Shown here: in pieces, positions 1 to 38,861 of the stretch
Layout of the letters: every line of letters begins with the position of its first letter
Numbering within the stretch: the stretch's first letter is position 1
Assembly: GCA_021784115.1 (NCBI GenBank)
Contig: JAJXTE010000010.1
Location: 1-38,861, forward strand
DNA length: 38,861 bases
From: Pseudomonadota bacterium
GTDB lineage: Bacteria > Pseudomonadota > Gammaproteobacteria > Burkholderiales > Thiobacillaceae
Reading direction: 5' to 3'
Notes under the pieces: model-generated
What the model was told of the DNA's origin: nothing
The model's database searches: none
The model's input: the letters and a program-made list of their open reading frames with translations, nothing else
Made by a program: the position numbers and the translations under genes

Positions 1-48
1 CTGCTGACGGCCTACACCGGCTGGATCGACTGGGGCACGGCGCACTAA
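1..48 (+). CDS. C-terminal tail of an unidentified protein (partial)
   Basis: An open frame enters from the left edge and ends at a TAA at 46-48, giving a 15-residue tail, LLTAYTGWIDWGTAH. Codon choice is GC-rich like the neighbouring genes. It is too short to identify a family. It converges on regA, with the inverted-repeat element at 63-152 between the two 3' ends. That it is the end of a real gene is inferred from its position and codon use. Confidence 0.5.
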   Translation: MLTAYTGWIDWGTAH

Positions 49-62
49 GCATGATCTGGAAG

Positions 63-152
63 CCGTTCGTGTTGAGCCTGTCGAAACATGAATGGACTTT
101 TGGCCTTCGACAAGCCCGTCCTGAGCTTTGCCGAAGGGCTCAGGCCGAACGG
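63..152. repeat. Intergenic inverted-repeat element (REP-like)
   Basis: The outer arms are CCGTTCG at 63-69 and CGAACGG at 146-152. Inside them, TGAGCC plus a TCGAA block on the left matches CGAA plus GGGCTCA on the right, and a further TTCGAC/GTCCTGAGC unit lies in the middle. The element fills the space between the 3' ends of two convergent genes. Repeats built on 'TTCGAC..GCTCAGG..CGAACGG' are widespread extragenic palindromes in high-GC proteobacteria. It could fold as RNA from either strand and serve as a transcript end or stabiliser, although no clear U-run follows. Confidence 0.7.
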
Positions 153-156
153 TGGT

Positions 157-690
157 CTAGCCCGCCTTCGGCGGGCGCTTGTCGAGCTTCCTCTGCAGGG
201 TGCGGCGGTGCATCTTCAGCGCGCGCGCGGTGGCCGAGATGTTGCCGTCGTGTTCGTTCAGCACTTTCTGGATGTGTTCCCATTCCAGCCGCGCGACCGA
301 TAGCGGTTCGGGGCTGACTTCGAGCGCGGCATCGGGCTGGTCGCGCAGCAGCGCGGCGAGGATCTCGTCAGCATCCGCAGGTTTCGCCAGGTAGTGCTGT
401 GCGCCCAGCCGCACCGCCTCGACCGCGGTGGCGATACTCGCGTAGCCGGTGAGCACCACGATGGCGGGGGCGGGTGTGCGTGCGGCGAGCGCGGCCACGA
501 CAGTCAGTCCCGATTCGCCGGGCAGCTTCAGATCGACGACCGCGTGGCTGGGGACGAAGGCATCCGCCACGTTGCGGGCTGCGGCTGCGTCATGCGCCAC
601 GGCCACCTCGACGCCACGTTTCTTCATGGCGCGCGCGAGGGCGGCTGCAAAATCGGCGTCGTCCTCGACGATCAACAGTTTCATGTTCAT
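157..690 (-). CDS. regA: RegA/PrrA/ActR-type redox response regulator
   Basis: This 177-residue protein has an N-terminal receiver domain (about 3-115; acidic pair E9/D10, phospho-acceptor D53 in VVDLKLPGESG, conserved Lys in LAKPAD). A short Pro-containing linker follows, then a C-terminal Fis-type helix-turn-helix, NISATARALKMHRRTLQRKL, which is very close to the almost invariant RegA DNA-binding helix. RegA-family proteins are global redox regulators controlling carbon fixation, respiration and nitrogen metabolism in many proteobacteria. The start is the ATG at 688-690, which overlaps the regB stop as ATGA, so translation is probably coupled. Targets in this organism are unknown; the cbb genes in this window are plausible. 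Confidence 0.93.
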   Translation of the reverse strand: MNMKLLIVEDDADFAAALARAMKKRGVEVAVAHDAAAARNVADAFVPSHAVVDLKLPGESGLTVVAALAARTPAPAIVVLTGYASIATAVEAVRLGAQHYLAKPADADEILAALLRDQPDAALEVSPEPLSVARLEWEHIQKVLNEHDGNISATARALKMHRRTLQRKLDKRPPKAG

Positions 691-1943
691 GCGGATGGTT
701 TCCAGGGCAGGGTGATGCGAACGCGGGTGCCGCCGCCGTCGCGCTCGGCCAAGGCAAGGCTGCCGCCCGCTCGCTCCAGCGTGGCGTGGGTGAGTGCCAG
801 TCCCATGCCCCAGCCGCGTCCCGGTTTGCCGCTGAACAGCACGCGCCCTGCCTGCGCCCGCTGTTCGGGAGAAAAGCCGGGGCCGCGGTCGGCGATGTCG
901 ATCAAGAGCGTATCGTCGCGTGCTTCTGCGACGAATTCGACGGGGCCGGGCGATGCGTCGGCTGCATTGTTGAGGACATTCAGGATCGCCTGCTCGAGAC
1001 CGTCGGGCGGGATGAAGGTGCGGCGATCCGTCGGCAGCGTCGTCGCGATCGGCGCATCGGGACGCAGCACCTGCCAGCGCTCGACCAGCGCAGCGAGCCA
1101 GCTGTCGAGGGGCCGCGGTTCGGGCGACGTGTCCTGCGCCCGAGCGGCGAGTTGGGTGAGGATGCGCTTGCAGGCCTGCGCCTGCTGTTCGAGCAGGCGG
1201 CAGTCGGCGCCGATGTCGGGATCGTTGGCGAATTCGCCGGCGAGTTCGTGCGCGGTGGTCTGGATGGTGGCGAGCGGCGTGGCGAGTTCGTGCGCCGCCA
1301 GCGCGGCTTGCGTGCCGAGCGCGACGATGCGCTCGTCGCGCAACTGCTTTTCGCGCAGCGCAGACAGTTCCCGATCGCGCGCGCGCAGCGCGGCGTGCAT
1401 GCGGGTGACGAAGAACGCGATCATCCCCGCACTGATGAGGAAGTTGAACCACATTCCGCCCAGGTGCATGCCGTACGCGGCGACCGGGTCGGCCACGGCC
1501 AGCGGCCAGTAATAAAACAGCAGCAGCGCATAGAATCCCCCGGCCACCGCGGCCAGCAGCCATACCCAGCGCGGGCGCAGGCTGATCGCGGCGATGACGA
1601 CCGGCACCAGCATCAGCGACACGAAGGGGTTGGTCACGCCCCCGCTGAAGAACACCAGTACGGCGAATGCGGTGAGGTCGGTCAGCAGATGCGCCAGAAA
1701 TTCCAGCTGCGTGGCGGGCGCGTCCTGCCGCAACCGCCATGCGGTGGACAGCGCAAACAAGCCCATGAGCAGCAGCACCGCGGAAATCGGCACCAGCGGC
1801 ATCGGGATGCCGATGCCCCAGTGGAGCCAGGCGATACCGACGGCCCAGCCGGCAATCAGCGACACGCGCACGGCGAGCAGGCGCCCCAGCAGGGCGCGGG
1901 CAGGCAAGGTGGAGAGCAGGGTGGATTCGGTCGTCGGCGACAT
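687..1943 (-). CDS. regB: RegB/PrrB-type redox sensor histidine kinase
   Basis: This 418-residue membrane kinase has about six hydrophobic segments in residues 20-185. Between them is the RegB quinone-site signature, FFSGGVTNPF (residues 98-107). A coiled linker leads to the H-box LAAHELATPLATI with phospho-acceptor H218. An ATPase domain follows, with an N-box (ILNVLNNAADAS), a G1 box (DRGPGFS) and a G2 box (GWGMGLAL). C258 lies exactly 40 residues after H218, the spacing of His225 and redox-active Cys265 in Rhodobacter RegB. The start ATG at 1943 was chosen because the family normally begins shortly before the first membrane helix; an open frame extends to 2102 but the extra 53 residues look non-coding. 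It shares an operon with regA. Confidence 0.92.
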   Translation of the reverse strand: MSPTTESTLLSTLPARALLGRLLAVRVSLIAGWAVGIAWLHWGIGIPMPLVPISAVLLLMGLFALSTAWRLRQDAPATQLEFLAHLLTDLTAFAVLVFFSGGVTNPFVSLMLVPVVIAAISLRPRWVWLLAAVAGGFYALLLFYYWPLAVADPVAAYGMHLGGMWFNFLISAGMIAFFVTRMHAALRARDRELSALREKQLRDERIVALGTQAALAAHELATPLATIQTTAHELAGEFANDPDIGADCRLLEQQAQACKRILTQLAARAQDTSPEPRPLDSWLAALVERWQVLRPDAPIATTLPTDRRTFIPPDGLEQAILNVLNNAADASPGPVEFVAEARDDTLLIDIADRGPGFSPEQRAQAGRVLFSGKPGRGWGMGLALTHATLERAGGSLALAERDGGGTRVRITLPWKPSA

Positions 1944-2118
1944 GGAGGAATTGTAATCCGCACACCGACGCGGGCTGCGAACTGCGACAATTTGTCCGGG
2001 CGTGCGCGCGCCGTGCATCCCCCAAATCGGGAAGACGTTCATCGCACATCGATCTCGTTCTCGCCTGCGTGGCGGGTTCTTTTGTCGTGGCAGCGGAACC
2101 ATCTATGACATGCTCATG

Positions 2119-2148
2119 AAAAAGGCCCCGGGCGGATGCTCGGGGCCT
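2119..2148 (-). terminator. Rho-independent terminator of the copper receptor gene
   Basis: Read on the minus strand, an 8-bp stem (AGGCCCCG with CGGGGCCT, arms at 2141-2148 and 2123-2130) is followed by five U (A-run 2119-2123). It lies 38 bases past the receptor stop and separates that gene from regB downstream. Confidence 0.85.
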
Positions 2149-2185
2149 GGTTCGGGGACGGGCAGAAAACGCCCGCGCCGTCTTC

Positions 2186-4438
2186 CTAGAACTGCACGTT
2201 CACCCCCGCGTAGACCGTCCGTCCCATGCCCGGAACGGCCGTGCCCCAGGCCGGCACGCCGGGCAGCGCCTGGTTCGGCGGCATGGTCACGCCCTGTCCC
2301 ACATAGGCCCCGCCCAGCGGGTAGTAGTAGAGCCGGTCGAAGACGTTCTCGACGCCGACATCGAGCCTCACCTTCTTCCACGCATGGCTGCTGCGCAGAT
2401 TGAGCAACGCATAGGCGGGCGTGCGGATCTCGTTGCGAATCTGCGAGACGTCCGATTTCGAGTCGACCAGATGGACCTCCGCGATGTTGGTCCAGCGCCC
2501 GACCGCCTGCTTCACGGACAGCCTCGCGTTGAGCGGCATCATGTTGTAGAGGTTGTCGCCGGTGCCGCTCGTGGTCTTGCCGCGCACGTAGCTCAGCACG
2601 CCGTTTGCCGTGAAGCTGCCGTAGGCGGTGTTGCGCGCCAGCGGGAAATGGCCCGACACGTCGGCGCCGTAGAGCTGCGCGTCCTGGTTGACGAACTTGA
2701 GAAAGACGAATCGGTCGGTCACGGTCGTGCCCGTCAGGCGCTTCGCGTTGATGTAGTCGTCGACGTAGGTGTAGTAGGGCGTGATCTTCAGCCCCCAGTC
2801 CTGCTGGCGGGCGTCGTGCCAGTCGAAGGTCGCGCTCACGGTGTGGGCCACTTCGGGCTGCAGGGCGAGGTTGCCGACGTAGCCGTTGCCGTCGCCGGCC
2901 AGGTTGATCATGTTCATCGCCATGCCGCCGGTCGACCAGGTGTAGCGTTCGTAGAGGTTGGGTGAACGGGTCTTGCGCGCGTAGCCGAACTCGATGGCCT
3001 GCGTCGTGCCCGGCGTGTAGCGGGCGAGCGCGGTCACGTCCCAGTTGTGGTCGGTGCGGCCGCGGTCGCTGGCGTTGAAGGCGGTCGCGTCGGCCGTGTA
3101 ACTGCCGTTGTAGCCCTGCACCGGGCCGGTGTCCATCTTCACGGTTTCGTGGCGCAGGCCGACAAGGCTCAGCCACTGCGGGGTCCATTGCGCTTCCCAT
3201 TCGGCATATGCCGCATAGCGGTCGCGCTGGCCGTCATTGATGTTCAGGAAGGTATTCGGCGACATGCCGCCGGTGCCGGACGCCGGCCACCAGTCGTCGA
3301 GACGGTACTGCTGGAATTCGGCGCCGAGCCGCACGAGGTCGCGTGCCGACAGACTGATGTCGCCCCTGACGGCCGCGCCGGTGTTCCGGCCCTCGGTGTT
3401 CATTGGCATGCCAGGCGCATTGCCCGTATACCAGAATGCCTTGTCCTCCAGGAAGTTCATCTCATGCTCCGTGTGCTCGCGATAGACGCGCGCCTCGAGC
3501 CGGCCCCAGTCGTATCGGCCCGCATAGCGCAAATTGACCTGGGTGCTGGTGTTGTCGGTCATGTCCATGCGCTGGTTCGGATAACCCTGATAGGGAATGT
3601 GTTGATAACCGAGCTTCAGATCGACCAGATGATTGTCGTGGCGCAGTGCCACGCCGAGCGACTGGTTGGTCGACTTGTACTGCGACGAGCCGACCTCGTC
3701 GCCGGGCAGCCATTTGGTCGAGTTGTAGAGCGACTGCATGGTCTTGATGTACGCCAGCCCAGCCGGCTTGAAGTCGCCGCCGGCCGTGTAGTTGTCCGAT
3801 TGGGCGATCGATCCGCTGTAGGTGAGGCTCAACTTGTCGCTAGCGAGGGTGGCGGACAGATTGGCGCCCATCGCGTTGCCGTTGCTTCGATAGAACGCCC
3901 CGGCCTCGCCCTTGAGCAGGGCACCCTGGCCGTCCATGGCGAACTCCGGTGCGGGCGACTCCACCAGTATGGTGCCGCCGATGCTGTCTCCGCCTGTGCT
4001 GACCGGAGCAACTCCGGCGAAAACCTGGGCGCTGCCTACGCGGGTCGGGTCGATGTAGGAGAGCGGCGGGTTCATGTGGTTGCCGCAGGCGGAGATGAGG
4101 TCCATGCCGTCGACCTTGACCCGCAGACGGTCGTCGGCGAGGCCGCGGATCACCGGCAGGCTGGACACGCCGCCGGCGCCCTGGAGACTGACGCCCGGCA
4201 CGTCCCGCAGGAGGCTGGCGGTGTCGCTGGTCGCGGCCTGCAGGGGCTGCAGCGCGTCTGCGTCGAGCGTCACGCTGTTGGGGTCGGTGTCGCCGGGCTC
4301 CGAGCCGACGACGACGACGGTCAGCTGCGCGCTGTCGCCGGGCGCCGGGGGCGTGCCGTTGTCGGCGACGGCGGGGTTCCAGAACGCCGAGAGTGCGAGG
4401 GAGACGGCAAGGGAAATCGGAGTTCGCGATAACAGCAT
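2186..4438 (-). CDS. TonB-dependent copper receptor, OprC/NosA family
   Basis: This 750-residue outer-membrane receptor has a signal peptide (about 1-25, cleavage near AVADNG), an N-terminal plug domain (about 50-165) and a long beta-barrel ending in the aromatic VNVQF, typical of barrel assembly. The plug contains DLISACGNHMNPPLSYID, the hallmark of the OprC/NosA group. C118 and M122 form the CxxxM copper site described for Pseudomonas OprC, and several His/Met-rich stretches follow. NosA was first described as a copper import channel needed for nitrous oxide reductase. The gene is divergent from the PCuAC operon and has its own terminator. The substrate is inferred from the family and the copper neighbours. 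The start is the ATG at 4436-4438; no upstream alternative gives a better signal peptide. Confidence 0.9.
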   Translation of the reverse strand: MLLSRTPISLAVSLALSAFWNPAVADNGTPPAPGDSAQLTVVVVGSEPGDTDPNSVTLDADALQPLQAATSDTASLLRDVPGVSLQGAGGVSSLPVIRGLADDRLRVKVDGMDLISACGNHMNPPLSYIDPTRVGSAQVFAGVAPVSTGGDSIGGTILVESPAPEFAMDGQGALLKGEAGAFYRSNGNAMGANLSATLASDKLSLTYSGSIAQSDNYTAGGDFKPAGLAYIKTMQSLYNSTKWLPGDEVGSSQYKSTNQSLGVALRHDNHLVDLKLGYQHIPYQGYPNQRMDMTDNTSTQVNLRYAGRYDWGRLEARVYREHTEHEMNFLEDKAFWYTGNAPGMPMNTEGRNTGAAVRGDISLSARDLVRLGAEFQQYRLDDWWPASGTGGMSPNTFLNINDGQRDRYAAYAEWEAQWTPQWLSLVGLRHETVKMDTGPVQGYNGSYTADATAFNASDRGRTDHNWDVTALARYTPGTTQAIEFGYARKTRSPNLYERYTWSTGGMAMNMINLAGDGNGYVGNLALQPEVAHTVSATFDWHDARQQDWGLKITPYYTYVDDYINAKRLTGTTVTDRFVFLKFVNQDAQLYGADVSGHFPLARNTAYGSFTANGVLSYVRGKTTSGTGDNLYNMMPLNARLSVKQAVGRWTNIAEVHLVDSKSDVSQIRNEIRTPAYALLNLRSSHAWKKVRLDVGVENVFDRLYYYPLGGAYVGQGVTMPPNQALPGVPAWGTAVPGMGRTVYAGVNVQF

Positions 4439-4473
4439 GTTTTTCTCTGAATTATTGGACGCGAAGGCAGTCT

Positions 4474-4505
4474 AAAATAGCCACCCAAGGGTGGGAATGT
4501 GGCAA
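4474..4505 (-). promoter_or_regulatory. Candidate promoter of the copper receptor with a dyad in a 20-bp spacer
   Basis: On the minus strand a -35-like TTGCCA (4500-4505) and a -10-like TATTTT (4474-4479) are 20 bases apart, too long for ordinary sigma-70 use. The spacer holds a perfect dyad, CCACCC-AA-GGGTGG (4481-4494). A long spacer carrying a dyad is the architecture of MerR-family promoters, including the copper sensor CueR. The sequence is visible; the regulator is inferred, and none is encoded nearby. Confidence 0.45.
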
Positions 4506-4569
4506 ATTGTCGCAAATGCGGCTCGCGCGGGTCGCACGCGCTGGGCGGGGAGGCGTTGCGGGGCGCGGC

Positions 4570-4588
4570 CTGCGGCAATATGCCGCAG
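4570..4588. promoter_or_regulatory. Perfect 8-bp dyad upstream of the copper-chaperone operon
   Basis: CTGCGGCA (4570-4577) and TGCCGCAG (4581-4588) are perfect inverted repeats with a 3-base spacer, 52 bases before the ATG of the plus-strand operon. There is no U-run, so it is not a terminator. It is a candidate operator or 5'-leader hairpin; the cognate protein is unknown. Confidence 0.4.
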
Positions 4589-4640
4589 TGCACGGCATGT
4601 GCAATTTGTTATCGTGCGGGGCGCCGACACGACAACGAAA

Positions 4641-5594
4641 ATGCCGATGCAACTCGCCCGACAGACCGGACTCGCCCTGCCGCTGATGTTGCTGCCGATG
4701 GTCGCAGCGGCGAGCTGCGGCTCGGCGTTCTGCACGCTCAACACCGACTGGGACACGCAGGCGCCATGGCAGGACGACGCTACGCGTCTCGATCTGCGGA
4801 TGGAATATATTCATCAAGATCAATTGCGCTCCGGCACGGACAAGGCCATGGCTTCGGGCGAGGCGGGCGAGCACGACGAGCTCACCACGCGCAACCGGAA
4901 TCTTGTCGCGAGCCTGAGTCATGCCTTCAGCCCCTCCCTGAGTCTGGCGCTGCAGGTGCCGCTGGTATCGCGCGACCATGCGCATGTCTTCAATGGCGCC
5001 GGCGGACCGGAACCGGAAAGCTGGGACTTCACCCGCCTCGGCGATGTGCGCGTGCTGGCGCACCTGCGGCTGGACGCGGCCCAGTCACCGCGCGATCGCG
5101 CCTATGGCCTGATTGGCGGCGTCAAGCTGCCCACCGGCTCAACCGATGTGCGAAATTCCGCAGGCGAACTGGCCGAGCGGTCCCTGCAGCCGGGGTCCGG
5201 CTCCACCGATCTGATCGCCGGCGGATTCGTCTCCGGCCATTTCGCGCAGACCAGCTGGCATACGCAGTTGAACTGGCAGCATGCGGTCAGCGAGCGACAC
5301 GACTACCAGCCGGGCGACCGTGTCAGCCTGGATGCGGGGATGGCCTATCCGCTCGGCGCGGTGCACGCGCTCGCGCAAATCAATGTGCTCTGGCGCGGCC
5401 ACGACACCGGCCTCAATGCCGAGCCGGCGGACAGTGGCGGGAAATACGTGTATTTCTCGCCCGGCGTGGCGGTGCCGCTCGGCGGCGACACGCAGATCTA
5501 TGGGCTGGTTCAGCTGCCGCTGGTCCAGAATGTCAACGGCACGCAGCTGACCGCCGACTGGGCAGCGACCCTGGGTTTGACGACACGTTTTTGA
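4641..5594 (+). CDS. Putative outer-membrane beta-barrel protein of the copper operon
   Basis: A 317-residue protein with a signal peptide (hydrophobic LALPLMLLPMVAAA, about 11-24). The mature N terminus has a CGSAFC pair, with two Cys five apart. The remainder alternates polar and hydrophobic residues with repeated strand-like segments (LSLALQVPL, YGLIGGVKLPTGS, YVYFSPGVAVPLGG, IYGLVQLPL) and ends in Phe, as expected of an outer-membrane barrel. I do not recognise a named family; it resembles the 'MetA-pathway/transporter-like' barrel group in general layout. It is the first gene of a two-gene operon with the PCuAC chaperone (17-base gap) and is divergent from the copper receptor, so a role in copper or metal handling is inferred. 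The start is the ATG at 4641; its ribosome site is weak and an ATG at 4647 is possible. Confidence 0.7.
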   Translation: MPMQLARQTGLALPLMLLPMVAAASCGSAFCTLNTDWDTQAPWQDDATRLDLRMEYIHQDQLRSGTDKAMASGEAGEHDELTTRNRNLVASLSHAFSPSLSLALQVPLVSRDHAHVFNGAGGPEPESWDFTRLGDVRVLAHLRLDAAQSPRDRAYGLIGGVKLPTGSTDVRNSAGELAERSLQPGSGSTDLIAGGFVSGHFAQTSWHTQLNWQHAVSERHDYQPGDRVSLDAGMAYPLGAVHALAQINVLWRGHDTGLNAEPADSGGKYVYFSPGVAVPLGGDTQIYGLVQLPLVQNVNGTQLTADWAATLGLTTRF

Positions 5595-5611
5595 ACGAAG
5601 AGGAGATGAAC

Positions 5612-7110
<1,499 letters not shown>

Positions 7111-7145
7111 CCCCTTCCCGTTTCTCCTTCACCGCTCGCCAAGAC

Positions 7146-7601
7146 ATGCGTTACTGGCTGATGAAATCCGAGCCGAGCGACGTCAGCATCGACGACCTCG
7201 CCGCGATGCCCGAACAGAGCGTCGCCTGGTATGGCGTGCGCAACTACCAGGCGCGCAATTTCATGCGCGACCAGATGAAGCCCGGCGACAAGGTGCTGTT
7301 CTACCATTCGTCGTGCGCCGAACCCGGCATCGCCGGGCTGGCCGAAGTCAGCGTGCAGGCCTATCCCGATGCCACCCAGTTCGACCCCAAGAACAAGTAC
7401 TTCGACCCCAAGGCCACGCTGGAAACGCCGCGCTGGTTCAACGTCGACGTCAGGCTGGTGAAGAAGACGCGGCTGATGCCGCTGTCCGAAATCCGCGGCT
7501 ATTCCGAGCTTGCCAACATGCGCATCCTGCAAAAGGGCAACCGCCTGTCGATCACCCCGGTCGATCCGGCCGAGTACGCTTTCATCGTCAAGCACCTGTG
7601 A
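7146..7601 (+). CDS. EVE-domain protein (PUA-like, modified-base reader family)
   Basis: A 151-residue single-domain protein beginning MRYWLMKSEPSDVSIDDL, the characteristic start of the EVE/thymocyte nuclear protein 1 family, with WYGVRNYQARNFMRD and KVLFYHS motifs that line the ligand pocket. EVE domains are PUA-like folds thought to recognise modified bases in DNA or RNA; no cellular role is established for the stand-alone bacterial form. The gene follows argB by 35 bases and overlaps the next gene by one base (TGATG), so it is probably cotranscribed and translationally coupled with the TauE-like permease. Confidence 0.92.
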   Translation: MRYWLMKSEPSDVSIDDLAAMPEQSVAWYGVRNYQARNFMRDQMKPGDKVLFYHSSCAEPGIAGLAEVSVQAYPDATQFDPKNKYFDPKATLETPRWFNVDVRLVKKTRLMPLSEIRGYSELANMRILQKGNRLSITPVDPAEYAFIVKHL

Positions 7602-8401
7602 TGTTCGATCCGGCGCTGTTCGCCGCTTACGGCGTGCTGGGGCTGGTCGTCGGTTTTCTCGCCGGCCTGCTCGGGGTGGGTGGTGGCCTCATCATCGTGC
7701 CGGTGCTGATCATGCTTCTGCACGCGCATGGCCTGGCGGTCGGGATGGAACCGCAGTTGGCGCTCGGCACCTCGCTGGCCTCCATCCTGTTCACTTCGTT
7801 GTCCAGTGTTCGCGCCCACCATCGCCATGGCGCCGTCGAGTGGCCGCTGGTGCGGCGTATCGCGCCCGGAATCGTGCTCGGCACGCTGACGGGCGCGGTG
7901 CTGGCAGCGCAGATGTCGGCAACGGTATTGAAGGTGTTCTTCGTCGTTTTTCTCTTCTACGCCGCCACCCAGATGTGGCTGGACTTCAGACCTGCGCCGC
8001 ATCGCGGCCTGCCGGGGCGCGCCCAGACGACGCTGGCGGGCGGCGTGATCGGCGCGGTGTCGAGCTGGGTCGGCATCGGCGGCGGGACCCTGTCGGTACC
8101 GTTCATGCTGTGGCACAACGTTCCGCTGCACCGGGCGATCGCCACGTCGGCTGCCATCGGCTTTCCGATCGCGCTCGCCGGCGCGGCGGGCTATGCGATG
8201 GGCGGCTGGCATGCGAGCGGCCTGCCGGTTGGCAGCCTTGGCTTTGTCTACCTGCCGGCGCTTGCCGGCATCGTGATGGGGAGCGTGCTGACCGCACCTA
8301 TGGGTGCACGCACTGCGCATCGTCTGCCGGTTCGCCCGTTGAAGCGGGTGTTTGCGCTGCTTCTGTTTGCGCTGGCGCTGCGCATGGCATGGACATTCTA
8401 G
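7601..8401 (+). CDS. TauE/SafE (DUF81) family membrane permease
   Basis: A 266-residue integral membrane protein with about eight hydrophobic segments. It has the two-fold repeated Gly-rich signature of the family: GLLGVGGGLIIVPVL near residue 25 and WVGIGGGTLSVPFML near residue 155. TauE/SafE proteins export small anions such as sulfite, sulfoacetate or organic sulfur compounds, which would suit a sulfur oxidiser, but the substrate cannot be read from sequence. The ATG at 7601 overlaps the EVE gene stop by one base. A hairpin-forming inverted repeat begins at its stop codon. Confidence 0.88.
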   Translation: MFDPALFAAYGVLGLVVGFLAGLLGVGGGLIIVPVLIMLLHAHGLAVGMEPQLALGTSLASILFTSLSSVRAHHRHGAVEWPLVRRIAPGIVLGTLTGAVLAAQMSATVLKVFFVVFLFYAATQMWLDFRPAPHRGLPGRAQTTLAGGVIGAVSSWVGIGGGTLSVPFMLWHNVPLHRAIATSAAIGFPIALAGAAGYAMGGWHASGLPVGSLGFVYLPALAGIVMGSVLTAPMGARTAHRLPVRPLKRVFALLLFALALRMAWTF

Positions 8402-8454
8402 GGAACCCGTCCGCCAACCCTCATCGTGCGTTTTGAAGTATGAGGTTCCCCTAG
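8398..8454. repeat. Inverted repeat with two alternative stems, between the permease gene and rpfF
   Basis: CTAGGGAACC (8398-8407, including the permease stop) is complementary, with one bulge, to GGTTCCCCTAG (8444-8454). A competing inner stem pairs AACCCTCAT (8416-8424) with ATGAGGTT (8440-8447), which shares the GGTT. Two mutually exclusive folds ahead of rpfF could be an attenuator or simply a terminator without a U-run. Confidence 0.45.
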
Positions 8455-8576
8455 ATATTGGGTCGAACTGCGTGTTTCCATTTCCCGCTTGAGCGACCGT
8501 ATGGTCCGCGCTAGTCTTCGCTCACATGCCGAAAAATCGACGCATGGCCGATCAACGAATAGTGGAGATACACATC

Positions 8577-9479
8577 ATGGCGCACCTGCAAGCTGTCCGG
8601 ACCACCCTGCAACCGCAGCAGAACGATTACAGTCAGCTCACGACCTATTACGACGAGCTCAATCAGGTTGCATGGGGCTACATGAATGCTGAACCCCGGC
8701 CCTGCTTTACAGGGACCCTGCTGCGGGAAATCGTCGATTGGTTCGGCGACGTGGCCAGACGGATTGACGACCCGGAATGCGCCGACGTGAATTATGTGGT
8801 CGTTGCCTCGGGCCACCCCGGGATCTACAACCTCGGGGGCGATCTCAACCTGTTCCGCGGCCTGATCGAAGCGCGTGATCGCGAAAGTCTGTACAAATAC
8901 GCACAGGCCTGCATTCGCCCCCTCTTTCTGAACGCCCTGCATTTGAATCGTCCCAGCGTGAAAACCATTACGCTGGTGCAGGGCGATGCCCTCGGAGGCG
9001 GCTTCGAGTGCGCGCTATCGGGAAACGTCCTGATCGCAGAACGCGGATCGAAAATGGGCTTCCCGGAAATCCTGTTCAACCTGTTTCCCGGCATGGGGGC
9101 CATGACCCTGCTGGGCAGGAAAATAGGCTACGGCAAGGCCGAAAAAGTCATTCTGAGCGGCAAGCTCTATAGCGCCGAAGAAATGTACGAACTGGGCGCC
9201 GTCGATGTTCTCGTGGAACAGGGAGCCGGCGAGCAGGCAGTCTACGAGTTCATCCGCAAGGAGGCGCGCCAACGCAATGGCGCGTTGGCATTGCGCGCAG
9301 CCCGCGAATTGTCGCAGCCGATTGCGCATGACGAACTCATGCGGATCGCCGAAATCTGGGTGGATGCCGCGTTGCGGCTCGAGAGCAAGGATTTGCGCAT
9401 GATGGAACGTCTGGTCGCGCGGCAGACCGGCAAGGCCGATGCCGTGAACAGCGACGCTTCAACTGTGCTCAGCGCGTAG
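8577..9479 (+). CDS. rpfF: DSF signal synthase, RpfF (crotonase superfamily)
   Basis: A 300-residue cytoplasmic enzyme of the enoyl-CoA hydratase fold. In Xanthomonas, RpfF is a dual thioesterase/dehydratase that makes cis-2-unsaturated fatty acids (diffusible signal factor) from 3-hydroxyacyl-ACP. Both catalytic glutamates are present: E144 in LGGGFECALSG and E164 in MGFPEILFNLFPGMGA, 20 residues apart as in Xanthomonas E141/E161. The oxyanion-hole region YNLGGDLNLF (85-94) and the RpfF-type N terminus (YYDELNQVAWGYMNAEPRPCF) separate it from ordinary crotonases. GGAGA at 8564-8568 with eight-base spacing selects the ATG at 8577 over the earlier in-frame ATGs. It converges on rpfC with a 21-base 3' overlap, matching the xanthomonad arrangement. 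No rpfB lies alongside. Confidence 0.93.
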   Translation: MAHLQAVRTTLQPQQNDYSQLTTYYDELNQVAWGYMNAEPRPCFTGTLLREIVDWFGDVARRIDDPECADVNYVVVASGHPGIYNLGGDLNLFRGLIEARDRESLYKYAQACIRPLFLNALHLNRPSVKTITLVQGDALGGGFECALSGNVLIAERGSKMGFPEILFNLFPGMGAMTLLGRKIGYGKAEKVILSGKLYSAEEMYELGAVDVLVEQGAGEQAVYEFIRKEARQRNGALALRAARELSQPIAHDELMRIAEIWVDAALRLESKDLRMMERLVARQTGKADAVNSDASTVLSA

Positions 9480-11990
9480 CCGGCTGGCCTGGTAGGCGAC
9501 AAGCTCGACCTGCGTGGCAGCCAGGGCATCCCGTACTGAATCGAGCCTGTCCTGGGCCAGGCTGGTTGCGAGTTCAAAGGGCTTGATGCGTTCGGCTTCC
9601 GAGCATCGCTGCGCCAGCAGATTGGCGCCGACATCACGGGCGCCGCCTTTCAGCGTGTGCAGCTGATCGTGCCACAGGCCGTAATCCTGGGCCGTCAGCG
9701 CGCGCTCGATGTCGCGCAGGGCGCGTGCGCTGTCTTCCTCGAAACTCGCCAGCAGATCCGTCACGAACCCCGGCCCGCCGAGCTGGGCGAGGTTGTCCAG
9801 AACCGATTCGTCCAGTTCGCTCGCCGTCTGCTGCCCGCTGGCGAGGCCCGCGGCGACGGGCTGGCCTAACTGGCCCGCCAGCCGGGCAATCGTCTCGATC
9901 AGTTCGCGGCTGTTGACCGGCTTGGTGAGGAAGGCGTCCGCACCGGCATCTTCGCAGGCGGTCTGCGCCTCGCCGCGCGCATCGGCGGTGAGCATGATGA
10001 CGGGCAGATGCCCGGATTCCATGAAACGCCAGCGCTGCACCACCTCGGGCCCGGACAAATGCGGCATGTGCATGTCGATGACCGCCAGGTCGAACGTCTG
10101 GTCGTCCGATTCGAGCATGCTGAGCGCTTCCTCGCCGTCCTGCGCCAGAAAGGTCTTGTGCCCGGCGTGTTCCAGCAGACCGCGGATCACCCGCTGGTTG
10201 ACCGGGTTGTCCTCCGCCACCAGGATGGTCAGACCCGGCGCGAGACCTGACTGCGTCTGAAAATGGCTGGCCAGCGACACCACGTTGGACGGCATGTCGT
10301 GGCTGATGACGGCGTGGATGGCGTTGAACAGCAGCGTGGTGTTGACGGGGGTACGCAGCACCGAGGCATAGCCGTCACGCATCAGCTGCGCGTCGCGCGA
10401 GAGCGCGACGCGGGCGTCGGATTCGATGAGAATGACCGGCAAGCTTGCCAGGCTGGGGTCGTCGTGCAGCAAGTGCAGAAAGGCAGCCGGGTCACCCGGC
10501 AGTGCGCTGCGTTCCACCACGACCGCGCCCAGAGGCGTATCGCCCATGAGGTAGGCGGATAATTCGGCGGCAAGCCGGGCGGTATTGTCGACAGCCACGG
10601 TGTCGGCGCCCCAGTTGCGGATCGTCGCCTGAAGGCGGGTCGAGAGCTCCCCGCTCGCCAGAATCGCCACCCGCATCGGCGCGTCCAGCCGCTCGGGTGC
10701 GGGACCGGACTGGCTTGCCTGCAGGGTGAACGGCAGTTCGAACCAGAATGTCGTGCCCTCTCCTTCGCGGCTATGCAGGCCGATCTGGCCGCCGAGCGCT
10801 TCCACCAGCTGCTTGGCGATGGTGGTGCCGAGGCCGCTGCCGCCGAAGCGGCGCGTGATGGTCGGATCCGCCTGGGTGAAGCTGTCGAACACGCGGGAGA
10901 CTGCGGCCTCCGAAATGCCAATGCCGGTGTCGACCACTTCGAAGCGCAGGCGTTGCGGGTCGGCTTGGCCGATCGGGCGCACGTAGATATCCACCCGCCC
11001 GTGCTCGGTGAACTTGATGGCATTGCCGATGAGGTTGATGAGGACGTGGCGCAGGTGGCGGACATCGCCATGCAAATGGAACGGTGTCTGTGGCGCGATG
11101 TGCGACGCCAGTACCAGCCCCTTCCCCTGGGCCTGCGTTTCCATCATTGCGATCGTGCCGTTCACCACGCGGTGCAGGTCGAAATCCTCCTCGTTCGTGG
11201 CAATGCGGCCGGCTTCGATGCGGGAAATGTCGAGCACGTTGTCGATCAGATCGAGCAGGGTGTTGGCAGAGGCGTGGATGAGCTGGGCAAGCTCCTTTTG
11301 TTTCGCATCGAGCTGCGTTTCGGTGAGCAGATCGGCGACGCCAATGACGCCGTTCAACGGCGTGCGAAGCTCGTGGCTCATGTTGGCGAGGAAATTCGAT
11401 TTGGCCTGGTTGGCCTTCCGCTCGCGCTGAATTGCAGAATGGACCTGCTTCAGCAGCGATGCCGAATAAAGCGGAACGGCGATCATGGACAGCACGAAGG
11501 CCACCCCGATCGACATGTGCTGGCTCCAGTAGGGCGAGTAGGCGAGAACGAGCACAAAACCCGTGATCGCCATGGCGGTGGCGGTGTACAGGTAAGCCAC
11601 GCCATAGCGAAATCCGTTGCCCAGCGTGACCCACAAATACACCACCAGCAGGGGACTTCCCGCTTCTCCGGTATAGGTCAGCAGGAACGAGCACGTCGCA
11701 TAGTCCATCGCCATCGCGGCTATGCGGCGCAGGGGTGAAACCTTCAGGCTGGCCAGCGTGAGCGCAACGATCACGACGGCCATTCCGGTGAACAGGATGC
11801 TGACAAACTGCGCGGTGCCGCGTATGGCGTCGTCAAGTACCGCGTGCTGGCTGGAGAAATACGTCAGAAAGACAAGCCCGATCACGACGCGAATCAGGCC
11901 CTGCTGGCATTCGGTATCCGGCCTGCTGCGAATCCGTTTGGCCAGGAATTGCAGGAATCGGGGGGTCGACTGATGAAGCATCGCCTTCAT
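9459..11990 (-). CDS. rpfC: DSF sensor, RpfC-type hybrid histidine kinase with Hpt
   Basis: 843 residues. The input region (about 30-185) has five or so membrane helices, as in RpfC. HisKA carries H206 (NFLANMSHELRTPLNGVIG); the ATPase domain (about 305-422) has INLIGNAIKF, DTGIGIS and GGSGLGTTIA. Residues 438-565 look like a degenerate receiver lacking the phospho-Asp. A true receiver follows (587-705; D639 in VIDMHMPHLSG, K690), then an Hpt domain with H778 (HTLKGGARDVGA). RpfC binds DSF, relays phosphate to RpfG and restrains RpfF by direct contact in Xanthomonas. Xanthomonas RpfC is about 726 residues; the excess is the pseudo-receiver. The ATG at 11990 follows the rpfG stop by seven bases, so the two form an operon; an ATG at 11981 is an alternative. 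Confidence 0.92.
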   Translation of the reverse strand: MKAMLHQSTPRFLQFLAKRIRSRPDTECQQGLIRVVIGLVFLTYFSSQHAVLDDAIRGTAQFVSILFTGMAVVIVALTLASLKVSPLRRIAAMAMDYATCSFLLTYTGEAGSPLLVVYLWVTLGNGFRYGVAYLYTATAMAITGFVLVLAYSPYWSQHMSIGVAFVLSMIAVPLYSASLLKQVHSAIQRERKANQAKSNFLANMSHELRTPLNGVIGVADLLTETQLDAKQKELAQLIHASANTLLDLIDNVLDISRIEAGRIATNEEDFDLHRVVNGTIAMMETQAQGKGLVLASHIAPQTPFHLHGDVRHLRHVLINLIGNAIKFTEHGRVDIYVRPIGQADPQRLRFEVVDTGIGISEAAVSRVFDSFTQADPTITRRFGGSGLGTTIAKQLVEALGGQIGLHSREGEGTTFWFELPFTLQASQSGPAPERLDAPMRVAILASGELSTRLQATIRNWGADTVAVDNTARLAAELSAYLMGDTPLGAVVVERSALPGDPAAFLHLLHDDPSLASLPVILIESDARVALSRDAQLMRDGYASVLRTPVNTTLLFNAIHAVISHDMPSNVVSLASHFQTQSGLAPGLTILVAEDNPVNQRVIRGLLEHAGHKTFLAQDGEEALSMLESDDQTFDLAVIDMHMPHLSGPEVVQRWRFMESGHLPVIMLTADARGEAQTACEDAGADAFLTKPVNSRELIETIARLAGQLGQPVAAGLASGQQTASELDESVLDNLAQLGGPGFVTDLLASFEEDSARALRDIERALTAQDYGLWHDQLHTLKGGARDVGANLLAQRCSEAERIKPFELATSLAQDRLDSVRDALAATQVELVAYQASRLRAEHS

Positions 11991-11997
11991 GCGTCGC

Positions 11998-13119
11998 TCA
12001 TGCTTCGGGCTCGCCAAACTCGCGCATGACGGCAGCCACGGCATCGATGCGCCGTTCGAATGCACGCGCGCAGTCGGGATCAAAATGGCGCCCGCTCTCA
12101 GTCTGGATGAACGTCAGCGCATCCTGGAACGACCACGCGCGCTTGTAGGGGCGGTCCGACGTGAGCGCGTCGAACACGTCGGCCACGGCCACAATTCGCG
12201 CAGGCAAGGGGATGGCCTGGCCAACCAGCCCCTGCGGGTAGCCGGTGCCGTCGAATTTTTCATGGTGGCCGAGCGCGATCACCGCGCCCATCTGCAGGTA
12301 GCGCGAGGGGCTGTCGGCAAGGATCTCGTGGCCGATCTGCGGGTGGCGGCGCATGATCTTCTGCTCTTCCGGTGTGTGCCGGCCGGGCTTCAGCAGAATC
12401 TGGTCGGGAATGCCGATCTTGCCGATGTCGTGCATCGGCGAGGCGGCTTCGATTTCGTCGCATTCCATCGCGGTGAGTCTGAGTTCCTCTGCGATCAGGC
12501 GGGCATATTTCGACATGCGGATAATGTGGTTCCCGGTTTCCTCGTCGCGATATTCGCCTGCCTTGGCCAGTTTCATCAGGGTTTCGCGTTCGCGCGTGCG
12601 CACTTCGCGGGTGGCCAGCATGACCTGGTCCTCCAGCCACAGTGCGCGGTCGGCGACCAGTTTCTGGCTGCGTCGCAGCGCCAGTAGATTGAGGCAGCGG
12701 GCGCGGCATTCCTGCGGATCGATCGGGCGCGTGAGGAAGTCGGTCGCGCCGTTTTCCAGCGCCTGATAGCGGACCTGGCGGTCTTCGACCACGGTGACGA
12801 TGATGATGGGCACGTCGGCGAGGCGACGTTCAGCGCGGATGCGGCGGGTAAACTCGATGCCGTCCATGCCGGGCATGCGGTAATCGGTGATGATGAGGTC
12901 GGGCGTGTCGACTTGCATCTGCGTCAGGGCGTCGAGCGGATCCGCGTAGCTTTCCACGATCACGCCCGGTTCCAGTGTGCGGGCCAGGCCTTCCAGCAGG
13001 CTGCGCGCGGTACTCCGGTCGTCGACGATCACAATGCGTGCACTGCCACGCGGGCGTGCGCCGCGTTGCGGGGCCGGCGACATGGAAGAGGGCACAATGC
13101 GCAACGGCTCGGCAGTCAC
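11998..13119 (-). CDS. rpfG: RpfG, receiver-HD-GYP cyclic di-GMP phosphodiesterase
   Basis: A 373-residue response regulator. The receiver (about 28-145) carries D79 (LIITDYRMPGMDG) and K/R switch residues. The HD-GYP domain (about 175-360) has HD at 230-231 (MHDIGKIGIPD) and GYP at 293-295 (HHEKFDGTGYPQGL), all residues needed for c-di-GMP hydrolysis. In xanthomonads RpfC-phosphorylated RpfG lowers c-di-GMP, changing motility, biofilm and secretion. The frame is open up to a GTG at 13149, but the GTG at 13119 has AGGGA six bases upstream on the minus strand while 13149 has no ribosome site, so 13119 is preferred. It heads an operon with rpfC. Confidence 0.92.
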   Translation of the reverse strand: MTAEPLRIVPSSMSPAPQRGARPRGSARIVIVDDRSTARSLLEGLARTLEPGVIVESYADPLDALTQMQVDTPDLIITDYRMPGMDGIEFTRRIRAERRLADVPIIIVTVVEDRQVRYQALENGATDFLTRPIDPQECRARCLNLLALRRSQKLVADRALWLEDQVMLATREVRTRERETLMKLAKAGEYRDEETGNHIIRMSKYARLIAEELRLTAMECDEIEAASPMHDIGKIGIPDQILLKPGRHTPEEQKIMRRHPQIGHEILADSPSRYLQMGAVIALGHHEKFDGTGYPQGLVGQAIPLPARIVAVADVFDALTSDRPYKRAWSFQDALTFIQTESGRHFDPDCARAFERRIDAVAAVMREFGEPEA

Positions 13120-13207
13120 TTTGTTTCCCTGGATGGTAGATAAAACCACGGTTTCATAGAATTATCGGGCAAATGAAAAGTGAACTTTAACCCCTGAGGG
13201 AACCGAG

Positions 13208-13957
13208 ATGAAGCAAAACTTGTGGTTGGGGCTGGTGGGCGGCTTGGCCGCCCTGTTTTCCCTGGTGGCGTTTGCGCAACCGGCCGCCGATTATGCGCGT
13301 GAGAAGAAATGGGCCGATGAGGTGATCCCCGGGCTGGTGGTGGGCGATCCCGTCTATCTGCAAACGCCGCGCGGCCACCACAAGTTTCTTGCGCTGTTCA
13401 CGCCCGTCGAGGGCCACAAGGCGGCCATCGTCGTCCATGGCATGGGGATCCACCCGGACTGGGGCATGGTTGGCACGCTGCGCACCGAGCTGGCCGACCG
13501 CGGCTTTGCCACCTTGTCGATCCAGATGCCGGTGCTGGCGGCAGATGCCCAGAGTGCGGCGTATCGACCCACGTTCCCGGAGGCGGCCGAGCGCATTGCC
13601 CAGGCAGTCGATTTCCTCAAGGCGAAGGGGTACACGCAACTGGCAATTGTTTCGCACAGCATGGGTTCGCGAATGAGCCACGTGTATCTGCGCGGCAAAC
13701 CCGATCCCGCGGTGAAGGCGTGGGCGAGCCTGGGCCTGCAGCAGGATGACTATGCCAGGCTGAAACTCCCGATCCTGGACATGTATGGCGACAACGACCT
13801 GCCGCCGGTGCTCGCGGGTGTGGCCAAGCGCAAGCGCACCCTGGCGGCCGGCAAGTCAAGGCAGGTGGTGATTCCTCACGCCGACCATTTCTATACCGGG
13901 CACGAGGGGGAAATGGTCGAGACCGTTGCGACGTTCCTGAACGATACCCTGAAGTAA
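13208..13957 (+). CDS. Exported alpha/beta hydrolase of the DUF3530 type
   Basis: 249 residues with a signal peptide (1-23, cleavage after VAFA). The fold signature is an alpha/beta hydrolase: oxyanion strand IVVHGMGIHPDW (74-85), nucleophile elbow SHSMGS with S151, an acid in DMYGDND (about 195) and His in IPHADHFYTGH (224/227). The PTFPEAAERIAQAVDFLKAKG helix precedes the elbow. DUF3530 proteins are periplasmic hydrolases of unknown substrate. GAGGGA at 13195-13200 sets the ATG. The gene is divergent from rpfG and its stop is only three bases from the purC stop on the other strand. Any link to DSF signalling rests only on proximity. Confidence 0.8.
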   Translation: MKQNLWLGLVGGLAALFSLVAFAQPAADYAREKKWADEVIPGLVVGDPVYLQTPRGHHKFLALFTPVEGHKAAIVVHGMGIHPDWGMVGTLRTELADRGFATLSIQMPVLAADAQSAAYRPTFPEAAERIAQAVDFLKAKGYTQLAIVSHSMGSRMSHVYLRGKPDPAVKAWASLGLQQDDYARLKLPILDMYGDNDLPPVLAGVAKRKRTLAAGKSRQVVIPHADHFYTGHEGEMVETVATFLNDTLK

Positions 13958-13960
13958 GCC

Positions 13961-14842
13961 TTACCCCAGCAGCCGCGTCATCGCCTCGCGGTATTTCTCG
14001 CTGGTTTTGGCGACGATCTCGGCAGGCAGCGCCGGTCCCGGCGCCTGCTTGTTCCAGCCGCTGGCTTCCAGCCAGTCGCGCACGAACTGCTTGTCGAAGC
14101 TGGGCGGGTTGCTGCCGGGCCGGTACGGGTCGGCCGGCCAGAAACGCGACGAATCCGGGGTCAGCGCCTCGTCGATCCACACCAGCTTGCCGGCTTCGTC
14201 GAGTCCGAACTCGAACTTGGTGTCGGCGATGATGATGCCGCGAGTGAGCGCATACTCTGCTGCAGACTTGTACAGGGCAAGGCTGACGTCGCGCACCTGC
14301 TTGGCCAGGTCGGCGCCGATCAGGTCGGCCATCCGGTCAAAACTGATGTTCTCGTCGTGGGCGCCGACCGCGGCCTTGGTCGACGGCGTGAAGATCGGTT
14401 CGGGCAGGTGGCCGGCCTGCGCGAGGCCGGCCGGCAGCTTGATGCCGCACACGGACTGGCTGGCCTGGTATTCCTTCCAGCCGGAGCCGACCAGGTAGCC
14501 GCGCACGATCGCCTCGACCGGCAGCGCCTTCAATTTTCTCACCACGATCGCGCGGCCGGCGACCTGGTCGCGCTCGGATTCCGCCACCACCGATTCCGGC
14601 GCGATGTCGAGTGCCTGGCTCGGCACGATGGCCTTCAGCTTGTCGAACCAGAAGGCCGACACCTTCGTCAGCACTTCGCCCTTGCCGGGGATCGGCGTCG
14701 GCATCACCACGTCGAACGCCGAGAGGCGGTCGGTGGTGACGATCAGCAGCTTGTCGTCGCCGACGGCGTAGATGTCGCGCACCTTGCCGCGGTGGACCAG
14801 CGGGAGCGAAGCGATGCGCGATTCAAGTAGAGGTGCGGACAT
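13961..14842 (-). CDS. purC: SAICAR synthetase, PurC (purine biosynthesis)
   Basis: The 293-residue portion from the ATG at 14842 is a complete phosphoribosylaminoimidazole-succinocarboxamide synthase of the longer (yeast Ade1-like) form common in betaproteobacteria. Motifs present are [58 protein letters not shown] and [13 protein letters not shown]. It joins aspartate to CAIR using ATP. No stop codon separates it from the membrane protein upstream: the frame is open from 15943 to 13961 (660 codons). No convincing ribosome site precedes the internal ATG, but a TATAAT on the minus strand (14873-14878) could be a -10 for independent purC expression. It belongs functionally with purM, purN, purE and purK nearby. 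Confidence 0.93.
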
Positions 14843-15943
14843 GGCGGACGAAACGGAACCGGAAGAGTCGGCATTATAGCCGCCGCGATAGAAGGCACTG
14901 GCCTCGTACACCCCGCGCAATTCGCGCAGCGCCACCAGCAGGATCGCCGCCAGCGGCACCGCGAGCAGCACGCCGACGAAGCCGAACAGCTGGCCGAACG
15001 CGGCCAGCGCGAAGATCACCGCCACCGGGTGCAGGCCGACGCGCTCGCCGACCAGACGCGGGGTGATGACATAGCTTTCCAGCACCTGCCCGGCCAGATA
15101 GATGCCCGCCACCCAGGCCACGCCGGTCCAGTCGGAAAACTGCAGCAGCGCTACCAGCATCGCCAGGATCACGCCGAGGCCGAAGCCGAGGAAGGGCACG
15201 AAGGACAGCACGCCGGTGAGGATGCCGATCGGCAGCGCGTAATCCAGTCCCGCCGCCCATAGCGCAACGGCGTAGTACAGCGACAGCGTGGCCATCACCG
15301 CCAGCTGGCCGCGCAGGAATTCGCCGACCACCGCGTCCATCGCGCGGGCAACGCGGGTGACGGTGTCCATCCAGGGACGCGGCGCCAGTGCGGCAACCCG
15401 CGCCACCATCACGTCCCAGTCCTTCAGGAGATAGAACATCACGACCGGAATCAGCAGCAGGTTGGCCAGCACGCCGACGATGGCGAGCGCGCCGGTCTGC
15501 AGCTTGGGCAGCCAGGCGGCGCCGTTCTGCGTGGCCTTTTCGGTGAGCCAGGTCTGCAGCGCGGCGAGGTTGAAATTGACCGTGATGCCGAGGGTCTGCT
15601 GCAGCCAGGGCAGGAAACGGGTCTGCAGCATGTCGAGGGCGGCCGGCACGCGCTGGCTTAATTCGGCGAACTGTCCCTGAAACAGCGGCAGCGCCACCAG
15701 CAGCAGGGCGAAAAGCGCCAGCCCGGCGACCACGATGACGACGACCGTGCCGGTCGTGCGCGACAGTCCGTGCGTTTCCAGGCGATCGACCAGCGGGTCG
15801 AAGATGTAGGCGAGCAGCGCGCCTGCGAGAAAGGGCGTCAGGATGGGGCGCAGCAGGTAGACCAGTCCGCCCGTGGCGAGCAGCACGGCGAAGGCAAGCC
15901 AGGGGATGTTGCCGGGCAGGCCCGGGCGTCGGATAGGGTGCAT
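14843..15943 (-). CDS. PerM/AI-2E (UPF0118) family permease, frame continuing into purC
   Basis: About 352 residues of an eight-helix membrane protein of the PerM/YdiK/TqsA (AI-2 exporter-like) family: N-terminal pair of helices ([20 protein letters not shown]), a long soluble segment (60-150), and conserved C-terminal motifs [17 protein letters not shown] and [19 protein letters not shown]. This matches the full family length. After AFYRGG, a Ser-rich stretch ([12 protein letters not shown]) runs straight into Met of PurC, so 14843 marks only the domain border, not a stop. A +1 shift near 14880 would meet a TAA at once. The start is the ATG at 15941-15943; it is divergent from purM with a 40-base gap. 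AI-2 export is not implied by the name. Confidence 0.8.
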
Positions 15944-15983
15944 AGGCGGTAAAATAGCGCACTTTTTGATTCTGGAGCCGGGC

Positions 15984-17012
15984 GTGTCTTCCATTTCCTA
16001 CAAAGATGCCGGTGTCGATATCGACGCCGGCGATGCACTGGTCGAGCGCATCAAGCCGCTGGCCAAGCGCACCATGCGCCCCGAGGTGCTGGCGGGCATC
16101 GGCGGCTTCGGCGCGCTGATCGAGATTTCCAAGAAATACAAGGAGCCGGTGCTGGTCTCAGGCACCGACGGCGTCGGGACAAAACTCAAATTGGGGTTCG
16201 AGCTGAACCGCCACGACACCGTCGGCATCGATCTCGTCGCCATGAGCGTTAACGACATCCTGGTGCAGGGCGCCGAGCCGCTGTTTTTCCTCGATTACTT
16301 CGCTTGCGGCAAGCTCACCCTGGACACCGCCGAAGCCGTGATCGCCGGCATTGCGAGAGGCTGCGAGCAGGCCGGCTGCGCGCTGATTGGCGGCGAAACC
16401 GCCGAGATGCCAGGCATGTACGCCGACGGCGAGTACGACCTCGCCGGCTTCGCCGTCGGGGTGGTGGAAAAATCCAAGGTGATCGGCGGCCAGTCCATCG
16501 CACTGGGTGACGTGGTGCTGGGGCTGGCGTCGTCCGGCGCGCATTCCAACGGCTATTCGCTGATCCGCAAGCTGATCGACGTGTCAGGCATCGGCCTGAA
16601 ATCCGACTTCCACGGCCATCCATTTTCCGACGCGGTGATGGCGCCGACGCGCATCTACGTCAAGCCGCTGCTGGCGCTGATGGAAAAACTGGCCGTGAAA
16701 GGCATGGCGCACATCACTGGCGGCGGCATCACCGGCAATCTGCCGCGCTGTCTGCCGGAGAATGTTGCCGCACGTGTCGATCAAACGTCATGGACGCGTC
16801 CGCCGCTGTTCGACTGGCTGCAGCAGGCGGGCAACGTCGAGCCCGCCGAAATGCTGCGCACTTTCAACTGCGGCATCGGCATGTGCGTGGTCGTGGCCGC
16901 ATCTGACGCCGCCGCCGCAACGGCACATCTGCAGGCGAGCGGCGAGACCGTGTGGCAGATCGGCGAAATCGTCGCCCGACCTGAAGGTGCGGAGCAGGTG
17001 ATCTATTCGTGA
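15984..17012 (+). CDS. purM: AIR synthetase, PurM (purine biosynthesis)
   Basis: 342 residues; converts FGAM to aminoimidazole ribotide using ATP. Conserved features: [13 protein letters not shown] (58-70), [23 protein letters not shown], the [11 protein letters not shown] segment of the active site, [31 protein letters not shown] and the C-terminal [11 protein letters not shown]. The start is GTG at 15984, preceded by TGGAG at 15973-15977 with six-base spacing; no ATG fits. A -10-like TAAAAT lies at 15950-15955. Its last codons overlap purN (GTGA at 17009-17012), so purM and purN are translationally coupled. It is divergent from the perM-purC frame. Confidence 0.97.
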
Positions 17013-17641
17013 CCTGCCGGATTGTCGTGCTGCTGTCCGGGCGCGGCAGCAATTTCCGGGCGATCGCCGAGGCTGAACTGCCGATCGACATCGTCGCGGT
17101 CATCAGCAACCGGCCGCAGGCGGCGGGGCTGGCCTGGGCGCGTGAGCGCGGTATCCAGGCGGTCGCGCTCGACCACACCGAGCATGCCGACCGCGCAGCC
17201 TTCGACGCCCTGCTGGCCGACGAGATCGAGCGCCACTGTCCCGACCTCGTCGTGCTGGCCGGCTACATGCGCATCCTCAGCCCGGGCTTCATCGCGCGCT
17301 TCGAAGGCCGCCTGCTGAACATTCATCCCTCGTTGCTGCCGATGTTCCCGGGCCTTAAAACCCACGAACGCGCGCTTGCCGAAGGGGTGAAGATCCACGG
17401 CTGCACCGTGCACTTCGTAACCGCCGATCTGGACCACGGCCCCATCGTCATCCAGGCCGCGGTGCCGGTGCGGGGGGACGATACGCCGGACACGCTCGCG
17501 GCCCGTGTGCTGGCGCAGGAGCACCGCATCTACCCGCAGGCAGTGCGCTGGTTCGCCGAAGGGCGCCTCGCGATTCGCGATGGCCGCGTAAACTTGAAGG
17601 ACAATTCGACGTCACAGTCAGTGTTAGCCACCGGAGCGTGA
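17009..17641 (+). CDS. purN: GAR transformylase, PurN (purine biosynthesis)
   Basis: 210 residues; transfers a formyl group from 10-formyl-THF to glycinamide ribonucleotide. The catalytic set corresponds to E. coli N106/H108/D144: N104 and H106 in [12 protein letters not shown] and D142 in LDHGPIV. The N-terminal [13 protein letters not shown] binds the ribose phosphate. GTG start at 17009 overlaps the purM stop. It is followed closely by the first DUF3108 gene (ATG three bases after the stop), so that gene probably rides on the same transcript. Confidence 0.96.
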
Positions 17642-17643
17642 CC

Positions 17644-18342
17644 ATGATCAAACTTCTTTTGCTCGCCGCGAGTCTGTTCGCCGCCGCCGCGCAGGCCGCG
17701 GGCCCGTCCCAGATGAACGTGGTCTACGACCTCTATCGCAATGGCATCAAGCTCGGCCAGGTGACCGACACCTTCACTCGCAGCGGCACCCGCTACACCC
17801 TGACCAGCGAGACCCGCGCGACGGGTCCGCTGAAGCTGCTGTGGCCGGGCAATATTCGTCTTGAAAGCGCCGGCGTGGTGACGCCGCAGGGCTTGCGCCC
17901 CACGCAATTCCAGCACGCCCGCAGCGATGCGCCCAACAAACTGGCGACCGCCCGTCTCGACTGGAAGCAGCGCAGCATCGCCTACCAGTACAAGGGCGAA
18001 TCGTGGCGGGTGAACGGCCTGCAGAACGGCGCACAGGACCAGCTGTCGCAGGTGTACCAGTTCATGTTTGCGCCCAGCCTCCCCGCCGATTACAGCGTGC
18101 AGGTCGTGAGTGGCCGCGATCTCAACCAGTATCGCTATGCGCGCAGCGAGGGCGGCACCATCCAGACGCCCCTGGGCGCGCTGGCGACCCAGCGCTATCA
18201 GCGCATCACGCAGAAACCCGACGAAAAGGCCATCAGCGTGTGGGTGGCCCCCGCACGCAACAACCTGCCCGTGCAGATCCGCGTCAGCGAAGACGGCGTC
18301 ACCGTCGAGCAACGCCTGGTGCGCGCCAGCGTCAAAGGCTGA
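17644..18342 (+). CDS. Exported DUF3108 protein
   Basis: 232 residues with a clear signal peptide (MIKLLLLAASLFAAAAQAAG). The mature part is a beta-rich DUF3108 domain with YDLYRNGIKLGQVTDTF, YTLTSETRATG and a later YARSEGGTIQTPLGAL block. DUF3108 proteins are periplasmic or envelope proteins of unknown function, often next to purN/purM in betaproteobacteria. GGAG at 17633-17636 with seven-base spacing selects the ATG at 17644. It overlaps nothing downstream but the second DUF3108 gene starts five bases after its stop. Confidence 0.82.
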   Translation: MIKLLLLAASLFAAAAQAAGPSQMNVVYDLYRNGIKLGQVTDTFTRSGTRYTLTSETRATGPLKLLWPGNIRLESAGVVTPQGLRPTQFQHARSDAPNKLATARLDWKQRSIAYQYKGESWRVNGLQNGAQDQLSQVYQFMFAPSLPADYSVQVVSGRDLNQYRYARSEGGTIQTPLGALATQRYQRITQKPDEKAISVWVAPARNNLPVQIRVSEDGVTVEQRLVRASVKG

Positions 18343-18346
18343 ACGC

Positions 18347-19384
18347 GTGGGGCGCCGCGTTCGCCCGTGGTGGCTGGCGCTGGCGGGTTCCTTGCTGCTG
18401 CATGGCAGCCTGCTGGGCGGACTGGAATGGCGCTTCCCACATCGGGCGCCGCCTGTGGAACCGCCAACGATCGACGTGCAACTGGTCACGCCACCGAAGC
18501 CGGTGCCGCAGATTGCCCCGGCCGCTCCGCCTGCCCCGCGCCGGCCACCGCCGGCCAGGCCGCTTGCATCTCGCCTACCCTCGCCACCGCCCGCGGCGCT
18601 CCTTCCAGAAGCCGAAGCCGAACGTGAACCCGAACCGGTTGCCGAGGCCGCCGCGCCCGAGGTGCCCGCCGAGCCGGCTCTCGCCGAAGTCGCGGCGTCC
18701 CCCGCCGCATCCGCCGGCCCGGCAGTCCCCGACGTCGTGCCGGCGCCCCTGAATGACCTGCCGCCGCGCATCGACATGCGCTTCCAGTTGCGCTACGGGC
18801 TGGCGTCGGGCGAGCAGACCCTGGTATGGGTGAACACAGGCGAGCGCTACACCCTGACCAGCGTGGCGGCGGCGACGGGTCTGAGCGGAATTTTTTATCG
18901 CGGCCGGTTTGCGCAGACCAGTCGCGGGCGCATCACGCCGCGCGGTCTGCAGCCGGAGGAATTCTGGGATCAGCGCGGAAACGCGCGCAGCAGCGCGCGT
19001 TTCGATGCAGGCAGCGGCGATCTCGTGCTGGATCCGGCAAAAGGCCCGCCGCGTCACTTTGCCTACTCGGGCGACGTGCAGGATGCGCTCAGCCTGTTTT
19101 TCCAGCTGGCGCTGACGGCCCCGCCACCGGGCGGGCAGCTGACCTATCGGGTGTTCAACGGCAAGAAGCTGCGCGACTACACGTATGAAGTGCGTGGCGA
19201 GGAAACGCTCGACACGGCACTCGGCCCGTTGCGCACCCTGCATCTTGAGAGGGTGGCCGATCACGACGAGGGCCGCTTCGAAGCCTGGCTGGCGATCGAC
19301 CGCCACTACTTGCCGGTGCGCGTGCTGCGCAGCGACGACACGGGCAGCGAGATGGAGCTCCGGGTGGAGTCGATCGCGCCCTGA
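18347..19384 (+). CDS. Membrane-anchored proline-rich DUF3108 protein
   Basis: 345 residues starting from GTG at 18347. An N-terminal membrane helix (WWLALAGSLLLHGSLLGGL, residues 8-26) is followed by a Pro/Ala/Glu-rich region (about 35-130, many PP and PEP-like units), then a DUF3108 domain (about 140-340: FQLRYGLASGEQTLVW, YTLTSVAAATGLSG, RITPRGLQPEEFW, VRGEETLDTALGPLRTLHLERV). The layout resembles TonB: one helix, an extended Pro-rich spacer that can cross the periplasm, and a C-terminal globular domain. It is a tandem paralogue of the upstream gene. Function is unknown; envelope role inferred. Confidence 0.78.
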   Translation: MGRRVRPWWLALAGSLLLHGSLLGGLEWRFPHRAPPVEPPTIDVQLVTPPKPVPQIAPAAPPAPRRPPPARPLASRLPSPPPAALLPEAEAEREPEPVAEAAAPEVPAEPALAEVAASPAASAGPAVPDVVPAPLNDLPPRIDMRFQLRYGLASGEQTLVWVNTGERYTLTSVAAATGLSGIFYRGRFAQTSRGRITPRGLQPEEFWDQRGNARSSARFDAGSGDLVLDPAKGPPRHFAYSGDVQDALSLFFQLALTAPPPGGQLTYRVFNGKKLRDYTYEVRGEETLDTALGPLRTLHLERVADHDEGRFEAWLAIDRHYLPVRVLRSDDTGSEMELRVESIAP

Positions 19385-19391
19385 GCGGGGC

Positions 19392-19844
19392 CTACTGCGG
19401 CAAGCCTTCCACCAGCGCGCCCGGCGTGATGCCGCGCCGGCGGAATTCGCCCTGCCGCACTTCCAGCGCAAAGCGCACATCTGCGCCTGGACAATGCCGC
19501 GTATCGGTTTGCGGCTGCATGTCGGCGAGGCGGGCAATGCGGCCGGTCGAGTCGATGAAGGCAATCGACAAGGGCAACAGCGTGTCCCGCATCCAGAAAC
19601 ATTGCCGGCCCGGACGTTCGAACACGAACAGCATGCCGCCCTCGGCGGGAAGATGCGTGCGGCCCATCAGGCCGCGTGCGCGCTCATGTGGCGTGGCCGC
19701 GACTTCGACGTGGAAAGCATGCGGGCCGATTCGCAAGGGCAGACGCGCGCTGTTGTCGCCGGCGCCCGCGGCACCACACAGGCCCAACGCCAGCGCGAAC
19801 GCGCTAAAGCGCCCTGCGCATCTGTTCGGCCAGCCGCAGCGCAC
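19392..19844 (-). CDS. Exported DUF192 protein
   Basis: 150 residues: N-terminal Arg-containing region and hydrophobic [16 protein letters not shown] segment (signal peptide), then a DUF192 domain with the family signature TPHERARGLMGRTHLP, MLFVFERPGRQCFWMRDTLLPLSIAFID, and a C-terminal LEVRQGEFRRRGITPG. DUF192 proteins are small, usually periplasmic, and of unknown function. The start at 19844 lies 41 bases inside the purK 3' end; a shorter start cannot be excluded because the first codons are in that overlap. It is the last gene of a purE-purK-DUF192 operon and converges on the second DUF3108 gene (seven-base gap). Confidence 0.8.
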   Translation of the reverse strand: MRCGWPNRCAGRFSAFALALGLCGAAGAGDNSARLPLRIGPHAFHVEVAATPHERARGLMGRTHLPAEGGMLFVFERPGRQCFWMRDTLLPLSIAFIDSTGRIARLADMQPQTDTRHCPGADVRFALEVRQGEFRRRGITPGALVEGLPQ

Positions 19845-20940
19845 GGTCGAGATCGGCGTCGAGCACGTTGAAATGTCCCATCTTGCGCCCCGCCCGCGCG
19901 GTTTCCTTGCCGTACACGTGCAGCTTGATGTTCGGGTGGGCGAGCAGCGCGTCCCAGTGCGGCCCGCCGTTCTGCCAGCGGTCGCCGAGGATGTTGACCA
20001 TCACCACCGGCGACATGAGCCGCGTGTCGCCGAGCGGCAGGCCGCACAGCACGCGCACCTGTTGCTCGAACTGGTCGGTGACGCAGGCGTCGAGCGTGTA
20101 GTGGCCGGAGTTGTGCGGGCGCGAGGCGATCTCGTTGACCATCAGCTTGCCACCGGCGACGAAGAACTCGACCGCCATGACGCCGACGTAGCCGAGTTTG
20201 TCGGCGATGTCGCGCGCCATGGCGCACGCTTCCTGCGCGAGGCTGTCGGGTACACGGGCGGGAATGATGGAGACGTCGAGGATGCCGTTTTCGTGGCGGT
20301 TCTCGGCGACCGGGAACAGTGCGCATTCGCCGGCGTCGCCGCGGGCGAGCACCACCGACACCTCGCGTTCCAGCTTGATGAAACCTTCAAGCACGCAGGG
20401 CTGGCCGCCGAATTCGCGAAACGCGGCGCGTGCTTCCTCGCGCGAGTTGACGCGCGCCTGGCCCTTGCCGTCGTAGCCGAAGCGCGCGACTTTCAGCAGC
20501 GCCGGCGTGCCGGTATCAGCCAGACCGGCGTCGAGGTCGCCCTCGCTGTAGACGAGCGCGAACGGCGCGGTGGCGAAGCCGTTCTGGGCGAGCCAGGATT
20601 TTTCGTGGCTGCGGTCCTGCGCGATGGCGACGCATTGGGCGCCGGGCGAGACGCGGCAGTGGTTCGCCAGCTCGATCAGGCTGGCTGCCGGGACGTTCTC
20701 GAACTCGGTGGTGACGGCGGCGCAGGCGGCGCCGAGCTGGCGCAACGCGCCGTGGTCAGTGTAGTCGGCCTGCAGGTGGACGTCGGCCATCTGCCCGGCG
20801 GGGCTGGCGAAGTCGGGATCGAGCACCATCACCTTGTAGCCCATGGTGCGCGCGGCGATGGTGAACATCCGGCCGAGCTGGCCGCCGCCGAGAATTCCGA
20901 GGGTGGCGCCGGGCAGGATGGGCAGCGGCTCATTCGACAT
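19804..20940 (-). CDS. purK: N5-CAIR synthetase, PurK (purine biosynthesis)
   Basis: 378-residue ATP-grasp enzyme that carboxylates AIR with bicarbonate and ATP. Present are the N-terminal Rossmann motif [13 protein letters not shown], the TTEFENVP segment, DRSHEKSWL, the ATP-grasp core [17 protein letters not shown], the catalytic region [26 protein letters not shown], and the C-terminal GHFNVLDAD. It overlaps purE by 11 bases, indicating an operon with coupled translation. PurK hands unstable N5-CAIR to PurE, so the pairing is functional. Confidence 0.96.
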
Positions 20941-21427
20941 CGGGCAGGCCCATCGCCATTACCGAGTCGGATTGACCCTTGCGGAAGTCGTGCAGTTGTT
21001 GCGCCAGCCCGTTGTCGTAACGCGCAATCAGCGAGGCGGCGAACAGCGCGGCGTTGGCCGCGCCGGCTTCGCCGATGGCGAAGGTGGCAACCGGAATGCC
21101 CTTCGGCATCTGCACGATGGAGAGCAGCGAATCCATGCCCTTGAGATATTTCGACGGCACCGGCACACCGAGCACCGGCACGATGGTTTTCGACGCGAGC
21201 ATGCCGGGCAGGTGGGCAGCGCCGCCCGCCCCCGCGATGATGGCCTTGAGCCCGCGCGCCTCGGCGCTGGCGGCATAGTCGTACAGCAGATCCGGGGTGC
21301 GGTGCGCGGAGACGACCTTGGTCTCGAAGTGGATGCCCAACTGCTTCAGCAGCGTCGCCGCGTGCTTCATCACCTCCCAGTCGCTGGAAGATCCCATTAC
21401 CACTCCCACTTGCGGCGCGTTCATCAT
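20930..21427 (-). CDS. purE: N5-CAIR mutase, PurE (purine biosynthesis)
   Basis: 165 residues; rearranges N5-CAIR to CAIR. Motifs: [31 protein letters not shown] (with the catalytic His), [18 protein letters not shown] and [25 protein letters not shown], typical of class I PurE. Two adjacent ATGs at 21427 and 21424 follow AGGGA on the minus strand; the first is four and the second seven bases away, so either may be used. It is the first gene of the purE-purK-DUF192 operon and is divergent from the DUF486 gene. Confidence 0.97.
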
Positions 21428-21514
21428 GCGATCCCTGCAATGCGAAAGGCCGCATTTTACCAGCGTCGCACCCGCGCGGATTCCCTACAATGACGCCTGA
21501 TACTGGAGTTGACC

Positions 21515-21862
21515 ATGCCCGCCTCCCTGCAGACCCTGATCCTGCTCACGTTTTCCAACGTCTTCATGACCTTCGCCTGGTATGCGCACCTGAAGGACAT
21601 GAGCAACAAGCCGTGGATGATCGCCGCGTTCGCCAGTTGGGGCATCGCCCTGTTCGAGTATCTTCTGCAGGTGCCGGCCAACCGCATCGGCTATACGGTG
21701 ATGAGCCTGCCGCAGCTGAAGATCATGCAGGAAGTCATCGCGCTGTCGGTGTTCATGCCGTTCGCCGTGCTCTACATGAAGGTCGAGCTGAAGTGGGATT
21801 TCCTGTGGGCGTCGCTGTGCATGGTGGGGGCGGTGTACTTCATGTTCCGCAGCCATTCCTGA
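21515..21862 (+). CDS. Small membrane protein of the DUF486 (DMT-like) family
   Basis: 115 residues with four hydrophobic helices: LQTLILLTFSNVFMTFAWY, WMIAAFASWGIALFEYLL, a helix at IMQEVIALSVFMPFAVLYM, and FLWASLCMVGAVYFMF. The Pfam DUF486 motif set (FMTFAWYAHLK, ALFEYLLQVPANRIGY) is intact. Proteins of this family look like minimal drug/metabolite transporters; function is unknown. GGAG at 21505-21508 is six bases from the ATG. It is divergent from purE and about 230 bases upstream of the HiPIP gene. Confidence 0.88.
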   Translation: MPASLQTLILLTFSNVFMTFAWYAHLKDMSNKPWMIAAFASWGIALFEYLLQVPANRIGYTVMSLPQLKIMQEVIALSVFMPFAVLYMKVELKWDFLWASLCMVGAVYFMFRSHS

Positions 21863-22093
21863 GGAAGCGGCCATGTCGCGGAACTGCGTTGCGTGGGAAA
21901 CTGGCCCGCAACATGCCCCGCAATTTTCCCGGCGACAGGTAAAAAAGGACCTAAGTATCTGCAATGTGGTGTATAGTGTGTCGGCTCGATTCGCACAGGC
22001 GTGTAGGTCGGCTCTTGGGCGAACAGGCCGTCATGCCGGCACGGACGACGCGCTGGCAGGTGATTTCTCAACCGTTCAAGAAGGAAACCCGCA

Positions 22094-22387
22094 ATGAAAG
22101 AAGATCTCAAGCCTTCACGCCGACAGTTTCTGAAGATCGGCGGCGCCGCACTGGCCCTGATTCCCGTGGTGGCCATGTCCGGCAAGGCGATGGCGTCGAC
22201 CAATGCCGCCATGCGCACGTCGATGAAATACCAGGACAAGCCGAACGGCGATAAGCACTGCGCGACCTGCATGCAGTTCGTCCCCGGCAAGAATCCCAAG
22301 GCTCTGGGCGGCTGCAAGATCTTCCCGGGCGACACGGAGATTTCCCCGCAGGGCTATTGCGTCGCCTGGGCCCCCAAGCCGGCGTGA
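22094..22387 (+). CDS. hip: High-potential iron-sulfur protein, Tat-exported
   Basis: 97-residue precursor with a twin-arginine signal, SRRQFLKIGG (8-17), followed by a hydrophobic stretch and AMAS, so the folded protein goes to the periplasm with its cluster. The mature part has the four [4Fe-4S] cysteines in HiPIP spacing: C56, C59, C74 and C89 (HCATCMQF, GGCKIF, GYCVAW). HiPIPs carry electrons at high potential from the bc1 complex or thiosulfate/sulfite-type donors to terminal oxidases or reaction centres, and iron-oxidising and thiosulfate-oxidising bacteria often use them. AAGGAAA at 22081-22087 precedes the ATG. A bidirectional terminator at 22437 follows. A -10-like TATAGT lies at 21972-21977, without a good -35. 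Confidence 0.95.
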   Translation: MKEDLKPSRRQFLKIGGAALALIPVVAMSGKAMASTNAAMRTSMKYQDKPNGDKHCATCMQFVPGKNPKALGGCKIFPGDTEISPQGYCVAWAPKPA

Positions 22388-22436
22388 ACTGGCAAGGCCG
22401 TCGCGGCGCCTGTGCGCGCCCGTCCATGCCTGAACG

Positions 22437-22463
22437 AAAAAGCCCCGCATCGCGGGGCTTTTT
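22437..22463. terminator. Bidirectional Rho-independent terminator between hip and tusE
   Basis: GCCCCGC (22442-22448), loop ATC, GCGGGGC (22452-22458), with five A before (22437-22441) and five T after (22459-22463). The symmetric tails let it end both hip on the plus strand and tusE on the minus strand. Confidence 0.92.
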
Positions 22464-22484
22464 GCTGGAGCGGCTACACGCGCC

Positions 22485-22817
22485 TTAAACGCAGCCGGTC
22501 GGCTTCGGGGTGCCGGCGTAGCGGCCAGCCTGCTTGGCCGGTCCGAACGGGAACAGGTCGAACAGGAATTTCTTGTCGCCCCACTCGTCGCCGAATTCTT
22601 CCTTCAGACCCTTCTGCAGGAAGCGCAGGTTGGGGGCGGTGCCGTTCTGCGCGAACTGGTCGCGCATGTAGTGGATGATCTTCCAGTGATTCTCGCCCAG
22701 TTCCAGCTTGTCTTCCTTGGCCAGTTCGACAGCCAGTTCCTCGGACCAGTCGTCCAGGTTGACCAGATAGCCTTCGGGGTCGGTTTCTACGATTTTGCCG
22801 TTGATTTCGCGTTCCAT
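22485..22817 (-). CDS. tusE: TusE/DsrC-family sulfur-carrier protein with one C-terminal Cys
   Basis: 110 residues: the DsrC fold with LVNLDDWSEELAVELA, LGENHWKIIHYMRDQF and LRFLQKGLKEEFG, ending in PKPTGCV. The penultimate C109 is the conserved CysA. The second DsrC cysteine, 11 residues earlier, is replaced by G98. DsrC uses both to form a trisulfide with DsrAB, whereas TusE works with CysA alone in persulfide relay to tRNA 2-thiolation or related transfer. So TusE-type chemistry is inferred, though an autotrophic sulfur oxidiser could use it elsewhere. AAGGA seven bases before the ATG on the minus strand and a good sigma-70 promoter (22857-22885) support the start. No other tus or dsr gene is in the window. 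Confidence 0.88.
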   Translation of the reverse strand: MEREINGKIVETDPEGYLVNLDDWSEELAVELAKEDKLELGENHWKIIHYMRDQFAQNGTAPNLRFLQKGLKEEFGDEWGDKKFLFDLFPFGPAKQAGRYAGTPKPTGCV

Positions 22818-22856
22818 GATGCAGTCCTTGCAGTAATTAATTAATTGCGATGACGC

Positions 22857-22885
22857 ACAATAGAATAACCGAGTAAATTAGTCAA
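22857..22885 (-). promoter_or_regulatory. Sigma-70 promoter of tusE
   Basis: On the minus strand, TTGACT (complement of 22880-22885) and TATTGT (complement of 22857-22862) are 17 bases apart, matching the consensus at five of six and four of six positions. The start site would be near 22850, giving a leader of about 33 bases that includes an AT-rich tract at 22834-22847. Confidence 0.75.
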
Positions 22886-23296
22886 CCACTCAATTCGCGC
22901 AAGACTCGCGCCCGCCTGCGTGTTTTTCCGCACCCGCCCAAACGTTCGCCAGAGGATGTGGCACGTTACTTGCATAACCGATAAAGGCAGGTTTTTGTAT
23001 TGAATCGCCATCCGGCCGAAACGGACGCGGAATACGGGGCATTGCGAGGGCGAAAGTGGGCATCGCGTTCGCTGCCATCGATGAATTCCGCAGGATGTCG
23101 GGCTCCTCGCCGACTCGCACAAGCCGAGGGGCTCGGCGCGCCGTCCGCGCACCCAACCACGCCGACCGCATCTGCGTCGGGCCGCAAACCGCTGACGCCG
23201 CCCCGCTTTCCGCGGCAAGCCTCTGGGCGTGAGCGTTGGCTGCCCTATCGTGATGTCGCATAAGGGAATAACGTATCAAGGATTCAGGAGACCCAA
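22886..23296. other. Gene-poor stretch between tusE and the mod locus
   Basis: No gene could be supported on either strand. A plus-strand open frame from about 23029 to 23227 (reading GIRGIARAKVGIAFAAIDEF and onward to LWA before a TGA) has no start with a ribosome site and no recognised family. Three frames in this stretch stay open for over 60 codons, expected at this GC content. The end (23268-23290, ATAACGTATCAAGG then CAGGAG) is probably the promoter and ribosome site region of the damaged molbindin. No clean ModE-type dyad is seen. Confidence 0.5.
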
Positions 23297-23504
23297 ATGA
23301 AGCCCAACGCGTGCAACCACCCTCGGCGCCGTGGTCCGGTGCAAGGCGCGCGTGGTGAACGCCGAAACATCCTCGCACCGCCCGGAGGCAAGCGCGTCAC
23401 GTCCATCGTCACCCGCTCCGGCATCGAATCCATCGGCCTCGAGGACGGCGAACGCCTGCGCCCTGATCAAGGCCACCCACATCGTCCTCGCCGTCTCGCA
23501 ATGA
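23297..23504 (+). pseudogene. Frameshifted molbindin (Mop, TOBE domain)
   Basis: Pieces of one small molybdate-binding TOBE protein are spread over two frames. Frame of the ATG at 23297 (AGGAG at 23286-23290): MKPNACN. Next frame from 23319: TLGAVVRCKARVVNAET. Back to the first frame: LAPPGGKRVTSIVTRSGIES then IGLEDGE. Second frame again: NACALIKATHIVLAVSQ, ending at TGA 23502-23504. Joined in order these follow the family pattern (N..L.G.V.....VNAE....GG..V.SI.T..S...LGL..G..A.ALIKA.HV.LAV). At least three indels are needed, so it is a decayed gene or a badly sequenced one. It sits immediately before modA, the usual place for a Mop gene. Ribosome-site and start codon are still intact. Confidence 0.75.
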
Positions 23505-23514
23505 AAGGAGTCCC

Positions 23515-24285
23515 GTGAAACACTTGCAAGCCCTTCTGTTCGTCTGTATCGCCGCCGTGTCCTCGTCCGCGCTGGCCAACAAGATCACCATCGCCGCCGC
23601 CGCCGACCTGAAGTTCGCCATGGACGAGATCGTCACCGCCTTTAAGCGGGCGAATCCCGCTGACCGGGTGGACGTGATCTACGGCTCGTCGGGCAAGTTC
23701 AACACGCAGATCCGCGAGGGCGCACCCTACGACCTGTTCTTTTCCGCGGATATCGCTTATCCGCGCGAACTGGCGAAGGAAGGCCTGGCCGCTTCCGAAG
23801 TCAAACCGTATGCCGTTGGGCGCATCGTGCTTTGGAGCGCAAGCAGGGACGCGACGAAGATGACGCTCGCCAGCCTCGCCGATCCGAAGGTCGCCCGCAT
23901 CGCCATCGCCAACCCCAAGCACGCGCCCTATGGCAAGCGGGCAGAGGAGGCTCTGCGCAGCGCCGGCGTGTGGGACAAAGTGCAGCCCAAGCTGGTCTAC
24001 GGCGAGAACATCGCGCAGACCGCCCAGTTCGTCCAGAGCGGCAACGCCCAGGCCGGCATCATCGCGCTGTCCCTGGCGGTGAACCCTGAACTGGCCGCCA
24101 AGGGCGGCTACGCGTTGATCTCCGACGCGCTGCACAGTCCACTGGAGCAAGGCTACGTCATCACCCGGCGCGCGGCGGGCAATCCCCTGGCCAGGCGTTT
24201 CGCCGACTACATGGGGGGCAAGCCGGCGCGTGCGGTTATGGTGAAATACGGTTTCGTGCTGCCGGGCGAATCGGCGGCCAAGTAA
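23515..24285 (+). CDS. modA: Molybdate-binding periplasmic protein ModA
   Basis: 256 residues with a signal peptide (cleavage near SSALA-N, residue 21). Core ligand-binding motifs: ITIAAAADLKFAMDEIV, YGSSGKFNTQIREGAPYDLFFSAD and GIIALSLAVNP. It is a type II periplasmic binding protein for molybdate or tungstate that feeds ModB/ModC. GTG start at 23515 behind AAAGGAG (23504-23510), which overlaps the end of the damaged molbindin frame. It begins the intact modA-modB-modC operon (12 bases to modB). The closest relatives by motif are the ModA group that pairs with a TOBE-containing ModC. Confidence 0.95.
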   Translation: MKHLQALLFVCIAAVSSSALANKITIAAAADLKFAMDEIVTAFKRANPADRVDVIYGSSGKFNTQIREGAPYDLFFSADIAYPRELAKEGLAASEVKPYAVGRIVLWSASRDATKMTLASLADPKVARIAIANPKHAPYGKRAEEALRSAGVWDKVQPKLVYGENIAQTAQFVQSGNAQAGIIALSLAVNPELAAKGGYALISDALHSPLEQGYVITRRAAGNPLARRFADYMGGKPARAVMVKYGFVLPGESAAK

Positions 24286-24297
24286 GCGGAGCCACTG

Positions 24298-24975
24298 ATG
24301 TTTCTTTCCGAAGGCGATCTGGGGGCCATTGTCCTGACCCTGGAACTGGCGGGCATCGTCACCGCCATCCTGCTGGTGCTGGGCACCCCCATCGCCTGGT
24401 GGCTGGCGCGGACGAAATCCTGGCTGAAAGGCCCGCTGGGCGCGGTGGTCGCCCTGCCTCTGGTGCTTCCGCCATCGGTGCTGGGCTTCTACCTGCTCCT
24501 GGCCATGGGGCCGCACGGGCCGGTCGGGCATTTCACCCAATGGCTGGGCATCGGCACCCTGCCGTTCACCTTCTGGGGGCTGGTGGTCGCCTCGGTGTTC
24601 TACTCCCTGCCCTTTATGGTGCAGCCGGTGCAGAACGCCTTCGAGACCATCGGCGATCGCCCGCTGGAGGTGGCCGCCACCCTGCGGGCATCGCCCATCG
24701 ATACCTTTTTCACCGTGGTCCTCCCCCTGGCGTTGCCGGGATTTCTCACCGCGTCCATCCTCACCTTCGCCCATACGGTGGGTGAATTCGGCGTGGTGCT
24801 GATGATCGGCGGCAACATACCCGACGAAACCCGGGTCGTCTCGGTGCAGATCTATGATCACGTCGAGGCACTGGCATACGGTCATGCCCACCGCCTGTCG
24901 GCGGTCATGCTGGCGTTCTCCTTCCTGGTCCTGTTGACGCTGTATGCGTGGCGGCCCAATCCCAAGAAGCATTGA
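24298..24975 (+). CDS. modB: Molybdate ABC transporter permease ModB
   Basis: 225 residues, five or six membrane helices (first at [26 protein letters not shown]) and the cytoplasmic EAA loop [25 protein letters not shown], where the ATPase docks. [24 protein letters not shown] is typical of ModB. Ribosome site GGAG eight bases or so before the ATG at 24298. modC starts six bases after its stop. Confidence 0.95.
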
Positions 24976-24981
24976 TACGGC

Positions 24982-26073
24982 ATGGACATGACCCAAACCC
25001 GCCCGGGAATCCATGCCCGCTTCAATCTGGGGTTCAAGGATTTTTCGCTGAATGTCGATCTGGAGATGCCCGGCCGCGGCGTCACTGCGCTGTTCGGCCA
25101 CTCCGGCTCCGGCAAGACCACACTGCTGCGCTGCATCGCCGGTCTGGAACGCGCGCCGGCCGGCTATCTGAGCGTCGATGGCGAGGTCTGGCAGGACGCC
25201 GCCACCTTCGTGCCGACCCACAGGCGGCCGCTCGGTTACGTGTTCCAGGAGGCGAGCCTGTTTCCCCACCTTTCGGTGCGGCGCAATCTGGAATACGGTC
25301 TCAAGCGGGTGGCGCCGGCGGCGCGCAAGGTCTCCCTCGATCACGCCGTCGATCTGCTCGGCATCGGGCCGCTGCTGGATCGCTTGCCGGAACGCCTGTC
25401 CGGCGGCGAGAAGCAGCGCGTCGCCATCGCGCGCGCGCTCGCCATCAGCCCGCGCATCCTGCTGATGGACGAGCCGCTGGCCGCGCTTGACCTCGCGCGC
25501 AAGCAGGAAATCCTCCCCTATCTGGAACGCCTGCACGACGAACTGGAGATACCCATCCTCTACGTCAGCCACGCCCCCGACGAAGTCGCGCGCCTGGCCG
25601 ATTACATCGTGGCGATGGAACACGGCCGCGTCGCCGCGCAGGGGCCGCTCGGTGAAACGCTGGCCCGCCTCGACCTGCCGATCCGCCTCGGCGAGGATGC
25701 CGGCGTCGTGCTGGAAGGCGAGATCGCCGAGCTCGACCAGGCGTGGCACCTCGCGCGCGTCGCCTCCGCCGGCGGCAGCCTGTGGGTGCGCGACAACGGC
25801 CTGCCGGTCGGCCAGCACGTGCGCGTGCGCATCCTCGCGCGCGACATCAGCCTCGCCCTCGAACCCCACGGCGACAGCAGCATCCTCAACGTGCTACCAG
25901 CAAGGGTCGAGCAGCTGGCGGACGACACCCACCCCGCGCTCGCCCTGGTAAAGCTGAACGCCGCCGGCGCCCCGCTGGTCGCGCGCATCACGCGGCGCTC
26001 GGCCGCCAGGCTGGAGCTGCGCCCGGGGCAGACTGTGTGGGCGCAGATCAAGGCGGTGGCGCTGGTGGGATAG
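24982..26073 (+). CDS. modC: Molybdate ABC transporter ATPase ModC with TOBE domain
   Basis: 363 residues. ATPase domain: Walker [10 protein letters not shown] (39-47), Q-loop [12 protein letters not shown], signature LSGGEKQR (139-146), Walker [13 protein letters not shown] (D163/E164) and switch His in YVSHAPDEV. The C-terminal about 65 residues ([14 protein letters not shown] to [11 protein letters not shown]) form a TOBE domain, which in ModC binds oxyanion and can inhibit transport when molybdate is high. Two in-frame ATGs (24982 and 24988) are possible. It ends the mod operon and converges on the HugZ-like gene with a nine-base gap. Confidence 0.95.
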
Positions 26074-26082
26074 GGGGCGCGC

Positions 26083-26559
26083 TCAGGCTTCGTTCAGCAC
26101 TTCAGCGAGCGTTTGCGGCGACATCGTCGTTGCCTGGGCAAACCCGCCGACGAAGCGGATCGACTCCGGCCATATGGCGAACAGCGAGAAGTCGGCAAAG
26201 CTGAACAGGTCCGCGCTCTGGGGAAACCGGGACAGGTAGGCGGCCTTCGCCTCGGCGTGGCCTGCGGCGCCGTCGGCGATTTGCGCCGCCCGGCCTTGTA
26301 CCGTGATCCGCGCCAAGGCCTGGACAGGCACGTCGGGCGTTGGCGGCGCGACGACCAAGAGGCTCACCTGCGGGCTCGACAGCATATCCTTGGTGTGCGC
26401 CGCGAGCTGGCTGACATGGATGACAAAGCCCGAGCCGCCGGGAAGCAGGGCGAAGGGCACCATGGATACGTATGGCTGCCCCTGATGCAGGGTTCCAAGG
26501 GCAGCCACTTGTTGGGTTCGCAGGAGCTCGCGGAGGGTCTGGGCGTAGGCAGGATTCAT
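26083..26559 (-). CDS. HugZ/pyridoxamine 5'-phosphate oxidase-like flavin protein
   Basis: 158 residues with a split-barrel flavin-binding fold: VAALGTLHQGQPYVSMVPFAL (first strands), FVIHVSQLAAHTKDMLSSPQVSLLV (FMN-phosphate contact region), ALARITVQGRAAQI and FADFSLFAIWPESIRFVGGFAQA, the last being typical of the HugZ haem-utilisation group. HugZ-like proteins bind FMN or haem; activity here is unknown. The start at 26559 was chosen from the usual distance to the first strand; its ribosome site is weak. The frame stays open upstream to 26955 but that part looks non-coding. Confidence 0.8.
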   Translation of the reverse strand: MNPAYAQTLRELLRTQQVAALGTLHQGQPYVSMVPFALLPGGSGFVIHVSQLAAHTKDMLSSPQVSLLVVAPPTPDVPVQALARITVQGRAAQIADGAAGHAEAKAAYLSRFPQSADLFSFADFSLFAIWPESIRFVGGFAQATTMSPQTLAEVLNEA

Positions 26560-26881
26560 CCGCGGGCGTGGGGTCAGTCGGCGTAGTTGCGTAACGGGGA
26601 AGCAATCGGCGCTGCATGGCTCTGCCATGGGTTGATCGCGCGAGCTTGATGCTACCAGCGTCGGGATCTTCGTGCGCTTGCTGGCTGCCTGCCCGCGCGC
26701 CGGCCGAAACCTGTTCTGGCGCGAGACCGGGGACTCCCTGCAGGCCGGGTCGCGCTTCGACGTCGTGCAGGCAGGCCAGGAGGCAATCACGAGCCGGCCC
26801 GAAATCGGTCGCCCGCTTTGGCGCACGCTTATCTGAAAGGCGTGCACGAATCCGGGCGCAGGGCGACGCAGCAATCGCGGC
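26560..26881. other. Intergenic stretch with a possible gene remnant
   Basis: A plus-strand frame is open from 26636 to the TGA at 26834-26836 (66 codons) and reads like protein: ELDATSVGIFVRLLAACPRA, then GRNLFWRETGDSLQAGSRFD, ending IGRPLWRTLI. It has no ATG and a TGA directly upstream, and I do not recognise the family. It may be the C-terminal remnant of a lost gene. Nothing else in the stretch is supportable on either strand. Confidence 0.4.
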
Positions 26882-27307
26882 CTATTTTCGGGCGATCTTC
26901 CCGCCGGCCGCCTTGTAGGCCTCGAGGCCGCCCTCGATGAAGCGCGCCTTGACACCCGCGGCCTGCAGCCGGTCGACCACGCTGTTCGACACCACGCCGC
27001 CGCGCACGCAGTAGATCACCACGTCCTGCGTGAGCGGCAGGGCGCCAATCCAGGCGTCGATCTTGTCCGGGTTTTTCCACATCGCACCGGGAACGATTTC
27101 ACTGGATGCGGCGTAGTCGGCCTCGCGCCGCACGTCGAATACCAGCGTGGTGTCCGGATTCAGGTCCGCCGGCTGGATCGTGCGCGGCAGGTCCGGGCAT
27201 TTGTCGGTGGGGCTGCCGCATCCGCAGCGCTTCAGGGGATACGATTCCACACGCACTTCAGTGCGTAGTGGGTCGGAGTCCTTTAAGGATTGATCAACGG
27301 GTTCCAT
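26882..27307 (-). CDS. Single-domain rhodanese with an N-terminal Cys cluster
   Basis: 141 residues. The rhodanese domain (about 45-140) has TTLVFDVRREADYAASSEI, the active loop VIYCVRGGVVSN with nucleophile C100, and a C-terminal FIEGGLEAYKAAGGKI. It should carry a persulfide on C100 in the cytoplasm (no signal peptide). Before the domain, residues 26-38 contain three Cys (C28, C30, C37; RCGCGSPTDKC), unusual for a plain rhodanese and a possible metal or persulfide site. The PGAMWKNPDKIDAW region resembles rhodaneses found next to chromate-resistance genes. A GAGGAT ribosome site precedes the ATG at 27307. Confidence 0.85.
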   Translation of the reverse strand: MEPVDQSLKDSDPLRTEVRVESYPLKRCGCGSPTDKCPDLPRTIQPADLNPDTTLVFDVRREADYAASSEIVPGAMWKNPDKIDAWIGALPLTQDVVIYCVRGGVVSNSVVDRLQAAGVKARFIEGGLEAYKAAGGKIARK

Positions 27308-27454
27308 ACGATCCTCACATGAAAAACGAATAAGCCAGCCCGAGCAGGGCGCACAGCCAGAGCCTCGTCCGAGGTCGGTGCCTGGGGTGCCATCAGGCAA
27401 TGAACACGAAGAATACGCCGAGTCTGCGCAGGACGCTGCCCTCTGCGGCGCGGG

Positions 27455-28354
27455 TCAGCGCGTTGTTTGCGCCCGCTCCAGCACGAATGCCTTGAACGCT
27501 TGTGCCGCCGGCGACAGCCGCTTGTCGGCGCGATGGACGATGTACCAGTGGCGCATGATGGGAAACCCCTCGACATTGAGCACGGCCAGCCGCTTGAGCG
27601 CGCGTTCCATCTCCAGCGTCTGCAGCGAGAGGACGCCCAGCCCCAGCCCGGCCTGGACGGCCTGCTTGATTGCTTCGTTGCTGCTCATTTCCATGCTGCT
27701 GTGAATTTCCAGCCCGCGGGTGGCGAAGAAGCGTTCCATCGCACCGCGCGTCCCCGAGCCCGCTTCGCGCACCAGAAACGGTTCGGCGGCCAGCGCGGCG
27801 ACGGACACCTTCTTCTTGCGGGCCAGCGGATGGTCGGGCGGGGCGATCACGACCAGCGGGTTGTCCATGAAGCGGGTGGCTTCCAGTTCGAGCCCGTCCG
27901 GCACCTGGCCCATGATGGCGAGATCGATCCGGTTGGCGGCGAGTTGCTCGAGCACCGATTCGCGATTCGACACGTCCAGATGAATCGACACCCCGGGATG
28001 GCGGCCGCGGAAGCGCACCAGGATGTCGGTGGCGACGGCGTTCACGGTCGAGGTCACGGCCAGCTTGAGGCGGCCGCTGTCGATTCCCTGCAGCTGCGCG
28101 AGGTTGGCCTGCAGGTCGTCGAGCCGCGCCGTGATGGCCCGGCTGGCGTGCAGCACCTCGCGCCCGGCCTCGGTGAGGAAGATCTTCTTGCCCAGCTGTT
28201 CGGTGAGCGGCAGGCCGAGGATGACCTCGATCCCCCGCACCTGCATGGAGACGGCGGGCTGCGACAGGTGCAGTTCCTCGGCCGCCCGCGAAAACGACAG
28301 GTGGCGGGCGACCGCCTCAAATACCCTGAATTGGCGCAGCGTCAGTCGGCGCAT
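27455..28354 (-). CDS. cbbR: LysR-type regulator CbbR of the RuBisCO operon
   Basis: 299 residues: N-terminal winged helix (about 3-62; LRQFRVFEAVARHLSFSRAA, LHLSQPAVSMQVRGIE) and a co-inducer domain (about 90-290; LAVTSTVNAVATDIL, SMEMSSNEAIKQAVQAGLGL). It matches CbbR closely and is divergent from cbbM, the usual arrangement. CbbR activates cbb operons and responds to metabolites such as NADPH, ATP or RuBP, depending on species. The ATG at 28354 is 138 bases from the cbbM start; a candidate operator lies between them. Autoregulation is likely for the family. Confidence 0.93.
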   Translation of the reverse strand: MRRLTLRQFRVFEAVARHLSFSRAAEELHLSQPAVSMQVRGIEVILGLPLTEQLGKKIFLTEAGREVLHASRAITARLDDLQANLAQLQGIDSGRLKLAVTSTVNAVATDILVRFRGRHPGVSIHLDVSNRESVLEQLAANRIDLAIMGQVPDGLELEATRFMDNPLVVIAPPDHPLARKKKVSVAALAAEPFLVREAGSGTRGAMERFFATRGLEIHSSMEMSSNEAIKQAVQAGLGLGVLSLQTLEMERALKRLAVLNVEGFPIMRHWYIVHRADKRLSPAAQAFKAFVLERAQTTR

Positions 28355-28365
28355 TGATGTATAAG

Positions 28366-28389
28366 TCTAATGATATGGTTCTAATCATA
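28366..28389. promoter_or_regulatory. Candidate CbbR operator in the cbbR-cbbM divergent region
   Basis: Two near-identical decamers, TCTAATGATA (28366-28375) and TCTAATCATA (28380-28389), repeat with a 14-base period in an AT-rich block (28355-28410) that stands out against the GC-rich surroundings. TGAT (28371-28374) and ATCA (28384-28387) also form a dyad. LysR regulators bind such elements. A -10-like TATAGT for cbbM is at 28422-28427. Binding by CbbR is inferred. Confidence 0.55.
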
Positions 28390-28492
28390 ACAATTTAATA
28401 TTCGTTATATAAGCGGCTGCGTATAGTCCACCCCTGTCGTGTTCAGGGGCTTTGCTTCTGAAACCTTGTTCATCTACCGCAGGAGCCAAGCA

Positions 28493-29872
28493 ATGGATCA
28501 ATCCGCACGTTACGCCGACCTCAGCCTCAAAGAGGAAGACCTGATCAAGGGTGGCAAGCACATACTCGTCGCCTACAGGATGAAGCCCAAGTCGGGCCAT
28601 GGCTATCTGGAAGCCGCCGCCCACTTCGCTGCCGAGTCCTCCACCGGCACCAACGTCGAAGTGTCGACCACCGACGAATTCACCAAGGGCGTCGACGCGC
28701 TGGTGTACCTGATCGACGAAGCCACCGAAGACATGCGGATCGCCTATCCGCTGGACCTGTTCGACCGCAACGTGACTGACGGCCGCATGATGATCGTCTC
28801 GTTCCTGACGCTTGCCATCGGCAACAACCAGGGCATGGGCGACATCGAGCACGCCAAGATGATCGACATCTATTTCCCCGAGCGCGCCATCCAGCTGTTC
28901 GACGGTCCCTCCAAGGACATCTCCGACCTGTGGCGCATCCTGGGTCGTCCGATCCAGAATGGCGGCTACATCGCCGGTACCATCATTAAGCCGAAGCTGG
29001 GCCTGCGTCCCGAGCCCTTCGCCCATGCGGCCTACCAGTTCTGGCTGGGCGGCGACTTCATCAAGAACGACGAACCCCAGGGCAACCAGGTGTTCTCGCC
29101 GCTGAAGAAGACCATCCCCCTCGTCTATGACGCGATGAAGCGCGCCCAGGACGAAACCGGCCAGGCCAAGCTGTTCTCGATGAACATCACCGCCGACGAC
29201 CACTACGAAATGTGCGCCCGCGCCGACTTCGCGCTCGAGACCTTCGGGCCCGATGCAGACAAGCTGGCCTTCCTGGTCGACGGTTTCGTCGGCGGCCCCG
29301 GCATGATCACCACTGCCCGTCGCCAGTACCCCAACCAGTACCTGCACTACCACCGCGCCGGCCACGGCATGATCACCTCGCCGTCCGCCAAGCGTGGCTA
29401 CACCGCCTTCGTGCTGGCCAAGATCTCGCGTCTGCAGGGGGCGTCGGGCATCCACGTCGGCACCATGGGTTACGGCAAGATGGAAGGTGACGCCACCGAC
29501 AAGGGCATCGCCTACATGATCGAGCGCGACGAGTGCCAGGGCCCGGTCTACTTCCAGAAGTGGTACGGCATGAAGCCCACCACCCCGATCATCTCCGGCG
29601 GCATGAACGCGCTGCGTCTGCCCGGTTTCTTCGAGAACCTGGGCCACGGCAACGTCATCAACACCTCCGGCGGCGGTTCCTACGGGCACATCGACAGCCC
29701 GGCGGCCGGCGCGATCTCGCTGCGCCAGTCGTACGAGTGCTGGAAGTCGGGCGCCGACCCGATCGAATACGCGAAAGAGCACAAGGAGTTCGCCCGCGCG
29801 TTCGAGTCCTTCCCGGGCGACGCCGACAAGCTGTTCCCAGGCTGGCGCGAAAAGCTGGGCGTGCACAAGTAA
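28493..29872 (+). CDS. cbbM: Form II RuBisCO large subunit, CbbM
   Basis: 459 residues. It fixes CO2 on ribulose-1,5-bisphosphate; form II enzymes are dimers with no small subunit and low CO2/O2 specificity, suited to high CO2 or low O2. Numbering coincides with Rhodospirillum rubrum: K166 in [10 protein letters not shown], carbamylated K191 with metal ligands D193 and E194 in [12 protein letters not shown], and loop-6 K329 in [12 protein letters not shown]. It is full length with all active-site motifs. AGGAG at 28481-28485 precedes the ATG. It leads cbbM-cbbQ-cbbO, divergent from cbbR. The strongly biased codon use suggests high expression. Confidence 0.98.
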
Positions 29873-29895
29873 TCAAGCACGACATTGACGCAAGC

Positions 29896-29932
29896 GAGAA
29901 ACGCCTCCGGTTCACTGGAGGCGTTTCTCTTT
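29896..29932 (+). terminator. Perfect 13-bp hairpin after cbbM
   Basis: GAGAAACGCCTCC (29896-29908) pairs perfectly with GGAGGCGTTTCTC (29917-29929) across an eight-base loop; only three T follow. It lies between cbbM and cbbQ and probably gives partial termination or 3'-end protection, making cbbM mRNA more abundant than cbbQO mRNA. Confidence 0.8.
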
Positions 29933-29975
29933 CGGGACAGGAAACCTTTCTTGTCTCACGGACAAGGAGCAAATC

Positions 29976-30779
29976 ATGATCGATAAAGACCAATACAAGC
30001 TTGAACAGGAACCCTTCTATCAGCAGCAGAAGAACGAGGTCGCGCTGTACGAGGCCGCCTACCGCAACCGCCTGCCGGTGATGGTCAAGGGCCCGACCGG
30101 CTGCGGCAAGTCGCGCTTCGTCGAATACATGGCGTGGAAGCTGGGCAAGCCGCTGATCACCGTGGCGTGCAACGAGGACATGACCGCGTCCGACCTGGTC
30201 GGCCGCTATCTCCTGGAAGCCAACGGCACCCGCTGGCTCGACGGCCCGCTGACCACCGCCGCGCGCATCGGCGGCATCTGCTACCTCGATGAGATCGTCG
30301 AAGCGCGCCAGGACACGACCGTGGTGATCCATCCGCTGACCGACCACCGCCGCACCCTGCCGCTCGACAAGAAGGGCGAACTGATCCACGCCCACCCCGA
30401 CTTCCAGCTGGTGATTTCCTACAACCCTGGCTATCAGACGCTGATGAAGGATCTGAAGCAGTCGACCAAGCAGCGTTTCACCGCCTTCGACTTCGACTAC
30501 CCTGATGCCGCGCTGGAAGCGCAGATCGTTGCGAAGGAAACCGGCATGGACGAAGCCGTCGCCGCGCAACTGGTGAAGATCGGCGGCGTCGCCCGCGGCC
30601 TCAAAGGGCACGGCCTCGACGAAGGCATCTCGACGCGTCTGCTGGTGTACGCGGCGACGCTGATCAAGGACGGCGTGGAGCCGCGCGACGCCTGCCGCAT
30701 GGCGCTGGTGCGCCCGATCACCGACGACGCCGACATCCGCGAAACGCTCGACCACGCCATCGATGCAACGTTTGCCTGA
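29976..30779 (+). CDS. cbbQ: CbbQ, AAA+ RuBisCO activase subunit
   Basis: 267-residue MoxR-type AAA+ ATPase: Walker A GPTGCGKS (39-46), pore region [17 protein letters not shown], Walker B ICYLDEI (D105/E106), sensor 1 VISYNPGYQ and a C-terminal lid with [15 protein letters not shown]. CbbQ forms hexamers that, with CbbO, remove inhibitory sugar phosphates from RuBisCO. Its position directly after cbbM and before cbbO matches the Q2O2-type activase found with form II enzymes. The ATG at 29976 has AAGGAG five or six bases upstream. Confidence 0.96.
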
Positions 30780-30784
30780 ACAAC

Positions 30785-30810
30785 CCCCTCTCCCGCTCGC
30801 GGGAGAGGGG
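30785..30810. repeat. Perfect 12-bp palindrome between cbbQ and cbbO
   Basis: CCCCTCTCCCGC (30785-30796) and GCGGGAGAGGGG (30799-30810) are perfect inverted repeats with a two-base loop. This 'CCCTCTCCCGC..GCGGGAGAGGG' palindrome is a common interspersed element of proteobacterial genomes. It ends one base before the AGAGGAT ribosome site of cbbO, so its folding could limit cbbO translation. Confidence 0.8.
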
Positions 30811-30823
30811 AGAGGATGAGCCC

Positions 30824-33085
30824 ATGACCGAAACCGAATACCAGCATCCCCTCATGGCTGCCTACTGGAAGCAACTCGACACCCGCTTCCCGCAGGTCGA
30901 AGAGGTGTTCGAGGATGTCATGGCGGAGGCTCTGGCGGTGCTCACGCGCGAGGGGATCGACGACTACCTCGAGGCCGGCCGCGTGATCGGCAAGCTGGGG
31001 CGCGGCGTCGAGCCGATGCTGGCATTCATGGAAGAGTGGCCGTCGACCGTCCAGGCAGTCGGTGCGTCCGCGCTGCCGGCGGTGATGGCGTTCATTCAAC
31101 GCTTGCAGAGGTCTCCCAACGGCAAAGCGATCACGCCTTTCCTGCAGACGCTGGCGCCGGTCGCGCGCCGCCTTCAGTCGCAGTCGCAACTGCAGCACTA
31201 TCTCGACATCGCGCTGGACCTGAAGGCGCGCACCACCGGCTCCATCCACGGCCACCACACCACCTTTCCCAGCCCGGGTCTGCCGGAATTCTTCGCCCAG
31301 GCGCCGGCCCTGCTCAGCCAGCTGACGCTGGCCGGCCTGAAGAACTGGGTCGAATATGGTATCCGCAACTACCGTACCCACCCCGAGCGGCAGAGGGATT
31401 ACTTCCGCCTGCAGTCGGCCGATGCCCGCGCCGTGCTGCAGCGCGAGCGCCACGGGACCCTGCTGGTGGACGTGGAACGCAAGCTCGATCTCTACCTGCG
31501 TGGCCTGTGGCAGGACCACGACCATCTGGTGCCGTACTCGACCGCGTTCGACGAAACCCGCAAGCCGGTTCCGTATTACGACAAGCTCGGCATCCGGCTG
31601 CCGGACGTGTACGACGACGCAGGCGACATTAGCGGCCTCGATCGCTACCGTGCTGCGCTCGCCCACATGGTCGGCCACCGCCGCTGGTCCGAGGCGCAGG
31701 TCGCCGACAACTGGAGCCCGTTCCAGCGCATGGCGGTCGAATTCTTCGAGGACTGCCGCATCGAGACACTGCTGATCCGCGAATACCCCGGCCTGCGCAA
31801 ATTGTTCCTCGCGCTGCACCCCAAGCCGGTGGAAGACGCCTGCGATCCGGAGACCACTTCCTGCCTGCGCCACCGCATGGCGATGCTGTCGCGCGCGCTG
31901 CTCGATCCGCATCACGGCTACGGCGACGCCGACCTGCTGGATTACGTGCAGTGCTTTCACGCTCGCATGGCGCAGGGCGAATCCTCTACCCGCGAAATTG
32001 CCGCGATGGCACTCTCCTACGTCGCCAAGACCCGCCGCCAGAGCGACCAGTTCGCCAAGGTGCACTTCGACGACACGGTCGTCGACTACCGCGACGACAA
32101 CCGCCAGCTGTGGAAATTCATCGAGGCGGGCGACGAGGAGGAAGCCTTCGACGAAGAACGCAAGATCGAGCCGGGCGAGGAAATTAAGGGGCTACCGCCG
32201 CGCCATTATCGAGAGTGGGATTACGGCAGCCAGACCTACCGCCCGGACTGGGCCAGCGTGTACGAGGCCTTGCACGCCAGCGGCAACCCCGCCGACATCG
32301 ACCGCCTGCTCGCCAAGCACAGCGCGCTCGCCAAGCAGCTGAAGAAAATGCTCGACCTGTTGAAGCCGCAGGACAAGGTGCGCATTCGCTACCAGGAAGA
32401 AGGCAGCGAGCTCGACCTCGACGTCGCCATCCGCTCGCTGATCGACTTCAAGGGCGGCGCCACGCCCGACCCGCGCATCAACATGAGCCACAAGACCTCC
32501 GGACGCGACATCGCCGTGATGCTGCTGCTGGACTTGTCGGAATCGCTCAACGACAAAGCGGGCGGCAGCGACCAGACCATTCTCGAACTCAGCCAGGAAG
32601 CGGTCTCGCTGCTGGCCTGGGCCATCGAGCAGCTGGGCGACCCGTTCGCCATCGCGGGTTTCCACTCCAACACGCGGCACGACGTGCGCTACCTGCACAT
32701 CAAGGGCTACGGCGAACACTTCGGCGACGAGGTGAAGGGGCGGCTGGCCGCAATGGAGGCGGGCTATTCGACCCGCATGGGCGCGGCGATGCGCCATGCC
32801 GCGCATTACCTTGGCGCGCGTCCGGCTGACAAGAAACTCATGCTCATCCTCACCGACGGCAAACCCTCGGACGTCGACGCCCACGACGAACGCCTGCTGA
32901 TCGAGGACGCCCGCCAGGCCGTCAAGGAACTCGATCAGGACGGCATCTTCCCCTACTGCATCAGTCTCGACCCCAAGGCCGACGAATACGTCGGCGACAT
33001 CTTCGGCCGCCAGTTCACCGTCATCGACCACATCGAGCGGCTGCCGGAACGGCTGCCGCAGTTGTTCATGGCGCTCACAAAGTGA
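30824..33085 (+). CDS. cbbO: CbbO, von Willebrand factor A adaptor of RuBisCO activase
   Basis: 753 residues. A long helical N-terminal region (1-480) is followed by a C-terminal VWA domain with a MIDAS site, LLLDLSESLND (D570, S572, S574), then TDGKPSD and a late ISLDPKADEYV. CbbO docks the CbbQ hexamer onto RuBisCO through its MIDAS domain, and in the Q2O2 type it recognises form II RuBisCO. AGAGGAT precedes the ATG at 30824. It is the last gene of the operon. Confidence 0.95.
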   Translation: MTETEYQHPLMAAYWKQLDTRFPQVEEVFEDVMAEALAVLTREGIDDYLEAGRVIGKLGRGVEPMLAFMEEWPSTVQAVGASALPAVMAFIQRLQRSPNGKAITPFLQTLAPVARRLQSQSQLQHYLDIALDLKARTTGSIHGHHTTFPSPGLPEFFAQAPALLSQLTLAGLKNWVEYGIRNYRTHPERQRDYFRLQSADARAVLQRERHGTLLVDVERKLDLYLRGLWQDHDHLVPYSTAFDETRKPVPYYDKLGIRLPDVYDDAGDISGLDRYRAALAHMVGHRRWSEAQVADNWSPFQRMAVEFFEDCRIETLLIREYPGLRKLFLALHPKPVEDACDPETTSCLRHRMAMLSRALLDPHHGYGDADLLDYVQCFHARMAQGESSTREIAAMALSYVAKTRRQSDQFAKVHFDDTVVDYRDDNRQLWKFIEAGDEEEAFDEERKIEPGEEIKGLPPRHYREWDYGSQTYRPDWASVYEALHASGNPADIDRLLAKHSALAKQLKKMLDLLKPQDKVRIRYQEEGSELDLDVAIRSLIDFKGGATPDPRINMSHKTSGRDIAVMLLLDLSESLNDKAGGSDQTILELSQEAVSLLAWAIEQLGDPFAIAGFHSNTRHDVRYLHIKGYGEHFGDEVKGRLAAMEAGYSTRMGAAMRHAAHYLGARPADKKLMLILTDGKPSDVDAHDERLLIEDARQAVKELDQDGIFPYCISLDPKADEYVGDIFGRQFTVIDHIERLPERLPQLFMALTK

Positions 33086-33393
33086 GGCAAAGGCAAGTCG
33101 AGGCCACGAAGGCGCCGCCTGCACTTGCGCCGGTTTCGGCCTGTCACCGAGCGTGTGCCACTGCAGGCGGCGGCACATTCAAGTCCCTGTATCGAATCAA
33201 GTTTTCTGCGTTCAGGCCGTTATCAGGCGTGCCATCCATTCAAACGACAGCCGTGACAGGAATGTCTTCGCCGACCGGGTTGCCAGAGCGCGGGGGGCTT
33301 CCTTTGACGGGTCACGCGTCCATGAGGTGCTTACGGCCAGATGGCTACTTGTATAACCCAACGGGGCTTCGTGCGGATGCGCAGCAAAGAACA
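33086..33393. other. Non-coding leader upstream of the PAS-GGDEF-EAL gene
   Basis: The frame of the next gene stays open back to 33082, but the translation before residue V105 of that frame (for example FRPLSGVPSIQTTAVTG) shows no domain and no good ribosome site. I see no promoter with good -35 and -10, and no match to a GEMM-type c-di-GMP riboswitch. No gene is called here; an N-terminal extension cannot be ruled out. Confidence 0.5.
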
Positions 33394-36138
33394 GTGAAAG
33401 CGGAGACCACCCCAAGACTCAGCCTCAAACCTGCCGTCCTGGCGCCACTGGCGCTGGCGCTGGTCGTGCTGGTCATAGGCCTTTTAGGCGGCTACTGGAG
33501 CCACGCGAAGGCGGACGAGGGGCGCGAAGTATGGGTGTCCGGCATTCTTGCGACCGTGCTCGGCGGTGGTCTGTTCGGGGTTTTCTATGCGCTCACCCGG
33601 CGGGTGGAGATGCGGCTTGCCTTGTCCCAGGCCGAACTGAGGAAAAGTGAAGCGCGGTTCCGCATGCTGGTCGAGAGTTCGAGCGACTTCATCTGGGAAG
33701 TGGACGCCCGCGGAACCTACACGTATGTCAGTCCGACGATCCGCGAGCTGCTGGGCTATGCGCCCGAGGAAGTGATCGGCAGAACGCCATTCGATCTGAT
33801 GCCTGCCGGCGAGGCGGAGCGCGTACGCACTGTGTTCAATGGAATCGTGGCATCGCGACAATCCGGATTCGGCATCGAAAACGTCAACTGCCACAAGGAT
33901 GGTCATGAGGTGGTGCTCGAAACCAACGCCGTGCCCATTTTCGGGCCGACCGGAGAGCTTGTCGGGTACCGCGGCATGGATCGCGATATCACCACGCGCA
34001 AACAGGTTGAGCGGGCCCTGCGCAAGAGCCAGGAAAACCTCGCCGAAGCGCAGCGCATCGCCAACCTGGGTAGCTGGGAATGGGATATCGTCAAGGGCGA
34101 CCTGCACTGGTCCGACGGCATCTACCGCACGTTCGGCCTGTCGCCGGAAAGTCTCGGCGCGACCTACGCGACGTTTCTCCAGCGCGTTCATGCCGATGAC
34201 CGCACCCGGGTCCAGCAGGCCGTCAAGGAGGCGCTCGAGAACGGCAAGCCTTATGGCATCGATCACCGGATCGTGCGCCCGGACGGTTCGGAGCGAGTGG
34301 TCCAGGAGCGGGGGGAGGTCACGTACGACGCAAATGGACACGCCGTTCGCATGGTCGGGACGGTGCAGGACATCACCGATCAGAAGCTTGCCGAAGTGCG
34401 GCTGCACCAGGCGGCCAAGGTGTTCGAGAACACCAGCGAAGGCGTCATGATCACCGGCGCGGACCAGCGCATCGTGGCGGTCAACCAGGCTTTCACACGC
34501 ATAACGGGTTATGGCGAAGACGAGGTCAGGGGCTGCGAACCGAAGATGCTGCGATCCGGGCGGCACCATGACGACTACTACCGTCAGATGTGGGATGCGA
34601 TCAAAACGACCGGTCGCTGGCAAGGCGAAATCTGGAACCGACGCAAGGACGGGGTGGAGTATCCGGAGTGGCTCAACATCAGCGTGGTGCGCGACGACGC
34701 CGGCACGATCATCAACTACATCGGCGTCTTCTCGGACATCACCTCGATCAAGGAAGCCCAGGACAAACTCGAGTACACGGCCCATCACGACGCGCTCACG
34801 GGGCTGCCGAACCGGCTGCTGTTCCGCGACCGCATGGAGCAGGCCCTGGCCATGGGGCGCAGGACTGGCGGAGGCGTGGCATTGCTGTTCGTCGACCTGG
34901 ACCGGTTCAAGGTAATCAACGACACCCTGGGTCATGAGGCGGGCGACTTGTTGCTGCAAGAGGTTGCGAAACGCCTGGTCAGCTGCATGCGCGAGGAAGA
35001 TACCGTGGCGCGCATGGGCGGCGACGAGTTCGTCGTGATCCAGCGGGGTATCGACCAGCCCGACGATGCCGCCCTGTTGGCGACCAGAATACTGGCGGAA
35101 GTCAACCGCCCCCTGTCTGTGGCGGGTCACGAAATCGTGGCAGGCCTCAGCATAGGCATCAGCCTGTATCCGCAGGATGGAGAAGATGTCAGCGCCTTGC
35201 TGAAAAATGCCGATGCCGCGATGTACCGGGCAAAGGATAAAGGGCGAAATGGCTACCAGTATTATTCCAACGAAATGAACGCGGCGGGGCTTGAGCGCCT
35301 GGAACTGGAAAGCGATCTGCGCCAGGCGCTTCAGCGGGGCGAGCTGCGGGTCCATTACCAGCCCCAGGCCGATCTTGCGAGCGGGCGGATCGTCGGCGCG
35401 GAAGCGCTCGTGCGCTGGCAGCACGCGTCCCGCGGGGTGATTTCGCCGAGCGTGTTCATTCCGCTCGCAGAGGACAACGGCATGATCGGCGAGATAGGCG
35501 AATGGGTTCTCGATACCGCGTGCGCCGATGCCAAGGCCTGGCAGCTGGCGGGCCTGCCGCCGCTGCGGGTGGCGGTAAACGTCTCGGGACGCCAGATCGG
35601 CAACGATCATGTGGCAGAAAAGATCGCAGCCGCTCTGAAGGATACGGGCCTCGACCCGCAATTCCTGGAGATCGAAGTCACGGAAAGCGTGGTCATGCAG
35701 GATGCCGCCCGCGCCATTTCGACGCTGAACACTCTCCAGGAAATGGGTGTCACGCTGGCGATCGACGATTTCGGTACCGGCTACTCCTCGTTGAGCTACT
35801 TGAAACGCTTCCCGATCAACAAGCTCAAGATCGACAAATCTTTCATAGACGGCGTGCTGGACGACCCGGATGACGCCGCGATTGCCCTGGCCATCATCGC
35901 CATGGCACACAGCCTGCGCCATACCGTCATTGCCGAAGGGGTCGAAACCGAAGCACAGGCCGACTTTCTGCGCGCCCACGGTTGCGACGAAATCCAGGGC
36001 TATCTGTTCAGCCGTCCTTTGCCGGCGGACCAGTTTGCCGAATTTCTCAGGGACGTATCCCCACCCGCAGTGCCAACCGCGCCCGAATCCGGCCTGTCGG
36101 CCGGCGGGGCCGAACGGCCCGCCAACTGCCCCGCATGA
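33394..36138 (+). CDS. Membrane PAS-PAS-PAS-GGDEF-EAL cyclic di-GMP protein
   Basis: 914 residues from GTG 33394. Two N-terminal membrane helices (about 15-35 and 48-72), then three PAS domains (about 85-205, 213-335, 345-460), GGDEF (about 470-630) and EAL (about 640-895). The cyclase motif is intact GGDEF (542-546), with the inhibitory RxxD five residues before it (REED). The EAL domain has GAEALVRW (E670), DDFGTGYSS, KIDKSFI and VIAEGVET, all phosphodiesterase residues. It could make or break c-di-GMP depending on PAS input. It is the only such gene in the window and shares a second messenger with RpfG. The start is uncertain: the next in-frame choices are ATG 33322 and ATG 33262. No ligand for the PAS domains is evident. 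Confidence 0.9.
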   Translation: MKAETTPRLSLKPAVLAPLALALVVLVIGLLGGYWSHAKADEGREVWVSGILATVLGGGLFGVFYALTRRVEMRLALSQAELRKSEARFRMLVESSSDFIWEVDARGTYTYVSPTIRELLGYAPEEVIGRTPFDLMPAGEAERVRTVFNGIVASRQSGFGIENVNCHKDGHEVVLETNAVPIFGPTGELVGYRGMDRDITTRKQVERALRKSQENLAEAQRIANLGSWEWDIVKGDLHWSDGIYRTFGLSPESLGATYATFLQRVHADDRTRVQQAVKEALENGKPYGIDHRIVRPDGSERVVQERGEVTYDANGHAVRMVGTVQDITDQKLAEVRLHQAAKVFENTSEGVMITGADQRIVAVNQAFTRITGYGEDEVRGCEPKMLRSGRHHDDYYRQMWDAIKTTGRWQGEIWNRRKDGVEYPEWLNISVVRDDAGTIINYIGVFSDITSIKEAQDKLEYTAHHDALTGLPNRLLFRDRMEQALAMGRRTGGGVALLFVDLDRFKVINDTLGHEAGDLLLQEVAKRLVSCMREEDTVARMGGDEFVVIQRGIDQPDDAALLATRILAEVNRPLSVAGHEIVAGLSIGISLYPQDGEDVSALLKNADAAMYRAKDKGRNGYQYYSNEMNAAGLERLELESDLRQALQRGELRVHYQPQADLASGRIVGAEALVRWQHASRGVISPSVFIPLAEDNGMIGEIGEWVLDTACADAKAWQLAGLPPLRVAVNVSGRQIGNDHVAEKIAAALKDTGLDPQFLEIEVTESVVMQDAARAISTLNTLQEMGVTLAIDDFGTGYSSLSYLKRFPINKLKIDKSFIDGVLDDPDDAAIALAIIAMAHSLRHTVIAEGVETEAQADFLRAHGCDEIQGYLFSRPLPADQFAEFLRDVSPPAVPTAPESGLSAGGAERPANCPA

Positions 36139-36224
36139 CCCCAGCAGAAGATCTGCAACAGGCACGCCAAATGGCGCGGCGGCTCAGGTGGTGCATCGCA
36201 TGCCATGGGGGCCCCTACGACTAA
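36135..36224 (+). CDS. Possible 29-residue ORF coupled to the c-di-GMP gene
   Basis: ATG at 36135 overlaps the TGA of the preceding gene as ATGA. It encodes 29 residues, ending RWCIACHGGPYD, with a CxxCH motif typical of c-type haem sites but far too short and without a signal peptide for a cytochrome. No ribosome site is visible, so re-initiation would be needed. This may be chance. Confidence 0.25.
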   Translation: MTPAEDLQQARQMARRLRWCIACHGGPYD

Positions 36225-36328
36225 AGTTGTATATCGATCCTTCAATCTGTGTTCTAGGCTGATCGCATAGTCCACGTGGAGCAGGCTTCGCGTGGCCCTT
36301 CCGACCACAAGACCCTTGGAGGCGCGAT

Positions 36329-38518
36329 ATGCCCAAGTCCGATGCAGGGAATCGCAGGCCCGGTTATTCGATTGAGCTTCAGGCCGGGGAGATCGTGCAG
36401 CGTGGCCGGCCGATCGTCATCAGCGCCGTCGCAGCGGTGTCGCCCGAGGCCTGTCGCGGCGTCTCGGTGGCGGGCCAGCGCGTCAATGTCAGGCCTCTTT
36501 CCGATGGCAGGACGGCCGAGGTCGACACGTCGACGCTTCCGGTCGGCCCGCACCGCTTGCGCGTGGACGAGCTGTGGTCCAAGCGCTCGGGAAAACGGCT
36601 GCCCGACAACGACATCCCGTTCGTCATCGTGGACACCGCCGCGCCGCTGCCGCGTGACGTGACCGTCCAGCATGCGGTGCGGCTGCGCTTCGACGATCTC
36701 GATGTCAGCCGCTCCCGCCTGAGCGGGCCCTGCGAAGCAGGCATGGTCGAGGTGTTCAAGGCGGAGCACCGCACGACGCGCAAGCCGGTACAGCTGGCGT
36801 TCGATTCCCAGGGCAAGCGCTTTGACATCGACCGCGCATTCGCCGAACTCGCGCAGCGCCGGTTCAAGGTGTACGGCAAAGTGCACCCGGCGCTGTACGC
36901 GCGGGTCAAGGCGGAGAAGCCGGGCGGCGCGATTCCGGTCGCGGTGTGGTTGCGCACGCCCGAGTTCGAGCTTCCGGACAAGCCGGTCAAAGGCGCGGTG
37001 CGCCGCCGGCCTCCAGCCGAAGCCAAGGCGCGCGAGGCCTGGAAAGCGGCGACAGGCCGATTCGCCGAGGTGGCGGCGCGCCACGGCATGAAGGTCGTCC
37101 GCGTCGATAGCAGCGCCCCGCTGGTCTTCGGAATCGTGTCTGCCGCCGGCGTGGCCGAACTGGCTGCCAGCGGCGAAGTCGCCGCAATATTCCTGCACCA
37201 GACCGAGGGCTTCGACGACCTCGGCAACTCGATTGCAATCGCCAACGCCGACGACGCCCACACTGCCGGCTTTACCGGCACCGGCATCAACGTGGCCGTG
37301 TATGAGCAGGGCCCGGACGACACGAGCAACCTGGATATCGACGATCAGTTCGACAGCAGTCCCAGTACGAGCCAGCATTCGCGCCACACTCACGGGATCA
37401 TCAAAAATATCGAGCGCAATGCGCCGCATGGCCACGCACCCGACTGCAACCTGCATTCGGCCAACAGCTACGATCTGGACGCGCTCCGCTGGGCGGTGGA
37501 GGACCGCGGCTGTACCGTGATCAGCCAGAGCTTCCACCGCGACGCCGAGCAGACTTCGTCGGGCCTGTCGTTCGATGACGTCTACAAGGACCACCTGGCG
37601 CTGCACTGGCCCTACCCCTCGATCTGCGAGGCAGCCGGCAACGGCGTGGACACCGAATTCGTCAACCACAAGGGCTTCAACCGACTGACCGTTGGCAACC
37701 ACAACGACGCGGCCGACGCCATGGCGTCGGACTCAGTGTTCCGCAACCCTGCTTCGTCACACGGCGACCGCGAACTGCCTGAGATCGCCGCCAACGGCAC
37801 CGGCGTCACCGCCGTGGGCCTGACCCTCGGCGGTACCAGCATGGCGGCGCCGGCCGTGGCCGGGGGCGTGGCGCTCATTCAGCAGGCCAACGCGACCCTG
37901 CGTTCGTGGCCCGAGGGTTGCCGCGCGATCATGATGGCCGCCGCCTGGCGCAACCCCGCCGGCGGCACGTGGCGGGCCGACGTGGTGGCGGGCGTCGACG
38001 CAGCCGATGGCGCCGGCGCGATCGACACCTACGCGGCGGTGCAGATTGCCCGCGCACGGCGCGGCCGCAACAATACCCCCGCGCGCCGCGGCTGGGACGT
38101 GGGCACCGTGGTGTCGGCCGACATCGGCGCCGACGGCTTCACCACCTACGTCTACCGCATCAGCGTGCCGCGCCTGGTGTTCTCGCCCACCGTGAAGGTC
38201 GCGCTGGCGTGGGATTCGAAGATCACGACGCTCAGCTTCCTGGGCATCACGCTGCCAATCGCATCGACCCTGGCGGTCGATCTGGACGTGCATGTGCGAG
38301 ACGCCAGCGGTGCGACCGTGGCCACCAGCGCGTCGTGGGACAACAGCTACGAGATCGCCGAGTTCGCGGCCCGGCGCGGGGAAACCTACGAGATCCGCAT
38401 CCGGCGCTGGTCGGGAACGGACAACGTGTGGTTCGGCGTGGCCTGGGAGGTGCGCGGGGTCAACTTCGTGATCGACCGGTTGGCCGAGGCTACGCATATT
38501 CAACTGGGGCCGCGCTGA
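36329..38518 (+). CDS. Subtilisin-like (S8 family) protease with altered catalytic residues
   Basis: 729 residues. The protease core (about 300-590) has the nucleophile loop LGGTSMAAPAVAGG with S504, oxyanion Asn in CEAAGNGVD (N438), and a His block HSRHTHGIIKNI (H353/H355). The Asp position, normally in a VAVIDTG-like strand, reads INVAVYEQGPDD, so E326 stands where Asp is expected. The Pro/Ala-rich N-terminal half (1-300) is a long prodomain or unknown module. A C-terminal domain (about 620-725) resembles a P/jelly-roll-type beta domain (LAVDLDVHVRDASGATV, YEIRIRRWSG). No signal peptide is apparent. GGAGG six bases before the ATG at 36329 is strong. Target and activity are unknown; it may be inactive or use Glu. 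Confidence 0.75.
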   Translation: MPKSDAGNRRPGYSIELQAGEIVQRGRPIVISAVAAVSPEACRGVSVAGQRVNVRPLSDGRTAEVDTSTLPVGPHRLRVDELWSKRSGKRLPDNDIPFVIVDTAAPLPRDVTVQHAVRLRFDDLDVSRSRLSGPCEAGMVEVFKAEHRTTRKPVQLAFDSQGKRFDIDRAFAELAQRRFKVYGKVHPALYARVKAEKPGGAIPVAVWLRTPEFELPDKPVKGAVRRRPPAEAKAREAWKAATGRFAEVAARHGMKVVRVDSSAPLVFGIVSAAGVAELAASGEVAAIFLHQTEGFDDLGNSIAIANADDAHTAGFTGTGINVAVYEQGPDDTSNLDIDDQFDSSPSTSQHSRHTHGIIKNIERNAPHGHAPDCNLHSANSYDLDALRWAVEDRGCTVISQSFHRDAEQTSSGLSFDDVYKDHLALHWPYPSICEAAGNGVDTEFVNHKGFNRLTVGNHNDAADAMASDSVFRNPASSHGDRELPEIAANGTGVTAVGLTLGGTSMAAPAVAGGVALIQQANATLRSWPEGCRAIMMAAAWRNPAGGTWRADVVAGVDAADGAGAIDTYAAVQIARARRGRNNTPARRGWDVGTVVSADIGADGFTTYVYRISVPRLVFSPTVKVALAWDSKITTLSFLGITLPIASTLAVDLDVHVRDASGATVATSASWDNSYEIAEFAARRGETYEIRIRRWSGTDNVWFGVAWEVRGVNFVIDRLAEATHIQLGPR

Positions 38519-38861
38519 GCCTGGCGAAAAGGCATTTTGCCCGCACCGCCTCGATGACATGCTGTGACGCCGGGTCGACAGGAATCGACTTCAGTGCCAC
38601 AGCCTGGGCCGGTCCGGGATGGCGGCGGTCAACTCAACTCGATCAGCAGGCAATTGTCATCGCCTGCCGTCGACGGCCTGTTGAGCGAGAGAAAGCGGCC
38701 GATCAACGAGTCCTTGACCGCTAGGCGCCTGGTGCGTCCGGTTGAAGGGATGGCCGGGCGTGCAAGCCATACGGTTACGAACGGCAAGTGATGCGATTCG
38801 CATCAGGCGCGCCGCGTCGAATACCCTCATTCGGGCAGTCCACAACCGGCTCGAAAGTGAC
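38519..38861. other. Right-edge stretch without a supported gene
   Basis: The minus strand has a 52-codon frame from a TTG at 38785-38787 to a TGA at 38629-38631, reading LARPAIPSTGRTRRLAVKDS then LIGRFLSLNRPSTAGDDNC. It has no ribosome site and no recognised family. The plus strand has a 75-residue frame (38564-38791) of the same weak quality. I would not call either as a gene. Confidence 0.4.

Follow-up and report, generated by a model that had tools for sequence, protein, structure and literature searches.

An in-frame fusion of a PerM-type permease to PurC, probably with a nested purC promoter and start, is conserved in Thiobacillus and a second genus

In the window analysed here, a stretch of 38,861 nucleotides from a Thiobacillus-type genome, an AI-2E/PerM-family permease and the essential purine enzyme PurC are encoded by a single open frame on the minus strand that runs from an ATG at 15943 to a stop codon at 13961 (660 codons), and the same in-frame, stop-free junction is present in 57/57 loci of the family (57 genomes) in which a permease lies upstream of purC. 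Judged from the sequences, the locus is a new domain combination that is conserved in a clade and contains a nested promoter-like box and start codon. We consider it fairly probable that this arrangement represents an old gene fusion that is shared across the clade and has purC nested within it, and that it gives rise to two products.

Both parts of the fused frame match their families over almost the entire profile. Residues 16-342 of the fusion match PF01594 (AI-2E_transport) in Pfam with an E value of 9.4e-58 and 196.4 bits, the curated cut-off being 34.3, and cover profile positions 3-326 of 327, i.e. the whole domain. Residues 383-635 match PF01259 (SAICAR_synt) with an E value of 1.8e-74 and 250.9 bits, and cover profile positions 2-231 of 233, as for a full-length PurC. 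Moreover, the PurC part aligns near full length with long-form SAICAR synthases, i.e. the yeast enzyme 1a48 (E 6.8e-81 by phmmer, covering 1a48 residues 11-300) and 6yvq (E 4.8e-80), and it is the single PurC match in the window genome. A further in-frame ATG lies upstream of the fusion start, at 15994. On the minus strand, the junction reads GGC GGC TAT AAT GCC ... GCC ATG TCC. The features of the locus are listed in Table 1.

Table 1. Features of the permease-PurC locus and the divergent purM side in the window
Feature	Positions	Strand	Basis or distribution
AI-2E/PerM-family permease part, residues 1-355, ends FYRGG, without its own stop codon	14879..15943	-	PF01594
12-residue linker joining the permease to PurC in frame	14843..14878	-	open in 57/57 loci
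TATAAT, probable -10 box of an internal purC promoter, Tyr-Asn in the fusion	14873..14878	-	identical in 57/57 fused loci
PurC (SAICAR synthetase), 293 aa, own ATG at 14842 within the fused frame	13961..14842	-	PF01259; phmmer to 1a48
TAAAAT, probable -10 box of the divergent purM	15950..15955	+	in 62/62 loci examined
purM (AIR synthase), divergent from the fusion	15984..17012	+	PF00586 and PF02769
purN-type formyltransferase, downstream of purM	17009..17641	+	PF00551

Elsewhere in the window (9459-13149), Pfam identifies receiver and Hpt domains in a hybrid histidine kinase, the gene of which overlaps with that of a receiver-HD-GYP protein downstream; we take this pair to resemble RpfC/RpfG. 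The neighbouring gene at 8526-9479 encodes an enoyl-CoA hydratase-like protein, i.e. a member of the family that also includes RpfF. Downstream of purN, two DUF3108 genes are arranged in tandem and overlap (17638-19384).

The family search was carried out with PurC in 117 genomes, the window genome included, and the junctions were then retrieved. The 57 fused loci, from a group of sulfur oxidisers, are split between the window's genus (49 loci) and a second genus (8 loci). The 56 genomes of the window's genus yielded 53 readable junctions, 49 fused and 4 without the permease; G086, in which PurC had no match, and G073 and G079, in which the PurC N terminus is missing, were dropped from the counts. 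In the second genus, 8 of the 9 genomes were readable and 8/8 were fused, and G116 was dropped with no PurC match. PurC is incomplete in the available sequence for 5/57 fused loci, and G054, which is among the 49 fused genomes of the window's genus, has an N run in the permease-coding part, ahead of the junction. With a shared open frame that is conserved across species and both parts intact (57/57 loci), the locus qualifies, at the level of sequence, as a true translational gene fusion.

The fused relatives that carry names are Thiobacillus (L092, L093) and Comamonadaceae bacterium UBA2334 (L103). The best fusion segment in the public record of the latter is 86% identical, and this record resembles Thiobacillus. 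By its label, L104 is Thiobacillus sp. UBA2487; its PurC is just 68% identical and its purC leader matches that of L206 from the sister group described below, and this label may be wrong. One genome of the window's genus, G096, with loci L056 (G096:C36) and L025 (G096:C16), has a second PurC that is more distant (67% identical) and lacks an upstream permease match. In many species of the window's genus, variable in-frame insertions (e.g. GQPLL) are found directly after the PurC start (loci between L004 and L050).

Outside the two fused genera, no further fusion was seen among the loci and matches examined. For the other genera of the family (52 genomes), a permease was found in none of the 27 purC upstream regions inspected, one of which is short, and the remaining 25 genomes had no frame of at least 600 codons around PurC, with no PurC match in 3 of them. 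For 20 loci taken from the order outside this family, the upstream DNA examined contained no permease in 18 cases, and the other two belong to the sister group; in G180, G256 and G396, the permease was also absent from the upstream DNA examined. An order-wide search covered 300 genomes, and among the matches listed, full-length ones lead and come from 3 genomes, all from the two fused genera. Eight further loci from this search have long open frames around PurC, and 8/8 had no permease in the upstream DNA examined. In a class-wide search of 369 genomes with a strict cut-off, which a distant fusion could escape, the window itself was the sole match. Similarly, 0 plasmid records had a match covering 80% of the query. 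Finally, a PurC-permease fusion was not found in full-text searches of the literature, as judged mostly from the result listings.

The TATAAT box and the PurC ATG are both unchanged in 57/57 fused loci, silent positions included. In the remainder of these proteins, TAC (514) outnumbers TAT (384) for Tyr and AAC (367) outnumbers AAT (91) for Asn; silent changes in TATAAT would therefore be expected if the protein alone mattered. Moreover, the 30-base spacer that separates the two unchanged elements has accumulated 223 inferred changes in the genus. This conservation shows that a likely purC -10 box and the PurC ATG have been retained inside the 3' end of the permease gene. The first-pass annotation had pointed out a TATAAT on the minus strand at this position and suggested that it might allow separate transcription of purC. 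The hexamer is present as described, and its invariance supports a -10-like function; a -35 consensus hexamer for purC was not found in a sigma-70 promoter scan. Because TATAAT and ATG are invariant in 57/57 loci, we conclude that free PurC is very probably also produced from the internal start.

The spacer after TATAAT has a constant length in each genus, i.e. 30 nt in 49/49 loci of the window's genus and 27 nt in 8/8 loci of the second genus, and the two lengths differ by exactly one codon. In the second genus, the stretch upstream of TATAAT comprises 16, 23 or 25 codons and is always in phase. We compared the purC leader with that of the divergent purM in the 49 fused loci of the window's genus, in which the purM leader is 27, 28, 29 or 37 nt. 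While the purC leader had 0 length changes against 223 substitutions, the purM leader had 10 length changes against 73 substitutions (Fisher p 1.4e-6); with the purM T run clipped, 9 length changes were left (p 5e-6). These p values are rough because the parsimony counts, which the test treats as independent, come from a single control leader that in part consists of a slippery T run. The constant length of the linker in the genus suggests selection on the frame.

All three frames of the spacer are free of stop codons in 49/49 and 8/8 loci. However, 160/300 frame-blind simulations also gave no spacer stops, and the absence of stops on its own is thus not significant; the A-poor composition of the spacer (6% A) makes it uninformative, and we rejected it as proof of selection. 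Spacer changes at codon positions 1/2/3 amount to 77/55/91, a weak periodicity with permutation p values of 0.046 to 0.105 in three variants. The corresponding counts are 1000/513/2366 in the permease and 410/340/1872 in PurC (after the first 20 codon columns, 49 loci), and the PurC counts have the pattern of purifying selection. From the leader and linker lengths, however, we see moderate evidence that selection on the fused product maintains the joined frame.

The sister group, which contains Sulfuriferula, was represented by 18 genomes, 7 of which have a permease beside purC; for G409, the upstream sequence amounts to only 37 bases. In 7/7 adjacent pairs, the two genes are unfused with a stop codon between permease and purC, and the permeases of these 7 loci occupy all three phases relative to PurC. 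In G308, G337 and G417 (L200-L202, Sulfuriferula group), the permease stop is the TAA inside the TATAAT of purC. In G410 and G415, the permease is in phase with PurC and stops 39 and 42 bases before the ATG, just ahead of TATAAT, and G415 has a further in-frame stop beyond the first. In G395 and G408, the permease stops 251 and 151 bases ahead of the PurC ATG. The purC leaders of the sister group range from 27 to 36 nt, two loci for which an earlier ATG was picked being set aside. The first-pass annotation had named a stop at this junction in relatives as evidence against its reading; such a stop is absent from 57/57 permease-carrying loci of the family and present in 7/7 loci of the sister group.

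A permease search of 16 genomes gave matches in 13, and the stand-alone permeases checked all (12/12) lie beside a divergent purM. Unlike the fusion, 12/12 stand-alone relatives have a stop codon no later than the position from which the fused permease runs on into PurC; in 4/12, the stop follows near the same residue (...SSLYR, ...KASRFY), and in 8/12 it comes several residues sooner (...LKxQLD or similar). In a permease tree of 76 rows with a midpoint root, for which a long-branch warning applies, the 57 fused rows form one group with a support of 96/97. In a PurC tree built from 109 rows, the positions of both fused genera among other genera are not resolved, nor is the second genus recovered as one group. 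Because the PurC tree does not unite the genera and the permease tree carries the long-branch warning, two origins of the fusion are possible. The state of the sister group, with its stop codon, looks like the condition before the fusion, and the loss of a single stop codon at an in-phase junction would be the simplest history. In this scenario, an ancestor within the Thiobacillus group would have had the permease head-to-head with purM, directly upstream of purC and in phase with it, and the permease would have lost its stop codon; since then, it would have been translated through the promoter and start codon of purC into PurC.

Four species of the window's genus lack the permease and, hence, the fusion. 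In their loci (L022, L040, L043, L045 and L055 from 4 genomes), TATAAT and ATG are kept in 5/5, and the spacer from TATAAT to ATG is 29 nt in 5/5 and, therefore, out of frame. In loci of sufficient length, purM lies directly upstream of purC; a close copy of the permease was not found elsewhere in these genomes. In the PurC tree, G074 is apart from the group of G069, G078 and G068, and the fused G059 falls inside that group with moderate support. The permease-free loci thus have a common 29-nt spacing even though the PurC tree does not unite them, which may reflect a single event, a transfer or chance.

Three other explanations of the fused frame were considered. The window genome is a metagenome-type assembly of 155 contigs with a completeness of 91%, and an error in sequencing or assembly could have deleted a stop codon or a base; a missing base or a lost stop had also been raised by the first-pass annotation. 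However, the junction is the same in 57/57 loci, 56 of which lie outside the window genome, and two of the genomes concerned (G053 and G058) consist of a single contig. This recurrence across genomes refutes the error, to which we attach practically no probability, and a recent loss confined to the window genome is rejected by the same observation; the TAA that the annotation had met on a +1 shift near 14880 is the TAA within TATAAT. We conclude that the read-through from permease into PurC is real, as the annotation had proposed. It is also very improbable that PurC is made solely as a membrane fusion, with TATAAT and ATG persisting as relics. While a Shine-Dalgarno-like 4-mer before the PurC ATG is absent in 57/57 fused loci and present in 48/49 of the purM controls, and while the missing -35 hexamer would also fit such an obligate fusion, the 6 bases of TATAAT and the 3 bases of ATG have zero changes in 57 loci compared with the 223 changes in the 30-base spacer in the genus, and the box is retained in species without the permease.

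In the third explanation, the read-through is passive, i.e. PurC is a harmless tail on the permease, free PurC alone matters, and the length of the linker is fixed by the distance between the -10 box and the ATG. We consider this explanation, which provides the main alternative to selection on the joined frame, unlikely, but not negligibly so. It would account for the invariant TATAAT and ATG, by which the expression of purC itself is clearly selected, and for linker amino acids that drift nearly freely; moreover, a spacer that is free of stops in every frame leaves selection against stops unproven, and the permease-free species also have a constant spacing of their own (29 nt, 5/5 loci). By contrast, the comparable purM leader, which changed length 10 times in the same genomes, and the variable purC leaders of the sister group speak against a fixed distance as the cause of the constant linker. 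Similarly, every difference in linker length within and between the two fused genera preserves the frame.

The permease part is in the same sequence family (PF01594) as the AI-2E family protein TqsA (PDB 7nb6) and PerM-type permeases. By phmmer, it matches 7nb6 with an E value of 6.4e-10 over residues 29-345, and 7nb6 was also the best Foldseek match of the permease model (E 2.2e-5), with a TM score of only 0.30. An AlphaFold2 model of the permease alone had a mean pLDDT of 71.2 and twelve helices, and is usable for a list of helices only, with membrane crossings uncertain. The model of the whole fusion, with a mean pLDDT of 56.5, was too poor for use and was discarded. Hydropathy and a charge count did not decide the side of the permease C terminus. 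For a related AI-2E protein, which is a distant relative, a periplasmic C terminus was reported on the basis of a PhoA fusion (PMC7221264); a C-out topology of this kind would place PurC on the wrong side of the membrane. Tentatively, we expect the PurC domain to be on the cytoplasmic side. The structure entry of TqsA contains five chains, and by analogy these would fit an oligomer that bears several PurC domains.

A PurC-type domain is likewise joined to another protein in vertebrate PAICS, a fusion of CAIR synthase and SAICAR synthase (PMC10912719). However, the partner in PAICS is a soluble enzyme that acts at the adjacent step of purine synthesis, whereas here it is a membrane transporter, and the description of PAICS does not include a nested promoter. 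The yeast enzyme 1a48 and 6yvq differ from the fused PurC in being stand-alone enzymes.

In-frame nested genes have an internal start from which a short isoform is made in addition to the long one, with two starts in one frame and a common C-terminal domain. The locus described here differs from these in that the parts are whole, unrelated proteins and in that the internal start apparently has its own promoter inside the coding end of the upstream part.

In total, we favour a model in which the locus directs the synthesis of a free PurC of 32 kDa from the internal promoter and a PerM-PurC protein of ~70 kDa. Because no stop codon separates the parts, the long protein would be made whenever the permease is translated, and a complete permease without an attached PurC would not be encodable unless the product is cut. 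Two pools of PurC would therefore be expected, one soluble and one borne by the permease. A further-reaching version, which we regard as doubtful, is that the two pools of SAICAR synthetase in Thiobacillus and the second genus are deliberate, and that the enzyme is free on the one hand and anchored to a multimeric PerM-type transporter on the other, coupling purine synthesis at the membrane to the cargo of the transporter or to a signal.

The loci compared here form a natural series for the formation of a gene fusion, which extends from separate genes through a stop codon within the promoter of the next gene and a stop in phase to a junction that has none; in some lineages, the upstream half is missing. 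If the version with two deliberate pools is true, the fused loci would provide a membrane-tethered purine enzyme that arises from a nested gene, with a promoter that is also read as protein. Moreover, the long product, if it exists, would put a purine-pathway enzyme on a membrane transporter, and this would be a direct clue to the role of the PerM-type permeases, which are adjacent to purM in the relatives checked.
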